The notes beneath the pieces were generated by a model. The model had not been told where the DNA came from and searched no databases. It saw only the letters and a program-made list of their open reading frames with translations. Below are positions 1 through 64,000 of a stretch of 64,000 nt of DNA, piece after piece. The position numbers and the translations under genes were made by a program. This DNA comes from Oceanicola sp. 502str15. Its GTDB lineage: Bacteria; Pseudomonadota; Alphaproteobacteria; Rhodobacterales; Rhodobacteraceae. Position 1 is the first letter of the stretch. Each line of letters opens with the position of its first letter. The DNA lies in the NCBI RefSeq assembly GCF_024105635.1, contig NZ_WYDQ01000002.1:62001-126000 (forward strand), written 5' to 3'.

Positions 1-557
1 TCCTCCCGGGTCAGGAATTCAAGATCGAGAATGGTGATCTCCGCCGTGGACAGCGCCTCGTCAAGGCTCACGATCTGCGCCGGTCCGCTTTCTGACTGTG
101 CCGGACTGTCACCATTGGCGTCGATATCGTTCACCAGATAACGCATCTCGGCGATTTCCTTGTCCTGCGCATAGATGATCTCATCCGCCAACTTGCGCAC
201 GCGCGGGTCCGAGATATCGGCGCGGCTGGAGGTCATGATCGCGATCGAGTGGTGCGGGATCATTGCCCGCATGTAGCTGGTGTCGCCCACCGTCACCTGG
301 CTGCGGACCAGCCAGAGCGAGGCGGCAAAGACCACAGCGGCACCGATGAAGATGGCGGCGTTAGCCGTCTTGCTGGAATACATCGACAGCATGAAGCCCA
401 GCATGATGATCGCCATGGTGGCACCCATCAGGAGAGCCATGTAGACCCGCGTTTCCGACCAGAACACATGCGTCCAGAGGTAGGTATTGAGATACATCAG
501 ACCGAACATGACGACGGTAGATGTGGCGATCATCGCGAAAAAGCGGCCATATGACAT
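1..557 (-). CDS. DUF305-family membrane protein, 3' end cut by window
   Basis: The frame opens at ATG 557 and runs off the left edge, so about 185 residues are visible. At least three hydrophobic segments lie in the first ~105 residues (for example LMGATMAIIMLGFMLSMY and AAIFIGAAVVFAASLWLV). They are followed by the DUF305 hallmark MRAMIPHHSIAIMTS and by KLADEIIYAQDKEIAEM. DUF305 proteins are small His/Met-rich proteins often found beside copper or silver resistance genes; a metal-binding role is inferred. The gene lies downstream of and in the same direction as copA and the CueR-type regulator, 123 bp after the regulator's stop. The N-terminal membrane segments make this the membrane-anchored variety rather than the secreted one. 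Confidence 0.75.
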   Translation of the reverse strand, partial: MSYGRFFAMIATSTVVMFGLMYLNTYLWTHVFWSETRVYMALLMGATMAIIMLGFMLSMYSSKTANAAIFIGAAVVFAASLWLVRSQVTVGDTSYMRAMIPHHSIAIMTSSRADISDPRVRKLADEIIYAQDKEIAEMRYLVNDIDANGDSPAQSESGPAQIVSLDEALSTAEITILDLEFLTRE

Positions 558-594
558 GAAGTTGTCCTCTCTCGAAATCGTGAAGTATAGAGGT

Positions 595-623
595 GGAACA
601 ACTTTCCCGCGCTGGAATGTTCC
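595..623. promoter_or_regulatory. Inverted repeat upstream of the DUF305 gene
   Basis: GGAACA (595-600) and TGTTCC (618-623) form a 6-bp dyad around an inner TTCC-like/GGAA-like pair, 38 bp before the DUF305 start. It resembles a degenerate CueR site, but no TTGACC -35 box with a 19-bp spacer is present. It could be an operator for the DUF305 gene. Confidence 0.25.
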
Positions 624-680
624 GAAAAAGCTGCAGCCAGTCGCACCTTATGGGTGGCGCTGCCCGCTGCGGGACATATC

Positions 681-1100
681 TTAATCCGCTGCCCTGGCGG
701 TCCGGGTCTTATCCTCTTCCATAGCCAGATCTGCGAGAATCGGACAATCAGGCCTGTGATCGCCAGCGCAGGCATCGACAAGGTGCGACAGCGTCGCGCG
801 CATCTCGGTCAGTTCTGCGATTTTCCGGTCGATCCGGTCGAGGTGTTCTTCGGCGATCTGCTTGACCTCGGCGCTGGCGCGGTCGGTGTCGGCATAGAGT
901 TTCAGCAGGCTCCGGCAGTCCTCGATGGTGAAGCCCAAGGCGCGCGCCCGGCCGAGAAACGCCAGCTTGTGGACGTCGCTCTGCCGAAAGCTGCGATAAC
1001 CGTTGGCACTGCGCAGCGGCTCGACCAGCCCGATGTCCTCGTAGTAGCGAATGGTCTTCGCGGGAAGGCCGGACATGTCGGCCACGTCTCCGATGTTCAT
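681..1100 (-). CDS. cueR: CueR/HmrR-type copper-responsive MerR regulator
   Basis: 139-residue MerR-family activator. The N-terminal winged HTH (residues ~1-70) has the IGDVADMSGLPAKTIRYYEDIGL signature, then a long dimerisation helix, then the metal loop CAGDHRPDC with two cysteines eight positions apart, as in CueR/HmrR, where they bind Cu(I) in linear coordination. It lies 19 bp after the copA stop on the same strand, so copA and this gene form one operon. It is the expected activator of the three 19-bp-spacer promoters at 3655-3685, 3714-3744 and 11060-11090. The C-terminal tail after the metal loop has no further cysteine or histidine cluster. Monovalent metal specificity (Cu/Ag/Au) is inferred from the Cys spacing. 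Confidence 0.92.
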   Translation of the reverse strand: MNIGDVADMSGLPAKTIRYYEDIGLVEPLRSANGYRSFRQSDVHKLAFLGRARALGFTIEDCRSLLKLYADTDRASAEVKQIAEEHLDRIDRKIAELTEMRATLSHLVDACAGDHRPDCPILADLAMEEDKTRTARAAD

Positions 1101-1119
1101 GATAGTTTCCTCCTTGAGC

Positions 1120-3627
1120 TTATTCAGCCGGGACTGGTGACAGGTTGGCGGCAGAGCCGGGTTGCGCCTGTTCCTGCATCGCCGGGCGGACGCGGCGCAG
1201 GCGCAGCGCGTTCGTCAGTACGAAGACCGAGCTGAGCGCCATTGCCCCAGCCGCCAGCACCGGCGACAGCAGCAGGCCCGACACCGGGTAGAGCAGCCCC
1301 GCCGCCACCGGAATGAGGGCCACGTTATAGCCGAAGGCCCAGAACAGGTTCTGGCGGATGTTGCGCATCGTACGCCGCGACACTTCCAGCGCGTTGACCA
1401 CGCCGCGCAAATCGCCCGACATTAGCACCACATCGGCGGATTCGATGGCGACGTCGGTGCCGGTGCCAATGCTGATGCCCACGTCCGCATGAGCAAGCGC
1501 GAGCGCATCGTTGATGCCGTCGCCGACAAAGGCGATGTGCTGGCTCGGGCCGCGCAGATCGTCCAATGCCGCCACCTTGCCATCGGGCAACACGCCCGCG
1601 ATCACATGGTCGATGCCGGTCTCGCGGCCGATGGCCTCTGCCGTCTCTCGCTTGTCGCCGGTGATCATGGCGACCTTCAGGCCCAGATCGTGCAACGCCC
1701 GGATGGCCGCCGCGCTGGACGGCTTTACCGGATCGGCCACGGCGATGACGGCGGCCACCCGCCCGTCGATGGCGGCATAAAGCGCGGTGCGGCCCTGTTC
1801 AGCCAGGCGGCGCTCGGCGTCGGCCAACGCGCCGATGTCCACCCCTTCGCGCGTCATCAGACGGTCGGCCCCCACCAGCACGTCGCGGCCTGCGACCTCG
1901 GCCCGGACACCGTGGCCCGTGATGGAGGTGAAGTTCCGCGCGTCGTGTCGAGTGACCGTCTCGGCTTCCGCCGCCCGCAGAATGGCCTCGGCGATAGGGT
2001 GTTCCGACTGCGCCTCGACCGCCGCGACCAGGGCCAGCACCTCGGCCCGTTCAAAGCCGTCGGCCAGCACCAGATCGGTCAGTTCGGGGCGCCCTTCGGT
2101 CACCGTGCCGGTCTTGTCCAGCGCCACCACATCCACTGTCGAAAGCTGTTGCAGCGCATCGCCCTTGCGGAACAGCACGCCCATTTCAGCGGCACGGCCG
2201 GTGCCGACCATGATCGAGGTCGGCGTGGCCAGCCCCATCGCGCAAGGGCATGCGATGATCAGCACGGATACACCCGCAACGAGGGCATAGGACAGGGCGG
2301 GCGAGGGGCCGACCAGCAGCCAGACGATAACCGTAAGCAGCGCCAGCGCCATGACCGCCGGCACGAACAACAGGGTGATCCGGTCGACCAGCCCCTGGAT
2401 CGGCAGCTTGGCGCTCTGCGCCTCTTCGACCATGCGGATGATTTGCGCCAGCGTCGTATCCGCTCCCACGCGTGTCGCACGGAACTGGAAGGCACCGGAA
2501 CCGTTGACGGTCCCGCCGGTGACGGGATCGCCCACCAACTTGGCGACAGGCACCGGCTCGCCGGTGATCATGCTCTCATCGACGCGGGCGCTGCCTACGG
2601 TCACTTCACCGTCCACGGCAATCCGCTCTCCGGGGCGCACGAGCAGGATGTCGCCCGCGGCGATGCGCTCGATGGCCACGTCCTCAGGCTCTCCGTCCAC
2701 CAGCACGCGGGCGGTCTTGGCCTGAAGGCCCAGCAGCTTCTGGATCGCTGCGCCGGTGCGGCCCTTGGCGCGCGCCTCCAGCCACCGGCCCAGCAGGATT
2801 AGCACGATGATGACCGCCGCCGCCTCGAAATAGACGGCACGCGACCGTTCGGGCAGCAGCGCGGGCGCGAATAGCGCCACGAGAGAATAGAGATAGGCGG
2901 CAGAAGTGCCGACCGCGACAAGGCTGTTCATGTCCGGCGCACGCTTGAGCAGGGCTGGAAACCCGCGCGTGTAGAAGCTGCGCCCCGGCCAGAGCAGAAC
3001 CACCGTGGTCAGGACGAACTGGATCAGCCAGCTTGCTCGATGGCCGATCGTGTCGCCGATCAGACCATGCATGCCGGGGATCAGATGCGCGCCCATTTCC
3101 AGCAGAAACACCGGCAGGGTGAGGGCCGCCGCCAGGGCGGTCCTGCGGGCCAGCATCCGCGCCTCTTCATCCTTCCGGACACTCGTGTCTTCCGCCTCTC
3201 TGTCCTGCGGCAAGGTCGCGGGATAGCCTGCGTCACCCGCCGCCTTCAGCAGGTCTGCAACCGCAACCGCGCCTTCGAGATACGTTACCGTCGCAGTTTC
3301 CGAGGCCAGATTGACGTTCACGGCCAGCACGCCTGGCATCGCCGCCAAAGCCTTGTCCACCCGACCGACGCAGGACGCGCAGGACATGGAGGCTACGTTC
3401 AGGCGAGTGCTCTGCTTACGGGCCGGATAGCCAATCTCTTCCAGCTTTTCGACGATGTTCGAAATGCGCTCTGGCGCGTCGATCTGCGCCTGAGCGGTTT
3501 CGCTGGCGAGGTTGACTCGAACGTCGCTGACGCCCGGCAGGCCGGAAAGCCCACGCTCCACCCGCCCGACGCAAGAGGCGCAGGACATGTTCTGCAGGGA
3601 AAGTCGAAGGGTATGCGAATCCGACAT
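1120..3627 (-). CDS. copA: Cu(I)-exporting P1B-type ATPase CopA
   Basis: 835 residues. Two N-terminal heavy-metal-associated domains carry CxxC at C16/C19 and C83/C86 (both MSCASC). The eight-helix P1B core follows, with the transport motif [13 protein letters not shown] (CPC), phosphorylation site DKTGT, an HP dipeptide in SEHPIAEAI, and hinge [11 protein letters not shown]. This is the standard architecture of CopA, which pumps cytosolic Cu(I) across the inner membrane at the cost of ATP. The gene is first in a copA-cueR operon and starts 28 bp downstream of a CueR-type promoter. Full length for the family. A second, different P1B ATPase lies at 8701-11028. Confidence 0.95.
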
Positions 3628-3654
3628 GGGTGACTCCTGATCCTGGTCCTCCGA

Positions 3655-3685
3655 GAGATAAGGGTTCCATTCGCTGGAAGGTCAA
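3655..3685 (-). promoter_or_regulatory. CueR-type promoter of copA
   Basis: On the minus strand TTGACC (3685-3680) and TATCTC (3660-3655) are separated by exactly 19 bp, the long spacer typical of MerR-activated promoters. The spacer region holds the dyad ACCTTCC-N7-GGAACCC, close to the CueR consensus ACCTTCC-N7-GGAAGGT. Compare the sites at 3714-3744 and 11060-11090. Confidence 0.85.
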
Positions 3686-3713
3686 CAGATGCATCGAGGA
3701 ATTTTTTCGGGCA

Positions 3714-3744
3714 TTGACCTTCCCATAGGGGGACGGCCTAGATG
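3714..3744 (+). promoter_or_regulatory. CueR-type promoter of the copZ-like gene
   Basis: TTGACC (3714-3719), a 19-bp spacer and TAGATG (3739-3744). The left half-site ACCTTCC is perfect; the right half GGACGGC is degenerate. It is divergent from the copA promoter only 28 bp away, so one regulator can switch both directions. Confidence 0.75.
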
Positions 3745-3767
3745 GCAGCAGTAAGAAGGAGATCGTG

Positions 3768-3968
3768 ATGATCAGGTTCAGCGTGCCGGACATGAACTGC
3801 GGACATTGCACCGCGTCGATAGAGAAGGCCATTGTGACGATAGACCCACACGCGACTGTCACCTGTGACCTGACTGCGCGTTCCGTCGAGGTAGATAGCG
3901 CATTGGATGAAAGCGCTCTGAAGGCAGCGATTCACGATGCGGGCTACGGATCGCAAAGACTGAGTTAG
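3768..3968 (+). CDS. copZ: CopZ-like copper chaperone (single HMA domain)
   Basis: 66 residues forming one ferredoxin-like heavy-metal-associated domain with the motif MNCGHC near the N terminus. CopZ proteins carry Cu(I) in the cytosol and hand it to CopA. The ATG at 3768 is preferred over the in-frame GTG at 3765 because AAGGAG at 3757-3762 sits 5 bp from the ATG but only 2 bp from the GTG. It is divergent from copA and has its own CueR-type promoter. The motif is CGHC rather than the CASC of the ATPase domains. Confidence 0.88.
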   Translation: MIRFSVPDMNCGHCTASIEKAIVTIDPHATVTCDLTARSVEVDSALDESALKAAIHDAGYGSQRLS

Positions 3969-4166
3969 TCCCGGCACTTCCAGTCATTACTGAAGTACTC
4001 ACTACCATTTTCGCGTCTTCTGTCTGACTGGTGAACGTTGCTATGTATCTATTGCGCAACAGTTTTGAGCGCTCGCAGCGAGAATTCGCCTGCCTCGCTA
4101 GAATGTGCCAAACCTTCCCGCGCTGTAAGCGTTGACTAATTTGTCAAAACGTCCAAGTTTCCGTTC

Positions 4167-4589
4167 ATGAGAATGCGTGTCGCCACTTCGGTATGGGTGA
4201 AATTCCTCACTTGCTTCGCTTTTGCGTTGGCATTGGCTCTGTCTCCACCTTCTGCGGCACACGCGGCCTCGGAAATGCATGATGGTCAGCATTCTGGATC
4301 GATCAGCGCCCTTCTCAGCGAACCGACAGTTGGTCAGGGAACTGATATCCACGCCGACCACATGAAACACCCGGCGACAGTTGACGTGGATGACATATCC
4401 TCCGACATTGGTGAAACAGAGCATCAATCAACTCAGTGTTGTAACGGAATATGCATTTCTGTCGTCATTCCAGACGCAGACTTGGTATTCCCGGATCCTA
4501 TTGCTGCGAAAGAATATATGACTCTGAGCGGTCAGACGCATTCCGTCGAAACATCAGGGTTTCTGCGGCCCCCTCGATTCCTGATCTGA
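4167..4589 (+). CDS. Secreted His/Cys-containing protein of unknown function
   Basis: 140 residues. The first ~32 form a signal peptide (hydrophobic run FLTCFAFALALALS, then AAHA before the mature part). The mature part is acidic with scattered His (MHDGQHSG, HADHMKHP) and a CCNGIC cluster near residue 92, all plausible soft-metal ligands. No named family was recognised. It lies 198 bp after the copZ-like gene and 73 bp before a lipoprotein gene in the same direction, in the middle of copper genes, so a periplasmic metal-binding or sensing role is inferred. No CueR-type promoter was found in front of it; a TTGAC-N6-GTCAA dyad just upstream (about 4132-4147) could be an operator. Confidence 0.6.
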   Translation: MRMRVATSVWVKFLTCFAFALALALSPPSAAHAASEMHDGQHSGSISALLSEPTVGQGTDIHADHMKHPATVDVDDISSDIGETEHQSTQCCNGICISVVIPDADLVFPDPIAAKEYMTLSGQTHSVETSGFLRPPRFLI

Positions 4590-4662
4590 AACGGCGCCCA
4601 ATCCGGGTGTGAGCCTTGCGCAGACTCTGCGTGAGACATCGTTCATCAATCAGGTTACCTTC

Positions 4663-4884
4663 ATGAAAATTCATCTACTTATGGGGGCTTCGGCCCTCGG
4701 GCTTGGCGCATGCGCCTATGAGCCTACCCCTTTGCTCTCCGTTGCGACACAACAGGCTGTCGTCAACGCGACCGTTTCGTCTCCGATCAGCTATCAAGAT
4801 CCATTGGCTGGCTACACCTATCGTGGTCCGACGGGTCCCCGTGATTGGCGTTCCGTCAATCAAGAGCAGACGGAGGGCAACTGA
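4663..4884 (+). CDS. Small periplasmic lipoprotein
   Basis: 73 residues. The start is set at ATG 4663 because it gives a clean lipoprotein signal, MKIHLLMGASALGLGAC, with lipobox LGAC. The mature part is short, with repeated aromatic and proline residues (YRGPTGPRDWRSVNQ). The stop overlaps the next gene's ATG (TGATG at 4882-4886), so it is translationally coupled to the TolC-like gene. Similar small lipoproteins precede TolC/CusC-like genes in other copper loci, but the family was not identified. Confidence 0.65.
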   Translation: MKIHLLMGASALGLGACAYEPTPLLSVATQQAVVNATVSSPISYQDPLAGYTYRGPTGPRDWRSVNQEQTEGN

Positions 4885-6350
4885 TGCGGCTATCGAAATT
4901 TCCTCTGCTATTCGGCTTTCCGCTAATTTTGGGTGCCTGCGCAACCGCTGTACCGGGCATCTACACGGAACCGAAAGCCGGCTTCGCCAACATTTCCAGC
5001 CAAGTCACACCGGCCATCGGCAAACGGACGGCCTTCGCCGAAACCCAGGCCGAAAACGAGGCTTTGAAAGAGCAGGTGCATGCGATGGTGCATCGCAAGA
5101 CCATTTCGGCGGACACCGCCGTTCAGGTCGCGCTCCTGAACAATAAAGGTCTGCAAGCGTCTTACGCCAATGTTGGCCTGTCGGCCGCTGAGGCTTGGCA
5201 GCAATCGACGCCGGAAAACCCGATCGTATCAATTGGTGTTTTGGGAATCGGTGCGCCTGAGCTCGGTGCCTACAGAGCGATCGAAGGGCTGATCCGGTCG
5301 AACGTCCTCGATGCCACCACGCGCAAACAGCGCATGGCCATTGCTGATGCAAGCTTCCGGCAGGCTCAGCTCAATGCCGTGAACGACACACTTGCGCTGG
5401 CCAATCAGACGCGAAAGGCATGGGTCGATGCAGTCGCCGCCTTCGAGGCAGTGAGCTATCTGCGGCGCGCGAAAGCGACCTCTGACGCCGGCTCTGAACT
5501 GGCGATGAGGTTGGGCGAGACCGGCGCACTCAACAAAGCTGGGCAGGCCCGCGAACAGGCATTCAATGCCGAACTGGCGGGGCAACTTGCACAGGCACGA
5601 TTGAACGCCACTCGGTCCAAGGAGACTTTGACCAGGTTGATGGGCCTCTGGGGCACCGAAGTCGATTACTATGTGCCAGATGCACTTCCTGCACTGCCGC
5701 GTTCTGTCGGCCGTGTGACCGACATCGAGGCCAAGGCGCTAAGAAACCGGGTGGATCTGCGTGTTGCCAAACTTGGCCTGGAAGCGCAGGCCAAGGCGTT
5801 TGGACTGACCGATCAGACCCGCATTGTCAGCGATCTGGAGATCGTTGCTGGAGCCGAGTTCGAGCGTGAAGTTGGCGGCAATGGCGACATTGAAACCAAG
5901 GCTTTACCTCAGGTGGAAGTGGAGTTCGCGATCCCGATCTACGACACCGGCAAGGCCCGGATGCGCAAAGCGGAGTTGACTTATCTTCAAGCGGCCAACG
6001 TGCTCGCAGAGAAGGCCGTGAACGTCCGGTCTGAAGCGCGCGGTGCTGAAGCCTCTTATCATGCCGCATACAAAATCGCACGCCACTACCGCGACGTTCT
6101 GGTGCCGCTACGCACCACCGTCGAAGAAGAGGGTTTGCTGTCCTACAACGGCATGATCACCAACACTTTCGAGTTGCTGACTGATGTGCGCGAGAAACTT
6201 GGCGCATCCCTGGAAGCGGCAAATGCAAAACGCGAATTCTATATGGCACAGGCCGATCTGACCGCCGCGATCTATGGCGGCGGCGAAGGCGGTGATGGTG
6301 CTGGTGGAGATGGCGCAACGCTTGCCGCCGGTGGCGGCGCAGGACACTGA
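4884..6350 (+). CDS. TolC-family outer-membrane efflux lipoprotein
   Basis: 488 residues. The start at ATG 4884 gives a lipobox, FPLILGAC, so the protein is acylated like CusC/OprM. The rest reads as an outer-membrane factor: two repeats of long amphipathic helices (AEAWQQSTPENPIVSIG, then LANQTRKAWVDAVAAFEA; later EVEFAIPIYDTGKARMRKAE and YHAAYKIARHYRDVLVPLR). The tail is a low-complexity Gly/Asp/Ala stretch. Such proteins form the outer-membrane exit duct of tripartite pumps. No RND pump or membrane-fusion protein is nearby, so its partner must be elsewhere, or it serves a different export step in the copper cluster. It is coupled to the lipoprotein upstream and 11 bp before the multicopper oxidase gene. 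Confidence 0.85.
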   Translation: MRLSKFPLLFGFPLILGACATAVPGIYTEPKAGFANISSQVTPAIGKRTAFAETQAENEALKEQVHAMVHRKTISADTAVQVALLNNKGLQASYANVGLSAAEAWQQSTPENPIVSIGVLGIGAPELGAYRAIEGLIRSNVLDATTRKQRMAIADASFRQAQLNAVNDTLALANQTRKAWVDAVAAFEAVSYLRRAKATSDAGSELAMRLGETGALNKAGQAREQAFNAELAGQLAQARLNATRSKETLTRLMGLWGTEVDYYVPDALPALPRSVGRVTDIEAKALRNRVDLRVAKLGLEAQAKAFGLTDQTRIVSDLEIVAGAEFEREVGGNGDIETKALPQVEVEFAIPIYDTGKARMRKAELTYLQAANVLAEKAVNVRSEARGAEASYHAAYKIARHYRDVLVPLRTTVEEEGLLSYNGMITNTFELLTDVREKLGASLEAANAKREFYMAQADLTAAIYGGGEGGDGAGGDGATLAAGGGAGH

Positions 6351-6361
6351 AAGGAACTGAC

Positions 6362-7720
6362 ATGTTGAATAGACGTCAATTACTCGGAGCCGGTGCCGCA
6401 GGCGCAACGTTGATCTCTTCAAAAGCCTGGGGTCAAACCCTGAATATGGGCCTACCCGAAGCCGCGCAGATGGACAGTGCTGCAACGGCGATTACGGCGC
6501 GTCCGTCGTCAGGACCGGACTACACACCTGTGGTCACGCTGAACGGGTGGACCCTGCCGCACCGGATGAACAACGGGGTCAAGGAATTTCACCTCTTGGC
6601 CGAACCGGTAGAGCGCGAACTTGCAGACGGCATGATCGCGCATTTGTGGGGTTACAACGGCCAGTCCACCGGTCCAACGATCGAAGCAGTCGAAGGCGAC
6701 CGGGTCCGCATCTACGTTACCAACAAGCTGCCGGAAGGCACCACGGTGCATTGGCACGGGCTCATCCTGCCCTCGGGCATGGATGGGGTCTCCGGGTTAA
6801 GTCATCCCAGCATCCCGCCAGGGAAAACGTTTGTCTACGAATTCGACTTGGTGAAGTCCGGCACGTTCATGTACCACCCCCATGGCGACGAAATGGCGCA
6901 GATGGCGATGGGGATGATGGGTATGTTCGTGGTCCATCCCAAGGATCCCACCTTCATGCCGGTGGATCGCGATTTTCTGATCATGCTGAATGCCTTTGAC
7001 ATCGATCCCGGCACATACGTGCCCCGCATCATGACGATGACGGACTTCAACCTGTGGACGTGGAACAGTCGGATCTTCCCCGACATCGATCCGCTGGTCG
7101 TGAACAAGGGCGACAAGGTGCGAGTACGCGTCGGCAACCTCACGATGACAAACCACCCGATCCACATGCACGGCTATGACTTCAAGGTCACCTGCACGGA
7201 TGGTGGCTGGGTGCCGCCAGAAGCGCAATGGCCGGAGGTCAGCATCGACATCCCCGTGGGCGCGATGCGCGCCTATGAGTTCGTCGCAGACCATCTGGGT
7301 GACTGGGCGATTCACTGCCACAAGTCGCACCACACGATGAATGCCATGGGTCACGATGTGCCGACGTTCATCGGGGTCAACAAGAAGCCGCTGACCCAGA
7401 AGATCCGTCAGTTCCAGCCGGAATACATGCCCATGGGCATGTCCGGCATGGGGGACATGGCGAAAATGGAAATGCCGCTGCCTGACAACACGATCCCGAT
7501 GATGACGGGTTGGGGGCCCTACGGCCCCATCGAGATGGGCGGCATGTTTTCGGTCGTAAAGGTGCGGGACGGCATCGACGCGGACGATTACTCCGATCCC
7601 GGCTGGTACGAAAATCCTCCGGGCGAGATGGCCTACGAATGGACTGGCGAATTGCCCGAGTTCGCCTCGAACAACAGTCCCAAGACCATTCTCACACCAA
7701 AACCAAACTCGAAGGGCTGA
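6362..7720 (+). CDS. Periplasmic multicopper oxidase (copper tolerance)
   Basis: 452 residues with a Tat-like signal (NRRQLLGAGAAGATLIS), suggesting folded export. All four copper motifs are visible: HWHG (H130/H132), HPHG (H172/H174), HPIHMH (H265/H268/H270) and HCHKSHHTMNAM (H318, C319, H320, H324, M329), giving the T1 and T2/T3 sites. A Met-rich tail (YMPMGMSGMGDMAKMEM) follows, as in CueO/CopA-type oxidases that bind and oxidise Cu(I). It is shorter than classical PcoA/CopA (~600). It sits between the TolC-like gene and the cupredoxin-CusF gene in one transcription unit; the role is oxidation of toxic periplasmic Cu(I). Confidence 0.9.
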   Translation: MLNRRQLLGAGAAGATLISSKAWGQTLNMGLPEAAQMDSAATAITARPSSGPDYTPVVTLNGWTLPHRMNNGVKEFHLLAEPVERELADGMIAHLWGYNGQSTGPTIEAVEGDRVRIYVTNKLPEGTTVHWHGLILPSGMDGVSGLSHPSIPPGKTFVYEFDLVKSGTFMYHPHGDEMAQMAMGMMGMFVVHPKDPTFMPVDRDFLIMLNAFDIDPGTYVPRIMTMTDFNLWTWNSRIFPDIDPLVVNKGDKVRVRVGNLTMTNHPIHMHGYDFKVTCTDGGWVPPEAQWPEVSIDIPVGAMRAYEFVADHLGDWAIHCHKSHHTMNAMGHDVPTFIGVNKKPLTQKIRQFQPEYMPMGMSGMGDMAKMEMPLPDNTIPMMTGWGPYGPIEMGGMFSVVKVRDGIDADDYSDPGWYENPPGEMAYEWTGELPEFASNNSPKTILTPKPNSKG

Positions 7721-7767
7721 ACGGCCCTTCGTCGACTCCAACCAAACCAAACCTAAAGGAAAACCAA

Positions 7768-8457
7768 ATGAAAAAACTTCTTCTGAGCACCTCTCTCGTC
7801 CTTTTCGCTTCAACGGGGGCTTTCGCTGACGTTGGTCATGCCAAAATGGCCGTCGGTATGCCCGGCCATACGGCAAAAGTCGACCGGACGATTGATGTAA
7901 CCCTGCTTGAAAACGACGAAGGCGAAATGCTGATCGAGAGTGAGGAGATGACCATCAAGCAGGGTGAAACCATACGCTTCAACATCACGAACAAGGGTGA
8001 GCTGGAACACGAGTTTGTTCTCGACACGCTGGAAAATAACGCCGAGCACAAGATCGAAATGGCCAAGATGGACATGGAACACGACGACCCGAACCGTATC
8101 CGTCTTGATCCGGGTGCCACGGGCGAGGTCGTCTGGACGTTCGCGAATGCTGGTACGTTCGAAGCCGCGTGCCTGATCCCGGGTCACTACGAATCCGGCA
8201 TGCACCGTGCGGTCTCGGTGGGGGACCAGATAGCTCAGGCTGACGTGGAATACACGAGCGGGACCATAAAGAAGATCGACGCCAAGGCCGGCAAGGTCAC
8301 AATCATCCACGGCCCTCTGGTCAACCTCGATATGCCCGCGATGACGATGGTATTCCGCGCGGACGAAGCGATAATGGCCAAGATGGCAGAAGGTCAGGAC
8401 ATCGAGTTTGTTGCCGACCGGGTCAAGGGCAAGCTTACTGTCACGCAGATGAAGTGA
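7768..8457 (+). CDS. Cupredoxin-CusF fusion protein (periplasmic copper binding)
   Basis: 229 residues. ATG 7768 follows TAAAGGAAAA and gives a signal peptide ending AFA-DVGH. Residues ~40-150 form a plastocyanin-like domain with the type 1 set: His in GELEHEF and Cys/His/Met in ACLIPGHYESGM. Residues ~155-229 form a CusF-like barrel (GTIKKIDAKAGKVTIIHGP, then LDMPAMTM), with the Trp of E. coli CusF replaced by Met, a common variant. CusF chaperones carry Cu(I)/Ag(I) in the periplasm. The fusion suggests that one protein both binds Cu at a type 1 site and delivers Cu(I), probably with the adjacent oxidase. Last clear gene of the plus-strand copper run. Confidence 0.87.
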   Translation: MKKLLLSTSLVLFASTGAFADVGHAKMAVGMPGHTAKVDRTIDVTLLENDEGEMLIESEEMTIKQGETIRFNITNKGELEHEFVLDTLENNAEHKIEMAKMDMEHDDPNRIRLDPGATGEVVWTFANAGTFEAACLIPGHYESGMHRAVSVGDQIAQADVEYTSGTIKKIDAKAGKVTIIHGPLVNLDMPAMTMVFRADEAIMAKMAEGQDIEFVADRVKGKLTVTQMK

Positions 8458-8543
8458 AGACTGACCTTGGGGCCGAGGCGTACATGCCCGGCCCCAACGC
8501 TTTGAGGCAATTAAATCAAGCGCTACGGAGGTAGCCGAGCATT

Positions 8544-8726
8544 ATGAATTTCCTGATAACCTGCACATGCGCCCTTGCGCTCGTCTTTCCGGCTTTCTCA
8601 GTGAACGCTTCCAGTGGCAAAGGTCAGCAACCTCATGCAGCAACACACGTTTTGCTGAAATGGAAGTATCGTCCAGCTTCACGTTCAATACGCGGATCGT
8701 CTAAAGCCTCAATCGCCGTAGTCTGA
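8544..8726 (+). CDS. Possible short secreted protein or gene remnant
   Basis: 60 residues with a plausible signal peptide ([20 protein letters not shown]) but a mature part of only ~38 residues with no recognisable fold. GGAGG at 8526-8530 is somewhat far from the ATG (13 bp). The 3' end overlaps the convergent ATPase gene by 26 bp. It may be the truncated start of a longer periplasmic copper protein. Confidence 0.3.
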
Positions 8727-11028
8727 GCGCGTTCGCGATGACCGAGACCGACGAGAGGCTCATTGCGGCGGCGGCGAACATGGGCGACATCAACAGCCCG
8801 AATGCCGGGTAGAGCACGCCCGCAGCTAAGGGCACACCGAGCGTGTTGTAGGCAAAGGCCCAGAACAGGTTCTGGCGTATGTTACCGATCGTCGCCACGG
8901 CCAGCGTCCGTGCCTTGACGATACCGTTCAGATCGCCGCTCAAGAGAGTGATGCCCGCGCTTTCAACCGCCACGTCCGCACCCGTGCCCATGGCCAGGCC
9001 GACGTCCGCTGCGGCCAGAGCCGGTGCATCGTTGACACCATCGCCGGCCATGGCGACCTTTTTGCCATTCGCGTGCAGCTCGTCCACCAGCGCCTTCTTG
9101 TCTTCCGGCAGAACTCCAGCCCGGACCTCGTCGATGCCGAGGAGCTGCGCCACGGCCCTTGCAGTGCGTTCGTTATCCCCCGTAGCCATGATTATCCGCA
9201 GGCCCGCCTCGTGCAGTTCCTTGATGACCTCGGCCGTCGTTTCCTTGATCGGGTCGGCGACGGCGACGATGCCGGACAGTTTTCCTTCTATGGCCACGAA
9301 CATGGCCGTCTTGCCTTCGCTGCGCAGAACGTCTGCCGCCTCCTCTGCTGCGGAGGTGTCGAGGGACATGTCGCGCATCATCGCGGTGTTACCAAGCGCG
9401 ACGGCGTGGCCCGAGACGGTTCCGCTCACACCCTTGCCGGTCACGGCTTCGAAGTTCTCGGCATTGCCGACTTTGATACCTCTCTCTTTCGCGCCTTCGA
9501 CGATGGCCTCTGCCAGCGGGTGCTCAGAGCCTTTTTCCAAGGCAGCCGCGAGGCTCAGAATGGTTTCTTCGGTCTCGTCGCCCAGAGCGTTCACATCGGT
9601 CAGCTTCGGCTTGCCTTCGGTCAGGGTGCCGGTCTTATCGACGATCAGCGTATCGACCTTGGCCATGCGTTCCAGCGCTTCGGCATCCTTGATCAGGACA
9701 CCCGCCTGTGCACCGCGCCCTGCAGCCGTCGTGATCGAGATCGGCGTCGCAAGGCCCAATGCACAGGGGCAGGCGATGATCAGCACTGACACCGCCGAGG
9801 CGATGGCAAAGACGAGCGCAGGTTCGGGCCCGAAGCCGAGCCAAGCGGCGAAGGAAAGGATGGCGACCACGACAACGGTCGGCACGAAATAGGAAGAAAC
9901 CTTGTCCGCAAGCCCCTGGATCGGTGCGCGGGATCGCCGCGCGTTCGCGACCATCTCGACGATCTGGCTCAGCATCGTGTCGGCACCTACACGAGCGGCT
10001 TCTATGACAAGGGAGCCGTTCTTATTGATTGTGCCGCCAGTGACCGTATCGCCCGGACCTTTTTCGACCGGCAACGGCTCGCCAGTGATCATGCTCTCGT
10101 CGATGGATGACGTGCCGTCGACGACCTTGGCATCGACGGGGACCGCGTCGCCGGGGCGCACCCGCAACCGGTCGCCCTCCACAATGTTTTCCAGCGGCGC
10201 GTCATATTCCGTGCCGTCGGGCAGGATGCGCCGCGCCGTTTTCGGGGCCAGATCGAGCAGTGCCCGGATGGCATCGCCGGTCCGTTCCCGCGCCCGCAAT
10301 TCCAAAACCTGTCCGACGAAAATCAGAGTGATGATAACGACGGCGGCTTCAAAATAGGTGCCGACTCCCGCGCCCATCCGGTAAGCCTCCGGAAACACGC
10401 CCGGAAGGAATGTGGCGACCAGCGAATAGATGTAGGCCGCGCCGACACCAAGCGCGATCAGCGTCCACATGTTGGGCGAGCGGTTCACGATCGACGCCCA
10501 TCCCCGCACGAAAAACGGCTTCGCTGCCCACAACACGATAGGCGTCGCCAGCAGGAACTCGATGTATGTCGCCAGCCGATGTCCGATCAAGTCCCGGACC
10601 GGCAAACCGACCAGCTCCCCCATAGTCAGGATAACCAGAGGAACGGCTGCGGCGGCACTGATCCACATCCGGCGGGTAAAGTCGGTCAGTTCTTCGCTGG
10701 GTTCATCCGACGGCACCATCGGTTCAAGCGCCATGCCGCAGATCGGACAGGCGCCGGGCTCGTCACGAACTATCTCGGGGTGCATTGGGCAGGTGTACTG
10801 AGTTCCGGCTTTCGGGGTCATGCTGTGATCCGATGCCGTACCTGAGGCATAGTAGATCGGATCGGCCTCGAACCTGGTCTGGCACTTATCGGAGCAGAAG
10901 TAGAAGGTTTCACCGTCATAATCCGCCTGACGGGCCTGCGGAGACATAGTGACGGACATGCCGCAAACTGGATCCTTGGCCTGATCGGATGACCGCTCTC
11001 GCGGGTGCGGTTCTGTTACCTGTATCAT
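8701..11028 (-). CDS. Cu/Ag P1B-type ATPase with YHS and heavy-metal-binding N-terminal domains
   Basis: 775 residues. No HMA domain. Instead there is a YHS domain (DPVCGM at ~19-24, then [13 protein letters not shown] with C45/C49), followed by a Cys-rich heavy-metal-binding module (YTCPMHPEI...CPICGM, C80/C94/C97). The P1B core follows: [45 protein letters not shown] ATPases form the CopA2/CopB/SilP-like group, linked to silver/copper efflux or to copper supply of periplasmic enzymes. It is preceded by its own CueR-type promoter (11060-11090). It differs from the copA at 1120-3627 and is not a recent duplicate. Confidence 0.92.
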
Positions 11029-11059
11029 GCTCTAGCCCTCCGAAATGATGCCAATTCCT

Positions 11060-11090
11060 AAGATGGGGCTTCCAGCAACTGGAAGGTCAA
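11060..11090 (-). promoter_or_regulatory. CueR-type promoter of the second copper ATPase
   Basis: Minus strand TTGACC (11090-11085), a 19-bp spacer and CATCTT (11065-11060), with the dyad ACCTTCC-N7-GGAAGCC. It starts 32 bp before the ATPase ATG. Near-identical to the copA site, which places this gene in the same regulon. Confidence 0.8.
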
Positions 11091-11174
11091 GCTTGGATTG
11101 CTGATTAGCGAAGGAAAGCTGATTGATACTGCCAATATATTACATAATAAACCTTCTGGGCGGGGGCGTACGGG

Positions 11175-12254
11175 CTACCGCCTACCCAACCGCCCAAGCC
11201 TAGCCAACTGCGCCAACATTTGACGACCGACTCCGGGAGAGTTATTGGCCGCGTTCGGCGCAGATGCACCCGGCGACTCTTGTCGAACTGGTAACGCCTG
11301 AACCCCGAGCATTTGCCGCGTTCTGAGCGCAGCGTACTCAACGCCACTCGCACTGCCCACGACATAGCGATTGTAGACCTGTCGGCTTCCTGAGAGCCCG
11401 CGGGCGAAGGCGTACCCACCCCCCAGGCCAGCAGACAGGGCCGGCATCATGATGTTCCCGGAGATCGACCGGACAATGAAGGGCGTCGCGCAGAGAAAGC
11501 CTTTGGCCATGAGCACCATCATGAAGAACGGGAGGAGGGCACCGATGTTCGATGCGCCTTCGGGGTCGCCCAGCTCCGCAAGGAGCGCGCGCGACACCCC
11601 AGTGATGGTGGCGAAGACGCCTGCGATCACGATCGGGTAGATGGCGAAGGAGATGAGCGCCGAGAGCCAACGCGCGAAGTAATCCTTGGTGACCTCGAAG
11701 AGGGTGAGGAAGATCATTACCGGGGCCATGCTGATCAGCAGGGTGATCATCAGCCGGGAGGCGACGACGATGAAGGCGGCGAGACCGCCCAGGATCGCAA
11801 GCAACAGGATTCCGAGCGTGTCCAGCATCGCACCTGCCATCCAGTTCAGCTCGGCGCCGGCCGCATTCAGGTAGTCTCCGAGCGCCTCGATGAGCTGATC
11901 GAACTCCTCCGCGAACGTCCCCGAAGGTCCCGGCGTGCCACCTCCGACAGAGGCGACCAGCGAGCCCGCGATGCTGTCGATCCCGCTGAGGATCGCCGCA
12001 GACAGCGCATTGAACTGCACCCAGTTGGTCGCGAAAACACCTATGAGCCCGATCTTTGCCGCAAGCCAGAAAGCCGATCGGCCATCCATAGAGCGCACCT
12101 GGTAGATCATGTTGAGACAGACCAGCATGACCACGAGGGTCGTGCCCAGCACGAGCATGGTCCCGACGGTCGCGGCAACGGCTCCGAATTGCGTTTCCGC
12201 GGCGGTCTCGAGGTAGCTTTCGGCAGTTTCCACGATATAGGCGACGATGGTCAT
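11175..12254 (-). CDS. virB6: VirB6-type T4SS inner-membrane channel protein
   Basis: 359 residues with at least six hydrophobic segments (for example TVGTMLVLGTTLVVMLVCL, ILLLAILGGLAAFIVVAS, FAIYPIVIAGVFATITGVS, LLPFFMMVLMAKGFLCATPF). A Gly/Ser-rich periplasmic loop lies near residue 105. The central WMAGAMLDTLGILLL...ASRLMITLLISMAPVMIFLTLF stretch is typical of the VirB6/TrbL family, which forms the inner-membrane core of the export channel. It is the last gene of the operon, 12 bp after a small secreted protein gene. The C-terminal ~60 residues are hydrophilic and probably cytoplasmic. Confidence 0.85.
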   Translation of the reverse strand: MTIVAYIVETAESYLETAAETQFGAVAATVGTMLVLGTTLVVMLVCLNMIYQVRSMDGRSAFWLAAKIGLIGVFATNWVQFNALSAAILSGIDSIAGSLVASVGGGTPGPSGTFAEEFDQLIEALGDYLNAAGAELNWMAGAMLDTLGILLLAILGGLAAFIVVASRLMITLLISMAPVMIFLTLFEVTKDYFARWLSALISFAIYPIVIAGVFATITGVSRALLAELGDPEGASNIGALLPFFMMVLMAKGFLCATPFIVRSISGNIMMPALSAGLGGGYAFARGLSGSRQVYNRYVVGSASGVEYAALRTRQMLGVQALPVRQESPGASAPNAANNSPGVGRQMLAQLARLGRLGRR

Positions 12255-12266
12255 GGGAGCTTGGCC

Positions 12267-12671
12267 TTACCAGTTCCCGGCCGCCCGGCAGATCGCCATC
12301 GCTGCCAGGCGAAGCGCGTTTGCCTTGCGTCGATGCGCCGAGGTCACCTCGAGGACTTCCCGGTATTCGGCAGCCGCGTAGCCTTCAAAGTAGAGGGCCT
12401 CTACCGCGTCCCATGGTGGATAGCGCGTGGGGCAGCCGCAGTCCTGCGCGTCGACGATGCGCTGCATGCTCTCTGCCCGATAGATCTGCTGGACCAGCAG
12501 CCGCTTGTGCGCGTCGCGAACAGGCAGTTCTCGCATCCACTGTGGCTCATCCGGTTGGTCCGGACACATTTCAGCTTGGTCTCCGAACGTCGGGGCAAAG
12601 TTGCTTTCGGCGTCAGCTGCGAGCGCCGAGATGAGGATGAACAGGCAGGGCAGGGCGGTCGTACGGATCAT
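12267..12671 (-). CDS. Secreted protein of unknown function in the T4SS operon
   Basis: 134 residues with a signal peptide (LPCLFILISALAADA). The mature part has four cysteines (ECMCPDQ-like and CGCPTRYP segments plus one near the C terminus) and is otherwise helical. The start overlaps the DUF4177 gene stop by 4 bp (12668-12671). No family was recognised. Its place between virB11 and virB6 suggests a periplasmic accessory of the secretion apparatus, possibly in the VirB7 or entry-exclusion position, but this is inference. Confidence 0.6.
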   Translation of the reverse strand: MIRTTALPCLFILISALAADAESNFAPTFGDQAEMCPDQPDEPQWMRELPVRDAHKRLLVQQIYRAESMQRIVDAQDCGCPTRYPPWDAVEALYFEGYAAAEYREVLEVTSAHRRKANALRLAAMAICRAAGNW

Positions 12672-12859
12672 GGCGTGGTCTCTTCTTGGCGCTCCTCGAT
12701 CTCTCGCTTCAGGAAAAGTGTGTATCCCTCACCGCTGGGCTCCACTGAAATCACTTCCCACCCATTCGCCCCATGTACGTTGAGGCCGCGCCGCATCTCG
12801 GCGTAATCCTTCCGTTTCCTCACCTCGAAGAAGACGATGTCGTACTCAAACTGCTTCAT
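12668..12859 (-). CDS. DUF4177-like small cytosolic protein
   Basis: 63 residues. The start is placed at ATG 12859, which overlaps the end of virB11 by 14 bp. The sequence MKQFEYDIVFFEV...GLNVHGANGWEVISVEPSGEGYTLFLKRE matches the compact DUF4177 pattern (beta strand, Leu-N-x-G-xx-GWE, beta strand, FLKR). DUF4177 proteins have no established function. Its coupling to virB11 upstream and to the secreted protein downstream shows that it is translated as part of the secretion operon. Confidence 0.72.
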   Translation of the reverse strand: MKQFEYDIVFFEVRKRKDYAEMRRGLNVHGANGWEVISVEPSGEGYTLFLKREIEERQEETTP

Positions 12860-13844
12860 GGGTCTTGCCTCCGCTGGGTTCGGTTCCGGGCAGGTAGAAC
12901 TCGGTGATGCCGCGGGCACCCTCGTGGCGGCCGGCCTGGATGATCACGTCGATAGAGTTCTTGATGTAGTGGATCATGTCGCGGTAGGTCATCGGGATCT
13001 CGGTCTTGAGGGCGGCGATGGCGAGGCGCTGGACCGCCAGCTGGGGCGTCTCGGCGTGGAGCGTGGTCATCGAGCCGCCATGGCCGGTGTTGATCGCCTC
13101 GAGGAAGGTCATTGCCTCCTTGCCGCGCACCTCGCCGAGGACGATCCGGTCGGGCCGCATGCGCAGGGTGGCGGTCAGGAGCACATCGGCCGTCTGGAAG
13201 GGTGCATCGCGGTTGGCGATGAGCGTGACGGCGTTGGGCTGGACGGGCAGCAACTCGGCGGCATCCTCGATCGTGACCACCCGCTCCTCGGCGCCCACTT
13301 GGGAGAGGATCTTGCGGGCGGCGACCGTCTTGCCGGTCGAGGTGCCCCCGGAGACGATCATGTTGAGCTTGTTCTCGACACAGAAGGCGAGGGCGGCGTG
13401 GATGTCGCCCTCGGCGACGAGGTTGCGCAGGGCCCGGGTCTTCTCCTGGCGCAGAAGCTCGAGCCGGCGCTCCTTGCCATAGAGGAAGCCGAGCTCGATC
13501 CGCTCGAGCGGCAGACTGGAGAAAAACCTGAGCGAGATCGACATCCCCGACAGCACGGCGGGCGGGGTCACGACCTGGGCCCGGATCGGGCGATTTTTGT
13601 AGGCAATGGAGACCGAGATGATGGGCCGATCCTTGCTCATGGTGGTGTTCGCCGACGACGCGATCTGGTTGCCGAGGTCGCGCAGCTCGGTCGGGCTGAG
13701 CCGCTGGTCCAGCGCTTGCATGAAGCGATCGCCCTGGAACTCTCCCCAGCAGCTGCCGTCGGGGTTGATGCAGATCTCGATCACGTCCTCTCTGCCTGCG
13801 TCCTGCAGCCGGTCGAGCGAAGTTTGAAGGTAGGAAAGGGTCAT
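12846..13844 (-). CDS. virB11: VirB11-type T4SS traffic ATPase
   Basis: 332 residues. N-terminal domain to ~150, then the RecA-like ATPase domain with Walker A GGTSTGKT, Asp box RVVTIEDAAELL, Walker B-region RPDRIVLGEVRGKEAM and His-box GHGGSMTTLHAE. VirB11 hexamers sit at the cytoplasmic base of the channel and power pilus assembly and substrate transfer. Three bp after the virB10 stop. Length is typical for the family. Confidence 0.93.
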   Translation of the reverse strand: MTLSYLQTSLDRLQDAGREDVIEICINPDGSCWGEFQGDRFMQALDQRLSPTELRDLGNQIASSANTTMSKDRPIISVSIAYKNRPIRAQVVTPPAVLSGMSISLRFFSSLPLERIELGFLYGKERRLELLRQEKTRALRNLVAEGDIHAALAFCVENKLNMIVSGGTSTGKTVAARKILSQVGAEERVVTIEDAAELLPVQPNAVTLIANRDAPFQTADVLLTATLRMRPDRIVLGEVRGKEAMTFLEAINTGHGGSMTTLHAETPQLAVQRLAIAALKTEIPMTYRDMIHYIKNSIDVIIQAGRHEGARGITEFYLPGTEPSGGKTHEAV

Positions 13845-13847
13845 GGC

Positions 13848-15221
13848 TCAGAAGATCTCCAGGTCGCGGTCGACCATCACGGTGACACGTGCACCGGGGT
13901 CGACCCGGATGACCGGCCCGAGGGAGAGGTAGTCACCGATGACGCTGTCGGTCGCATCGCTGAGATCACCGCCAATATCCTCGAGGACGCTGGCGGCATT
14001 CTCGTCGCCGACCTGGCCCGCAGCCATGCGCGGGGCGGCCGAGAGGATCGAGATCAGGGCAGCAGAGCCGAAGCGCTTGGCGAAGCGCGTATCGACCCGA
14101 CCGGTGACGCCGGAGCGCCCGAGGGAGTCGCCGCCGAAGGCGCTGATCGTGATCGCCTGGTTCGACGGCAGGAGGATCCGGTCCCAAGCGATGGTCACGC
14201 GGCGTGCGCCAATCTCGGCCCCGGCCCGGTAGCGACCGATGAGGCGGGCGCCGCGCGGGATGAGCAGCCGGGTTCCGTCATGGCTGAAGACATCCTCGGA
14301 GATGACCGCCCGGGTCTGGCCGGGCAGGGAGCTGTCGAGCGCGGTCTCCATCACCGCCTGGATCATCGTGCCCTGGACGACAGTGTTCGAGGGGTTGGCG
14401 ATCACCTCTGCCTGGGTGACCTCGGTGGGCCTGGCGCCGTTCAGCACGAAATCGGTCGCCGCGTCGAACATCGCCTCGGTGAGCTCGGTCTCTCCCGCAG
14501 TCGCCCCGCCGGTGCCGCCGAAGGCCAGGAGGGGCGAGCCGATCCGGCGCTCCTGGAAGGCCCGCTCCTCGGCCGCCCGGCGTTCGAGCTCGGCCAGCCG
14601 GCGCGCTTCCTCCTCCCGCGCCCGCAGCTCCTCCTCGCTCGGACCGGTCGGGGCGGGGGCGGGTTTCCGGGCCTCGAGCAGGGCGAGGTCGAGGTCCATG
14701 CGCAGTTGCCGCAGCTCGCGGTCGCGCGCGGCGAGTTCGTCCTGGAACGCGGTCTGGGCCGCCTCGGAGGCGGCCTGCAGGGCCGCGATCCGCGCTGTCA
14801 GCGCCTCGATCGCAGCGGCGGCCGCGTCATCGGTCTCGACACCGGAGGCCGGGGCGGTCTTCAACGCCTCGATCTCGGCCTGCAACGCGGCGATCTGCGC
14901 CAGCAGCTCGGCGTTGGGTTCGGCCGGTGCGGGTTCGACGAGGACGATCTCGGGCTCCGGAGCAGGGGGCGGGTCGAGGGGGGTGATCTCGCCGAAGCCG
15001 TCGCCCTCGGTCTGGAATTCGTCTGGGGTGGCCGTCGGCAGGGAAAGCTCGTCACCGGAGCGTGCGACGAAATACAGGACTGCGCCGCCCGTGAGGATCA
15101 ACGCAACCACGAGCAAGGCCAGCCGCCTCCGCTGGCGCGGTTTGGCCGTCCGTTGTCGCGGGTAACCCTGTTCCAGGGCGGCCAGGCGGCGTTCGAGATC
15201 GGGGTTGGACGTGTCGCTCAC
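13848..15221 (-). CDS. virB10: VirB10/TrbI-type T4SS core protein
   Basis: 457 residues. Short cytoplasmic N terminus, one TM helix (RLALLVVALILTGGAVLYFVA, ~32-52), a Pro/Glu-rich stretch, a long Ala/Glu coiled coil with conspicuous ALxAxI repeats (~95-210), and the C-terminal beta-barrel domain (GTMIQAVMETALDSSLPG, LLIPRGARLIGRYRAGAEIGARR, RVTIAWDRILLPS). VirB10 spans the envelope and links inner and outer core complexes. The start overlaps the virB9 stop by 4 bp. Confidence 0.92.
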   Translation of the reverse strand: MSDTSNPDLERRLAALEQGYPRQRTAKPRQRRRLALLVVALILTGGAVLYFVARSGDELSLPTATPDEFQTEGDGFGEITPLDPPPAPEPEIVLVEPAPAEPNAELLAQIAALQAEIEALKTAPASGVETDDAAAAAIEALTARIAALQAASEAAQTAFQDELAARDRELRQLRMDLDLALLEARKPAPAPTGPSEEELRAREEEARRLAELERRAAEERAFQERRIGSPLLAFGGTGGATAGETELTEAMFDAATDFVLNGARPTEVTQAEVIANPSNTVVQGTMIQAVMETALDSSLPGQTRAVISEDVFSHDGTRLLIPRGARLIGRYRAGAEIGARRVTIAWDRILLPSNQAITISAFGGDSLGRSGVTGRVDTRFAKRFGSAALISILSAAPRMAAGQVGDENAASVLEDIGGDLSDATDSVIGDYLSLGPVIRVDPGARVTVMVDRDLEIF

Positions 15222-15919
15222 GAGGTACCTCCCCGCGGCGAGGTCGCGGTGACGCAGACCACCTCATCGCCGAGCCGAAGGACCCACTCCGGGTTCACGC
15301 CGGAGACGCGGATGACGCCGTCCTCCACGGTCCCGGAATTGACGGTGCGCTCGCGACCCCTGGCGTGGCGGAAGATCGCCGGCACCGGCGCGTTCCGCAG
15401 GAAGGCAAAGTAGGTGAACGTGCCGTCATCCCAGATCCGTGTCGGGGTGAAGGCGGTCTTCGCGCTGACCGCGTAGTTCGCGTTCGGGGCGGCGCGGGCG
15501 ATGGCGCCCGCGGGCCGGCGCGCGTCACCGGGGTAGCGGAACTGGACCACGTAGAAGGTCGGGGTCGAGACCTCGGTCACGTGGAAATAGTAGCTCCGCC
15601 GGTTGGTGTAGACCGTGACGTTGGTCCGGATGCCGCGGGCGAGCGGCTTGATCGCAAAGGCCCGCCCCCCGGGTACGCCGTCGATCTCGAAGCCCACGGT
15701 GTCGCCGGCGATGATCGAGCGGATGGTCTCGCCCGCGCCGAACTCCACCGTCGAGACATGGGTGAGCGAGACGCTGAGCCGGTAGACCTGGGCCTCCTGG
15801 TAGGTGGCGATGCGCACGCGGCTGTCATGCGGGCCGCTCCTCGGGATGGCCTCCGCAACGGCAAGGGTGGGCAGGAGCAGGAGTCCGAAGAGGAAAGGGC
15901 AGGGGAGGCGCATGGTCAA
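15218..15919 (-). CDS. virB9: VirB9/TrbG-type T4SS outer-membrane core protein
   Basis: 233 residues with a signal peptide (PFLFGLLLLPTLAVAEA). The N-terminal domain has the family pattern DSRVRIATYQEAQVYRLSVSLTHVSTVEFGAGETI, and the C-terminal domain has PTRIWDDGTFTYFAFLRNAPVPAIF. VirB9 with VirB7 and VirB10 forms the outer-membrane core ring. It overlaps virB8 and virB10 by 4 bp at each end, indicating tight coupling. Confidence 0.92.
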   Translation of the reverse strand: MTMRLPCPFLFGLLLLPTLAVAEAIPRSGPHDSRVRIATYQEAQVYRLSVSLTHVSTVEFGAGETIRSIIAGDTVGFEIDGVPGGRAFAIKPLARGIRTNVTVYTNRRSYYFHVTEVSTPTFYVVQFRYPGDARRPAGAIARAAPNANYAVSAKTAFTPTRIWDDGTFTYFAFLRNAPVPAIFRHARGRERTVNSGTVEDGVIRVSGVNPEWVLRLGDEVVCVTATSPRGGTS

Positions 15920-16668
15920 TTCTCCAGCCTGTCGGATCGGATCGCGTACTCGGTGACGGTGAAGCCAAAGGGGTTCGCCCAGACCTCGTCGATGGTGCGG
16001 CGGGTCTCGGGGCGGAACTCGAAGAGGAGCGTGGCGGTGAAGAGGCCGGCCTGGACACCGTTGAGCGAGGTCAGGCGTTTCCGGAGCCGGACCGTGGCGC
16101 GCCGCGCGCCGATCCGGTTGATGCTGAGCACCTCGACTTCGAGGCGGGCGTTGGGTCCGTAAACCTTCGGGGGGTAGTCGGGGGAGGCGGAGGTCCAGAG
16201 GTCGCGGAGCGAGGCCTCGGCGGCGCGATCCGAACGGCCGAGCACGGAGCGGATGCGCAGATCGTTGTCGAGCTGGTTGTAGACCTCGCGATCGGTCACG
16301 TAGCGGAAAACCTCCGCCTCGATGACGGCGCGGTTCTCCGTCACCGTGGTGGCACCCACCGAGGCCTCGGGCAGGGCAACGCCGGTCTCGGGATCATAGG
16401 GGACCACGACGGGCGGGGGATCGACATCGAGCACCGAGACCGCGGCGGCCGCGAGGCACCCCAGGGCGCCGAAGATCAGGCCGGTGAGCCCCACGCGCTG
16501 CCAGAGATGCTCCCGGCGCAGCGCGCCGTAGACGAGTTCCTCTTCGAGGATGGCGGCCTCGTCGGCCAAGGGGCGGTCCTCCAGGCGGGACAATGCCTCG
16601 TGCCCCGCCCCCTTGCGGCCCATTGCATCATCTGACCAGGCGAAGAGATCGGTGGCACCCTCGGTCAT
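15916..16668 (-). CDS. virB8: VirB8/TrbF-type T4SS inner-membrane assembly protein
   Basis: 250 residues. A hydrophilic cytoplasmic N terminus is followed by one TM segment (GLIFGALGCLAAAAVSVLDV, ~63-82). The periplasmic NTF2-like domain has ENRAVIEAEVFRYVTDREVYN, the typical opening of VirB8, and ends in RRTIDEVWANPFGFTVTEYAI. VirB8 nucleates the channel in the inner membrane. 12 bp separate it from virB5 upstream. Confidence 0.9.
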   Translation of the reverse strand: MTEGATDLFAWSDDAMGRKGAGHEALSRLEDRPLADEAAILEEELVYGALRREHLWQRVGLTGLIFGALGCLAAAAVSVLDVDPPPVVVPYDPETGVALPEASVGATTVTENRAVIEAEVFRYVTDREVYNQLDNDLRIRSVLGRSDRAAEASLRDLWTSASPDYPPKVYGPNARLEVEVLSINRIGARRATVRLRKRLTSLNGVQAGLFTATLLFEFRPETRRTIDEVWANPFGFTVTEYAIRSDRLEN

Positions 16669-16680
16669 CGTCCGGCCCCC

Positions 16681-17508
16681 TCAATCTGCCCGGAGCTCGG
16701 GCAGGGTGAACTCCATGAAGCGCTGTTCCTCGGCGATGGTGGCGGCATCGATGACACCCCCCGTTCCATCACCCACGGTCTGCACCGCCTCGAGCTGCCA
16801 CAGCGCGACCAGCGCGATGGCAAGCTCGGCGGTGACGCGGGTGTTGAGATCGACGCTCTCCTTCAGCTCGTCCATGTCATCGATGAGCCCGACGAGCCGC
16901 TCGACGCGGGCCAGGCTTTGTCCGGCGTCATCGTAGCTGTTCTGGGCCGCGGCCGAGACCAGCGCGCCGGTCGTGGCCTGGGTGGCGACGCGCTCGGCGC
17001 CGGGGTTGCCGCTGCGCGCCATCTCCGAGAGCGTGTCCTCGTCGAAGCCCAGATCGGCGAGCACCCGGTCCATCTGGGTCTCGATCTCGGCCGCACCCGA
17101 GCCCCTGAGCTTGGAAAAATCACCGGTCTTGATCGCCTCGATGGTGGCCAGGATGTCGCCGAACTCCTGGTCGAGGAGCCCGTTCAGCTCTTCCTCCATT
17201 TCCGTGCGGAGGATCTCGGGGAGCTCGGCGAGGCCCGTGAGCGCCTCGTAGGTGCGCTGCAACTCCGCAAGCTGGTCCGTGAGGGTGGTCAGGTGCTTGC
17301 GGAGTTGCACGAGCTGCTCGTTCTGCAGCAGCTCATCCTCGATCATCTGCCGCAGTTGCGCGATGTTCTGGGCGATGTTCTGAGTATCGACCACCGGCAC
17401 GCCCTGGGAAAGGGCAGGGGAGGGGGGCAAGCCGGCACCGAGCAGCCCGAGCATACAGGCCAGGGCAGCGGATCGGATCGGGAATCCGGGGGCAGGGCGG
17501 GCGGTCAT
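16681..17508 (-). CDS. virB5: VirB5/TrbJ-like T4SS pilus-associated protein
   Basis: 275 residues with a signal sequence ending near LSQG. The mature part begins QGVPVVDTQNIAQNIAQLRQ and is almost entirely coiled-coil helix (EDELLQNEQLVQLRKHLTTL, DQLAELQRTYEAL), as in VirB5/TrbJ, a minor pilus and adhesion component. The C terminus is EEQRFMEFTLPELRAD. Both the QGVPV-D start and the RFMEFT-ELR end recur in the preceding transglycosylase gene (17508-18662). Its ATG overlaps the stop of that gene by 1 bp. Confidence 0.82.
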   Translation of the reverse strand: MTARPAPGFPIRSAALACMLGLLGAGLPPSPALSQGVPVVDTQNIAQNIAQLRQMIEDELLQNEQLVQLRKHLTTLTDQLAELQRTYEALTGLAELPEILRTEMEEELNGLLDQEFGDILATIEAIKTGDFSKLRGSGAAEIETQMDRVLADLGFDEDTLSEMARSGNPGAERVATQATTGALVSAAAQNSYDDAGQSLARVERLVGLIDDMDELKESVDLNTRVTAELAIALVALWQLEAVQTVGDGTGGVIDAATIAEEQRFMEFTLPELRAD

Positions 17509-18662
17509 CAGCGCAGCTCCTTCATCGTGAACTCCATGAACCTGTTCTCGGCCATGCGCGCGCTGGCCTGGGCGAGTTGGGCCGCGCTCGGCACCCGGGT
17601 GCGTGCCGCCTTCAGCCGGATCCGGGCGGCGACAAGGCGGGTCAGCTCCGCGCGGGCGTAGCTGTTCAGCGCGACGCTCTCCTGGACGTCCCGGGTCGTG
17701 CCGATCCGGGTGACGATGTCCTGGATCCGCAGCGCGGCCTGCCGGATCGCGATCGGTGCCCTGCTGCCGTAGAAAGCCGCCCCGACGCTGGCGAAGGAGA
17801 GCTCTGCATTGGCGAGCAGCACGGGATCGATGGTGCCGAGCGCCTCGATGCCGCCGATGCGCGCGAGGTAGAGGTTGTAGCGTTCGGGGATGACCCGGAC
17901 GTAGTGCTGCGTCTCGGCGAAGGGCGGCACGCCACCGTATTCCAGCACGCGTCCGGGCCCGGCGTTGTAGGCGGCCAGCGCGTTGACGATGTTGCCGTCA
18001 AAGGTCGCGAGCTGGGCCGCGAGATAGCGTGCGCCGCCCTCGACCTGCAGATAAGGGCTGTCGTAATAGGCGGGGTTGATACCGAGATCGCTCGCTGTGC
18101 CGGGCATGATCTGGGTGAGGCCGAAGGCCCCGACCGGCGAGCGCGCGCCGATGGAGAAGCGGCTTTCCTGCCAGATCAGCGCCTGGAGAAGCGCGCGCCA
18201 CTGGACGACCGAGAGACCGGCCCGCCCGACCCCAGGCCTCCCGTGGGTTTCCCGGGCGACCCGGATGATCAGCTGCTCGACGTTCTCCGCCGCATCCCCG
18301 AACATCTGTGCCCCGGCGGGGTTGGGATCGAGCTCGGCCGATCCGTAGACCGCAAGGGCGCTGCGCTCCGCGTCGCCGCTGCCCGCCTCCAGCTCCGAGA
18401 CCATGCCCGTAAACCCTGCGCCGTCGAAGCTGGTCTGGGCGGCGAGGATCCTGCGCAGGACAGCGAGCTGTTCCTGCTCGATCGCGGCCAGTTCCTCCCT
18501 GAGGGTCAGCTTCTGGCGCTGGCGCGCGAGGTCGGCCTCCCGGTCGCCGGTCTCGACGATGTCACGCGCGGTCAATCCATGGTCCGCGACCGGGACACCC
18601 TGGGCGACGACTGGCCCGGTGGACAGGCCAAGGAAGGTGATGAGAAGGCGCAACCCGGTCAC
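17508..18662 (-). CDS. Lytic transglycosylase nested in a VirB5-like scaffold
   Basis: 384 residues. The GTG start at 18662 is chosen because GGGAGGT lies 5 bp upstream and the product then begins with a signal peptide (LRLLITFLGLSTGPVVAQ). Residues 21-95 begin QGVPVADHG and continue as coiled coil. Residues ~155-260 form an SLT lytic transglycosylase domain: ALIWQESRF with catalytic Glu166, SPVGAFGLTQIMPGTA, ALAAYNAGPGRV. Residues ~300-384 return to helices that match the end of VirB5 (QESVALNSYARAEL, then AENRFMEFTMKELR). It would cut peptidoglycan for channel assembly. A separate VirB1-like transglycosylase is also present (21753-22481). The GTG overlaps the preceding lipoprotein stop (GTGA). 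Confidence 0.88.
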   Translation of the reverse strand: MTGLRLLITFLGLSTGPVVAQGVPVADHGLTARDIVETGDREADLARQRQKLTLREELAAIEQEQLAVLRRILAAQTSFDGAGFTGMVSELEAGSGDAERSALAVYGSAELDPNPAGAQMFGDAAENVEQLIIRVARETHGRPGVGRAGLSVVQWRALLQALIWQESRFSIGARSPVGAFGLTQIMPGTASDLGINPAYYDSPYLQVEGGARYLAAQLATFDGNIVNALAAYNAGPGRVLEYGGVPPFAETQHYVRVIPERYNLYLARIGGIEALGTIDPVLLANAELSFASVGAAFYGSRAPIAIRQAALRIQDIVTRIGTTRDVQESVALNSYARAELTRLVAARIRLKAARTRVPSAAQLAQASARMAENRFMEFTMKELR

Positions 18663-18826
18663 GGTGCACCTCCCGTGTCTCCCGGTCCGGCAAGAACAGT
18701 AAAGGTGCAGTCTCCCGCGCCGGGCCCGCGGGAGGCGACCTCGAAGCAATTGGCGCGCGGCTCCCGGTAGGGTGAGCAGGCGGCCAGCAGGCAGAGGGCA
18801 AGGAGGAGCGGGGCAGGGCGGATCAT
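18659..18826 (-). CDS. virB7: VirB7-like small lipoprotein
   Basis: 55 residues. It starts MIRPAPLLLALCLLAAC, a short lipoprotein signal with lipobox LAAC, then SPYREPRANCFEVASRGPG and two more cysteines. ATG 18826 overlaps the virB4 stop as ATGA, and its TGA overlaps the next gene's GTG start as GTGA, so it is clearly part of the translated operon. VirB7 lipoproteins are this small and tether the VirB9-VirB10 core in the outer membrane. The assignment rests on size, signal and operon position, because VirB7 sequences are poorly conserved. Confidence 0.72.
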   Translation of the reverse strand: MIRPAPLLLALCLLAACSPYREPRANCFEVASRGPGAGDCTFTVLAGPGDTGGAP

Positions 18827-21186
18827 CCGAGCCTCCAGAAGTCCGGGCGGCTGCGATAGTCGGGCCCGACCAGCTCTTCGCCCTTTTCCATGCCGCCGAG
18901 GATGGTGAGGAGAGGCCCGAGGGCCGAGAGGTCCGCATCGACGACGATCGAGCCGGTGTCATCGCGGATGAGCGCCAGTCGGCTATGGCTGCCGGTGTTC
19001 AGCAGCACGTCGAGTTCCTTCTCGCCTAGGTTCAGCATCGCGTAATCCGCAGCCTGGGCGCGAATGTTCGGAAGCAGCACCTGGGTCGGCACCGCCTCGA
19101 CGATGGTCTTGCCGGTCCGCGTGCGCTCGAGCTGGCTCGCGTATTGCGTCATCATCACCGCGACGGTGTTCTGCTTCCGGGCGGTCACCAGCCAGTTCGA
19201 GAGCCGTTCCGCAAAGTAGGGGTTGTCGAGCGCCTTCCAGGCCTCGTCGACCACGATGAGGGTCGGGCGCCGGTCCTCGATCTCGCGCTCGACGCGGCGG
19301 AAGAGGTAGGAGAGCACCGCCATCTGTTCCTTCTCGCTCTCGCTGTCGAGGATCCCGGTCAGATCGAAGCCCACCACGTCGCCCTCAAGCGAGAAGCTGT
19401 CCTCGAGGCCCTGGCCGAAGATCCAGCCGTAGCGACCCTCGGCGGTCCATTCCAGCAGCCGCTCGTGCAGGTCGCCCGCGTCATCGGTCGAGACGAAGAG
19501 CGAGGCAAAATCCGCCCAGTTTCGCAGGGCGGGGCTCGCGGCACCCGCGTTCTGACGCACCACCTCCTGGATCCGGTTGGCCTGCGCGGGGCTGAGCGGC
19601 TTGTCGGGCCGATGCAGCAGCGTGCCGAGCCAGTCCGAGAGCCAGGCCATGCCGCGGGCGTCGATCTCGCTCCAGAGCGGGTTGAGCCCGGTCGGCTGTC
19701 CCGGTTTGACCGAGGCGTAGCGCCCGCCGTTGGCGCGCACCGCCATCTCCATGCCGAGCCGGTAGTCGAAGACGAAGACCCGCGCACAGGTGCGGCGGGC
19801 TTGGGTCATCAGGAAGGCCGCGAGCACCGACTTGCCCGAGCCGGGCCGGCCCAGGATGAGGGAGTGCCCGCCGGTGGGCTCGGCGGTGGGCGATCCCTGC
19901 TCGTGGAAGGAGAAGCGGTAGGCGCTGCGCTCGGGGGTCGGAAAGAGCGTGATCTCCTGGCCCCAGGGGAGCTGGTGCTTGGCCTTGCCGAGTTGGGTGC
20001 GGTGGAGTGCGGCGAAATCCGCGAAGTTGCGGTTGGTGACCGCGCTGGCACGCACCCGCATGCGCTGGTTGCCGGGATGCTGGCTGAAGTAATGCGCCTT
20101 CGCCGCGATCCGCTCTCCGATCATCTTCACCCCCTCGGCGGCAGCCGCGTTGACGATCTCCGCGCCGAGGCTCTGCAGCTCCTCTGCCGTGTCGCAGAAG
20201 AGCGTGACGACCATGTGGTGATCCCCGAAGCTCTGCCGCCGGGCCTCGAGGTCGTCATGCGCGATGTCGAGCGCTTCGAGCAGCGAAAGGGCGGCGTCCT
20301 GGGAGGCCTGCATCTGGCGCTTCTGGCGCCGGATCCTTCCCGCCATGAGGTTCGAGTTGATCGGGGTGAAGGACTGGGCGACGATCATGTCCACGGGCAG
20401 GCCCAGCATGTCGAACATGGTGCAGGTGGTGCCCTCGGGATATTCCGCGATGGTGAAGCTCCGGCCGACGCGGGATCCTGCCACCCCGCCCGAGAGCACG
20501 AAATGGTCCTCGAGGAAGGTCACGCGGGTGTTGGCGACATTCCAGGAGAGGAACCCGAAGCGCCCCGCCGGGTAGAGCGGAAGCTCGCGCCCGGTGTTGA
20601 GCGCGCCGAGAAACCCGAGGAGTTCGCCGGAACCCGCGGAGAGCAGGCGAGGCGTGAGTTCGGCGAGGCCCGAGCTGAAGACCTGGACGGCGTCTCCGAG
20701 GCGCCGGAGGCGTTTGCGGGTCTGCGCCTGCAGGCGGTCCGACGCGCGGGCTGCGAGGAACCTCGCGAGGCTCTTCGGCGGCACCCGGTGGAGGATGGTC
20801 AGGGTGAGTGTCTTGTCCCGGAGCCGGCTGTCCGCGAGCCTCTTGCGCCAGGCCGTATCCACCGCCGCCGCGAACCCGTCGCCCTCCACCGGCAGCAACT
20901 CGGGGGTGATCGCCTTCGAGACCTTGTGCACGTAGTAGCTGAACTCCGGCCCGAGCTGGGCGATGAGCCGGGCAAAGAGGGCGGTGATCTTGTCGAGATG
21001 GGCGTCATCGGTGGTCTGGCTGTTGACGCCGCCGATCCGGATGCACTGGAAGAGTTCGTTGGTCCGGGTCCGCACCGTGTGATCGTCAACGAGGCTGATG
21101 TAAGGAAGCATATGGGCGAGGTGGCGCTCGCGCCTGTACCACTCGGGCAGGAGGCTGCGGGGGTCTTCCAACGTGTCACGGGGCAT
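18823..21186 (-). CDS. virB4: VirB4-type T4SS ATPase
   Basis: 787 residues. The N-terminal CagE/TrbE/VirB4 domain (LPYISLVDDHTVRTRTNELFQCIRIGG region, DHHMVVTLFCDTAEE) is followed by the ATPase domain with Walker A LILGRPGSGKSVLAAFL, Walker B TLIVVDEAWKAL and the VMMTQYASQLERTRTGK motif. VirB4 is the largest energy component, needed for pilus subunit dislocation and substrate passage. Full length. It overlaps virB3 (11 bp) and the lipoprotein gene (4 bp). Confidence 0.95.
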   Translation of the reverse strand: MPRDTLEDPRSLLPEWYRRERHLAHMLPYISLVDDHTVRTRTNELFQCIRIGGVNSQTTDDAHLDKITALFARLIAQLGPEFSYYVHKVSKAITPELLPVEGDGFAAAVDTAWRKRLADSRLRDKTLTLTILHRVPPKSLARFLAARASDRLQAQTRKRLRRLGDAVQVFSSGLAELTPRLLSAGSGELLGFLGALNTGRELPLYPAGRFGFLSWNVANTRVTFLEDHFVLSGGVAGSRVGRSFTIAEYPEGTTCTMFDMLGLPVDMIVAQSFTPINSNLMAGRIRRQKRQMQASQDAALSLLEALDIAHDDLEARRQSFGDHHMVVTLFCDTAEELQSLGAEIVNAAAAEGVKMIGERIAAKAHYFSQHPGNQRMRVRASAVTNRNFADFAALHRTQLGKAKHQLPWGQEITLFPTPERSAYRFSFHEQGSPTAEPTGGHSLILGRPGSGKSVLAAFLMTQARRTCARVFVFDYRLGMEMAVRANGGRYASVKPGQPTGLNPLWSEIDARGMAWLSDWLGTLLHRPDKPLSPAQANRIQEVVRQNAGAASPALRNWADFASLFVSTDDAGDLHERLLEWTAEGRYGWIFGQGLEDSFSLEGDVVGFDLTGILDSESEKEQMAVLSYLFRRVEREIEDRRPTLIVVDEAWKALDNPYFAERLSNWLVTARKQNTVAVMMTQYASQLERTRTGKTIVEAVPTQVLLPNIRAQAADYAMLNLGEKELDVLLNTGSHSRLALIRDDTGSIVVDADLSALGPLLTILGGMEKGEELVGPDYRSRPDFWRLG

Positions 21187-21469
21187 AGCTGTCTCCGCTG
21201 TGGCGATGCCGGTTCCGCGTCGGCGGGGTCTCCTGGAAGGCGGTCATCATCACGTCGATGAAGCGTGGGTCCCAGTCGGCGGCCTTCCAGAGGAGCGGGT
21301 AGAGCACCGCGGCGAAGCTCAGCACCGTCAGGTGCTGGATCCAGACAAAGAGCAGGACCGAGCCGAAGAGCCAGACCATGGCGTAGAGGATTGGCAGGCC
21401 GAGGAGCTTCGGCGGGCGGACGAGGCCCAGGAAGAGGGGAGAGCGCTCGGCCACGGCCCCCGTCCTCAC
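21176..21469 (-). CDS. virB3: VirB3-type T4SS inner-membrane protein
   Basis: 97 residues. Short N terminus (SPLFLGLVRPPKLLGLP, the usual VirB3 lead), two adjacent hydrophobic segments (ILYAMVWLFGSVLLFVWIQHL and LSFAAVLYPLL), then WDPRFIDVMMTAF and a basic tail. VirB3 works with VirB4 in pilin handling. It overlaps virB2 by 4 bp and virB4 by 11 bp. Confidence 0.88.
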   Translation of the reverse strand: MRTGAVAERSPLFLGLVRPPKLLGLPILYAMVWLFGSVLLFVWIQHLTVLSFAAVLYPLLWKAADWDPRFIDVMMTAFQETPPTRNRHRHSGDSYAP

Positions 21470-21756
21470 GCGCCGAAGACGGCGGCAACGATGGTGGGCG
21501 CCGCCGCGACGCCCGCAATCCCAACCAGCACCCAGAGGGCCTGGCGCAGGTCGATGATGTTGAAGAACCAGCTGAGGAAGACCCCGAGCACCGCAAGCGT
21601 GGCGATGACGACGCCGAGGGGCCCGGTCAGCGCATCTACGATGCCTTGAAGGAGCTCCTGGATCGGCGAAAGATCGATGCTCTGAGCCTGCGCCGGCCGG
21701 GAGCCAAGCCCGAACAGGGCCAGGGGCGCGAGGAGGAGACGGGGCGTTCGGGTCAT
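21466..21756 (-). CDS. virB2: VirB2-type major pilin
   Basis: 96 residues. Signal peptide of ~24 residues ending AQA, then SIDLSPIQELLQGIVDALTGPLGVVIATLAVLGVF and a second hydrophobic helix near the C terminus (ALWVLVGIAGVAAAPTIVAAVF). This two-helix pattern is the VirB2/TrbC pilin. It overlaps the transglycosylase upstream and virB3 downstream by 4 bp each. Confidence 0.88.
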   Translation of the reverse strand: MTRTPRLLLAPLALFGLGSRPAQAQSIDLSPIQELLQGIVDALTGPLGVVIATLAVLGVFLSWFFNIIDLRQALWVLVGIAGVAAAPTIVAAVFGA

Positions 21757-22481
21757 TCGGAAGCTCCTTTCAGCCGCTGGACGACGGCAAGCACGCGCTG
21801 GACGTGGGTGCGGGTTTCCCGGTAGTGCGGGATGCCGGCGTGACGGCGAACGGCCTCGGGCCCGGCATTGTAGGCGGCGAGTGCGAGACGCGCGTCGCCG
21901 AACTCGGCCAGCATCATCGCGAGGTAACGTGCGGAGCCGTCGAGGTTCTGGTGGACATCATGCGGATCGACCCCGAGCTGCCGCGCGGTCGCGGGCATCA
22001 GCTGGCCGAGGCCGATGGCGCCGACGTGGGACAGGGCCCGGGGGTTGTAGCCGCTCTCCACCTCGATGTTGGCGCGGTAGAGCGTCATCCAGTCGGTCGC
22101 CGAGAGCCTCGCCGCGCGAGGGCCGGCATGTCCCGCGTAACGCAGCGCCGTGGCTTCGATGGCGGACAGGACGTTGGGGTGGGGCAAGGGGGACCGCAAC
22201 CTTTGGGAGTTTCTACGAGAGCCCTTGGTCACAAAGGTCGCAGCCTGCGGCACCTCTGGGTCCGCCTCGAGGCCCACGCCATCCACATAGGTGCGGGCAA
22301 AAGACGTCTGGGATTGCGAGGCCTGGAGAGCCCCGCTTGCGCCCATGAGCAGGACCATCTCGGCTGACGCGGCAGGTGCGAGCAGGGAAAAGAGGAGGGC
22401 GCTAAGCCCGAGCGGCAGCGATTTCTTCGGGTGAGAGCCTGTGCACCGTTCTCTGCCCTTCTTCCAGCGGTATATCGGCAT
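21753..22481 (-). CDS. virB1: VirB1-type lytic transglycosylase
   Basis: About 242 residues if ATG 22481 is used; the start is uncertain because no good ribosome site precedes it and the signal peptide (KKSLPLGLSALLFSLLAPAASA) begins ~18 residues further in. The 5' part overlaps the end of the 22402-22788 gene by 80 bp. The SLT domain shows YRANIEVESGYNPRALS with the catalytic Glu, VGAIGLGQLMPATARQLGV and LALAAYNAGPEAVRRH. VirB1 opens peptidoglycan for the secretion channel. It is the first recognisable vir gene of the operon and overlaps virB2 by 4 bp. Confidence 0.85.
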   Translation of the reverse strand: MPIYRWKKGRERCTGSHPKKSLPLGLSALLFSLLAPAASAEMVLLMGASGALQASQSQTSFARTYVDGVGLEADPEVPQAATFVTKGSRRNSQRLRSPLPHPNVLSAIEATALRYAGHAGPRAARLSATDWMTLYRANIEVESGYNPRALSHVGAIGLGQLMPATARQLGVDPHDVHQNLDGSARYLAMMLAEFGDARLALAAYNAGPEAVRRHAGIPHYRETRTHVQRVLAVVQRLKGASE

Positions 22482-22788
22482 GGGAGAAACCGATGCCCTG
22501 CAGGAAAGAGATGACGCCGGTGACGGTCTTGATCTCGCGAATCTTGATGTCGTTGTGAGACGTGCGTGTCCGGGCCGTGACCAGGAGTTTTTCGACGCCT
22601 TCGTCGCTGACCACGCGCATGATCCAGACCCCGTGCCAGTTCGGGCCCTTCCGGTAGGCGCCGGACTTGCAGAGGACTTCCACGCGATAGCCGTGCTCGG
22701 CCAGATCGCGGAACCTGGGCTCGGTGACCACATTTGGGGCTTCTTTGTCTAGGTCCATCACCCGGATCACGTTCTCCACAAAGACCAT
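22402..22788 (-). CDS. Unknown 128-residue protein leading the T4SS operon
   Basis: 128 residues, no signal or membrane segment. The sequence includes YRVEVLCKSGAYRKGPNWHGVWIM and IREIKTVTGVISFLQGIGFSHADIPLEEG, a mixed alpha/beta cytosolic protein that was not recognised. It is the first gene of the minus-strand operon, and its start lies 34 bp from a 12-bp perfect inverted repeat (22822-22856). A regulator or relaxosome-related function is possible but has no direct support. Confidence 0.65.
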   Translation of the reverse strand: MVFVENVIRVMDLDKEAPNVVTEPRFRDLAEHGYRVEVLCKSGAYRKGPNWHGVWIMRVVSDEGVEKLLVTARTRTSHNDIKIREIKTVTGVISFLQGIGFSHADIPLEEGQRTVHRLSPEEIAAARA

Positions 22789-22821
22789 GACCGGGCATCA
22801 GGAGGTGATACCCAGTCAATA

Positions 22822-22856
22822 CGATAATATAGCATTGACCGCAAGCTATATTATCG
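22822..22856. promoter_or_regulatory. Perfect 12-bp inverted repeat in the divergent T4SS promoter region
   Basis: CGATAATATAGC (22822-22833) and GCTATATTATCG (22845-22856) are exact inverted copies with an 11-bp spacer. It lies between the divergent genes at 22402-22788 (minus) and 22901-23218 (plus) in an AT-rich patch of an otherwise GC-rich locus. A dimeric repressor operator overlapping both promoters is the simplest reading; a cruciform or transfer-related site is an alternative. Confidence 0.6.
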
Positions 22857-22900
22857 ACTATTTCGATGCATGGCGGTCACGCAGACATCAGCTATGTGCC

Positions 22901-23218
22901 ATGGGCCCACTCAAGGAGTCTAGGGGGCGGGGGGATCGCCCGCGGCTGTCGGTATGTGGCAGAAGGGCGATTGTCGGCTTGCTCCTGGGGGCTTGGAGTT
23001 CCGCCGAGGCATGCGTTCCGCCCCAGCGCCCCTATGTGCCGGCGGACCGTGACGCTGTCCGCAGCTACGCCCCGATCCTCAAGGGCGATTTCGAGGGCTA
23101 CTTCGCGGACATTCAGCGCTACTTCCGCTGCCTCGACGAGGAGCGGGCACGGGCCTTCGAGGAAGCGCGGGAGGTGAGCCAGGACTACGGGAGGTTCCTG
23201 GAGGCCCTCGGCGAGTGA
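22901..23218 (+). CDS. Secreted hypothetical protein next to the T4SS operon
   Basis: 105 residues from ATG 22901; the start is not certain. A signal peptide-like run (RRAIVGLLLGAWSSAEAC) is followed by VPPQRPYVPADRDAVRSYAP and a helical, charged C-terminal half (EGYFADIQRYFRCLDEERARAFEEAREVSQDYGRFLEAL). Two cysteines could form a disulfide. Proteins of this shape occur beside vir clusters on rhodobacterial plasmids, but the function is unknown. It is divergent from the secretion operon across the inverted repeat. Confidence 0.6.
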   Translation: MGPLKESRGRGDRPRLSVCGRRAIVGLLLGAWSSAEACVPPQRPYVPADRDAVRSYAPILKGDFEGYFADIQRYFRCLDEERARAFEEAREVSQDYGRFLEALGE

Positions 23219-23259
23219 GTGTCTGAAGCGGTCTGAACGATCCGCATTTGACGAAAGCC

Positions 23260-24447
23260 TCAGGATGAGGGCAGGGCACCCGGCTGCGGGGCGCGTTCGC
23301 CCCTGACCATCGTCCGCGCCATCGCGGCGATGAGGTCGGTCCTGGTGACGATCCCGACCAGCACCCCGCGACGGAGGACCGGGACCGCGTCGACATCCCC
23401 GACCGCCATCAAAGGCACCAGCGCGCTCACCGGTGTGTTCGTCGTGGCGCGTGGCCCGGCCACGCTCATGATGTCACCGGCCCGCACAGGCTTGTCGCGC
23501 TCCGGATCGAGCAGGCGTCTCAGGGCCGGTACGAATCGGCGATCGAGGCGGAGCGCATCCTCGCGCGCTCGGCTGATGAGATGGATCTGGAAGATGACCC
23601 CCAGGAACCTGTCACCCGGTCCGACCACGGGAAGCGACGTGAAGCGATGTCGGCGAAACAGATCGGCCACATCCACCAGCGCGGTGTCGGTGGTCACGGT
23701 CACCAGGTCCTTGGACATGATGTCGGCAGTGGTCGTGGCGCCTGTCTCATGGGAGGCCGCCTGCACCTCGGCTGCAGCGATCAACCGGGCGAGGCCTTCC
23801 ACGCCGAGGTTGAAGGACTGCCTGTAGCGGTCGAGGATGGAGCTCAGGTCCTCCATGCTCAGGCCCAGCCGTTCGACGGGGGCGACATCCTCGGTGCCGT
23901 GCGGTCCGGGGTCCTCGAACTGGCGGAAGGGGTAGCGGCGCCCGGTAAGCCGCGCGTAGCCGATGGCGACCAGCACAAGCGCAGTTGTTCCCGCCGCGAT
24001 CGGCATGAGCGCAAACCAGAAGCCGAGACTGTCGATCGCGCCGGAAGAGAGCGCCGCGGTCATCGCCACGGCACCGGCAGGTGGGTGGAGCGCCCGGCAC
24101 ATCATCATGGTGCTGATCGCCAGGCCGACGGAGAGGACGACCCGGGCGAGCGGATCTGCGATGAGCAGGCACACCGCAACCGCGACCAGAGCCGCAACGG
24201 TATTGCCGACGATGGCGGACCATGGCTGTGCCAGTGGGCTGTTCGGCACTGCGAAAAGGAGGACCGAGGTGGCCCCGAAAGGCGCCACGAGATACATCCC
24301 CCACGCCGGATCGACCTGCGGCGACAAAAGGAACAGCCCGGTCAGGCCCAGGCCGACGATGGCTCCCAATCCGGCCCGCAGGGCCTCAGTACCGTGAACA
24401 CGGGCAACCGTGGGGCCAAACGCCCTGATAGAATCCACGCAGATCAC
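23260..24447 (-). CDS. HPP-family membrane protein with C-terminal CBS pair
   Basis: 395 residues. Residues ~25-175 are the HPP domain with four hydrophobic segments and the signature MMMCRALHPPAGAVAMTAAL. After a linker, two CBS domains follow (~240-390: IMSKDLVTVTTDTALVDVADLFRRHRFTSLPVV and DIMSVAGPRATTNTPVSALVPLM...VLVGIVTRTDLI). Some HPP proteins are implicated in nitrite transport in chloroplasts and cyanobacteria; the bacterial HPP-CBS fusions are uncharacterised. The CBS pair suggests gating by an adenine nucleotide. It is a single gene between the T4SS region and the next minus-strand gene. Confidence 0.88.
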   Translation of the reverse strand: MICVDSIRAFGPTVARVHGTEALRAGLGAIVGLGLTGLFLLSPQVDPAWGMYLVAPFGATSVLLFAVPNSPLAQPWSAIVGNTVAALVAVAVCLLIADPLARVVLSVGLAISTMMMCRALHPPAGAVAMTAALSSGAIDSLGFWFALMPIAAGTTALVLVAIGYARLTGRRYPFRQFEDPGPHGTEDVAPVERLGLSMEDLSSILDRYRQSFNLGVEGLARLIAAAEVQAASHETGATTTADIMSKDLVTVTTDTALVDVADLFRRHRFTSLPVVGPGDRFLGVIFQIHLISRAREDALRLDRRFVPALRRLLDPERDKPVRAGDIMSVAGPRATTNTPVSALVPLMAVGDVDAVPVLRRGVLVGIVTRTDLIAAMARTMVRGERAPQPGALPSS

Positions 24448-24801
24448 CCTTTCATTGTCTGCGCAAATTTTCAGCGTTCCGCGCCGATTTCAAGCCCTGT
24501 GTCGGCCGCGCCTAGTCTGCAACTGAGTGCTTGATGGAGCGAAGCCAAGATTTGAGTATGCGTCGTTCGTTCGGAAGCCACACCTTGAACTTCGTGGGCC
24601 GAACCAGATGGCTGAGCGTTGGCCGTGATCGATCAACTTGCGTTTCCTGTGACAGACCCACAGTCTGAGGAAAAGTGGCCTTACATCATAGTAACGGCAG
24701 CGATCTGAAAGGGGTGAGGAGTTTCCAACGAGGGAATGTCTGAGCGCGGTCGGTTGGTTATTGCCGCCTTCGGCCGTTCCCGCGCTATTCTTCGGTTCGG
24801 C
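24448..24801. other. Intergenic region upstream of the HPP-CBS gene
   Basis: 354 bp between the HPP-CBS start and the stop of the next minus-strand gene. It should hold the promoter of the HPP-CBS gene. No convincing coding frame, hairpin or repeat was seen. Confidence 0.5.
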
Positions 24802-25551
24802 TCAATAGTTCACCTGTTCGAAGCCGTAACCGCCCGATGCGTCGAGCCAATCCACGAATACGGAACGATGTTCTACGGTAGGGCAGGACTTGCCCCAGTG
24901 ATGAAGACCTCTATGGGCCGGAGGGAGAGCTCGCGGTGACGATGGCTTCCAGGAAAAGTCCCCTTGCAAGCCGTAGGTGCCGAGAGCAACCGACGCGCTG
25001 CGATTGCAATCCCCGTGCTTGTCGGCTTCGCGCTGACGCGCATAGCGCACATGGTAAACTCTGATCGAGCGCACGAAGTCAAAGGCAGGGTCGCTGATGT
25101 CGATGTCTGCCTGGTCACCGGTTCGCAGGAGGAGGAGATCTGCAGGCAGTGAATTGGATGGAATTTGCCGAACGTCGAGTTGCGCGTCCGACGCTTGCGT
25201 TTCCGTAGCGCTCAGAAGGGCAGGGGGCTCGGCCGGAGACTGTCCATGCGCCCCTAACCGGATTTCGATAAGGGGGGCGTGGCCGCGCGCGGGATCCCCG
25301 CCCCCGTAGCTCGCACGCATTGGGCACCGCCAGATCTGCAAGGGCGGCTCGACGGGCAATGGCGTGATCCGTCGGATGAATTCTGCCTTTGCTCGGGCGC
25401 AGGGAGCAGATGCCGGCCAGCCACCGGAGAGGCACAGAAGGATGGCGCAGTCGATCGGGTAGGCCTGGGCTCGGGCGTCATTTGTCGGTGTCACAACGGC
25501 AGTGATTGCGAGCGCCATAGCCGAAGCACATCGAAGGAATGTCCTAAACAT
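24802..25551 (-). CDS. Secreted Cys-containing protein of unknown function
   Basis: 249 residues from ATG 25551, chosen because it begins the signal peptide (FLRCASAMALAITAVVTPTNDARAQ). The mature start AYPIDCAILLCLSGGWPASAPC and PPLQIWRCPM carry four cysteines in a compact N-terminal module. The C-terminal half is rich in aromatics (YHVRYARQREADKHGDC, HHWGKSCPTVEHRSVF, GGYGFEQVNY). Not recognised. Proteins with this N-terminal module are often encoded near type IV secretion clusters in rhodobacters, so a link to conjugation is possible. Confidence 0.6.
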   Translation of the reverse strand: MFRTFLRCASAMALAITAVVTPTNDARAQAYPIDCAILLCLSGGWPASAPCARAKAEFIRRITPLPVEPPLQIWRCPMRASYGGGDPARGHAPLIEIRLGAHGQSPAEPPALLSATETQASDAQLDVRQIPSNSLPADLLLLRTGDQADIDISDPAFDFVRSIRVYHVRYARQREADKHGDCNRSASVALGTYGLQGDFSWKPSSPRALPPAHRGLHHWGKSCPTVEHRSVFVDWLDASGGYGFEQVNY

Positions 25552-25654
25552 TGCAAAGCCTTCCAAACATGGTCCTGTCCTGGTCACGCGCAACCAATAC
25601 TATACTAATGATGCTTAACCTATACTTAAGTAGAGGTTCTCCACATGATTTCCA

Positions 25655-25855
25655 TCATGCACGGCGAGTGCGACTTGATGCAGAGTCTTCGTAGACAACG
25701 TCTCCCCGTGGTCGGTCCATCCAGAAGAAGGCTTGTTCACCCGTGTTCCACTCGTAAAGCCATCCAACGGCAACTCGAGAGGTTCGGTCGAGGATCCGAC
25801 CCACGGCCCGTGCCTCAAGCCTTTGCTGTACATCGTACATCGAAGCGTTTTCCAC
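25655..25855 (-). CDS. Small hypothetical protein, GTG start
   Basis: 66 residues, starting at GTG 25855 behind GGGGGA with 5-6 bp spacing. The sequence SMYDVQQRLEARAVGRILDR followed by VAVGWLYEWNTGEQAFFWMDRP looks protein-like (amphipathic helix, then two strands). No family was recognised. A competing frame on the same strand (25615-25914) looks less natural. Confidence 0.4.
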   Translation of the reverse strand: MENASMYDVQQRLEARAVGRILDRTSRVAVGWLYEWNTGEQAFFWMDRPRGDVVYEDSASSRTRRA

Positions 25856-25987
25856 AGCTTTCCCCCTTCATGATCACCTTGGGTGTGAGCCGGTCTTTCT
25901 TGCACCGAGCACATCGTCAGGCTGTATCCTGCGTTGAGATAGAATCACGAAACGATCCGAACCGAGACGAACACGAACGAAACGGAG

Positions 25988-27634
25988 ATGCCGAAGCCGT
26001 TGATTAAGAACGGAAAATATTATGTCCCGCCGCCGGACGATGGCGCTGATTTCAAGGCCATGTTTCAGCGAGTGGTTGCCGCCGGAGCTGGTCGTCCGGT
26101 TGACCGGGCCGGGTTTCCCCTCAGTCAGTGGACCCCTGAGTTGTTGGCCGAGGCCATATCGAGCATCGACATCAATCGCGCGGCCGTTGATCTCCGGACT
26201 GTACAGCTTTGGTTTCAGGACAATGAAAGAGGCATCAGCGCCGACAACATCCGCTGGCTCGCGCGCATCTTTGGATGTGGTGATCCCGATGCGTCGGGCG
26301 CGTGGCAGGTGGAGATTAGTGCGGCGAACAGAAGGCTTGCAGCCAAACGCAAGCGCAAATCGTTCGCCCAATTTACAGAGGACATGCCGTCAGTGGGCAG
26401 GATTGATCAGACCGGCTTACAGTCCGATCTGGCTGGCAAACTGGAAGGCGGTGGGCGCGGCGATCATGAACGGAGCCTGGCAAAGGTTGCCGAAGCTCTG
26501 TTCATTGGCACAGGGTCACTGACCTTGCCGATCGCGATCTGGACCATCGGCGGACTGCTTTGGCTACTAACTTACATCGTGGGGGTTCACTCGGTCACCT
26601 ATAGCCCGATTGAGGGAATTGCAAAGCAAGTCGGCTTCCTCTGGGCTCCGAGCTGGACGCTGGACAGGATGCTCTTCATTGCGCTTTGCAGCATGTCGGT
26701 GTCTGGGACCCTGACCTACTGGAAGGAGCAGCGCCGTCAGCTAGAGAGGTCCGGAGGTACTGGTTCCGGGGCAAACGGCCCGTGGGCCGACAAGCTCAGA
26801 AACTTTGAGCCATCCTTTTGGACGTTGCTGTTCGTGTGCGTGGTGATCGTGTTCCTGGTGCAATGGACCGGCGTGTATCTGCGTCCTCTTATGCGCGGCA
26901 CTATTGGCCGCGCGATGGTCGATTGGATCATCGTGGCTCTTGTGAGGCCGGATGTTGTAACTGTTTTGGAAGCGGTCGCTCTTTCTGGGCTCGCCAACCT
27001 GTACTCCGGCTTCGTCTATTGGTGCTACTTTTGCGGCCTGCTGTTGCTATACTTGGTGGCGAGCGACTACCGTGACATCGGCACCGACCTAAACCTCCAC
27101 AAAAGTCGTGAAGATCAGGTCGTGCTCCTCAGAACCGGTGGGAAGATCCTATCCGGCATTTACCGGAGCGTTGTTCTCGGGTTGTTGGCAGCTACTTCGA
27201 TAAAGCTCAACGCGGTCTACCTGATTTCAGATGCAGACAACCTCCTGTCGTGGCTCATCAACGACACTCTCGATTTGTCAGGGGCCGGGGACACAGGATG
27301 GGGATGGCTTGAAGGAAGCCCTTCAGCGTTCATGACCAGCTTCTTCGTGCTATTCATCACCTGTTTTACCTTCTTCATCAGCCTTATGAAAATCACGCAG
27401 GTCTTTGATGTCGCCCTGCGATCAAATGCGACGGCTGGCTCCGGGCACGAACGCCGGACCGAAGATCTAGTGAGGGTCACCCGAAATGCGGGGCGAAGCA
27501 TGGCTGGAGTGGTCCTCGTTCTCGCAGCCAATTTCTTTCTGATCGGACAGTTTCGCGGATTCTCCGTTGTTCTGCTGGGCAGTGTTTCGGTCGCATTGGT
27601 CAGCATGGTCAAAACGCGTTGGAGACAGACATGA
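25988..27634 (+). CDS. rcgA: RcgA-like membrane protein with N-terminal helix-turn-helix
   Basis: 548 residues. Residues ~45-110 resemble an XRE-type HTH (WTPELLAEAISSIDINRAAVDL, VQLWFQDNERGISADNIRWLARIFGCG). A basic linker follows (NRRLAAKRKRKS), then at least seven hydrophobic segments between ~175 and 545 (TLPIAIWTIGGLLWLLTYIVG, LLFVCVVIVFLVQWTGVYL, FVYWCYFCGLLLLYLVAS and others). I recall this layout, paired with an alpha/beta hydrolase, as annotated 'RcgA family putative transporter' in roseobacters; that is memory, not a search. The coupling (ATGA, 27631-27634) to the downstream hydrolase is clear. The protein could be a membrane-bound regulator that senses or transports the hydrolase's substrate. 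Confidence 0.65.
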   Translation: MPKPLIKNGKYYVPPPDDGADFKAMFQRVVAAGAGRPVDRAGFPLSQWTPELLAEAISSIDINRAAVDLRTVQLWFQDNERGISADNIRWLARIFGCGDPDASGAWQVEISAANRRLAAKRKRKSFAQFTEDMPSVGRIDQTGLQSDLAGKLEGGGRGDHERSLAKVAEALFIGTGSLTLPIAIWTIGGLLWLLTYIVGVHSVTYSPIEGIAKQVGFLWAPSWTLDRMLFIALCSMSVSGTLTYWKEQRRQLERSGGTGSGANGPWADKLRNFEPSFWTLLFVCVVIVFLVQWTGVYLRPLMRGTIGRAMVDWIIVALVRPDVVTVLEAVALSGLANLYSGFVYWCYFCGLLLLYLVASDYRDIGTDLNLHKSREDQVVLLRTGGKILSGIYRSVVLGLLAATSIKLNAVYLISDADNLLSWLINDTLDLSGAGDTGWGWLEGSPSAFMTSFFVLFITCFTFFISLMKITQVFDVALRSNATAGSGHERRTEDLVRVTRNAGRSMAGVVLVLAANFFLIGQFRGFSVVLLGSVSVALVSMVKTRWRQT

Positions 27635-28569
27635 TGGAAACAGCACCGTTCTATGCTGAAATTGCGGAAGCCCCGCCCGATACCGCTGCATACTGGGTCC
27701 GCGCGGAGGATGGCACAAAACTCCGGGTGGCACAGAGTCTCTCCGATGGGCCGGAGAAGGGTACTATCCTGGTGTTTCCAGGGCGAACGGAGTTTATCGA
27801 AACCTTCGGTCGGACGATGGAGGAGTTTGCGGTGCTCGGCTACTCGACACTAGTCCTCGATTGGCGTGGTCACGGTCTTTCCGACCGCATCGCCCATGAT
27901 CCGCAGCTTGGCCACGTCGGGCGGTTTTCCGACTATCAGCTCGACGTCGCGGCAATGGTTCAAGCTGCTCGTCAGCTTGGAATGCCCGAACCTTGGTATC
28001 TGCTTGGAAACTCCATGGGGGCGTGTATCGGGCTTCGGGCCCTTATCGATGGGTTGCCTGTATCCGCCTGCGCCTTTTGTGCGCCGATGTGGGACATCAA
28101 GCTATCACTGATGGCTCGCCTGCTCGCATGGCCCGTAAGCTGGGCCGCGTCTGTCACTGGCAAGGGTGAACGATACGCACCCGGACATTCAGGCGAGAGT
28201 TATATCCTAAGCGTGGACTACCCAAGTAACCGACGCACGAACGATGAAGGCATGTATCGGTACATGGTCCGACAGGCCGAAGCTGCACCTGAGCTGCACA
28301 CCGGAGGCCCGAGCATGACGTGGCTGCACCAGGTCTTGCGAGAAAGCAGGAAACTCTCCAAAGCCCCATCGCCGAACTTGCCATGCATAAGCTTTTGCCC
28401 TGAGGAAGACGCACTCGTAAGCCTACCTGCCGTCCAGAGCCGGATGGCACGCTGGCCCGAGGGTACGCTCGAGTTCATTCCCGGTGCGAAGCACAATCTA
28501 TTGCTGGAAGAGGCAAAGATACGCGGGCGCATCCTCGCCAAGATCTGCGACGTTTTCGAAAGAGCATAG
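27631..28569 (+). CDS. rcgR: Alpha/beta hydrolase, RcgR-like (lipase or lactonase type)
   Basis: 312 residues. Start ATG 27631 overlaps the upstream stop as ATGA. Alpha/beta-hydrolase fold: oxyanion region VFPGRTEF, strand VLDWRGHGLS, nucleophile elbow GNSMG (Ser128), acidic residue in FCPEEDALVS and His in PGAKHNLLLEEA. It resembles lysophospholipase L2 (PldB)-type enzymes. The partner of the HTH-membrane protein is annotated in roseobacters, as far as I recall, as 'RcgR family putative quorum lactone hydrolase'. No signal peptide, so it acts in the cytosol. The actual substrate (lysolipid, acyl-homoserine lactone or other ester) is unknown. Confidence 0.75.
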   Translation: MMETAPFYAEIAEAPPDTAAYWVRAEDGTKLRVAQSLSDGPEKGTILVFPGRTEFIETFGRTMEEFAVLGYSTLVLDWRGHGLSDRIAHDPQLGHVGRFSDYQLDVAAMVQAARQLGMPEPWYLLGNSMGACIGLRALIDGLPVSACAFCAPMWDIKLSLMARLLAWPVSWAASVTGKGERYAPGHSGESYILSVDYPSNRRTNDEGMYRYMVRQAEAAPELHTGGPSMTWLHQVLRESRKLSKAPSPNLPCISFCPEEDALVSLPAVQSRMARWPEGTLEFIPGAKHNLLLEEAKIRGRILAKICDVFERA

Positions 28570-28588
28570 GAGACGGATAGAACTTGAT

Positions 28589-28605
28589 CTTCCCGCGTCG
28601 GGAAG
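28589..28605. terminator. Short hairpin after the hydrolase gene
   Basis: CTTCCCG-CGT-CGGGAAG, a 7-bp perfect stem with a 3-nt loop, 20 bp after the hydrolase stop and before the convergent ETF-QO pseudogene. No T-tract follows, so termination would be weak or Rho-assisted. Confidence 0.35.
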
Positions 28606-28696
28606 GGCGCTCCGAGCGGCAAAGGAAGGTCACCCATAAGTAATGTTATGCGTATTATACCACTGTGCGCGACGACCAACGTACGAGCAAGTGCAC

Positions 28697-30293
28697 TCAC
28701 ATGTTCGGGTAGTTCGGCCCGTCGCCGCCCTGGGGCACGGTCCAGTTGATGTTCTGCGGCGGGTCCTTGATGTCGCAGGTCTTGCAGTGCACGCAGTTCT
28801 GGAAGTTGATCACGAACTCCGGGCTGCCGTCCTTCTCCACCACCTCGTAGGCGCCGGCAGGGCAGTAACGTTGCGCCGGCTCGGCGAATTGCAGAGTGAA
28901 CTGGATCGGAACGCTCGGATCCTTCAGCTTCAGGTGGCAGGGCTGGCTTTCCTCGTGGTTCGTCATCGAGAACGACACGTTGGTCAGCCGGTCGAAGCTC
29001 AGTTTGCCATCCGGCTTGGGGTAGTCGATCGGGGTGTGGTCGGCCGCGAGCCCGGTGGCCTCGGCATAATTCCTGCCATTACCCATGGTGCCGAAAAAGC
29101 TGAACCCGAAGAGGTTGTTCGTCCACATGTCGAGCCCGCCATGCCCGAGCGACGGCCAGAGCCCCCACTTCGACCACATCGGCTTCACGTTCCGCATCTT
29201 CTTAAGGTCGGCGCCAATCGAGCCCCGCCTGGATCGCCTCCCACGCGGCCTCCGCGGCGGCCTTGCCCGAGAGCATCGCGTTGTGGTTGCCCTTGATCCG
29301 CGGCACGTTGACCATGCCCACCGAGCAGCCCAGCAGCGCCACGCCCGGCGCCACCATCTTCGGCATCGACTGGTAGCCCCTCTCGGAATTCGCCCGCGCG
29401 CCATTGGCCACGCGTATGCCGCCCTCCAGCAGCTCCGCCACCATCGGGTGATGTTTGAACCGCTGGAACTCCATGTAGGGGAAGAGATAGGGGTTCTTGT
29501 AGTTCAGGTGCACCACGAAACCCACGTAAACCTAATTGTTCTCAAGATGATAGATGAAGCTGCCGCCACCAGCGTTGCCGCCCAGCGGCCAGCCCATCGT
29601 GTGGGTCACCGTGCCCTCGCGGTGCTTGGCCGAGTCGATCTCCCAGATCTCCTTTATGCCCAGCCCGTATTTTTGCGGCTCCTTGCCCTCGGCCAGCCCG
29701 TACTTGCCGAACACTTCTTTGGCGAGCGGGCCCCGCACGCCTTCGCTGAGGAACACTTACTTCCCGTTCAGCACCATCCCCGGCTCGTAGCCGTCGCCCT
29801 GGGTGCCATCGGGGTTCTTGCCGAACTCGCCGGCCACTACGCCCTTCACCCGGTCGCCCTCGTAGACCAGCTCGCTGCACGCCATGCCAGGGAACACCTC
29901 GACCCCCTGCGCCTCGGCCTGCTCCGCCATCCAGCGGCAGACGTTGCCCATGGAAACGATGTAGTTGCCGTGGTTGTTTATCAGCGGCGGCATGGGCGTG
30001 TTGGGCACCCGCAGCGCGCCCTCCTCGCCGAGAATGTAGGAGTTGTCCTTCGTCACCGGCACGTTCAGCGGCGCGGCCTTCTCCTTCCAGTCGGCGATGA
30101 GCGCATCGAGGCCCGACGGGTCCAGCACCGCCCCCGAGAGGATATGCGTCCCCATCTCCGAGCCCTTCTCCAGCACCACCACGTCGAGATCCGCATCGAG
30201 CTGCTTGAGCCGGATCGCCGCAGAAAGCCCCGCCGGACCGGCCCCCACGATCACCACGTCGTAGTCCATGGATTCGCGTTCGATCTCGGCCAT
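28697..30293 (-). pseudogene. Electron transfer flavoprotein-ubiquinone oxidoreductase, broken
   Basis: Reading from ATG 30293, the protein follows ETF-QO (FAD site [32 protein letters not shown]). It then stops at TAA 29757-29759, where Tyr is expected ([12 protein letters not shown]), and at TAG 29532-29534, where Gln is expected (LENN-Q-VYVGFVVHLNY). Near 29215-29222 an out-of-frame deletion of roughly 50 bp removes the AIQAG-to-DLKK linker. The frame resumes to the normal C terminus with the [4Fe-4S] ligands (NCVHCKTCDI) and GPNYPNM. The intact enzyme passes electrons from ETF to ubiquinone. Three separate lesions with otherwise good conservation indicate a fairly recent loss. It lies beside intact etfBA. 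Confidence 0.9.
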
Positions 30294-30368
30294 GGGGCAT
30301 TCCTTTGCTCACTTTTCCGCCTCGGTCCAGCAAGGCCAGATCTGGAGCGAACGTGTTTTCGGCCCTGC

Positions 30369-31295
30369 TCAGAGCTTTTCGATCAGCTCCGGCACCGCAG
30401 TGAAGAGGTCTGCGACGAGGCCGTAGTCGGCGACCTGGAAGATCGGGGCCTCTTCGTCCTTGTTGATCGCCACGATCACCTTGGAGTCCTTCATGCCCGC
30501 GAGGTGCTGGATCGCGCCGGAGATGCCGACCGCGACGTAGAGGTCGGGGGCGACCACCTTGCCGGTCTGGCCGACCTGCCAGTCGTTCGGGGCGAAGCCG
30601 GAGTCGACCGCGGCGCGCGAGGCACCCACGGCGGCGCCGAGCTTGTCGGCGAGCTTCTCGATCAGCGCGAAGTCCTCTTCCGAGCCCACGCCACGGCCGC
30701 CGGAGACGACGATGCCGGCGGAGGTTAGCTCGGGGCGGTCGCTCTCGGCCACCTTGTCTTCGACCCATTCGGAGAGGCCGGGGTTGTCGGCTGCGGAGGC
30801 GGTTTCGACTGAGGCCGAACCGCCCTCACCGGCGGCGTCGAAGGTGGAGGTTCGGAAGGTGATAACCTTCTTTTCATCCTTCGACTTCACGGTCTGGATC
30901 GCGTTCCCGGCGTAGATCGGACGCTCGAAGGTGTCGGCGTCGACAACGCCGGACACGTCCGAAAGGATCATCACATCGAGCAGGGCGGCGACGCGGGGCA
31001 TCACGTTCTTTGCATCGGTCGTGGCGGGGGCGACGATGTGCGAGTAGTCACCCGCAAGCGAGACGATCAGCGCGGCGGTCGGCTCGGCAAGACGGTGGCC
31101 CAGCGAAGCGTCTTCGGCGACGAGCACCTCGGCCACGCCGTCAATCTTGGCAGCGGCCTCACCGGCGGCAGAGGCAGAGGCCCCGGCGCAGAGCACGGTC
31201 ACATCACCCAGAGATTTGGCAGCAGAGACGGCCTTGGCGGTGGCGTCCATCGCCAGCTCGCCATCGGTCACTTCGGCAAGAAGGAGAACAGCCAT
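30369..31295 (-). CDS. etfA: Electron transfer flavoprotein alpha subunit
   Basis: 308 residues. N-terminal domain ([21 protein letters not shown]) and the C-terminal FAD-binding domain with [66 protein letters not shown] and [25 protein letters not shown], the classic EtfA signature. With EtfB it accepts electrons from acyl-CoA dehydrogenases, such as the one at 36576-37718. The start overlaps the etfB stop by 1 bp. The normal next partner, ETF-QO, is a pseudogene 75 bp downstream. Confidence 0.95.
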
Positions 31296-32053
31296 CAGAT
31301 AACCCCCTTTTCTTTGAGTTTCGCCACCAGCGCATCGACATCGGCCACGATCTCGCCTGCCTGGCGGGTTTCGGGCTCGGAGGTTTTCACCACTTCGAGG
31401 CGCGGGGAGACGTCGACGCCGTAGTCGGCGGCGGTCTTTTCGTCCAAGGGCTTCTTCTTGGCCTTCATGATGTTGGGCAGCGACGCGTAGCGCGGCTCGT
31501 TGAGGCGCAGATCGACGGTGACGATGGCGGGCATCTTCACCTTGATGGTCTGCAGGCCGCCATCGACCTCGCGGGTCACAACGGCGCTGTCCCCCTCGAC
31601 CTTCACCTCGGAGGCGAAGGTGGCCTGGCTCCAGCCGAGCAGGGCCGAAAGCATCTGGCCGGTGGCGTTCATGTCGTTGTCGATCGCCTGCTTGCCGGCG
31701 AGCACGAGGCCCGGCTGTTCTTCTTCGACGACCTTGGCGAGGATCTTGGCGACGGCGAGCGGCTCGATGTCCTGATGCACATCATCGGCGGCCACGACCA
31801 GGATCGCCCGGTCGGCGCCCATGGCGAGTGCGGTGCGCAGCGTTTCCTGAGCCTGTTTCACGCCGATCGACACGGCGATCACCTCGTCGGCGGTTCCGGC
31901 CTCTTTCAGCCGGATCGCCTCTTCGACGGCAATCTCGTCGAAGGGGTTCATCGACATCTTCACATTGGCAAGATCGACACCGCTTCCGTCCGATTTGACA
32001 CGGACCTTCACGTTGTAGTCGATCACCCGTTTCACAGGCACAAGCACCTTCAT
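31295..32053 (-). CDS. etfB: Electron transfer flavoprotein beta subunit
   Basis: 252 residues. Start ATG 32053 gives [20 protein letters not shown], the standard EtfB opening. [18 protein letters not shown] and the nucleotide (AMP) loop region [20 protein letters not shown] and [25 protein letters not shown] are all family hallmarks. It forms the heterodimer with EtfA. No distinct promoter motif was found in the 271 bp upstream. Confidence 0.95.
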
Positions 32054-32324
32054 TTGCACGGTCCTTATAGTTTCGGGTGGTCGCAGGCTATGCAGACCCC
32101 GACAGTGTTTCGTTGTGGTGATCCCGCCTCCAGCGGAACGAAGTGAGGTCGCATGTCGCAATCGGTGTCAGACCACTGGACTCAATCCTACCTAAGCGCA
32201 AGGCAGCCTCCCGGGCAGTTCAGCGGCCAATAGTCTTTGCATCGGGCGGTCCGGGTTCCGGCCCGGCGCAAATCAAACGAAGAACTTCAGTTTCAAAAAA
32301 TCCCACCAAGGCGGAGGAGCAAGC

Positions 32325-33446
32325 CTAACAGCGGACCATGCCAGACATCAGCCGTCTTGCAGTTCTGTATGCGGTTATGGATTTGATTGCTCCGTGGTCA
32401 ATTTCTGCGGCAAGAGGCAGTACACCGCTTGGGTGCCGAACTCTCAGGCACGCGATGTCCGCGCCGTCTCTTAGTGAGCTCCGAACCAATGTTCCGTCGA
32501 CGGCCGAGGCCGCGGCCAAACATAGGGCACCGGTCAAGGGTGTCGCCAGGTGGGGTTGATCCATCGAGATCATTCGGATGACGATGTCACAATCCTCTCT
32601 GTCGGGCCATGCGACCGGATCCGGCCGTGCAACCAGACAGATCAAGGGCATATTGGTCACTCGGGTCAGCGCCTCGGATCGATTGCCGATGAGGCCCATT
32701 TCAACACCGGCAGCAGCCCGAAGTGAAATCAGCCTGTTCATCAGCGCCCTGTCATTGCCGATGGCCGAAGGAGTCTCGCGTCCGGTCAGGGCCAGGCTTC
32801 GCGCCTCAACGAAACAGACCGGGTTGGCGGCATCGACCAACGAAACCTCCAGGGTCTGATCCTCCAGGGTCAGGTGTTGGCGCGGCAGGCCCCCGGGCAG
32901 GAGTTTTCCGGTCGCCGCGCCTGCGGGGTCCATGAAATCGAGACGTATCGGCGCGCCGGTGCCTGCGACACCTGGCAGCACGAAATCTCCGTGTTCAACG
33001 CTGCGCCCATCGCTCACGGGGAAGCTGGAGCGAATGATCTTTCCGGTGTTCGTGTTGTGAATACGAACCACGGCCTCAGCGCCCTTCGCCGACACCAGAC
33101 CTTCATCGACGGCGAACGGACCGACTGCGGAGGAGATGTTTCCGCAGTTTCCACGGTAACCGATGCTCGGCGATGTGACCGAGACCTGAGCGAAGGTATA
33201 ATCGACATCGACATCTTCGCGGCTGGGCGGGCCAATGACCGCGATCTTGGAGAGCGAAGAGATACCACCGCCCATGCCGTTCAACTGACGCTGATTGGGG
33301 TCAGGGCTGCCGATCGCACGCAGGAAATAGGGCGTCCAGGCAGCGTAACCGTCATCGGGCGTGGCGTCCGGAAGATCATGGCGGTGGAACATGAGCGCTC
33401 GGCTCGTGCCACCGCGCATGTAGACCGCTGGCAGCTCGCTGATCAT
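32325..33446 (-). CDS. PrpF-family isomerase/tautomerase
   Basis: 373 residues. PrpF/DUF453 signature: LPAVYMRGGTSRALMFH at the N terminus, QLNGMGGGISSLSKIAVIG, and YRGNCGNISSAVGPFAVDEG with the conserved Cys. PrpF proteins move double bonds in unsaturated tri- and dicarboxylates (aconitate/2-methylaconitate, 4-oxalomesaconate). The start overlaps the stop of the lyase gene by 4 bp. In the context of gentisate dioxygenase and a methylisocitrate-lyase-like enzyme it may isomerise the C4-C6 unsaturated acid left after ring cleavage (inference). Confidence 0.88.
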   Translation of the reverse strand: MISELPAVYMRGGTSRALMFHRHDLPDATPDDGYAAWTPYFLRAIGSPDPNQRQLNGMGGGISSLSKIAVIGPPSREDVDVDYTFAQVSVTSPSIGYRGNCGNISSAVGPFAVDEGLVSAKGAEAVVRIHNTNTGKIIRSSFPVSDGRSVEHGDFVLPGVAGTGAPIRLDFMDPAGAATGKLLPGGLPRQHLTLEDQTLEVSLVDAANPVCFVEARSLALTGRETPSAIGNDRALMNRLISLRAAAGVEMGLIGNRSEALTRVTNMPLICLVARPDPVAWPDREDCDIVIRMISMDQPHLATPLTGALCLAAASAVDGTLVRSSLRDGADIACLRVRHPSGVLPLAAEIDHGAIKSITAYRTARRLMSGMVRC

Positions 33447-34351
33447 TTCGGAGTCTCGGGAACGAGAGAGGCGACGAGGGAACGATCAAGCGCCTCGAAG
33501 TCGTTCAGCCCGATCAACTCGTAAAGCTCGGCGCGGGTTTGCATCTGGTCGAGCATCCCGCCCGTGCCACCCTCGCTGGCGATGTGGCGGTAGAGCGCGT
33601 CTTGCGCCTTGTTGGCCACCCGCAGCGAACTCACGGGCCATATGACCATCTTGAAGCCCATGTCTTCGAAGGACTTGGCAGTGGTATGGGGCGTGCGTCC
33701 GAACTCCGTCATATTGGCGAGGAGGGGCACCTTCACACGACTGGCAAAGGTGCGGAATGCATCATGGTTCTCCAGCGCTTCGGGAAAGATCGCATCGGCA
33801 CCAGCCTCGATATAGCGCTGGGCGCGGGCGATTGCCCCCTCGATGCCTTCCGAGGCCGCAGCGTCGGTGCGGGCCACGATGCGCAGGTGGCGCCGGGCTT
33901 TCCGGGCGGCCGCGATTTTGGCTGCCATGTCATCCACGTTGGCGAGGCGCTTGTCGTTCAGGTGGCCGCATTTCTTGGGCAGTATCTGATCTTCGATCTG
34001 AACGGCTGCCGCGCCGGCTTCTTCGAAGGCGCGCACCATGTGCATCACGTTCAGAGCCTCGCCGTAGCCGGTATCCCCATCGACGAGGATGGGCAGCCCA
34101 CTGGCGCGCCAGATCTGACGGATGAAGCCGCAAACGTCCTCAATGGTCAGGATGCCCAGGTCGGGCAGCGCCATGCTTGCGCTCATGGCGGCTCCGGAAA
34201 GGTAGAGCGCATCAAAGCCGGCAGACTTGGCCTGAAGAGCAGACATGCCGTTGTGAGCGCCCGGCATTCGCAGGATTTCAGGCCGATCCAGAAGCATTTG
34301 AAAGGTTTCTCCGGCCGGTCTGTCCGGGTAGTCTTCGGCCAACAGGTACAT
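33443..34351 (-). CDS. Isocitrate lyase/PEP mutase-family C-C lyase
   Basis: 302 residues. TIM-barrel enzyme with LYLSGAAMSASMALPDLGILT, the metal site LVDGDTGYGEALNVMHMVRAFEEAGAAAVQIEDQILPKKCGH (residues ~90-135) and IVARTDAAASEG. KKCGH is the active-site loop of methylisocitrate and dimethylmalate lyases. Likely reaction: cleavage of an alkylated (di)malate-type acid to pyruvate plus a smaller acid. It is 28 bp after the FAH-family hydrolase gene and overlaps the PrpF gene, so all are co-transcribed. Exact substrate unknown. Confidence 0.88.
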   Translation of the reverse strand: MYLLAEDYPDRPAGETFQMLLDRPEILRMPGAHNGMSALQAKSAGFDALYLSGAAMSASMALPDLGILTIEDVCGFIRQIWRASGLPILVDGDTGYGEALNVMHMVRAFEEAGAAAVQIEDQILPKKCGHLNDKRLANVDDMAAKIAAARKARRHLRIVARTDAAASEGIEGAIARAQRYIEAGADAIFPEALENHDAFRTFASRVKVPLLANMTEFGRTPHTTAKSFEDMGFKMVIWPVSSLRVANKAQDALYRHIASEGGTGGMLDQMQTRAELYELIGLNDFEALDRSLVASLVPETPK

Positions 34352-34379
34352 AATTCGATCCTTTCCGAAGCCGTGATGT

Positions 34380-35270
34380 TCAGTTTTCAGGTTTGTTCCA
34401 AACAGGATGCGCGCCGAGATCGCCCGCCAGCACCTCGAGGGCCAGTTCGCCCAGACCGCTGACGCTGCTCACCAGCCGATCGCCCGGCTGGATGGGGCCG
34501 ACACCGGCTGGCGTTCCAGTTGCGATGACATCGCCCGGAAACAGGGTCATGACTGCAGAGGCCATCTCCACCATGCCCGGAATGTCGACCTTGAGGTCGT
34601 GTGTGTTTGCCTCCTGCCTGACATCACCGTTGACGGTCAGCCTGAGATCGAGGTCATTCGGATCGGCGATCTCGTCTGCGGTAACGATGGTTGGTCCGAG
34701 GGGGCAAAAGCTATCATAGGATTTGCGCATCACCCGTTCTTCGCGGCCGCGCACCACCACATCGACGAGGCATGCATACCCAAAAATGTGATCGTAGGCT
34801 TCGGCCCGGGTGATCCCCCGGCCACCGCGACCGATGATGATCGCCATTTCGCACTCGTGATGAATTTCGCGGCCTTCGATGGGCGGAAGGATGATCGGGT
34901 CTTCCGGGCCGGAAAGGCTTGAGTTTGACTTGAGGAAAAACCCTTGCCCGGCGGCGTCGAAGGTGGAGATGAGGCCGACCTTGGTGCGCCGTTGCTCGGC
35001 GATGTGCGCGTCATAATTGGCGGGGAAGGCCACAACCTTGTTCGGCCAATCAATCGGACAATCGAGCCGGACCTCGGCCAATGGAAGCCTTGGGGCCGAC
35101 CTGACCATCTCGGCGATCGCATCGGGGTCATCTCCATGTCGCCCGATGAGAGAGACCATTCCGACTGGGGGCCATGCGACCGGATCACACCCGGCCGGGC
35201 CGGTGATGTCGGCAATCTCGTTTCCTTCGATCACGCCGATGCGTCCCTCGTTGAACCTTGCAAGCCGCAT
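34380..35270 (-). CDS. Fumarylacetoacetate hydrolase-family protein (fumaryl/maleylpyruvate hydrolase candidate)
   Basis: 296 residues from ATG 35270. The C-terminal FAH domain is clear: NKVVAFPANYDAHIAEQ, metal ligands in EGREIHHECEMAIIIGR, YACLVDVVVRGREERVMRKSYDSFCPLGPTIVTADEI and GDVIATGTPAGVGPIQPGD. FAH-family enzymes hydrolyse fumarylpyruvate or maleylpyruvate in the gentisate pathway. It lies 4 bp downstream of gentisate dioxygenase, which supports that role. No glutathione-dependent maleylpyruvate isomerase is nearby, so direct hydrolysis of the cis ring-cleavage product is possible. Confidence 0.9.
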   Translation of the reverse strand: MRLARFNEGRIGVIEGNEIADITGPAGCDPVAWPPVGMVSLIGRHGDDPDAIAEMVRSAPRLPLAEVRLDCPIDWPNKVVAFPANYDAHIAEQRRTKVGLISTFDAAGQGFFLKSNSSLSGPEDPIILPPIEGREIHHECEMAIIIGRGGRGITRAEAYDHIFGYACLVDVVVRGREERVMRKSYDSFCPLGPTIVTADEIADPNDLDLRLTVNGDVRQEANTHDLKVDIPGMVEMASAVMTLFPGDVIATGTPAGVGPIQPGDRLVSSVSGLGELALEVLAGDLGAHPVWNKPEN

Positions 35271-35274
35271 TCCG

Positions 35275-36318
35275 TCAGCCCTCCGCTTCGCGCCAGAGGC
35301 CAAGCGCACGCAGAGCCGGAAAGTCGTTGACCTGAAACATCCATGCTTCATCGCCCGTCGGATTCGAATGGGCGTGCCGCGCCCATGCCGGCACTGCAAA
35401 AAAGTCGCCGGGGCCCCATTTGAAGGTTTCATCCCCTACGGTCGTTTGTCCTGACCCACGGATCACGTAATAGACCGAGCTGCCGGTGTGCCGATGCGCC
35501 TTGCCCTTGAAGCCGGGCCTGAGCCGCTGAAGCACCGTCCCGATGGTGGACATGGCCGCCCCCCCCGTCTGCGGATTGAGATACTCCAGCGCGGCATCGT
35601 CGAAAGGATCGGGCTCAAGCCCTGCCGCATTCATCACGGCCGCTTCGGCACGTTCTCGGCTATACACGAGCAGCGGGTTTTCGAACTGGGCATAGCGGGG
35701 ATTGGCGGGGGCCATGATGCCTGAGCCGAACTCGCGATAGGAGGCGTCTGCAATGGCGTTGACGCCGCGCCGGGGGATGTCCGATCCCTCGAAGAAAACG
35801 GCGTCGAAATTGCGCACGAGGGTGATGTCGAGCACGTCGAGCCAGATCATGGGCTCGTCGCCCTTGTGCTCGTGGTCGTGGAAGGCCCAGTTCGGGGTGA
35901 TGACCAGATCGCCCTTGTTCATCTCGTACTGCTCGCCATCAACGATGGTATCCGCACCTTCGCCCTGCATGATAAACCGCAGAGCGCTGGCGGTGTGCCG
36001 GTGGGCTGTAGCGACCTCTCCGGGCAGGATATACTGGATCGAGGCCCAGAGGCTCGGTGTGGTGCCATAGGGAAACCCGGGATTGGCAAGTCGCAGGGTT
36101 CGACGCACGCCGCCGGCTTCGAGCTTGATCATTTCGCCGATACGATCCAGGCATGTCTTGATGTCCGCCGCCTTCCAGTGCCACGGCTGCATTGCCGGCT
36201 TCGGGTCAGACGTGAACAGCGGCGGATCGTCCGGCTGATGAACGGCGAAGTTCAGGGATTTGAGATCTCCGGCGAGGGCTTTGCGCGCTTCGCCGTCTTT
36301 CGTCATCGTCTCGGACAT
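35275..36318 (-). CDS. Gentisate 1,2-dioxygenase
   Basis: 347 residues, a bicupin. First cupin: GEVATAHRHTASALRFIMQGEGADTIVDGE and PNWAFHDHEHKGDEPMIWLD, providing the Fe(II) histidines. Second cupin: RLRPGFKGKAHRHTGSSVYYVIRGSG and PAWARHAHSNPTGDEAWMF. The length and the WHWKAADI...LRLANPG opening fit gentisate 1,2-dioxygenase, which opens 2,5-dihydroxybenzoate to maleylpyruvate. First gene of an operon with the FAH hydrolase, lyase and PrpF protein, divergent from an acyl-CoA dehydrogenase operon. 1-Hydroxy-2-naphthoate dioxygenase is the main alternative. Confidence 0.9.
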   Translation of the reverse strand: MSETMTKDGEARKALAGDLKSLNFAVHQPDDPPLFTSDPKPAMQPWHWKAADIKTCLDRIGEMIKLEAGGVRRTLRLANPGFPYGTTPSLWASIQYILPGEVATAHRHTASALRFIMQGEGADTIVDGEQYEMNKGDLVITPNWAFHDHEHKGDEPMIWLDVLDITLVRNFDAVFFEGSDIPRRGVNAIADASYREFGSGIMAPANPRYAQFENPLLVYSRERAEAAVMNAAGLEPDPFDDAALEYLNPQTGGAAMSTIGTVLQRLRPGFKGKAHRHTGSSVYYVIRGSGQTTVGDETFKWGPGDFFAVPAWARHAHSNPTGDEAWMFQVNDFPALRALGLWREAEG

Positions 36319-36398
36319 TGTGCGACCTTCTCTGTCGTGACCGGGCCCAACCGGAGGGCTCCTAGCGGGTTATTTTCGGCTCTTCAGAGTCCTAGTGA

Positions 36399-36413
36399 CG
36401 GGGGCCTCCCCCG
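36399..36413. promoter_or_regulatory. GC dyad in the divergent promoter region
   Basis: CGGGGG-CCT-CCCCCG, a perfect 6-bp dyad with a 3-bp centre, between the gentisate dioxygenase start (36318, minus) and the acyl-CoA dehydrogenase start (36576, plus). Possible operator or hairpin; base composition alone makes such a sequence not very rare here. Confidence 0.3.
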
Positions 36414-36575
36414 GTCAATCTGGGGGGTGAGATGGATCATGTCTCAGCACGTCATGCCAAAGGTATTAGACCCCCGGCGCGGTCCGGCTGCACAAATGTC
36501 GCTGAAATAACAGTGTGGCGCGCTCGCTCCCTGTGGCGGTCGGGCTCTGCTGCGCACAGAGGAGTTCAGCGACAG

Positions 36576-37718
36576 ATGGCATTCACCGAAGAACAGATCG
36601 CCTTCCGCGACATGATCCGGAAATTTGCAGAAAAAGAAGTGGAGCCACGGGCTGCCGAGATCGACGAGTCCGACGAGTTTCCGGCGGACCTCGCCAAGAA
36701 GTTCGGCGAGATGGGGCTGCTTCAGCTTTGGGTTCCCGAGGAATACGGCGGACCGGGCGGCGACCTCACGACGGTCTGCATCGCCAAGGAAGAAATCGGG
36801 AAATACTCGCTTACTGCTTCGGCCCTGTGCGGCAACAACTCCATCGGCCTTATCCTGCCGATCCTTCACATGGGCACGGACGAGCAGAAGAAAAAGTATC
36901 TGACCGAAAGCGCCACCGGCACCAAGATCGCTGCGGTGGCCATCACCGAACCTCAGACCGGCTCTGACGTGCGTTCGATGAAGACCACGGCAAAGCGCAC
37001 CGAGAATGGCACCTACGTGATCAACGGACGCAAGAACTGGATCACTTGGGGCGGGCACGCCGACTACGTGCTGGTCTTCGCCAAGACCGCCGATGGGACG
37101 GATGCCGATGCCATCAGCGGCTTCATCGTCGATACGAAGACCGAGGGCTTCAGCCTTGGCCGCAAGGAGCGCAAAATGGGGCGCAACGGGGCGCCCAACC
37201 ACGAGCTTATCTTCGAGAACATGGAGGTGCCCGAAAGCTGCATGCTGGGCGCCGAGGGTACAGGCTTCAAATCCTGCATGCGAATTCTCGATCTCAACCG
37301 TCCGACAATCGCAGCCTCCTCCCTGGGCTTGGCGCAGGGCGCACTGGATACCGCGATTGCCTATTGCAAGGAGCGCACCCAGTTTGGCCGCCCCGTCGCG
37401 CAGTTCCAGGCCATGCAGTTCAAGCTTGCCGACATGGCGATGAAAACAGAGGCCTCGCGCGCGCTGCTCTATTCGGTCGCCGCGGAGATCGACTCGGGCG
37501 ACCACAGCCGCCTCGCGATGATCGCCGCGATGTCGAAGTGCTTCGTCACGGATATGGCAATGGAAGTGACAGACCAGGCGGTGAATGCCATGGGAAGTGC
37601 CGGCTACTCCAAGGACTATCCCGTCGAGCGGATGATGCGCGATGCGAAGCTGAACCAGATCATCGAAGGCACCAACGAGATCCAGCGCGTCATCATTGGC
37701 CGTCAGCTCACCCGTTGA
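36576..37718 (+). CDS. Acyl-CoA dehydrogenase
   Basis: 380 residues from ATG 36576 behind GAGGAG. Typical layout: AFTEEQIAFRDMIRKFAEKEV, LWVPEEYGGPGGDLTT, VAITEPQTGSDVRSMKTTA (FAD/substrate signature), NWITWGGHADYVLVFAKT, GFKSCMRILDLNRP, QFGRPVAQFQAMQFKLADM, and the C-terminal GYSKDYPVERMMRDAKLNQIIEGTNEIQR, where the late Glu (EGTNEIQ) is the position of the catalytic base in many family members. It oxidises an acyl-CoA at C2-C3 and gives electrons to ETF (etfBA at 30.4-32.1 kb). First gene of a plus-strand unit with an SDR and a CoA-transferase. Confidence 0.93.
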   Translation: MAFTEEQIAFRDMIRKFAEKEVEPRAAEIDESDEFPADLAKKFGEMGLLQLWVPEEYGGPGGDLTTVCIAKEEIGKYSLTASALCGNNSIGLILPILHMGTDEQKKKYLTESATGTKIAAVAITEPQTGSDVRSMKTTAKRTENGTYVINGRKNWITWGGHADYVLVFAKTADGTDADAISGFIVDTKTEGFSLGRKERKMGRNGAPNHELIFENMEVPESCMLGAEGTGFKSCMRILDLNRPTIAASSLGLAQGALDTAIAYCKERTQFGRPVAQFQAMQFKLADMAMKTEASRALLYSVAAEIDSGDHSRLAMIAAMSKCFVTDMAMEVTDQAVNAMGSAGYSKDYPVERMMRDAKLNQIIEGTNEIQRVIIGRQLTR

Positions 37719-37735
37719 TCCGGAAGGTTGCAAAC

Positions 37736-38494
37736 ATGGACACCGGCTTGAACGGAAAATCCGCCATCGTGACGGGCGCGGCACGGGGCATCGGAGCGCA
37801 AATATCCCAAGCGCTGGCCGCAGAGGGGATGCGCGTGCTTTGCGTCGATCTGCGGCAGGAAGATCTTGAAGATCGCGTGGCAAGGATACGGGAAGGCGGC
37901 GGCGACGCCGTTGCCGTGACCGCTGACATCACCGACCGCTCCGCCGTCGAAGCCTTGGTGAACAAGGCGGAGAGCGAACACGGCGGGCTCCACGTGGTGG
38001 TCAATAACGCGGCCTGGGTGCGGTATCAGCCCTTGAGCGAGATCGACGAGGAGACACTGGACCGGATGTATTCGGTCGGGTTGAAAGCCATGATCTGGCT
38101 GGTGCAGGCAGCTGCCCCGGCGATGACGAACGCGGGTGGCGGGGCGATCATCAACATCGCGTCCTCCGCTGCTGTGCGGGCCACCCCGGCCTCGGCAGCC
38201 TATTGCGCGATCAAGGCCGCCGTTGCCGGCCTGACCCGGCAATTGGCCGTTGATCTCGGCCCTGCGGGCATCCGCGCAAATGCGATCGCGCCGGGATTTA
38301 TCAACACCCCTGTCGCGGTGCGCAATATCGGGCAAGAGGGCATCGCGCGCCGCATGGCCATCACCCCGCTGGGCCGCCTTGGCGAAACCTCCGACATCGC
38401 CGATCTCGCCGTCTTCCTCGCAAGCGAGCGATCGGCATTCATCACCGGCGAGACCATCCTTGCGGATGGTGGCCGGGCGAATGCCTCACTTTGA
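37736..38494 (+). CDS. Short-chain dehydrogenase/reductase
   Basis: 252 residues from ATG 37736, 17 bp after the dehydrogenase. Rossmann motif TGAARGIG, NNAAWV, catalytic Ser in IINIASSAA and YCAIK (Tyr/Lys), and the C-terminal AFITGETILADGG. NAD(P)-dependent; in this operon it probably oxidises a hydroxyacyl-CoA or a ring alcohol. Substrate not predictable. Confidence 0.9.
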   Translation: MDTGLNGKSAIVTGAARGIGAQISQALAAEGMRVLCVDLRQEDLEDRVARIREGGGDAVAVTADITDRSAVEALVNKAESEHGGLHVVVNNAAWVRYQPLSEIDEETLDRMYSVGLKAMIWLVQAAAPAMTNAGGGAIINIASSAAVRATPASAAYCAIKAAVAGLTRQLAVDLGPAGIRANAIAPGFINTPVAVRNIGQEGIARRMAITPLGRLGETSDIADLAVFLASERSAFITGETILADGGRANASL

Positions 38495-38518
38495 GCAAAC
38501 AGGACTGGAACACACGAC

Positions 38519-39640
38519 ATGGCACATGCTGACGGCCCCCTCACCGGGGTGCGGGTTCTCGATTTCTCGACGATGATGGCGGGCCCCTACGGGGCGCGTT
38601 ACCTCGCTGACCTCGGCGCCGAAGTGATCAAGGTCGAAACGGAAGCCGGAGATTTCCTTCGCAGCCAAGCACCACTGCGTGATGGAAAGAGCACCTATTT
38701 CGGCCATCTCAATGCCGGCAAGACCAGCGTGGTGCTGGACCTCAAAAACCCTGCCGACCACGACAAGGCCAAGAAGCTCGTCGCCACCGCCGACGTGCTG
38801 GTAGAGAATTTCCGCCCGGGCGTCATGCGTCGTCTCGGGTTGGACTATGAAACGCTGGCGCAAGACAATCCGGGGCTGATCTATTGCTCGATATCGGGCT
38901 TCGGGCAAACCGGAGAGGCCGTGGAACGGCCTGCCTATGCACAGATCGTTCAGGCCTCTTCCGGCTACGATCTGGCAAACCTGGGATATCAGGAGCAGAT
39001 GGAGAGCCCTGCGAACGCCGTATTCTTCTTTGCCGATGTCTTGGGGGCCTCCTACGCGATGGGGGCGATCAACGCAGCGCTGTATCACCGCACCGTAACA
39101 GGCCGCGGCCAGATGATTGATCTGTCGTTGATGGAAGCGATGATGAACATGATGCCCTACGAGGTCCAGGAAGCCCAGTTTCCTGCCGAGCGGCAGCGCC
39201 CGATCTATCGCCCGGTCCGAACTTCGGACGGCTTCGTGATGATCGTGCCGAACACGCAGCGCAACTTCGAGATGCTGATGCGTGCGATCGGCCGGGATGA
39301 TCTGACCGATCACCCCGACTTTGCAACGCCCGCAAAACGGTATCCCAAGACCGCCGAGATATTCGACACGGTCGAAGCCTGGTCTCTCCTTCATTCCAGC
39401 GAGGAAGCGGAGCGCCATCTGGTGGAAGCAGGCGTTCCCTGTGCGAGATACCGAACCGTGCGCGAAGCTCTCGGGGATGAGCAGTTTGCGCATCGAGAGG
39501 CGTTTCAACAGGTGCGCGATCCTGCCGGAAACTTCCTGGTGCCGAACCTGCCGTTCAAGATGTCCGGCGCGCGTGTCGCCGCGGGCGAGCAGGTGCCCGA
39601 TCTTGGCGAGTCCGAGCCGGAAGATCTCTTCGGTCGATAG
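38519..39640 (+). CDS. CaiB/BaiF family III CoA-transferase
   Basis: 373 residues. Signatures: VRVLDFSTMMAGPYGARYLADLGAEVIKVE, YFGHLNAGKTSVVLDLKN, VENFRPGVMRRLGLDYETL, YCSISGFGQTG and RGQMIDLSLMEAMMNM, where the Asp is the expected acyl-anhydride nucleophile. It moves CoA between carboxylic acids, activating the substrate for the adjacent dehydrogenase. Strongly similar along its length to the CoA-transferase at 58654-59739 (both have MMAGP, YLADLGA, LNAGK and YEVQEAQFP), so the two are paralogues. It ends before a strong hairpin terminator. Confidence 0.92.
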   Translation: MAHADGPLTGVRVLDFSTMMAGPYGARYLADLGAEVIKVETEAGDFLRSQAPLRDGKSTYFGHLNAGKTSVVLDLKNPADHDKAKKLVATADVLVENFRPGVMRRLGLDYETLAQDNPGLIYCSISGFGQTGEAVERPAYAQIVQASSGYDLANLGYQEQMESPANAVFFFADVLGASYAMGAINAALYHRTVTGRGQMIDLSLMEAMMNMMPYEVQEAQFPAERQRPIYRPVRTSDGFVMIVPNTQRNFEMLMRAIGRDDLTDHPDFATPAKRYPKTAEIFDTVEAWSLLHSSEEAERHLVEAGVPCARYRTVREALGDEQFAHREAFQQVRDPAGNFLVPNLPFKMSGARVAAGEQVPDLGESEPEDLFGR

Positions 39641-39670
39641 ACCACACCGATCTGTAACACAGCAATGAAA

Positions 39671-39698
39671 GCGGCGGCCGGAGCAATCCGGCCGCCGC
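39671..39698. terminator. Bidirectional hairpin terminator
   Basis: GCGGCGGCCGG, loop AGCAAT, CCGGCCGCCGC: an 11-bp perfect stem with a 6-nt loop. It is flanked by TTCCATCTT on the plus side and by TTTCATT on the minus side. It separates the convergent CoA-transferase (ends 39640) and SDR (ends 39727), so it probably stops both. Confidence 0.8.
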
Positions 39699-39726
39699 TT
39701 CCATCTTGGCGAAGTCCAAATGCGCC

Positions 39727-40458
39727 CTATGGCATGAAGCTTCCGCCATTCGCGTCGATGATCGCCCCGGTGATGAAAGACGCCTCGCGCGACGCAAGGA
39801 ACCCGACGGCGGCGGCAACTTCCTCGGGCCTGCCATAGCGCCCGACAGGAATTGTCTTCGCGATCCGATCGCGGACATCCTGCAACTTGGTCGAGATCGG
39901 GGTCAGGACCGGGCCGGGTGCGACGCAGTTCACCGTGATACCCGCCTGCGCCCCTTCGACGGCCATGATGCGCGAGAGGCCGATCAACCCGGATTTGGAC
40001 GCCGAGTAATGCGCGGCGGCGATGGGCGATGCCGTCCGCCCGGCCCTTGACGCGATATTAACAACCCGCCCCGCGCCGGATTCGGACAGCAGGGGCAGAA
40101 ACTCCCGAAACAGCAGGAACGGTGCCGTCAGGTTGACGGCGAGGATGAGGTTCCACTGGTCGGTGGTTGTCTCGGCGATGGTAATTTTCTGTCCATCGTT
40201 CTTGGGGTGCAGACCGGCGTTGTTGACCAGTAGGTCAACGCGCCCGTATCGCCCGGCAACCTTAGCGCAGAAGTCGACGATTGCGACCTCGCTGGCCAGG
40301 TCCAGCCCGAAGCGGTCTGACTCGCCATCGGCTTCGACAAACTCGATATCGGCCGCAACCACGCGGTAGCCTCGATTTGTAAGCTCGTTCTGGCAGGCCT
40401 CGCCAATACCGCCTTCGCGCGCGCCGCCTGTAACGACAGCGACAGGTGTGTCACTCAT
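39727..40458 (-). CDS. Short-chain dehydrogenase/reductase
   Basis: 243 residues. VVTGGAREGGIG replaces the usual TGxxxGIG with an extra residue in the glycine loop. NNAGLHP, catalytic VVNIASRAGR and HYSASK, and a C-terminal SFITGAIIDANGG. It sits 45 bp downstream of a second SDR of the same type (40504-41250), and the pair share SRAGR, HYSA-K and GITVNC-APG, so they look like a tandem duplication. Probably acts on a ring-alcohol or hydroxyacyl-CoA intermediate. Confidence 0.88.
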   Translation of the reverse strand: MSDTPVAVVTGGAREGGIGEACQNELTNRGYRVVAADIEFVEADGESDRFGLDLASEVAIVDFCAKVAGRYGRVDLLVNNAGLHPKNDGQKITIAETTTDQWNLILAVNLTAPFLLFREFLPLLSESGAGRVVNIASRAGRTASPIAAAHYSASKSGLIGLSRIMAVEGAQAGITVNCVAPGPVLTPISTKLQDVRDRIAKTIPVGRYGRPEEVAAAVGFLASREASFITGAIIDANGGSFMP

Positions 40459-40503
40459 TCCGTTTTCCTTTCAGCAATGTGGATCTCTCGGTCGGTCCGG
40501 GCC

Positions 40504-41250
40504 TCAGATCATCGTGACCCCGCCGTTCACGTCATGAACCGCGCCGGTTATGAAGCCGGACTCTTCGCTTGCAAGGTAGCTGACCAGGCTTGCAATCTCG
40601 GACGGCTTGCCAGCGCGCCCGACGGGAATCTCCGCCTTCAGCGCCGCAAGCATCTCGGGCGCGCCCTGTTCGGACAGCGGCGTTTCGATCCGGCCGGGAG
40701 CGATGCAGTTCACCGTAATGCCTTCGGGCCCCAGCTCGTTTGCAAGGGTGCGGGAAAACCCGATCACACCGGCCTTGGTGGCGGAGTAATGCGCCCCGGC
40801 CGTAGGCACGATGGCACGCCCGGCACGGGAGGCGATGTTTATCATGCGCCCCCACCCGTTCTTGCGCATCAGCGGGATGGCAAGCCGACAGATCAGGAAT
40901 GGGGCAGTCAGGTTGACCTGAAGCACCTCCGCCCATTGGCTCAACGGCATCGTCTCGGACACAGCCCGCTTTCCGTTGATCTTGGGATTGATCCCGGCGT
41001 TGTTAACGACGATGTCCAGACCGCCAAGGTCCTTGGCGATCCGTGCGATAAGCGCTTCGATCTGCGCATTTTCGGCCAGATCGACAACCCAGCCCTCCCC
41101 CCCGTAGCGCCCGGCGATACCGGCGATGTCCGGGTGGCGGTCGATGGCAACGACCTTGTGGCCGTCCCCTGCAAACCGCTCGGCTATGGATGCGCCGATA
41201 CCGCTTGCCGCACCGGTGACAAGGGCCACTTTCTGCTTCGGCTCGCTCAT
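40504..41250 (-). CDS. Short-chain dehydrogenase/reductase
   Basis: 248 residues from ATG 41250, which overlaps the stop-proximal end of the CoA-transferase (ATGA, 41247-41250). TGAASGIG, NNAGINPKING, catalytic MINIASRAGR and HYSATK, GITVNCIAPGRIETPL, and SGFITGAVHDVNGG. A typical classical SDR. The close linkage to a CoA-transferase and a paralogous SDR suggests successive redox steps on the same or stereoisomeric substrates. Confidence 0.9.
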   Translation of the reverse strand: MSEPKQKVALVTGAASGIGASIAERFAGDGHKVVAIDRHPDIAGIAGRYGGEGWVVDLAENAQIEALIARIAKDLGGLDIVVNNAGINPKINGKRAVSETMPLSQWAEVLQVNLTAPFLICRLAIPLMRKNGWGRMINIASRAGRAIVPTAGAHYSATKAGVIGFSRTLANELGPEGITVNCIAPGRIETPLSEQGAPEMLAALKAEIPVGRAGKPSEIASLVSYLASEESGFITGAVHDVNGGVTMI

Positions 41251-42431
41251 GTCTGGTCTTTCTCCTCCTGCTCCGTTGCAATCGCTGATGACCCGAGGAC
41301 CCCGGAGGAAATCAGCGCGTCTATTCGGCCTTGAGAGATGCCCCACCCAGAAAGAGCCGCCACCGTGTCGGCGCCTTCAGCCGGCGGTGGGCTACCGATG
41401 GCGGAAGCTGTGCGGCTGAACCGTGGGGCCGGCGCGGCGTGGGGCACGCCGTCGAGATCGACAAAACCGTTTCGCGTGGCGATCTGCGGCGTCTTCATCG
41501 CCTCTTCCAACGAGAGAACCGGCGAGAAACAGGCGTTGAGCCCATGCATCCGGCGCTCCCATTCAGCGCGTGTGTGGCTTCTGAAGACCTCTGCGAAGAG
41601 CGCCGAGGTTTCTTCCCAGCGGCTTTCATCGTTCTGGGGCGGCAGATCGGCTTCATCGAGCCCCATGCCCTTCAGCATGTCGCGGTAGAACTTGGGTTCG
41701 ATCGCACCGACCGCGATGTGTTGGGCGTCGGCGGTCTCGTAGACGTTGTAAAAGGGCGCGCCACCGTCGACCACGTTGGACTCGAGCTCCGGCTTCCAAC
41801 GGCCGGCAGCATGGTACCCGTAGGTATTGGCCAGCAGCGATGTGAGCCCATCAAGGATGGCGGCATCAACAACTTGCCCCTGCCCCGTGCTCCGGGCATT
41901 TATGATGGCGGCAAGCAGACCCATGCTCAGGTAGAGTGCACCGGCGCCGTAATCCGCGATCAGGTTCAGCGGAATTGCGGGCGGGCGGCCCTTGCGTCCG
42001 ATCAGGCCGAGCGCACCGCTCATCGCAAGGTAGTTGATGTCATGACCGACGGATTGCGCGAGGGGGCCGTCCTGACCCCAGCCGGTCATGCGCCCGTAGA
42101 CAATGCGGGAATTAAGGTTGGCGCATTCCTCAGGCCCAAGCCCCAGCCGCTCCATCACGCCGGGCCGGAACCCTTCGATCAAAGCATCGGCGGAGGCAAT
42201 CAGGTCTCTGGCGATTTGCCTGCCTTCCGGGTGCTTGAGGTCCACGGCGACGGACGGACGACTGCGGCGGGTTATGTCGAACCGCGCCTCCTTCTTCACG
42301 CCGAGGCCGCTCGGACCGGTGCGGTCGAGTCGGATGATCTCGGCCCCCATGTCCGCAAGCAGCATCGCACAAAGCGGCCCCGGCCCGATCGCCCCGAACT
42401 CGACGATCCTGATCCCCTCCAACGGCCCCAT
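41247..42431 (-). CDS. CaiB/BaiF family III CoA-transferase
   Basis: 394 residues. GIRIVEFGAIGPGPLCAMLLADMGAEIIRLDR, SVAVDLKHPEGRQIARDLI, IEGFRPGVMERLGLGPEE, YGRMTGWGQDGPLAQSVGHDINYLA and GQVVDAAILDGLTSLL identify the alpha-methylacyl-CoA racemase-like branch (AMACR-type GHDINYLA and D at the catalytic position). It could be a racemase for a 2-methylacyl-CoA rather than a transferase. It differs clearly from the other two family members in the window. First gene of the minus unit with two SDRs. Confidence 0.88.
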   Translation of the reverse strand: MGPLEGIRIVEFGAIGPGPLCAMLLADMGAEIIRLDRTGPSGLGVKKEARFDITRRSRPSVAVDLKHPEGRQIARDLIASADALIEGFRPGVMERLGLGPEECANLNSRIVYGRMTGWGQDGPLAQSVGHDINYLAMSGALGLIGRKGRPPAIPLNLIADYGAGALYLSMGLLAAIINARSTGQGQVVDAAILDGLTSLLANTYGYHAAGRWKPELESNVVDGGAPFYNVYETADAQHIAVGAIEPKFYRDMLKGMGLDEADLPPQNDESRWEETSALFAEVFRSHTRAEWERRMHGLNACFSPVLSLEEAMKTPQIATRNGFVDLDGVPHAAPAPRFSRTASAIGSPPPAEGADTVAALSGWGISQGRIDALISSGVLGSSAIATEQEEKDQT

Positions 42432-42570
42432 GACAGATGCTCCTCACAACTCCGCGGCAATCCCCTGCCGCCATCCAAGAAGAGGCTAGTGGAGCATCCA
42501 AACAGGTCGAAAGACGGAGTTGCTCTCTGCTGATATGCCCAAGTCGGGGCGCAGGACGCCTAAAGGCAGA

Positions 42571-44004
42571 TCAGGGCCGGGACGAGGCGGCAAGCCTGCC
42601 CGCGAGCCGTCCGAAGACTGCGGATTTGCCCATGCCGGTGCCGCTCATATAGCCCTTGCCGTGAAAGCCGCCCATGACTTCGCCAGCCGCATAGAGCCCG
42701 GTCAGAACTCCGCCATCCACTTTTCTGACCTGCAAGCCGGCGTCGGTCTTGAGGCCGGCATAGGTGCTGAAGAGGCCGGATGTGCAAGGAAAAACATAGA
42801 AGGCGGGCTGATCGACAGGACGCGGCGTGCCCACCCCCATGCCAAGCGTTTCCCGGCCGAAGGCATCAGCGCCCTGCCCGGCGACGGCGGCATTGTAGAG
42901 GCCCACTTCCTGTTCGACACGGTCCGGATCAAGCCCGGCTTTCGCCGCGGCTTCAGCCAATGTCTCGCCGCGATGAATGAGCCCTGCCTCAAGCGCACCG
43001 CGGTAGTCATGGGTGCGCGGCGCCTCCCGCGACTCGTCCATGACGCGCTGGTCGAAAATCTGGTAGGCGGCCGCGCCGCTCTGGCGCAGGCAGGCTTCGC
43101 CAAGCACCTTGTAAGAATTCGCCTCGGAAATGAACCGGCGGCTCTCGGTATTGACGATCAGCCCCCCCCGATACATCGCATGCACCAGCGGGCGCGGGCC
43201 ATCGTATGCCCTTTGCTCCAACGGGTGGTCGGGCATGGCGATCCCGAAGGTCGCCTTGACATAGCCCATGTCTGCCATGTCGGCGCCCAGGGCCCAGGCC
43301 ATGCGCAGCCCGTCCCCATCGGAGCCTGTTCCTCCCAGGCGGATGGCAGGGGCCTGTTCGGGTGCAAAGGTTTGAACGAGGTCGCGGCTGCGGGCGAAAC
43401 CACCGGTCGCGAGAACCACACCGCGATCGGCCCGCACCTCATGTTCAGCGCCATCGGCATCCCGGATCTTGCCGCCCGTGACACAGCCGGAGCCGGGCTC
43501 GAAGGTGAGGCCGGTCATGCCCCGCCCCACCAGCCGCACCAGATTGGGAAAGTTGGCCGCACGGGCTCGCAACGCCTCGAATATCTGCGCCGGGACAGCC
43601 GGATGACTTCTGGGGCGCGACATGTTGGAGCTCAGTTGGACGTCCTGAAACCGGACACCGACGGATCGGAGCCAGTCATAGGTTTCAAGTTGATGATCCA
43701 GATAGAGTTCAAGAATCTCCGGGTTGTTCTTGTAGCCGCCAACGTCGAGAAGGTCCTTGCGGAGGGTTTCGATATCATCCTCGATGCCGGCATCGGCCTG
43801 CGCCTTCGTCCCTGCGAAAGCAAAACTGGCGCCCGCCAGGATGGAACTTCCCCCGTCAAGTTCCTCCTTTTCGACGAGCAGCACATCGGCGCCCAGTTCG
43901 GCGGCAGAGATTGCCGCCGCGTAGCCGGCCATACCGGCACCGACGACAAGCACATCCGTGCGCGGTGGAATGCCGGAGACCGGCTTGCTTGAAGCGTGAG
44001 ACAT
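42571..44004 (-). CDS. FAD flavoprotein of the fumarate reductase/3-ketosteroid dehydrogenase family
   Basis: 477 residues. N-terminal FAD motif DVLVVGAGMAGYAAAISAAELGADVLLVEKE; GGSSILAGASFAF; HPAVPAQIFEALRARAANF; GVVLATGGFARSRDL; C-terminal GVLTGLYAAGEVMGGFHGKGYMSGTGMGKSAVFGRLAG. This family includes fumarate reductases, urocanate reductase, tricarballylate dehydrogenase and KstD; it adds or removes hydrogen next to a carbonyl. The gene start overlaps the dctM stop by 1 bp, so oxidation may be the first step on the imported compound. Confidence 0.88.
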   Translation of the reverse strand: MSHASSKPVSGIPPRTDVLVVGAGMAGYAAAISAAELGADVLLVEKEELDGGSSILAGASFAFAGTKAQADAGIEDDIETLRKDLLDVGGYKNNPEILELYLDHQLETYDWLRSVGVRFQDVQLSSNMSRPRSHPAVPAQIFEALRARAANFPNLVRLVGRGMTGLTFEPGSGCVTGGKIRDADGAEHEVRADRGVVLATGGFARSRDLVQTFAPEQAPAIRLGGTGSDGDGLRMAWALGADMADMGYVKATFGIAMPDHPLEQRAYDGPRPLVHAMYRGGLIVNTESRRFISEANSYKVLGEACLRQSGAAAYQIFDQRVMDESREAPRTHDYRGALEAGLIHRGETLAEAAAKAGLDPDRVEQEVGLYNAAVAGQGADAFGRETLGMGVGTPRPVDQPAFYVFPCTSGLFSTYAGLKTDAGLQVRKVDGGVLTGLYAAGEVMGGFHGKGYMSGTGMGKSAVFGRLAGRLAASSRP

Positions 44005-45317
44005 CAGTTTTCCATCAGTCCGGGCAGGAACAGGACGATTCCGGGAAAGGTGATCAGCAGGGTCATCACCACGACTTCCGCCAGCAGAAACCAGCTGACA
44101 CCCTTGAAGATGCTGACCAAGGACACCCGATCGCCCATTATGCCCTTCATTATGAACACGTTCAGCCCGACCGGCGGGGTCAACATCCCGATCTCGATGT
44201 ACTTCACAAGAATGATCCCGACCCAGATCAGGTTCATGTCTGCGGCCTCGAAGATCGGCAGGAGGATCGGGAGCGTCAGCAGCAACACCCCAAGCGGGTC
44301 AAGGAAACAGCCAAGCACGATATAGACGACCGAAACGGCGAGGATGATCGCGATCGGTCCGGCGCCGAGCGAGTCGATTAGCGACGACAGAACACCGGGG
44401 ATGCCCGTGAAAGCCAGAAACCGTGTGAGGAGCGCGGCGCCGATGGCGACGAGCATCAAGCTCGCGGTCGAGCGCGCAGTCTCGATCAGACTGGCCTTGA
44501 AATCCTGCCATCCCATCTTGCGTTGCAGCACGGACAGGATGAGCGCAATGACTGCCCCCGCGGCTCCGGCTTCGGTGGCCGTCGTTATACCGCTATAGAT
44601 GCCACCGATCACGCCGATCACCAGCAGGGGAAGGGGCCAGATCGGCAGGATCAATGCTAACTTCTGCCTGAAGGTCCGGTTCTGTTCATTGATCCTGGGG
44701 GCCAGTTCCGGGTTCAGGGTGCATCGCACAACAATGAGCGTGGCATAGGCGAATGCGGTGAGCAGGCCGGGGATCACGCCGGCGATCAACACCTGCCCAA
44801 CCGGCACTTCGGCGAAGATCGCGAACAGGACGATCACGATACTGGGCGGTATCACTGCGCCGAGCGTTCCGACAGCAGTGGCCACGCCTGTGGCGAGGCC
44901 AGGGTTGTAATTGAACCGGAGCATCTCCGGCACTGCGATCCGGCCAAGGGTTGCGGTCGTTGCAAGACTCGACCCACTCGCCGCCGCAAAACCGGCTCCG
45001 GCGAAGTTGGTCGCAACCGCCAAACCACCGGGCAGCCAGCCAAGCCATACCCTCATGGCAGCGAAGAGGCTCGATGTCATGCCTGACTGCGAAACGATCG
45101 CCCCCATCAGAAGGAACATCGGGATTGCCGAGAGCGTCCAATGCGCCGCAAAGTCGTAGGGAATGGACTTCAATGTGCCGAAAGCCGCGTTCAGGCCGCG
45201 CACCGACCAGATTCCGAGAAAGGAAACGACGGCCAGACAGATGCCCACCGGCATCCGGATGGCAAGGAGAACGAAGAGGACGCCGATGCCGACGAGTCCG
45301 AGGGCGATGGGGGTCAT
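44004..45317 (-). CDS. dctM: TRAP transporter large permease (DctM)
   Basis: 437 residues with about twelve hydrophobic segments. Family motifs include PMFLLMGAIVSQSGMTSSLFAAMRVWLGWLPGGLA, ASGSSLATTATLGRIAVPEM, GTLGAVIPPSIVIVLFA and PVGLNVFIMKG near the C terminus. DctM is the sodium-driven channel half of a TRAP importer of carboxylates. ATGA overlap with dctQ upstream; co-transcribed with the flavoprotein downstream. No dctP in this operon; two candidates lie at 56072-57181 and 57506-58606. Confidence 0.95.
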   Translation of the reverse strand: MTPIALGLVGIGVLFVLLAIRMPVGICLAVVSFLGIWSVRGLNAAFGTLKSIPYDFAAHWTLSAIPMFLLMGAIVSQSGMTSSLFAAMRVWLGWLPGGLAVATNFAGAGFAAASGSSLATTATLGRIAVPEMLRFNYNPGLATGVATAVGTLGAVIPPSIVIVLFAIFAEVPVGQVLIAGVIPGLLTAFAYATLIVVRCTLNPELAPRINEQNRTFRQKLALILPIWPLPLLVIGVIGGIYSGITTATEAGAAGAVIALILSVLQRKMGWQDFKASLIETARSTASLMLVAIGAALLTRFLAFTGIPGVLSSLIDSLGAGPIAIILAVSVVYIVLGCFLDPLGVLLLTLPILLPIFEAADMNLIWVGIILVKYIEIGMLTPPVGLNVFIMKGIMGDRVSLVSIFKGVSWFLLAEVVVMTLLITFPGIVLFLPGLMEN

Positions 45318-45841
45318 GTTCGCTCTCCTTCTTTGAAGCGGGGGGCCACGACCAGATCGCGCAGCCCGACGATGATCTGGACTGCCACGACGATCGAAAA
45401 GGCGATGAGACCCGCAACCAGCAGCCAGCGCGAGGGCCAGAGCGTGAGGTCAAAGTGTTGCGTAAGCACGTAATCGTTGCGCCGCGTTTTCTCGATGGCT
45501 GAGATCGTTGTCGCCCAGCTGAAGATCAGCAGAAAAGCGAGTGTCAGCATATCGGCCAGTATGGCCAGCAGTCGGTTTGCCCGCTGCGGAAGAAGCTCCA
45601 CCACGAAGTCGACGCTGACATGGCCGCGTTCTCTCTGTGCGAAGGCAAGCGGCAGGAATGTTACGGCGACCATGTAGTAGAATGTGCCAATCTCCAGCGT
45701 TGCCGCGATCGGTTTGCCCAGTAGGTAGCGCCCGGTGATGCTGGCCGTTACATGCCCCGCCAATATGAGAAGGGCAATGCAGGCGAGCACCAACAGGAAG
45801 CCAGAAATCCACCCTGATATTTTCTCTGCGAACTTGGTCAT
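45314..45841 (-). CDS. dctQ: TRAP transporter small permease (DctQ)
   Basis: 175 residues with four hydrophobic segments (FLLVLACIALLILAGHVTASI, FYYMVAVTFLPLAFAQRERGHVSVD, LLAILADMLTLAFLLIFSW, WLLVAGLIAFSIVVAVQIIVGL). The RERGHVSVDFV motif is typical of DctQ. It overlaps dctM by 4 bp. Confidence 0.92.
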   Translation of the reverse strand: MTKFAEKISGWISGFLLVLACIALLILAGHVTASITGRYLLGKPIAATLEIGTFYYMVAVTFLPLAFAQRERGHVSVDFVVELLPQRANRLLAILADMLTLAFLLIFSWATTISAIEKTRRNDYVLTQHFDLTLWPSRWLLVAGLIAFSIVVAVQIIVGLRDLVVAPRFKEGERT

Positions 45842-45869
45842 TTCCCCTCCCGGTCAAACCTTAGGTGTT

Positions 45870-45893
45870 GCCCTCCAGCGCTTTCTGGAGGGC
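45870..45893. terminator. Hairpin between the monooxygenase and dctQ
   Basis: GCCCTCCAG, loop CGCTTT, CTGGAGGGC: a 9-bp perfect stem, 60 bp after the monooxygenase stop and 28 bp before the dctQ start (both on the minus strand). No T-tract on either side; could be a weak terminator or an mRNA processing hairpin. Confidence 0.4.
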
Positions 45894-45952
45894 GATGAAC
45901 CCGGCTTAGGCTCCATTAAGCGGCCAGCAATCGCCGCGATGAGTATTTCGCA

Positions 45953-47662
45953 CTAAGCCTTCAGCGCCGAAGAGGCCATACCCTCGCGCGCGCCCGCAAT
46001 TTCGCCATCAACAAGGTCAGGCGGGATTTCCGCCTCCTGCGATTTCTTGTGGCCACTCACAACGCTCAGAATTTTCTCCGAGTCCGCCCCGACCGTATCG
46101 CCGCGCCATCCGACGTGTCCGTCCGGTCGCACGAGAGACAGGTCGGCTCCGTAGAGGTCCCGCATTTCAGCCTCATCGAACAAGTCGACCAGGGTCACCG
46201 GAATCCCCATTTGTCCGGCAGCGTTCAGGAGAGCCTCCACCTCGACCTCCGCCTTGAACCGGATCAGGGTGAAGCCCTTGGCAAAGAGGTCCAGCGACGA
46301 TCTGCCATCGTACAACCAGATGTGCGGTGCCCGGTGGCCGGGTCGACCTGTCTGAACCGGGTCGGACACATCATCCACCGGAGCCTGCGACCCATCGGGG
46401 CAAACGACGGGCGAATGATAGTAGGTGTAGCCTAGGTGAATGCCGTTGGAGAACCACTCCGGCTTCATGGTCTCAGTGTACCAGTCGCCGTATACCTTGC
46501 GCGCGGCCTCGGCGGCGGGGCCGGTCTCGAAGGCGACCGGCGGCGGCGCCTTTGTCCGGGTTGCCAGCATCCTGCCGAGGTTCCGTCCGGCTTCCGTCAC
46601 GGCGCGAATGGCAACGGGCTTGCGCTCGATCGTGTAACTCGGCAGCAGGTGCGGCCCGCCCCAGCCCTTGTGAACAGCCTCGAGCTTCCAAGCCAGATCA
46701 ATGGCGTCCGCGATCCCTGTGTTCATTCCGAAGCCACCTGTGGGCGACGTCAGATGGCAGCTGTCACCGGCAAGGAAAACGCGGTTCGTTCCATAGCTAG
46801 AGGCAACGAGTTGCCGGCGAACCCAAGGCATGACCGACTCGATCTCGTAATCGAAATCCTTGCCCATCGCGCGCCGGATATAGGCATGGATTTCCTCCTC
46901 CGGCACCTCGCGTTTCTCCTTGCTTCCGACAATCGACATTCTCCAGCGGTCTGCACCGTCGATCGCAACGATTGTCAGCCATGTGCCTTCCGGTCCGATG
47001 AAGATGAAGCGATACGCTTTGCCCTTGTCATGAAGCGACGGCAGATCCTTACAACGAAAAATGACATTGGTTGTATAGGTCAGAACGGGCTTGCCGTGCA
47101 TCTTGATGCCGAGCTTTCGGCGCACCGTGCTGGCCGCGCCATCGGTGCCCACCAGAAAGCCCGCGCGGATCTTGCGTGTGTCGCCCATGCCCGTTCGGAC
47201 GATGGCGGTCACGCCATCGCTGTCTTCGGTGAAATCGACAAGCTCCGTCTCATAGGCAACGGTTGCGTCAGCCATCGTGCCGACGAATTTTCTCAGGATG
47301 GGGTCGAACATATCCTGCGGGCACCGCTCCCTTTTCTGGGGGGATTGCGGCGGCTTCGGCTCTTCCGCCTTCGACACCATCGGCTCCCGGCCGAACTCGA
47401 AGCCGGTGAAGCTCTCCAGCCATACGTTGTCCTGCGGATAGTCGCGCGGGTATGGGCTGTACTCGACATCCTTCGCAATCCCCCACCTGCGGCAGAACTC
47501 CATGGTGCGCACGCCGACCATGTCCATCTTGGGCTGAACGATCGCGCCATCGGTCTTTTCGATCAACGTGCAACCGACGCCACGCCAACCCAGGTCGCCC
47601 GCCAGCGAAAGGCCCACCGGGCCAGCGCCCACAATCAGGATTGGCGTCGTGTCTGGAAGCAT
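45953..47662 (-). CDS. FAD-dependent aromatic-ring monooxygenase (MhpA/phenol hydroxylase type)
   Basis: 569 residues from ATG 47662. N-terminal GxGxxG FAD motif ILIVGAGPVGLSLAGDLGWRG; GTDGAAS (DG-type motif); GD motif AGDSCHLTSPTGGFGMNTGIADAIDLAWKL. A C-terminal thioredoxin-like domain (~440-569: GHRAPHIWLYDGRSSLDLFAKGFTLI, ADLSLVRPDGHVGWRGD) is typical of the MhpA/PheA/TfdB class, which uses NADPH and O2 to hydroxylate phenolic rings. It is divergent from the LysR regulator at 47975-48970, its probable activator. A likely supplier of the dihydroxylated ring used by gentisate dioxygenase (inference). Confidence 0.9.
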   Translation of the reverse strand: MLPDTTPILIVGAGPVGLSLAGDLGWRGVGCTLIEKTDGAIVQPKMDMVGVRTMEFCRRWGIAKDVEYSPYPRDYPQDNVWLESFTGFEFGREPMVSKAEEPKPPQSPQKRERCPQDMFDPILRKFVGTMADATVAYETELVDFTEDSDGVTAIVRTGMGDTRKIRAGFLVGTDGAASTVRRKLGIKMHGKPVLTYTTNVIFRCKDLPSLHDKGKAYRFIFIGPEGTWLTIVAIDGADRWRMSIVGSKEKREVPEEEIHAYIRRAMGKDFDYEIESVMPWVRRQLVASSYGTNRVFLAGDSCHLTSPTGGFGMNTGIADAIDLAWKLEAVHKGWGGPHLLPSYTIERKPVAIRAVTEAGRNLGRMLATRTKAPPPVAFETGPAAEAARKVYGDWYTETMKPEWFSNGIHLGYTYYHSPVVCPDGSQAPVDDVSDPVQTGRPGHRAPHIWLYDGRSSLDLFAKGFTLIRFKAEVEVEALLNAAGQMGIPVTLVDLFDEAEMRDLYGADLSLVRPDGHVGWRGDTVGADSEKILSVVSGHKKSQEAEIPPDLVDGEIAGAREGMASSALKA

Positions 47663-47784
47663 TGTCTTACCGTCCTTTGAAAACCTCGGTGATCTTGGGA
47701 GGCCGTTAACTGGCCAACCCATGGTCTGACCGCAAAATGCCACCCGGGCCGAAAAACTGTCCAAGACACTGACCGACCAAGCTT

Positions 47785-47799
47785 ATACGCAATTGATAT
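47785..47799. promoter_or_regulatory. LysR-type operator candidate
   Basis: ATAC-N7-ATAT, one mismatch from the ATAC-N7-GTAT recognition form known for CatR/ClcR-type LysR regulators. It lies in the 312-bp region between the divergent monooxygenase (start 47662) and LysR gene (start 47975), the normal place for an autoregulated LysR site. Confidence 0.45.
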
Positions 47800-47974
47800 T
47801 CTGCCGCCTTGAACCGCTCGAATGAGGCTAATGACCTGAATGCACGGCACTTTCTCGGGAAGACGCGGGAGCGGCCCGACATTCTGGCCATGGAGTTGCC
47901 GTCAGGTTTGGCCTAGACAGACTCGGCGAAACTTTCCGGCCTCAACCGTGGTCGGCGGCAGGAGGACGTTCAGG

Positions 47975-48970
47975 ATGGCGAAGGAACAAGACAAGGGCGA
48001 AGACGAAGGCGACCAGAGGACAAGCGACCCGATGGTCAACCGCACTGAAGTCTACAGCAATCTGCCTCGAATCGAACTTCGACAGCTGCGCTACTTTCTC
48101 GCCGTCGCGGAAGAACTGAACTTCACGCGGGCGGCGGAGAAAATGGGGATCGCCCAGCCGCCGCTAAGCCAGCAAATCATGAACCTCGAACACCAGCTCA
48201 AGGTTAAATTGTTTACTCGAAGCCGCAGACAGGTTTCGCTGACACCTGAAGGCGACGCGTTCATCGTCTATGCACGCCGGATCATCAACAACACCCAGAT
48301 CGCGGCGGAGCTGGTGGGCGCCATTACCCGCGGAGAGAATGGCCCGCTTTCGATCGGGGCGGTCTTCTCGTCGATCTATACCGTCATTCCGCAACTCATC
48401 GAGGTCTTTGCATCGAGATTTCCGAAGGTCCGGCTGCACCTTCAGGAGATGATCATTGCCCAGCAGGTGACGGCCCTGAGGGAAGACAGGATCGACGTGG
48501 GCATTCTGCGCGGCCCGATTCCCGAACCGGACCTCGAAACACTCTCGCTGCTCGAAGAGCGCTTTGTCGCGGTCGTTCCCAAGACACACCCGCTGGCGGG
48601 CGAGGCCCAGCTTTCCGTCGAGCATTTGATCGATCAGCCGATGATCCGGGTCATTCCCTCGGTCAACCGCAACTACAGCCGGCAGATGTTCAGCGTGCTT
48701 GAAGACCTCGGAAAGCCGATAAACATCGTTCACGAGGTCTCGGACACGCACACCCTGCTCGGGCTGGTCTCGTCGGGCCTCGGGCTGTCGATCGTTCCGG
48801 AGTCCCTGAACGTGATCCACACCGACCGCCTGAGGTATATTCCGCTCGGCGAGACGACTCCGACCACCTCCATCCAGCTTGCGTGGAAACCCAGCTCTCC
48901 GTCGAAAACGCTGCCCCGGCTGTTGGAAGTTGCACGCGAGCTGCGTGACCGGAGCTCGGGGTTTTCCTAG
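47975..48970 (+). CDS. LysR-family transcriptional regulator
   Basis: 331 residues from ATG 47975 behind GGAGG. A charged N-terminal extension of ~30 residues is followed by the HTH (LRQLRYFLAVAEELNFTRAAEKMGIAQPPLSQQIMNLEHQLKVKLF) and the substrate-binding domain (GPLSIGAVFSSIYTVIP, LREDRIDVGILRGPI, LGLVSSGLGLSIVPESL). It resembles the BenM/CatM/CatR group that answers to aromatic-pathway metabolites. Divergent from the ring monooxygenase. Its 3' end overlaps the convergent livM gene by 4 bp. Effector unknown. Confidence 0.92.
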   Translation: MAKEQDKGEDEGDQRTSDPMVNRTEVYSNLPRIELRQLRYFLAVAEELNFTRAAEKMGIAQPPLSQQIMNLEHQLKVKLFTRSRRQVSLTPEGDAFIVYARRIINNTQIAAELVGAITRGENGPLSIGAVFSSIYTVIPQLIEVFASRFPKVRLHLQEMIIAQQVTALREDRIDVGILRGPIPEPDLETLSLLEERFVAVVPKTHPLAGEAQLSVEHLIDQPMIRVIPSVNRNYSRQMFSVLEDLGKPINIVHEVSDTHTLLGLVSSGLGLSIVPESLNVIHTDRLRYIPLGETTPTTSIQLAWKPSSPSKTLPRLLEVARELRDRSSGFS

Positions 48971-49959
48971 AGGCGATAGCCGCATTTGTCGGCCAGAGTC
49001 CCGATGACGCCCCGGCGCATCAGGATGACCATGATCATGAAGATCAGCCCTTGGATAAGCGCAAACCAGGCGCCGAAGGGCGCAAGGTAATGCTCCAGCG
49101 CGAGCACCACGAAAGCGCCTGCCACGGGGCCGAAGACAGTGCCCGTGCCCCCGACCAGAACGATCAGTACCACCTCGACAGTGGTCACAAGCGACACATC
49201 GGTCAGAGTTGCGATACCAAAGACGATAGACTTCATGCCGCCCGCGAATCCTGCGAGTGCTGCGGCGATCACGAAGACGGCCAGCTTGTAGGGCTTCACG
49301 TTGAACCCGAGCGACTCGACGCGGGCCTCGTTGTCGCGCACGGCCTTCAAAATGCGGCCAAAGGGCGAGTGGATGATGCGGTTGATCAGCACGAGCACGC
49401 CCAGCATCGCGGCGGCACAGACGATGTAGAGGAGGTTGTCGTCTGACAGATCGACAACGCCGGCGAATGTGCCACGAGGTACAGCCTGCACCCCGTCCTC
49501 TCCGCCCGTCAGGGGCGATCTCAGGCAGAGGAAGTAGAACATCTGTGCCAGCGCGAGGGTGATCATCGCGAAGTAGATGCCCTGACGGCGAATGGCGAGA
49601 AAGCCGAAGCCCGCGCCCAGAAGGGCGCCCGCCGCTGTGCCAACCAACACGGCCAGGACCGGTGGAATCGCCAGCTGCGCGGCAAGAATGGCAGTGGTGT
49701 AGGCACCGGCACCCAGAAAGGCGGCCTGGCCAAAGCTCATGAGCCCTGCATAGCCGAAAAGCAGGTTGTAACCAGAAGCGAAGATCACGAAGGCAAACAC
49801 CTTCATCAGGAAGATCGGATAGACTACTGTCGGCAACAGAACCACGGCAACGCACAGCATGAGCATGGCAATCAGGCTGGCCCCGGAGAACCCGAACACC
49901 AAAACTTTCCGGGCTCGCCCGCCTTCATCATATGCAGTTTGCTCAACCTGAGGTGTCAT
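48967..49959 (-). CDS. livM: Liv-type ABC importer permease (LivM)
   Basis: 330 residues with about ten hydrophobic segments. LLFGYAGLMSFGQAAFLGAGAYTTAIL, GFGFLAIRRQGIYFAMITLALAQ and GRILKAVRDNEARVESLGFNVKPYKLAVFVIAAALAGFAGG are standard LivM motifs. Forms the channel with LivH. Last gene of the minus-strand importer operon. Confidence 0.94.
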   Translation of the reverse strand: MTPQVEQTAYDEGGRARKVLVFGFSGASLIAMLMLCVAVVLLPTVVYPIFLMKVFAFVIFASGYNLLFGYAGLMSFGQAAFLGAGAYTTAILAAQLAIPPVLAVLVGTAAGALLGAGFGFLAIRRQGIYFAMITLALAQMFYFLCLRSPLTGGEDGVQAVPRGTFAGVVDLSDDNLLYIVCAAAMLGVLVLINRIIHSPFGRILKAVRDNEARVESLGFNVKPYKLAVFVIAAALAGFAGGMKSIVFGIATLTDVSLVTTVEVVLIVLVGGTGTVFGPVAGAFVVLALEHYLAPFGAWFALIQGLIFMIMVILMRRGVIGTLADKCGYRL

Positions 49960-49962
49960 GTT

Positions 49963-50835
49963 TCAGACCTTTCCGAACAAGCCGTTGGGCCGGGCAAGAA
50001 GCACGATGGCCATGAGGATGAAGACCGCTGTTGAAGCGATTTCGGGGAAGACCGCCTTGGCCAGCCCTTCAAGAATGCCGACGGCAAGCCCGGTCACGAT
50101 CGACCCCATGACCGACCCCATGCCGCCGATCACCACGACGGCGAAGACAACGATCACCACGTTGGTGCCCATGAAGGGATCGACCGAATAAATCGGCGCG
50201 GCCAGAACCCCGCCCAGCGCCGCAAGCCCGATCCCCGCTCCGTAGGTCAGGGTCAGCATACGCGGCACGTTGACGCCGAATGTCTGCACCATCGCCGGGT
50301 CTTCCGTCGCCGCGCGGAGCTTGGCGCCCAGCGGCGTGCGCTCTATCAGGAACCACGTGATCAGGCAGATCGTGACACCTATCACCACAACCCAAACCCG
50401 ATAGGTCGGCAGGAACATGAAGCCGAGCGACACAGCCCCCCTGAGCGAGTCAGGCACCGCATAGGGCATGCCCTGTGCGCCGAAGAGCAGACGTGCCCCT
50501 GCCTCGAGTGCCAGCGTCAGGCCAAGGGTCAAAAGGAGGCCGTAAAGGTGGTCGAGGCTGTAGAGCGGACGGATGAGGGTTCGTTCCATTGCCATGCCGA
50601 CCGCGCCGACCATCAATGGAACCAGAACAAGCGCCGCCCAATATCCTATGCCAAGATACTCGAGCAAAACCCATGACAGGAACGCGCCCACCATGAAGAA
50701 CGCGCCATGGGCAAAGTTGATGACGCCGAGCATCCCGAAGATGATCGAAAGCCCGAGCGAAAGAAGCGCGTAGAACACACCATTCACAACGCCCAGAACC
50801 ATTTGCCCCAAGATCAGTGTTACGTTGAAATCCAT
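49963..50835 (-). CDS. livH: Liv-type ABC importer permease (LivH)
   Basis: 290 residues from ATG 50835, which overlaps the livF stop by 1 bp. VVNGVFYALLSLGLSIIFGMLGVINFAHGAFFMVGAF is the typical LivH opening; later RTPLGAKLRAATEDPAMVQTFGVNVPRM and GGMGSVMGSIVTGLAVGILEGL. The partner permease livM follows 3 bp downstream. Confidence 0.94.
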   Translation of the reverse strand: MDFNVTLILGQMVLGVVNGVFYALLSLGLSIIFGMLGVINFAHGAFFMVGAFLSWVLLEYLGIGYWAALVLVPLMVGAVGMAMERTLIRPLYSLDHLYGLLLTLGLTLALEAGARLLFGAQGMPYAVPDSLRGAVSLGFMFLPTYRVWVVVIGVTICLITWFLIERTPLGAKLRAATEDPAMVQTFGVNVPRMLTLTYGAGIGLAALGGVLAAPIYSVDPFMGTNVVIVVFAVVVIGGMGSVMGSIVTGLAVGILEGLAKAVFPEIASTAVFILMAIVLLARPNGLFGKV

Positions 50836-51527
50836 CAGAGACCCAAGGTTGCGTGAACTTTTTCGATGTTCCGCCCGAACTCGGAGGCGGGGAGGCAATC
50901 TGTCACCCGGCCGTCCTGCACGAGATAATGCCGGTCGGCGATCCGGCTGACGAAGGCGGCATTCTGCTCGACCAGCAATATCGTGTAGCCAAGCGATTTC
51001 AGCTCGTGCAGGGCAGTCGCAATCTGCGACACGATCACCGGCGCCAGCCCTTCCGTCAGTTCGTCGAAGAGCAGAAAGCGCACGCCGGTCCGCAGGATCC
51101 GGGCGATGGCCAGCATCTGTTGCTCTCCGCCCGAGAGCTGGGTGCCCCGGCTGGTCTCTCTCTCTTTCAGATTTGGGAAGAGCTCGTAGATATGGTCCAG
51201 ACTCATGCCCCCGGGCGCAAGGCGCGGCGGCAGCAGCAGGTTTTCGCGGACAGAGAGGGAAGCGAAGATCCCCCGATGCTCAGGACAGATGCCCAGGCCC
51301 CGTCTCGCGATCCGATCGGGCCTGACGCCCCTTATGTCGGTTCCCTTGTGCAGGATCTGACCGGAGGTCTTGGCGACCAGACCCATGATCGCCTTCAGCG
51401 TGGTGGTCTTTCCCGCGCCGTTGCGGCCGAGCAGCGTAACCACCTCACCTTCGGCAATGTTCAGCGTCATGCCGTGCAGAACATGACTGTCGCCATACCA
51501 TGCGTTGAGCTCGTGAACCTCAAGCAT
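50835..51527 (-). CDS. livF: Liv-type ABC importer ATPase (LivF)
   Basis: 230 residues from ATG 51527. Walker A LLGRNGAGKTTTLKAIMG, signature LSGGEQQMLAIAR, Walker B FLLFDELTEGLAP and H-loop region ILLVEQNAAFVSRIADRHYLVQDG. It overlaps livG by 8 bp. The Walker B region reads DELTEGLAP where DEPSxGLAP is usual (Leu for Pro); this may be tolerated. Confidence 0.93.
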   Translation of the reverse strand: MLEVHELNAWYGDSHVLHGMTLNIAEGEVVTLLGRNGAGKTTTLKAIMGLVAKTSGQILHKGTDIRGVRPDRIARRGLGICPEHRGIFASLSVRENLLLPPRLAPGGMSLDHIYELFPNLKERETSRGTQLSGGEQQMLAIARILRTGVRFLLFDELTEGLAPVIVSQIATALHELKSLGYTILLVEQNAAFVSRIADRHYLVQDGRVTDCLPASEFGRNIEKVHATLGL

Positions 51528-52272
51528 CCGCCGCCCCCAAATAGGCTTCGCGGACATTCTGGTCGCTGGCCACCTCGGCGTAGCCGCCTTCGGCCAGAAC
51601 GCTGCCGCGCGCAAGGACAGTGACGCGATCGCACAGCCCTTCGATAACCGGAAGATTATGTTCGACCATGAGAATCGTCCGGCCCTTTCGAATGCGCTTG
51701 AGCAATTCGACAAGGCGCCCGATGTCTTCACGCCCCATGCCCGAGGTGGGCTCGTCCAGAAGAAGCAGGTCCGGGTCGAGGGCAAGTGTCGTGGCGATCT
51801 CGAGGCCGCGCTTCTGGCCATATGAAAGCGTGTTGGCGACACGATCCATGTAGCCATTCAATCCGACTTCGCCGATCAGCTCTTCGGCGCGGTCGTCATA
51901 TCGCTTGAGAACCTTGTCGGACCGCCAGAAGTCGAAGTTGTGACGCCGCCGCTGCTGCAGGGCCAGCCGAAGATTGTCGATAACGGTGAACCCTCCGAAC
52001 ACGGAAGAAATCTGGAAGCTCCGCACGATGCCGCTCCGCGCCACCTTGGCAGCGCCGTAGCCGGTGATGTCTTTTCCGCGAAACCTGATCTGCCCGCCCG
52101 TTGGCGGGATCGTGCCCGTCAGGAGGTTGAAACAGGTTGTCTTGCCCGCCCCGTTTGGCCCGATCAATGCGTGAATGCTGCCATCTTTGATCGACAGGTC
52201 GACGTTGTCGACGGCGAGGAACCCGCCAAACCTCTTGGTAAGCCCTGTGACCTCAAGGATCGATTGCGACAT
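51520..52272 (-). CDS. livG: Liv-type ABC importer ATPase (LivG)
   Basis: 250 residues. Walker [18 protein letters not shown], the LivG-specific [23 protein letters not shown] stretch, an altered signature ([41 protein letters not shown]) and the switch His in [22 protein letters not shown]. Pairs with LivF to energise the importer. 95 bp downstream of the binding-protein gene, with a GC hairpin in between. Confidence 0.94.
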
Positions 52273-52328
52273 TGGAACTCGAGCCTCCGAGGTGGCGAGG
52301 GTGTTCTGAGATCAGCGTGGAGAAGAAC

Positions 52329-52357
52329 GGGGCGGGCGGCGCACTGCCCCCGCCCCC
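52329..52357 (-). terminator. GC-rich hairpin between binding-protein and ATPase genes
   Basis: GGGGCGGGC on the left and GCCCCCGCCCC on the right can pair around a short loop. It lies between the livK-like stop and the livG start on the same strand. Such intra-operon hairpins usually stabilise the abundant binding-protein mRNA and dampen expression of downstream genes. Confidence 0.45.
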
Positions 52358-52367
52358 AGGGATAGGA

Positions 52368-53576
52368 CTATTCGTAGGCGCATCCGCTTTCTTCGAGCGG
52401 CGGCGCTGCCTGATCACCCGGCAGAGTGGCGATGATTTCCATCACGTCCCATTCCGACTCTGACTGATCAGGCGTCTTGACCTTGAACGAGTACATCTCG
52501 CGGACCACGCGGCCGTCTTCGCGCAGGTAGGCGACGATGCCGGTCTCATCTTCGATCGGCATGTCGTGCATGGCCTTGGCCACCGCTTGAGCCTCGTCGG
52601 TGCCGGCTGCTTTGACTGCCTTCAGGTAGTGCAAGGTCGAGCTGTAGTGCTGCGCATTGGCAAAGGTGGGGGCGCGTTCCCACCTTTCCTGAAAGCGCGC
52701 GGCCCATGCACGGCTGGCCTCGTTGCGGTTCCAGTAAAAGGACGTGGAAGAGTAGGTGTCTGCGAGGTTTTCCTGCCCGATGGCCTTGATGTCGACCAGC
52801 GAAAGGAAAAAGGGCACGATCTTCACATCAAGACCAAATTCGCGCGCCTGCTTGATGATGTTGGTCGTGTGGGTGCCGAAGGTGGCCAGAGCAAGTGTCT
52901 GCGCGCCGCGCGCCTGTGCCTCCAGCAAGAAAGAAGAAAAGTCGGTTGTTTGCGGCGAGTGCGAAACGCTGCCTACGATGCTGGCGCCCCCGGCCTCGAT
53001 CGACTTGCTCGCCTCTTCTTCAAGCGCATGCCCGAACGCGTAGTCGATCGTGATGAAGAACCAATTGTCGAAACCTTCCGCAACAAGGGGCGCCGCAATC
53101 GAGCGGGACAATGTCTTGGTGTCCGCAATCCATTCGGTGGTGGTGATCGCACAGCGTTCGCCGACAAGCTCGGCAGCGGACGAACCGGTGACAAAAACCC
53201 TGTTTCTCTCTTGAGCAAGATCGTTCACCGCCAAAGCAACGGCCGAACTGTTCACGTCGAGCAGCAGATCGACCTGCTCGGTATCGAACCACTCCCGGGC
53301 GATCGCTAGCCCGACATCGGGTTTGTTCAGCTGGTCCGCCACGAGCAGTTCGACCGGGGCTCCCAGCACTTCGCCCCCCATATCTTCAATCGCCATCCGA
53401 ACGGCCTCGGCCGTGCTTTCGCCGGACAATGCCGATGCACCGCCGCTCAGATCGCTCAGAAAGCCGATCTTGACCACATCGTCAGAGACCTGAGCCAAAG
53501 CCTGCTGGCCGCAGAGCGCGAGGGCGAGGGTTACAAGCAACCGTGAAAGGCGCCGCTTTGGTGATACCAACTTCAT
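52368..53576 (-). CDS. ABC importer periplasmic binding protein (LivK-like)
   Basis: 402 residues from ATG 53576 behind GGAGGA. Signal peptide LLVTLALALCGQQALAQ. Periplasmic-binding-protein fold of the Leu/Ile/Val family: VVKIGFLSDLSGGASALSGESTAEAVRMAIEDMGGEVLGAPVELLVAD, FDTEQVDLLLDVNSSAVALAVND, WFFITIDYAFGHALEEEA. The subfamily (WIADTKTLSRSIA; TYSSTSFYWNRNEASRAWAARFQERWERAPTFANAQHYSSTLHYL) resembles receptors for aromatic or organic acids rather than for leucine. It heads the importer operon. Confidence 0.92.
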   Translation of the reverse strand: MKLVSPKRRLSRLLVTLALALCGQQALAQVSDDVVKIGFLSDLSGGASALSGESTAEAVRMAIEDMGGEVLGAPVELLVADQLNKPDVGLAIAREWFDTEQVDLLLDVNSSAVALAVNDLAQERNRVFVTGSSAAELVGERCAITTTEWIADTKTLSRSIAAPLVAEGFDNWFFITIDYAFGHALEEEASKSIEAGGASIVGSVSHSPQTTDFSSFLLEAQARGAQTLALATFGTHTTNIIKQAREFGLDVKIVPFFLSLVDIKAIGQENLADTYSSTSFYWNRNEASRAWAARFQERWERAPTFANAQHYSSTLHYLKAVKAAGTDEAQAVAKAMHDMPIEDETGIVAYLREDGRVVREMYSFKVKTPDQSESEWDVMEIIATLPGDQAAPPLEESGCAYE

Positions 53577-53611
53577 CAAACATTCCTCCAGTGTCAGGGT
53601 GTCAGGGCCGA

Positions 53612-54589
53612 TCACAGCGCGCCGTGCGAGAAGAAGCGGATCGGGTTTTCGTCGAGGATCGGCAGGATCTCGGCGTCAGTCAGCCCGCGCTCGCGCAGAA
53701 GCGGGAAGAAGGTGTGGAACAGGTAGGTCTGATCGGGGGGCCATATGCCCTCGTCGATCAGCCGCCTGAGTTCGGCCCGATCTTCGGTCGGGGGCTTTCG
53801 GATGGTGCGACCGGCGAAGTAGCAGCAACTGTCCATGCTCATCATCAGCTGCGGCCCAAAGCCATCCTGCACGAGCTTGACCGAGTTGTCGGCAATCACC
53901 TCGGGAACGGGCACGTCAAAACCGATCCGGTCGAAGCCGATGTAGTTGCCGCCTTCAACAATGGCCCTGTGATATGCCGGATCGGTGTTGTCGGAGCAGT
54001 GGCCGATCAGGCAGCAATGAGGGGCGACATCGTTCGACGCGAACAGTTTCTGCTGTTCCGGCCCACCGAGCCCCTGCGTGGTATGGGTGATGATCGGCAC
54101 GCCCGTCTTCTTGTGGGCAATGGCGGCGGCGGTCAGAAATTTTTCTTCCAGCAGCGTGGGCGTGGCGCTGGTCGCACACTTGATTGCGCCGGGCTTCACG
54201 CCCGTATTGCCAACGCCATTCTCGATTTCATGAATGTAGAACGCCGCGATGTCTTCGACGGCGCGGTCGCGCCAATAGTAGGGAATGCCCGGGCCCTCGT
54301 GGTAAAAGCCGGTTGCGCAGATGATGTTCATGCCGGTCTTCTCGGCAACCTCGACCATGAGAGAAACATCGCGGCCGAGTTCATTGGGGCATGGGTCTAC
54401 GAAGGTGCGAATTCCGACATCCTTCAACTTGCCCATGCGACGAATGCACTTGCCTAGAAGGTCTTCGCGGTCGATCCAAAGCTCGGGATCGAGCATGGCG
54501 CCCGGCCACGATGCAAAGAGGTGCTCGTGTATCAACGTGCGGCCGAGGTTTGCCGAATCTACCGGCCCCAGTACGGTATTGACGCGCAT
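53612..54589 (-). CDS. Phosphotriesterase-family metal-dependent hydrolase (lactonase-like)
   Basis: 325 residues. Binuclear metal site of the amidohydrolase superfamily: LIHEHLF (HxH), IKCATS with the Lys expected to be carbamylated, IITHTTQG (His), LIGHCSDN (His) and MMSMDSCCYF (Asp). Relatives are lactonases and phosphotriesterase-related proteins; very few are true organophosphate hydrolases. 35 bp upstream of the binding-protein gene on the same strand, so probably the first gene of the importer operon. A lactone or enol-lactone intermediate of the pathway is a reasonable substrate (inference). Confidence 0.87.
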   Translation of the reverse strand: MRVNTVLGPVDSANLGRTLIHEHLFASWPGAMLDPELWIDREDLLGKCIRRMGKLKDVGIRTFVDPCPNELGRDVSLMVEVAEKTGMNIICATGFYHEGPGIPYYWRDRAVEDIAAFYIHEIENGVGNTGVKPGAIKCATSATPTLLEEKFLTAAAIAHKKTGVPIITHTTQGLGGPEQQKLFASNDVAPHCCLIGHCSDNTDPAYHRAIVEGGNYIGFDRIGFDVPVPEVIADNSVKLVQDGFGPQLMMSMDSCCYFAGRTIRKPPTEDRAELRRLIDEGIWPPDQTYLFHTFFPLLRERGLTDAEILPILDENPIRFFSHGAL

Positions 54590-54803
54590 GTCGGGTCTCC
54601 TCCCATTCCCTTCACTGGCCTCCAGCTAAGGGAACCGGGGCGACAACCGGAAATATCCGGTCGGTTCTGCGTCACACGAAAAAGGTATTCGCACCTCGAG
54701 GGCACCGCCGCTTAAAGAAGATGCATCGCATTGCCGGGTGGCCGGGCCCGCCCCACCGGCACGCCAAGACTGCAAGCCCATCCCGAGTCGAACGGAACCA
54801 GTC

Positions 54804-56000
54804 ATGGTGAATGACCCTCCAAGCGAATTACGTGTCGGTCTGATTGGTGGCATGATGGTCGGGCTCGGCCCCATCTCGGTCTCGATTCTCTCACCGGCTC
54901 TGCCTGTGATCGGACGGGAGTTCGGTGTGACCGGACATGAGGCGGGCTCCGCGGTAACGCTCTTTCTCGCCGGGTATGCCGTCTTTCAATTGATCTGCGG
55001 AACGCTGTCCGATGGACTGGGGCGCAAACCCGTGGCGATTTTTTTCCTCTCGGTATTCGGCTGTGCAACGCTGCTCGCGCTCTTCGCCGAAAGCTTTGCG
55101 GTGCTGCTGGTCGCCCGGTTCTTTCAGGGCGTCGGTGCCGCCGTTGGCGTCTCTGTCGGGCGCGCGATCGTTCGAGACAATTTTGAGGGCGAACAGTCAG
55201 TCCGCGTGCTCAGCCTGATGGCGGTGATACTCTCGGTGGGGCCCAGCCTTGCTCCGACGCTGGGCGGCCTGATCGTAGAGGTGGCGAACTGGCACGCGAT
55301 CTTCTCGGCTCTGGCCCTGTGGTCTGTTTTGCTTGTCGTGGCGATCACCGTCGGGCTGCTTGAAACCCGGCAGCCGGACCGCAGCGCGCTGAGGCCAGGC
55401 AAGTTGATCAAGGCCTCTCGCCGGCTCTTTGGTGCTCCTGCTTTCGTGTTGTCGACGCTGGGTGTCGCCGGGATTGGCGGAAGCATGTTTGCCTATGCCA
55501 GCGTTCTTCCCTTCATCATGATCGACGAACTCGGACTGTCGCCAGCGGCCTTTGGCGCGCTGATGTTCTGCCAGTCCGGCATGTATATGTCGGGCTCCTT
55601 GAGCTATCGCTTCGTCGCCCGGAAGCTTGGATGGCTTCGGACTTTTCGTCTTGGGCTCGGCATGGTCACGATTGGCGCGGTGCTACTGTCTGCCAACCTG
55701 CTGACCGTGACCGGAATTTTCACCGTGATGGGGCCAATTTCACTGATCGCCTGGGGGGCGGCCTATGTGATGCCGATCCTGATGACCGGGGCAATGCGGG
55801 ACTTTGCCGAAGACGCCGGAATGGCCTCGTCCCTGCTGGGCTTCGGTCAGATGGGCCTGGGTTTTCTGATTGGTTCGCTTGCCGGGGTGCTCGATGACGC
55901 GGTCGTTGCTTTGGCAACGGTCTTTCCGGCCATGATGCTCCTTGGAGCACTCAGCGGGCATGCGTGGTCACGGCTGCCGCATGGGCGCGCACCCCGCTGA
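54804..56000 (+). CDS. MFS transporter, Bcr/CflA-like drug-resistance type
   Basis: 398 residues from ATG 54804, about twelve TM segments. Motif A-type loop GTLSDGLGRKPVAIF between TM2 and TM3, GVGAAVGVSVGRAIVRDNF in TM4, and ILSVGPSLAPTLGGLIVEVANWHAIF (motif C-like) in TM5. The family exports toxic small molecules; here it may expel an inhibitory aromatic or pathway intermediate. Divergent from the phosphotriesterase-like gene across 214 bp. Confidence 0.9.
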   Translation: MVNDPPSELRVGLIGGMMVGLGPISVSILSPALPVIGREFGVTGHEAGSAVTLFLAGYAVFQLICGTLSDGLGRKPVAIFFLSVFGCATLLALFAESFAVLLVARFFQGVGAAVGVSVGRAIVRDNFEGEQSVRVLSLMAVILSVGPSLAPTLGGLIVEVANWHAIFSALALWSVLLVVAITVGLLETRQPDRSALRPGKLIKASRRLFGAPAFVLSTLGVAGIGGSMFAYASVLPFIMIDELGLSPAAFGALMFCQSGMYMSGSLSYRFVARKLGWLRTFRLGLGMVTIGAVLLSANLLTVTGIFTVMGPISLIAWGAAYVMPILMTGAMRDFAEDAGMASSLLGFGQMGLGFLIGSLAGVLDDAVVALATVFPAMMLLGALSGHAWSRLPHGRAPR

Positions 56001-56020
56001 GCCCGGCGCGCAACGAAAAC

Positions 56021-56047
56021 GGCGCCCCACGGAAACCGGGGGGCGCC
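56021..56047 (-). terminator. Rho-independent terminator
   Basis: GGCGCCCC (56021-56028) pairs with GGGGCGCC (56040-56047), with a short loop. Read on the minus strand it is followed by GTTTTCGTT, so it mainly terminates the DctP gene at 56072-57181; it also lies 21 bp after the plus-strand MFS stop. Confidence 0.75.
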
Positions 56048-56071
56048 TTGATGCTGGCTTGCGAGCCGAAC

Positions 56072-57181
56072 CTAGAGCTTGTCGTAGACTTCAGTCTTGA
56101 GCGCCTCGACGATGGTTGCTTCGTCGCCTTCGGCATCGGCCACGATCTTCTCCCATTTGACCACAAGCTCGCGGAAGGTGGCGATGAGCTCTTCGGAGTT
56201 CTCGATACCCCGCTCGACGCCGCGCTCGATAACGGAGGCGGCCAGCTCGTCGGAAAACCCGTCCATGGCACCCAGCACTTCCGGATCCGGTTCGATGATC
56301 GTCCAGCCTTCTGCTTCCGCCCGGTCGATGGCGGCAAAATCGGATTCAACGTAGGCCGTTGACGCCCGCACCACCGAAAGCGCTGCGCCGTCCTTGAGGG
56401 CCTGCTTCTGCTCGTCGGTCAGCCGGCCCCAGATGTCGAGGCTGACATTGGTGATGGGTCCGCTGAACGACAGCCCGTAATCCAGCTTCACCAAGTTCGG
56501 GGCGACATCGCCCATCGAGAAGCTGTCGAGCCAGTTGGGGGAGCCGAAGGTGCAATCCAGCTGGCCTCTCTGAAGGCCTTCATAGGTCTCCCCGATCGTC
56601 AGGTTGACCGGCGTCATGCCCAGACGGGCAGCCACCTGCCCCCAGACCCCGGAGGCTCGCACGCGCTTGCCCTTCAGATCGTCGAGGGACTGGTAGGGCT
56701 CGACGCACAGCAAGGCGTAGGGCGAGCTCGAATATCCCCCGAGAAACTGGATGTTCCACTCTTCGAGTTCCTTCGTGCACCCCGGACAAGCCAGCAGCGC
56801 GAACTCTGTGATCGCAGCCCCGACGGCTACGGGATCATTGGTAAGCGAAGGGCCAAGACCCATGGCCAGGTTGATGGTCGGAAGCTCGGACGGATGGTAC
56901 ACGGCAAGCAGCTGACCGCCATCCACGAGGCCATCGGCAATCCCTGCGAGGGTGGTGGAAGCCCCAACCAAGGCACCCCCGGCGTGAAGCACGTAGTCGA
57001 GGGTGCCCTCGCTCTCGGCCTTGGCCGTCTCCAGAAACGGGATCACACCATGCTCTACCAGCGTTGAACTGGGAGCACCGTAAGCGCCATACTGGAGCGT
57101 GATGTTTTCTCCCGAGGCCGGAACGCTCGCCATTGCGAGCATGGACATCGCCGCGAGAGTGGATGTCTTTGATTTCTTCAT
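56072..57181 (-). CDS. TRAP transporter solute receptor (DctP family), copy 1
   Basis: 369 residues from ATG 57181, behind GGGGAGGA. Signal peptide LAAMSMLAMASVPASGEN. DctP fold: SSTLVEHGVIPFLETAKAESEGTLDYVLHAGGALVGASTTLAGIADGLVDGG, LDDLKGKRVRASGVWGQVAARLGMTPVNLTIGETYEGLQRGQLDCTFG. Contains LLACPGCTKELEEWNIQFLGGY and LLCVEPY, three cysteines shared with copy 2. Divergent from copy 2 across 324 bp. Probably feeds the DctQM permease at 44.0-45.8 kb, or a permease outside the window. Confidence 0.92.
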   Translation of the reverse strand: MKKSKTSTLAAMSMLAMASVPASGENITLQYGAYGAPSSTLVEHGVIPFLETAKAESEGTLDYVLHAGGALVGASTTLAGIADGLVDGGQLLAVYHPSELPTINLAMGLGPSLTNDPVAVGAAITEFALLACPGCTKELEEWNIQFLGGYSSSPYALLCVEPYQSLDDLKGKRVRASGVWGQVAARLGMTPVNLTIGETYEGLQRGQLDCTFGSPNWLDSFSMGDVAPNLVKLDYGLSFSGPITNVSLDIWGRLTDEQKQALKDGAALSVVRASTAYVESDFAAIDRAEAEGWTIIEPDPEVLGAMDGFSDELAASVIERGVERGIENSEELIATFRELVVKWEKIVADAEGDEATIVEALKTEVYDKL

Positions 57182-57505
57182 GAAGGTCCTCCCCAAGGTT
57201 TAGCCGAGACATCCGCGAGGGCCCCAGCTATCACTGGCAAGTCCGGAACGAAGTCGGCGAAAGCATTCAAGTCGACGGGGGCGCGGCGTGGCCAATATGT
57301 TTTTGGCGCGGAACTCATAGTCCCGCGGTATGCAAGCGCCCCAGAGGATCAGGTAGAGTGTGGCGGGCTGCGCCGGGCGGAGCCAGGGTCGACAGGCTCA
57401 AACATAGCTTTGTCGTATCGAACGCATTGTTCGTGAGTATTTGTCTAACATCCTCAGCGCTCGGATAGTTTGGATCAAGGCATACAATTCAGGGAGGAAA
57501 CCGGA
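57182..57505. promoter_or_regulatory. Divergent promoter region of the two DctP genes, with CGAAC dyad
   Basis: 324 bp without a gene. CGAAC (57419-57423) and GTTCG (57429-57433) form a dyad with a 5-bp centre, within a locally AT-richer stretch 72 bp before the copy 2 start. A GntR- or IclR-type operator is possible. AGGGAGGAAA at 57491-57500 is the strong ribosome site that fixes the GTG start of copy 2. Confidence 0.45.
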
Positions 57506-58606
57506 GTGAGAAAGATCAGCGCGTTGCTCGCCGCAACAACTGCGCTCCTGGCAAGCGCAGCGACCGCCGAGAGTGTTCATGTCGTTTATGGGGCCTATGG
57601 CTCACCGTCATCGACGAACGTAAAGCATGGCATCATGCCGTTCATTGCCGAGGCAGAGCGTCTCACGGAAGGCTCCCTCACCTTCGAGCTTCACCCGGGC
57701 GGCTCGCTAGTCGGGTCCAGCACGGCGCTGAGCGGGGTGCGGGATTCTCTTGTGGATGCGGCGCAGGTCTCGTCGATCTATTTCCCGTCGGAGCTTCCGC
57801 AACTGAATGTGGCCATCGATCTTTCGCCGGGCATTTCTGCCGATACACGGGCCGTTGCCGCCGCGGCCACGGAGCTGAACCTTCTGGGCTGCCCGGGATG
57901 CAAAGCCGAGATTGAGGAATGGAACATTCAGTATCTCGGGGGATACGGGGTCAGCTCCTTCTCCCTTCTCTGCGCCAAGCCGGTACAGACACTGGAAGAC
58001 CTCAAGGGGCTGCGGGTGCGTGCAGCAGGCTCGTTCAGCGACCTGGCGACTGCACTCGGAATGACACCGGTGAACACCACGATCACGGAGGTCTACGAGG
58101 GCCTTCAGCGCGGACAGCTTGATTGCACGATGGGCTCTCCCGGGTGGATGGACTCCTTTTCAATCCGTGATGTCGCAACGAACATTCTGATGCTGGAAAC
58201 CGGCACCGCCTTTGGTGGCCCCATGCTTGATGTGAGCCTGGATATCTGGGGACAGCTGGATGACGATCAGAAAGATGCGCTCAAACGGGCCGCAGCCCTG
58301 GGGACCGCGAGCGCCGCGGCCGGCTACGAAGCCGCCGACGAGGAAGTGCTCGCAAGCGCGGAGGAGGATGGACTGACGATCTTCCAGCCGGGCGAAGACA
58401 TCCTTGCGGTGCTGGAGCAGTTCCGCGCCGACCGCTCGGCGAAGGTCGTGGCCGACGCAGAGCGCCGGGGCATTCCCGATGCGAAAGAAACCGTCGATAC
58501 CTTCATGTCCTTGCTCGAGAAGTGGAACGCGATCGTGGAAGAAACGGGCGACGATACCGAAGCGCTGGCCGACGCCATGTATCAGGAAATCTACAGCAAG
58601 ATGTAG
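57506..58606 (+). CDS. TRAP transporter solute receptor (DctP family), copy 2
   Basis: 366 residues from GTG 57506, chosen for the ribosome site AGGGAGG and the signal peptide (RKISALLAATTALLASAATAES). DctP motifs: VVYGAYGSPSSTNVKHGIMPFIAEAERLTEGSLTFELHPGGSLVGSSTALSGVRDSLVDAAQV and VRAAGSFSDLATALGMTPVNTTITEVYEGLQRGQLDCTMG. Shares LLGCPGC and LLCAKP cysteines with copy 1 and is alignable end to end with it. Followed 47 bp later by a CoA-transferase gene in the same direction, linking uptake to CoA activation. Confidence 0.92.
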   Translation: MRKISALLAATTALLASAATAESVHVVYGAYGSPSSTNVKHGIMPFIAEAERLTEGSLTFELHPGGSLVGSSTALSGVRDSLVDAAQVSSIYFPSELPQLNVAIDLSPGISADTRAVAAAATELNLLGCPGCKAEIEEWNIQYLGGYGVSSFSLLCAKPVQTLEDLKGLRVRAAGSFSDLATALGMTPVNTTITEVYEGLQRGQLDCTMGSPGWMDSFSIRDVATNILMLETGTAFGGPMLDVSLDIWGQLDDDQKDALKRAAALGTASAAAGYEAADEEVLASAEEDGLTIFQPGEDILAVLEQFRADRSAKVVADAERRGIPDAKETVDTFMSLLEKWNAIVEETGDDTEALADAMYQEIYSKM

Positions 58607-58653
58607 TCAGAAGGCGCGGTGCCGCCGCTCCGGCGGCCCGCGATTCCCAACCG

Positions 58654-59739
58654 ATGACCAAAGAATATTCAAGCGCGCTTTCGGGCCTGACTGTCTTGGA
58701 CTTCACCTCGATGATGGCTGGCCCGCTTTGCGGACGATACCTCGCCGACCTTGGCGCGAGGGTCATCAAGATCGAACCGCCTGATGGCGATTACATGCGC
58801 TCACGACCGCCGCTTCGGGATGGCCGCAGCGCCTACTTCGCCCAACTCAACGCGGGCAAGGAAAGCCTTCGCATCGATTTGAAGGCGCCGGAGGGGGTGG
58901 CGCGGGTCCTCGACCTCGCAAGCGATGCCGACATCGTGCTCGAAAGTTTTCGGCCCGGAACCATGGACCGACTTGGCCTGGGGTATGAGAACATCAAGGC
59001 GCGCAACCCGAGCATGATCTATTGCTCCATCTCGGGCTTCGGCCAGAACGGCCCTTTCGCCCAACGTCCCGCCTACGCGCAGGCGATACATGCGCTATCG
59101 GGTTTCGACATGGCGCATATGTCCTACCAACGCGACCAGTCCAGCCCCTCCAACAGTGTCCTCTTCGTTGCCGATACGCTCGGGGCATCATTCGCGCTGT
59201 CTTCGATACTGACCGCGTTGCGACAACGCGATGCCGATAGAATGGGGCACCACATCGATCTTTCGCTGCTGGATACGATGTACAACTTGATGGTCTACGA
59301 AGTTCAGGAAGCTCAGTTCCCGCAATTGAACCAGCGCCCGAGCTACGCGCCGATGAAAACCGCCGACGGCTTTGTTCTGGTCGCGCCGACGACGCCGAAG
59401 AACTTTCTCTCGCTCTGCCGGGTCATCAGCCGGCCGGACCTTCCGCATGATCCGCGGTTTGAAACGGTTGACGCACGTTACGCCCATTGGGACGAACTCA
59501 TGGAAATTGTGCAGGCTTGGGCGGAGCAGCGTACAACACAGGCTTGCGAAGATGCGCTGATTGAGGCGGGTGTCCCCTGCGGGCGTTACAATACCGTCAA
59601 GGAGGCGTTGGACGACCGGAGCCTCGGGGCAAGGTCGCGATTTGGGGTTACCGCGGACGACAGTGGCACAGTCGCTGTGCCGCGCCTTCCATTCCTGATC
59701 GATGGTTGTCCGGTGCGCATAGGTCAGAAAGTACCCTAG
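58654..59739 (+). CDS. CaiB/BaiF family III CoA-transferase
   Basis: 361 residues from ATG 58654. LTVLDFTSMMAGPLCGRYLADLGARVIKIEP, YFAQLNAGKESLRIDLKAPEG, LESFRPGTMDRLGLGYENIK, YCSISGFGQNGPFAQRPAYAQ, HHIDLSLLDTMYNLMVYEVQEAQFP with the catalytic Asp. Closely parallel to the enzyme at 38519-39640, so a paralogue with perhaps a different acid as CoA acceptor. Likely co-transcribed with DctP copy 2. Confidence 0.92.
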   Translation: MTKEYSSALSGLTVLDFTSMMAGPLCGRYLADLGARVIKIEPPDGDYMRSRPPLRDGRSAYFAQLNAGKESLRIDLKAPEGVARVLDLASDADIVLESFRPGTMDRLGLGYENIKARNPSMIYCSISGFGQNGPFAQRPAYAQAIHALSGFDMAHMSYQRDQSSPSNSVLFVADTLGASFALSSILTALRQRDADRMGHHIDLSLLDTMYNLMVYEVQEAQFPQLNQRPSYAPMKTADGFVLVAPTTPKNFLSLCRVISRPDLPHDPRFETVDARYAHWDELMEIVQAWAEQRTTQACEDALIEAGVPCGRYNTVKEALDDRSLGARSRFGVTADDSGTVAVPRLPFLIDGCPVRIGQKVP

Positions 59740-59894
59740 GGTCGTTGTGAAATCCTGTGTGATGAGCCGGCCCGAGTTCTTGTTTCAAAGTGGTTCTTTC
59801 GTCAGCTACAATGATCGGCACCGGGCTTCTCGGTATCCCATTAGATCTATCGTCGGTGGGATGAGTGGAGAGCCGGAAATCATCAGGAGGAACG

Positions 59895-60470
59895 ATGGAC
59901 CAGTACAGCCTGGATAGAATTGCCGACCGCCTAGAAATTCAGGATAACCTTTTCAAGTGGTGCCGCGCCGTTGACAGGCTGGACTCCGCAGGAATGCTGG
60001 ATGTCTTTCATGACGACGCAATCGATGAGCACGGCCATTTTAACGGCCCCGTATCCGGCCTGGTTGAATGGATCAGTGAGCGCCACCGCGAGATTCCCTT
60101 CTCCAGCCATCAGGTCTCAAATGTACTGATCGAATTTGTGACGCAAGATACCGCATTCGTTGAAAGCTACGTGCGAACCTTGCAAAGATATCCCGCCAAG
60201 ACGGTTGCCTTGCTACGGCAGTTGATGCCCGGTGCGCCTGATATCCCCGATGGATTGAGTGCCGATCTCATGACATCATCGCGCTATCTGGATCGGGTTG
60301 AGAAACGGCAAGGAAGTTGGAAGATCACGCATCGGAAACTCAGCCAAGATTGGAAGCAGCTCTGGCCTGCGCCGGCCAATAACTTGGAAGCTAAGGCGAG
60401 TTGGCTTACGCAGCGAAGAGATCTGGACGACGCGGTCTATGTGGAACGGGCCAAGATGGGGATAGCCTAA
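59895..60470 (+). CDS. NTF2/SnoaL-like small protein
   Basis: 191 residues from ATG 59895, 5 bp behind AGGAGG. The pattern IADRLEIQDNLFKWCRAVDRLDSAGMLDVFHDDAIDEHG, then HQVSNVLIEFVTQDTAFVESYVRTLQRYP and SSRYLDRVEKRQGSWKITHRKLSQDW, is that of the SnoaL-like NTF2 fold. It includes a Trp/Asp pocket found in dehydratases, isomerases (scytalone dehydratase, BaiE) and dioxygenase beta subunits. No dioxygenase alpha subunit is adjacent, so an isomerase or dehydratase is more likely. Separate transcription unit, 155 bp after the CoA-transferase. Last gene of the catabolic island. Confidence 0.75.
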   Translation: MDQYSLDRIADRLEIQDNLFKWCRAVDRLDSAGMLDVFHDDAIDEHGHFNGPVSGLVEWISERHREIPFSSHQVSNVLIEFVTQDTAFVESYVRTLQRYPAKTVALLRQLMPGAPDIPDGLSADLMTSSRYLDRVEKRQGSWKITHRKLSQDWKQLWPAPANNLEAKASWLTQRRDLDDAVYVERAKMGIA

Positions 60471-60934
60471 GGTCATAACTACCCCCATCCCCGAGCATGC
60501 TCTCTGTAAGCAAACGGTTCTTCAGGGTGAGAGTTGCCACCGTCTCCTTCAGTGCACGCGCCTCCTACCGTGGGCCCCTACCTGCAGTCGGGTGCGGAAT
60601 CGCCCACGAGTCACTTCTTGCCAGCCTCGCGCAACTCCTTCGACCAAATTTAGTCGAGGCTCGTCGTGCTCCCCTCACCCCTGCAGAGCTCGGCAATACT
60701 GTCCTCACCACGTGTCACCCGTCTACACTCATGGGACATCTGATTTGACTCATGGGACATCTGATTTGATTTCGTAACGGAGAGTTTCTGGCTCATCGTA
60801 CCCGGAAAGGAGTGGAAATGAGATAGAAACTGACCTGCCCCACGCGAGATCCCTCAGTCTGATGTAGTGTCTGCTCAACCATTGATGTGATCCCCAACGC
60901 GCCCTCGGTCGTTGTCAAAGTTTCCACCGTTTGA
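60471..60934. other. Non-coding stretch between the catabolic island and IS relics
   Basis: 464 bp without a credible gene. The only structure seen is the 21-bp tandem repeat at 60727-60768. A run near 60779-60830 (GGAGAGTTTCTGG onward) may be the end of a lost insertion sequence. Confidence 0.4.
60727..60768. repeat. Two perfect tandem copies of a 21-bp unit
   Basis: The unit, built around CATGGGACATCTGATTTG, occurs at 60727-60747 and again directly at 60748-60768. Tandem terminal repeats like this often mark the edge of a mobile element or a replication slippage event. Confidence 0.7.
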
Positions 60935-61242
60935 TCAGGTGCACGGGCTGGTGTCGTGCGCTGATTTCATCAGCTCCGCCGAGACCCTATGCCCGATGGA
61001 GCTGAGGGGTCTTTCCTCATTGCAGTCTCTACGCCAAGCCTCCAACTTTTCGGCCGCATCTTCAAGGCTCATGAACCAATGGCTGTTCAGGCACTCCGCC
61101 CGGAACCTGCCGTTGGACGTCTAAATGAAAGCGTTGTCTGTAGGTTTGCCCGGCCGTGAGAAACCCAAGGTGACGCCGCGCTGATAGGCCCAGAGGTCCA
61201 TGTCGCGCGAGATAAACTCTGACCTGCTCCCCTCGGAGTCCG
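60935..61242 (-). pseudogene. IS3-family transposase orfB relic (C-terminal part)
   Basis: The minus-strand frame reads SEFISRDMDLWAYQRGVTLGFSRPGKPTDNAFI, then TAG where Glu would be the catalytic DDE residue, then SNGRFRAECLNSHWFMSLEDAAEKLEAWRRDCNEERPLSSIGHRV and a normal stop at 60935-60937. It is the retroviral-type integrase end of an IS3 element; the 5' part is missing. It abuts a second relic at 61246. Confidence 0.8.
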
Positions 61243-61245
61243 CGT

Positions 61246-61556
61246 TTATAGGTTAGCTCTGTTCAGGGTTTGGTCCTCTTTCGACCTTTGGTGATACTCC
61301 CACGGAGTTTGCCCGTCGAGGCTCGTGTGGGGACGGTGATGGTTGTAGTCGTCTCTCCACGCCGTGATCACGCCGCGGGCATGGCGCAGGTTGGCGAACA
61401 GATGCTCGTTGAGGCATTCGTCCCTAAGGCGGCCATTGAAGCTTTCTACAAAGCCGTTCTGCATCGGTTTCCCCGGCGCGATGTAATGCCATTCGACCCG
61501 ACGATCCTCCTGCCATTTGAGGATGGCGTTCGAGTTCAGCTCGCTCCCGGTAGCAC
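61246..61556 (-). pseudogene. IS3-family transposase orfB relic (C-terminal part)
   Basis: The frame reads [83 protein letters not shown] to a stop at 61246. VESFNG contains the catalytic Glu and HRPHTSLDG is the terminal motif. The N-terminal two thirds and orfA are gone, cut by the IS110-type sequence to the right. A different IS3 subgroup from its neighbour at 60935. Confidence 0.82.
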
Positions 61557-61686
61557 CTTGGGAAGAAGGGCTGCCGAGAGGTTATCGCCACGCGCGAAGC
61601 CCTCACATTGCGTAGCGGGTGGCCATAACCGGGTCCCAGGTCTCAACAGTGGTTTTGCACGAACCACACCGCTGAGGAGACCGGCT

Positions 61687-62466
61687 ATGACCGCTACCGA
61701 TACTACCGCCTCGACCTTGTTGGTCGCCATCGACATTTCCAAGCACCGCCACGAAGTGCTCATCGCTGTTCCGGGCAGGTACGCCGCCGTCGCATGACCA
61801 TCACCAACACGATGGAGGACTTCCGTCGGCTGTCGGCTGCCCTCACGAGCTACGACCTTCCGGTCCGGATCGGCTTTGAGGCCACCGGGAACTATCACCG
61901 GCCGCTGGCACATCATCTCGGACAGGCAGGGTTTGATCTGAAGCTGGTCTCTTCTGTCGGGCTGGCGCGGACGCGCGAGGCCCTGCACAACAGTTGGGAC
62001 AAGAACAATCCGAAGGACGCCTAGGTGATCCTGCACATGCTGGAGATCGGCGCGCTCCAGTTTTTCCATGATCCACTGGTGACGGGATTGGCCGACATCC
62101 AGGAGCTATCGAAGACCCACGAGATTGTCTCGCGTTCGAAGACCGAGCTCTGGCACCGCATCCTGACGCATTACCTGCCACTCTACTTCCCCGAGGCGGA
62201 GCGATTTCATCGAAGTTCCCGGACCGACTGGTTCCTGGCATTCCTCGAGAAGTATCCGACACCGAGGATGATCACGACCATGAGCCGCGAGGCCTTCGGT
62301 GCAGATGCGTGGCAGGTGGTCGGTCGGAAGGTCTCAAAAGAGCGTTTGCTCTCAGACATTTACGCCACGACCGTAGACTCTGTTGGTTTGCCCGTAGAAC
62401 CGGACTCTGACGCTGTTCGCATGTTCCGCCTGATGCTCGCCGAAGGGCGCAGCTTGGTTCGCCAGT
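61687..62466 (+). pseudogene. IS110-family transposase, frameshifted and truncated
   Basis: Begins TLLVAIDISKHRHEVLIAVPG (first catalytic Asp). A 1-nt shift near 61785-61800 moves the reading to MTITNTMEDFRRLSAALTSYDLPVRIGFEATGNYHRPLAHHL (Glu motif). A TAG at 62022-62024 follows, then the same frame continues (LHMLEIGALQFFHDPLVTGLADIQELSKTHEIV) to 62466, where an IS3-family element begins. The C-terminal Tnp_20 domain with the catalytic Ser is missing, so it cannot work. Confidence 0.85.
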
Positions 62467-62492
62467 GAACCGCCCCGGGTTTACCGGAGAGT
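62467..62492 (+). repeat. IS3-family left inverted repeat
   Basis: 26 bp starting TGAACCGCCCCGG. It matches the right end in reverse complement with one mismatch (G for T at the fourteenth base). Confidence 0.9.
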
Positions 62493-62515
62493 AGAACTCT
62501 CAAAAGGTGAGCCAC

Positions 62516-62848
62516 ATGACAGAGAAGAAAGTTACCCCGAGTTACACGGCCGAGTTCCGCGCGCGCGGCGTTCGGCTTTTTCATGAGCATCGCGCTGATT
62601 ACAGCAGCGACAATGCCGCCCACCGTGCCATCGCGTCGAAGCTGGGCTGCTCCTCGCATTCTCTGCGGGACCGGTGTCTGCGCGCCGCTCGCGATGCCGG
62701 AGAATTGTCCGGGCCGACCAGCGAGGAGAAGGCGCGGATCAAGGCTCTGGAGCGCGAGAACCGCGAGCTTCGCACAGCCAACGAGATCCTGAAGAAGGCG
62801 AGCGCGTATTTAGCTCAGGCGGAGCTCGACCGCCCGTTCCGGAAATGA
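62516..62848 (+). CDS. IS3-family OrfA (DNA-binding subunit)
   Basis: 110 residues from ATG 62516. HTH of the Tnp_1 type (YTAEFRARGVRLFHEHRAD, HRAIASKLGCSSHSLRDRC) and a leucine-zipper-like tail (IKALERENRELRTANEILKKASAYLAQAE). A frame change near the 3' end would make an OrfAB fusion transposase; its TGA overlaps the ATG of orfB. Confidence 0.9.
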   Translation: MTEKKVTPSYTAEFRARGVRLFHEHRADYSSDNAAHRAIASKLGCSSHSLRDRCLRAARDAGELSGPTSEEKARIKALERENRELRTANEILKKASAYLAQAELDRPFRK

Positions 62849-63750
62849 TCGCGTTCATCGATGCGCATCGCAAGGTCTTCGGGGTCGGGCCGATCTGCCG
62901 TGTGCTGCCGATCGCCCCGTCGACCTATTATGCGCGCAGTGCAATCATCCGCGACCCTGACCGGGCCTCGGATCGGGCGAAACGGGATGGACGGGACAGC
63001 ACGGAAATCAAACGCGCGTTTGATGCCAGTCGCGGCCGCTACGAAGCCCGCAAGATCTGGCATCAGCTGCGCCGGGAAGGTCGGGACATCGCCCGCTGCA
63101 CGGTCGAACGGCTCATGAAAGCGTTGGATTTGCAGGGCGTGGTGCGCGGCAAGAAGAAAAAAACGACAATCCCGGACCCCGGCCAGGCCTGCCCGGACGA
63201 CAAGGTGAACCGGGAATTTACAGCTGCGACGCCGAACCAGCTCTGGGTCTCGGATTTCACCTATGTCTCCAGCTGGGCCGGCATGGTCTATGTGGCCTTC
63301 GTCATCGATGTCTTCGCCCGCAGGATCGTCGGCTGGCGGGTCTCGACCTCGATGACCACCAGCTTCGTGCTCGATGCGCTGAACCAGGCGATCTGTCAGC
63401 GTTGCCCGGATGAGCAGGAGCAACTGATCCATCACTCGGATCGTGGCAGCCAGTATCTGTCGATCCGCTACACTGAGCGGCTGGAGGAAGCCGGGATTGA
63501 TCCTTCGGTGGGCAGCGTCGGCGACAGTTACGATAACGCCCTGGCCAAAAGCACCATCGGATTGTTCAAGACCGAGGTCATTAACTTCCTCGGCCCGTGG
63601 AAATCCATCAGCCAGGTCGAGTGGGAAACCCTCAGATGGGTCAGCTGGTACAACACAGAGCGGCTACACAGCGCCATCGGCTATGTCACGCCGCAAGAAG
63701 CAGAGGAGGTCTTCTATGCGAACATGAATGCCCTTGAAAAAGCCGCGTAA
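62845..63750 (+). CDS. IS3-family OrfB transposase (rve core), catalytic Glu replaced by Lys
   Basis: 301 residues. HTH_21 region (IDAHRKVFGVGPICRVL), then integrase core: first Asp in LWVSDFTYV (D137), second Asp in HHSDRGSQY (D199). The position 36 residues on, normally Glu in NALAE, is Lys (K235, codon AAA at 63547-63549). The end motif WYNTERLHSAIGYVTPQEAEEVF is intact. IS3 transposases use DD(35)E chemistry, so this copy may be inactive in trans and cis. Otherwise full length. Confidence 0.88.
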   Translation: MIAFIDAHRKVFGVGPICRVLPIAPSTYYARSAIIRDPDRASDRAKRDGRDSTEIKRAFDASRGRYEARKIWHQLRREGRDIARCTVERLMKALDLQGVVRGKKKKTTIPDPGQACPDDKVNREFTAATPNQLWVSDFTYVSSWAGMVYVAFVIDVFARRIVGWRVSTSMTTSFVLDALNQAICQRCPDEQEQLIHHSDRGSQYLSIRYTERLEEAGIDPSVGSVGDSYDNALAKSTIGLFKTEVINFLGPWKSISQVEWETLRWVSWYNTERLHSAIGYVTPQEAEEVFYANMNALEKAA

Positions 63751-63765
63751 GTTTTGAACAAAAAA

Positions 63766-63791
63766 CTCTCCGGTAAAACCGGGGCGGTTCA
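63766..63791 (-). repeat. IS3-family right inverted repeat
   Basis: Reverse complement of the left end with one mismatch, ending GGGGCGGTTCA. It lies 15 bp after the orfB stop. Confidence 0.9.
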
Positions 63792-63888
63792 GTTCGGCCG
63801 CGAAGGCCAGCATCTCGCGCACGAGATCGCCATCAGCCTGCTTCTCAACCAGCTCGATCAGAGCCATTCTCTCTTCGGTCATCGTCAT
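63792..63888 (-). pseudogene. IS256-family transposase, N-terminal fragment
   Basis: From ATG 63888 on the minus strand: MTEERMALIELVEKQADGDLVREMLAFAAE, the opening of the IS256/MULE-type transposases. The frame runs directly into the right end of the IS3-family element, so only about 32 native residues remain here. Whether more upstream promoter or end sequence exists cannot be told, because the window ends at 64000. Confidence 0.75.
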
Positions 63889-64000
63889 CTCCGTTGTCGG
63901 TTCCAGGTCTCGCAACCCGAACCTTCTCCGAAGATCGGCGGGGACCGCCAGCGTCACGCCCGGCCGCGCGCTGCGCTACGCCGGAGGCTCCGCGCGCAGC

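Follow-up and report, generated by a model that had tools for sequence, protein, structure and literature searches.

The 64,000-nucleotide stretch of Oceanicola sp. 502str15 DNA analysed here (the window) carries a type IV secretion system (T4SS) operon encoding a paralogue of VirB5 in which the middle region has been exchanged for an SLT lytic transglycosylase domain, while the bundle helices and the QGVPV-D N terminus are kept. From the anatomy of this fusion it is probable that a VirB5-type scaffold keeps a putative lytic transglycosylase centred on the conjugation machine's axis, in a manner resembling FlgJ.

The operon lies on the minus strand from 22373 down to 11175, in the order virB1, virB2, virB3, virB4, lipoprotein, SLT-VirB5 fusion, virB5, virB8, virB9, virB10, virB11 and virB6 (Table 1). 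The coordinates that the first-pass annotation had given for the fusion gene and virB5 were confirmed, as was its claim of a normal VirB1 in the same operon, which Pfam identifies as an SLT protein. The fusion gene and virB5 overlap by one base (TGATG), and the GTG start codon of the former overlaps the stop of the small lipoprotein ORF (GTGA). In this 55-aa ORF, between virB4 and the fusion, the lipobox is followed by NCF and DC.F motifs, and 44 of the 49 loci described below have an ORF with a lipobox pattern ahead of the fusion; the window ORF is perhaps the VirB7 of its operon. The contig, 202,880 bases long, also bears matches to a VirD4 coupling protein (150.6-151.8 kb) and a relaxase (153.9-154.3 kb), and the replicon is therefore most likely a conjugative plasmid. 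By eye, ORFs at 28697-32161 of the window resemble electron-transfer flavoprotein genes and those at 8701-11028 (minus strand) a heavy-metal P-type ATPase; both share this plasmid-like contig with the virB operon.

Table 1. Genes of the virB operon and parts of the fusion and VirB5 proteins, in window coordinates
Feature	Position	Strand	Basis or remark
virB1, ordinary SLT protein of the operon	21753..22373	-	Pfam
virB2 pilin	21466..21756	-	Pfam
virB3	21176..21469	-	by position; D. shibae gene at the equivalent place annotated VirB3
virB4	18823..21186	-	Pfam
small lipoprotein ORF, perhaps VirB7	18659..18826	-	55 aa, lipobox LLAAC; name from position and lipobox
SLT-VirB5 fusion gene	17508..18662	-	384 aa, GTG start; Pfam SLT, BLASTP, profiles
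predicted signal peptide, residues 1-20	18603..18662	-	cut before QGVPV, predicted from the conserved boundary
VirB5-like N arm, residues 21-77	18432..18602	-	tip motif and first bundle helix 28-77
linker, residues 78-125	18288..18431	-	no VirB5 match (81-125 tested)
SLT lytic transglycosylase domain, residues 126-268	17859..18287	-	
Glu166 codon	18165..18167	-	catalytic by homology; E in 49/49 rows
VirB5-like C arm, residues 279-384	17511..17828	-	two bundle helices; profile alignment
virB5	16681..17508	-	275 aa; Pfam PF07996, profile vs TrwJ and TraC
VirB5 middle region, residues 92-167, replaced in the fusion	17008..17235	-	VirB5 model and profile alignment
virB8	15916..16668	-	Pfam
virB9	15218..15919	-	Pfam PF03524
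virB10	13848..15221	-	by order, as annotated in D. shibae
virB11	12846..13844	-	by order, as annotated in D. shibae
virB6	11175..12254	-	Pfam PF04610

Pfam detects T4SS/VirB5 (PF07996) in the neighbouring VirB5 with E 4.2e-19 and SLT alone in the fusion (residues 155-247, E 1.2e-19). The window fusion stays below the cut-off of the Pfam T4SS profile, which does not recognise it as a VirB5; a relative, L044, gives E 0.0026 and 18.6 bits against a cut-off of 24.7. BLASTP between the two window proteins aligns both ends, fusion 12-79 with VirB5 26-93 (35% over 69 columns, E 1e-5) and fusion 308-384 with VirB5 197-273 (35% over 77 residues, E 4e-9). In a profile-profile alignment of 49 fusion proteins with 46 VirB5s, where residues 1-80 and 269-384 served as arm queries, fusion 4-77 pairs with VirB5 18-91 (98.3%, E 1.4e-14) and fusion 279-384 with VirB5 168-273 in 106 gapless columns. 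For this C arm the whole VirB5 gives 97.9% with E 3.2e-13, and the C part of VirB5 taken separately gives 98.4% with E 8.8e-15. Without the signal and the QGVPV motif, the first helix of the N arm (28-77) matches VirB5 42-91 with 91.5% and E 8.7e-7, and whole VirB5 with 83.3% and E 8.6e-6, while control pieces from the linker, the SLT domain and crossed arms remain under 1% against VirB5 profiles. When all ungapped offsets are compared, the claimed register ranks first in both arms: in the N arm it stands about 3.4 SD over the mean of 226 offsets, in the C arm about 6.7 SD over that of 170. Both families share N-arm positions such as Q21, G22, V23, P24 and D27, and C-arm positions such as R312, N333, A338, E339 and A352.

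From these matches and their negative controls it follows that fusion 28-77 and 279-384 correspond to VirB5 42-91 and 168-273; since linker and SLT domain find no counterpart in VirB5, a 76-aa middle region has been replaced by about 201 aa. The tandem virB5 paralogy proposed in the first-pass annotation is thus upheld by adjacent genes with homologous arms, and the similarity extends beyond the short end motifs. Its arm limits (21-150 and 265-384) gave way to 1-77 and 279-384, and of its scenario, duplication of virB5 followed by insertion of an SLT domain, the VirB5 origin stood and the insertion became an exchange. The VirB5 profile reaches TrwJ with E 3.5e-13 and TraC with E 1.9e-6; that of the fusion matches TrwJ weakly (E 0.17). 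Among the best candidates (up to 17 per genome) of the 149 genomes surveyed below, the VirB5 profile at E<=1e-8 retrieved VirB5s in virB operons and nine fusion arms, and nothing further.

The SLT domain with Glu166 sits between the two arms, as had been claimed. This residue, presumably the catalytic one as in SLT enzymes, belongs to a motif (E166, S167, G181, Q184, Y232, N233, G235) that is invariant in all 49 fusion rows, and in a structure search the fold matches solved lytic transglycosylases. Judged by its sequence, the domain is a putative lytic transglycosylase with an intact catalytic motif, which would cleave peptidoglycan. Among the records listed, the fusion is annotated solely as a transglycosylase. 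In one relative (P0006, 435 aa) the segment preceding the SLT domain, VYG..DPNPGGA..FGDAAENxEQLIIRVA, is duplicated in tandem.

In the predicted structure of the fusion the SLT domain is confident, and the arms have lower values (pLDDT about 41-68 in the N arm block, about 53-83 in the C arm); the model of VirB5, with a mean pLDDT of 48, is poor. Because arm and VirB5 models are of low confidence, they were compared in helix order and length: on these terms helices 28-77, 280-322 and 326-376 of the fusion agree with 42-93, 169-209 and 217-266 of VirB5. The structure-search matches listed were SLT chains or generic bundles.

The pair is not confined to the window. A tblastn survey of 72,556 plasmid records returned 1136 with any match and 264 in which one place covered at least 80% of the query; the 60 matches listed bear Rhodobacterales names. 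An even sample of the order, 149 genomes (all listed ones of one family code), contained 48 full-length copies in 44 genomes, counted by hand, so that the nested order does recur in other vir clusters. By coordinates, VirB5 lies directly downstream in 48 of 48 places, two of them with an incomplete VirB5 (cut by the contig end in G121; a shortened ORF near the contig end in G016:C6), and the same sample has three VirB5 places without a fusion (G133:C33, G084:C30, G184:C9). Together with a copy from another alphaproteobacterial family (G282), these make up 49 loci. The fusion lies between virB4 and virB5 in 48 of them, including L217, in which virB4 is present as a fragment; in L222 the contig is cut. 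A separate, ordinary SLT protein in the virB1 place accompanies it in 45/49. The loci in which no VirB1 was found within the searched stretch are L184 and L222, which are cut, L217, which is truncated, and L221, which runs from virB4 to virB11. Considering the best candidates (up to four per genome), full-length copies occur in 4 of 385 genomes of the class sample and 9 of 398 of the phylum sample; apart from these and two genomes with the Rhizobiales form described below, none reached E 1e-48.

Several loci deserve separate mention. Two operon types are seen among L183-L234: in that of the window virB6 follows virB11, and in a divergent one it is placed between virB5 and virB8. The fusion precedes virB5 in both. 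In L230, L231 and L232 the virB operons are ordered alike and have a virB1-place SLT protein and VirB5 with no fusion between virB4 and virB5, which makes them a useful natural comparison. Sequencing error or decay has left the fusion split over two reading frames in L006 (G015:C2) and L022 (G028:C73) and interrupted by one stop codon in L002 (G006:C111). L217 (G016:C6) is a partial operon composed of an 85-aa virB4 fragment, the fusion and the shortened VirB5 near the contig end, in a genome which also has a complete operon on C9 (L224).

A divergent form is found in Rhizobiales, where five annotated plasmids share the order virB1, virB2, virB3, virB4, SLT protein, virB5, small protein, virB6, virB8, virB9, virB10. 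Here virB5, virB6 and virB8 are named by order (the records read type IV secretion system protein), and Pfam supports VirB5 in three loci. Both the SLT protein and its VirB5 start with QVPV-D, and the N arm matches its own VirB5 profile with 96.3% and E 1.7e-9 (80.1% without the signal). The C arm finds no match in its own VirB5 profile (0.8%), and the comparison with the Rhodobacterales C arm gives 63.3%; with BLASTP, the pSMED03 pair of SLT protein and VirB5 is weakly similar (E 0.006). Two more of the 398 genomes in the phylum sample have this form; the Rhodobacterales fusion profile spans 161-364 and 161-366 in two genomes with it, and it matches one Rhizobiales-type VirB5 in both arms (E 3.3e-6), whereas VirB5 profile A4 retrieved no ORF at E<=1 in those two loci. 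The case thus rests in part on position and on these linking matches; the Rhizobiales form probably belongs, less securely, to the same class, at the same operon position.

Phylogenies of the arms suggest a long shared past. The arm tree was built from selected rows, 53 of 71 after identical rows and rows with fewer than 90 of 162 positions were dropped; in it VirB5s split from fusions with support 94, as read from the printed tree. The VirB5 side includes three fusion-free VirB5s and one Rhizobiales VirB5, and the branching within the two sides looks mirrored. The sole retained Rhizobiales fusion forms a very long branch (support 70); with one fusion and one VirB5 from Rhizobiales, the tree does not date the fusion relative to that order. 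Over 18 pairs, fusion and VirB5 arm distances correlate with a Mantel r of 0.943, reached by 0 of 9999 permutations; linkage within a single operon would by itself also produce such a correlation. The separate and mirrored trees point to an old pair inherited together, which suggests that the duplication preceded the spread of the family. By sequence comparison, then, virB5 and the fusion are an old, widespread, co-inherited pair and not a local event.

The source of the SLT domain differs between two tree models. Under LG+G4 (105 of 235 rows left after thinning), the fusion SLT joins that of the operon VirB1 with support 90 and the Rhizobiales form falls elsewhere; under a mixture model (74 of the 105 rows), the fusion joins the Rhizobiales form (93/82), and the VirB1 grouping is not rejected (AU p 0.309).

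Known systems offer several comparisons, for which the papers given by PMC number were available in part. VirB5, TrwJ and TraC (PF07996) share with the fusion the signal peptide (predicted in the latter), the QG[VI]PV-D mature N terminus, the operon neighbourhood, the first bundle helix and the two C-terminal bundle helices, but keep the 76 middle residues where the fusion has linker and SLT domain. R388 TrwJ is a pentamer seated on VirB6. Its mature N terminus, which begins at Gln23, forms a needle-like tip (PMC11294453); the N terminus kept in the fusion aligns with this tip region, and what the fusion retains are the counterparts of the tip and the helical body in TrwJ. Gram-negative VirB1 (the GAMMA class of PMC12857230) is likewise a T4SS operon member with an SLT domain and its catalytic motif, but here it is a separate gene heading the operon, whereas the SLT domain of the fusion is flanked by VirB5 arms. 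TraG of pIP501, a Gram-positive VirB1 with SLT plus CHAP, is also a T4SS wall enzyme fused to other domains; unlike the fusion, such proteins are membrane-anchored multi-domain wall enzymes, with no VirB5 part named in the portion of PMC12857230 available. The flagellar rod protein FlgJ, with its peptidoglycan hydrolase domain, similarly unites an axial-appendage scaffold and a wall-cutting enzyme in one chain (PMC8517470). FlgJ belongs to a different machine, and the likeness is one of working and not of kinship. The folds differ, and the FlgJ enzyme is placed at one end while that of the fusion is nested.

The first-pass annotation knew of no described class of this kind, and in the openly licensed PMC literature searched, as far as its text was available, no description of a VirB5-SLT protein was found. 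The available parts of the reviews PMC12624023 and PMC12857230 assign wall opening to VirB1 and the tip to VirB5, and do not mention such a fusion. Two papers on roseobacter conjugation work with plasmids of the fusion-bearing kind (PMC4886583, PMC11481893), and in their available text the counts for 'virb5' and 'transglycosylase' are 0. D. shibae pDSHI01, whose annotated record carries a fusion-containing virB operon, has been shown to conjugate (PMC4886583).

The favoured reading, a wall cutter on a VirB5-type scaffold, draws on the sharply bounded homology of the two arms to VirB5, model helices matching in order and length, an invariant SLT motif in a fold shared with solved enzymes, and a TrwJ-like tip N terminus. 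It also draws on the constant position beside virB5 and, in 48/49 loci, after virB4, on the mirrored arm trees, on VirD4 and relaxase on the contig, and on the conjugation of pDSHI01. The fusion would be exported, and its VirB5-like scaffold would let it join the stalk or tip assembly, where it might share rings with VirB5 or cap VirB6 transiently. There it would hold its peptidoglycan-cutting head where stalk and pilus pass the wall, VirB1 having presumably made an earlier opening for the outer core complex. The first-pass annotation had put forward a pilus-tip-type protein that may cut peptidoglycan and couple wall opening to pilus or adhesin placement. Against this reading count the near-constant presence of an ordinary VirB1, which means that the fusion is not the sole wall cutter, the possibility that pentamers pack with the help of the VirB5 segment that was exchanged, and the failure of the Pfam VirB5 profile on the window fusion and the weak match of the fusion profile to TrwJ.

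The same retained tip motif and bundle could also serve a protein that joins the VirB5 ring and is extruded at the pilus tip, where the SLT head would cut recipient peptidoglycan, which we consider unlikely, and would help the channel across the recipient envelope, which is doubtful to the same degree. The donor wall is already served by a separate VirB1. Pilus tips are where VirB5 is located (Aly and Baron 2007, cited in PMC12624023). Section 10 of that 2025 EMBO J review considers whether VirB5 might be a drill bit that pierces the wall, gives no settled account of how the recipient wall is crossed and, in the part available, names no wall-cutting enzyme in this connection. A bulky SLT head, possibly in five copies, would nevertheless have to pass the outer-membrane core. 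In known cases, moreover, the target of VirB1 enzymes is the donor wall. The reviews PMC12857230 and PMC12624023, so far as available, agree on this.

That each operon has two SLT proteins admits another interpretation, also improbable, in which the arms are a docking or solubility tag through which VirB8, VirB9 or VirB10 would receive an additional lytic transglycosylase, with no role in stalk or tip and with the C arm acting like Agrobacterium VirB1*. VirB1 partners and the VirB1* piece, which interacts with pilus subunits, are described in the available parts of PMC8707931 and PMC12624023, and the LG+G4 tree unites the two SLT domains; the mixture model, on the other hand, neither joins them nor rejects their joining, and in retaining both the tip motif and the helical layout of VirB5 the arms exceed what a tag needs. 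It is very improbable that the ends are unrelated to VirB5 and represent secreted coiled coils of a generic sort, for although the arms are helical and single-sequence identity to VirB5 is low (18/57 in the N arm, 29/106 in the C arm), this is contradicted by register-specific profile matches with negative controls, by a VirB5 profile that proved specific across 149 genomes and by the pairing in 48/48 places.

It is unsettled by what means the stalk and pilus of a T4SS cross the wall of the donor and the DNA that of the recipient. T4 gp5 is a puncturing device to which an armed pilus tip may be compared; were such a tip real, T4SSs would gain a similar device and the unexplained crossing of the recipient wall a mechanism. 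In any case, a wall-cutting domain on a VirB5 scaffold is kept beside VirB5 in many Rhodobacterales operons, with a divergent form in Rhizobiales. The fusion is a real, conserved addition to the wall-opening and tip components of the T4SS, undescribed in the literature searched as far as available, and suggests that the T4SS of marine and soil bacteria carries its own wall cutter on a tip-like scaffold.
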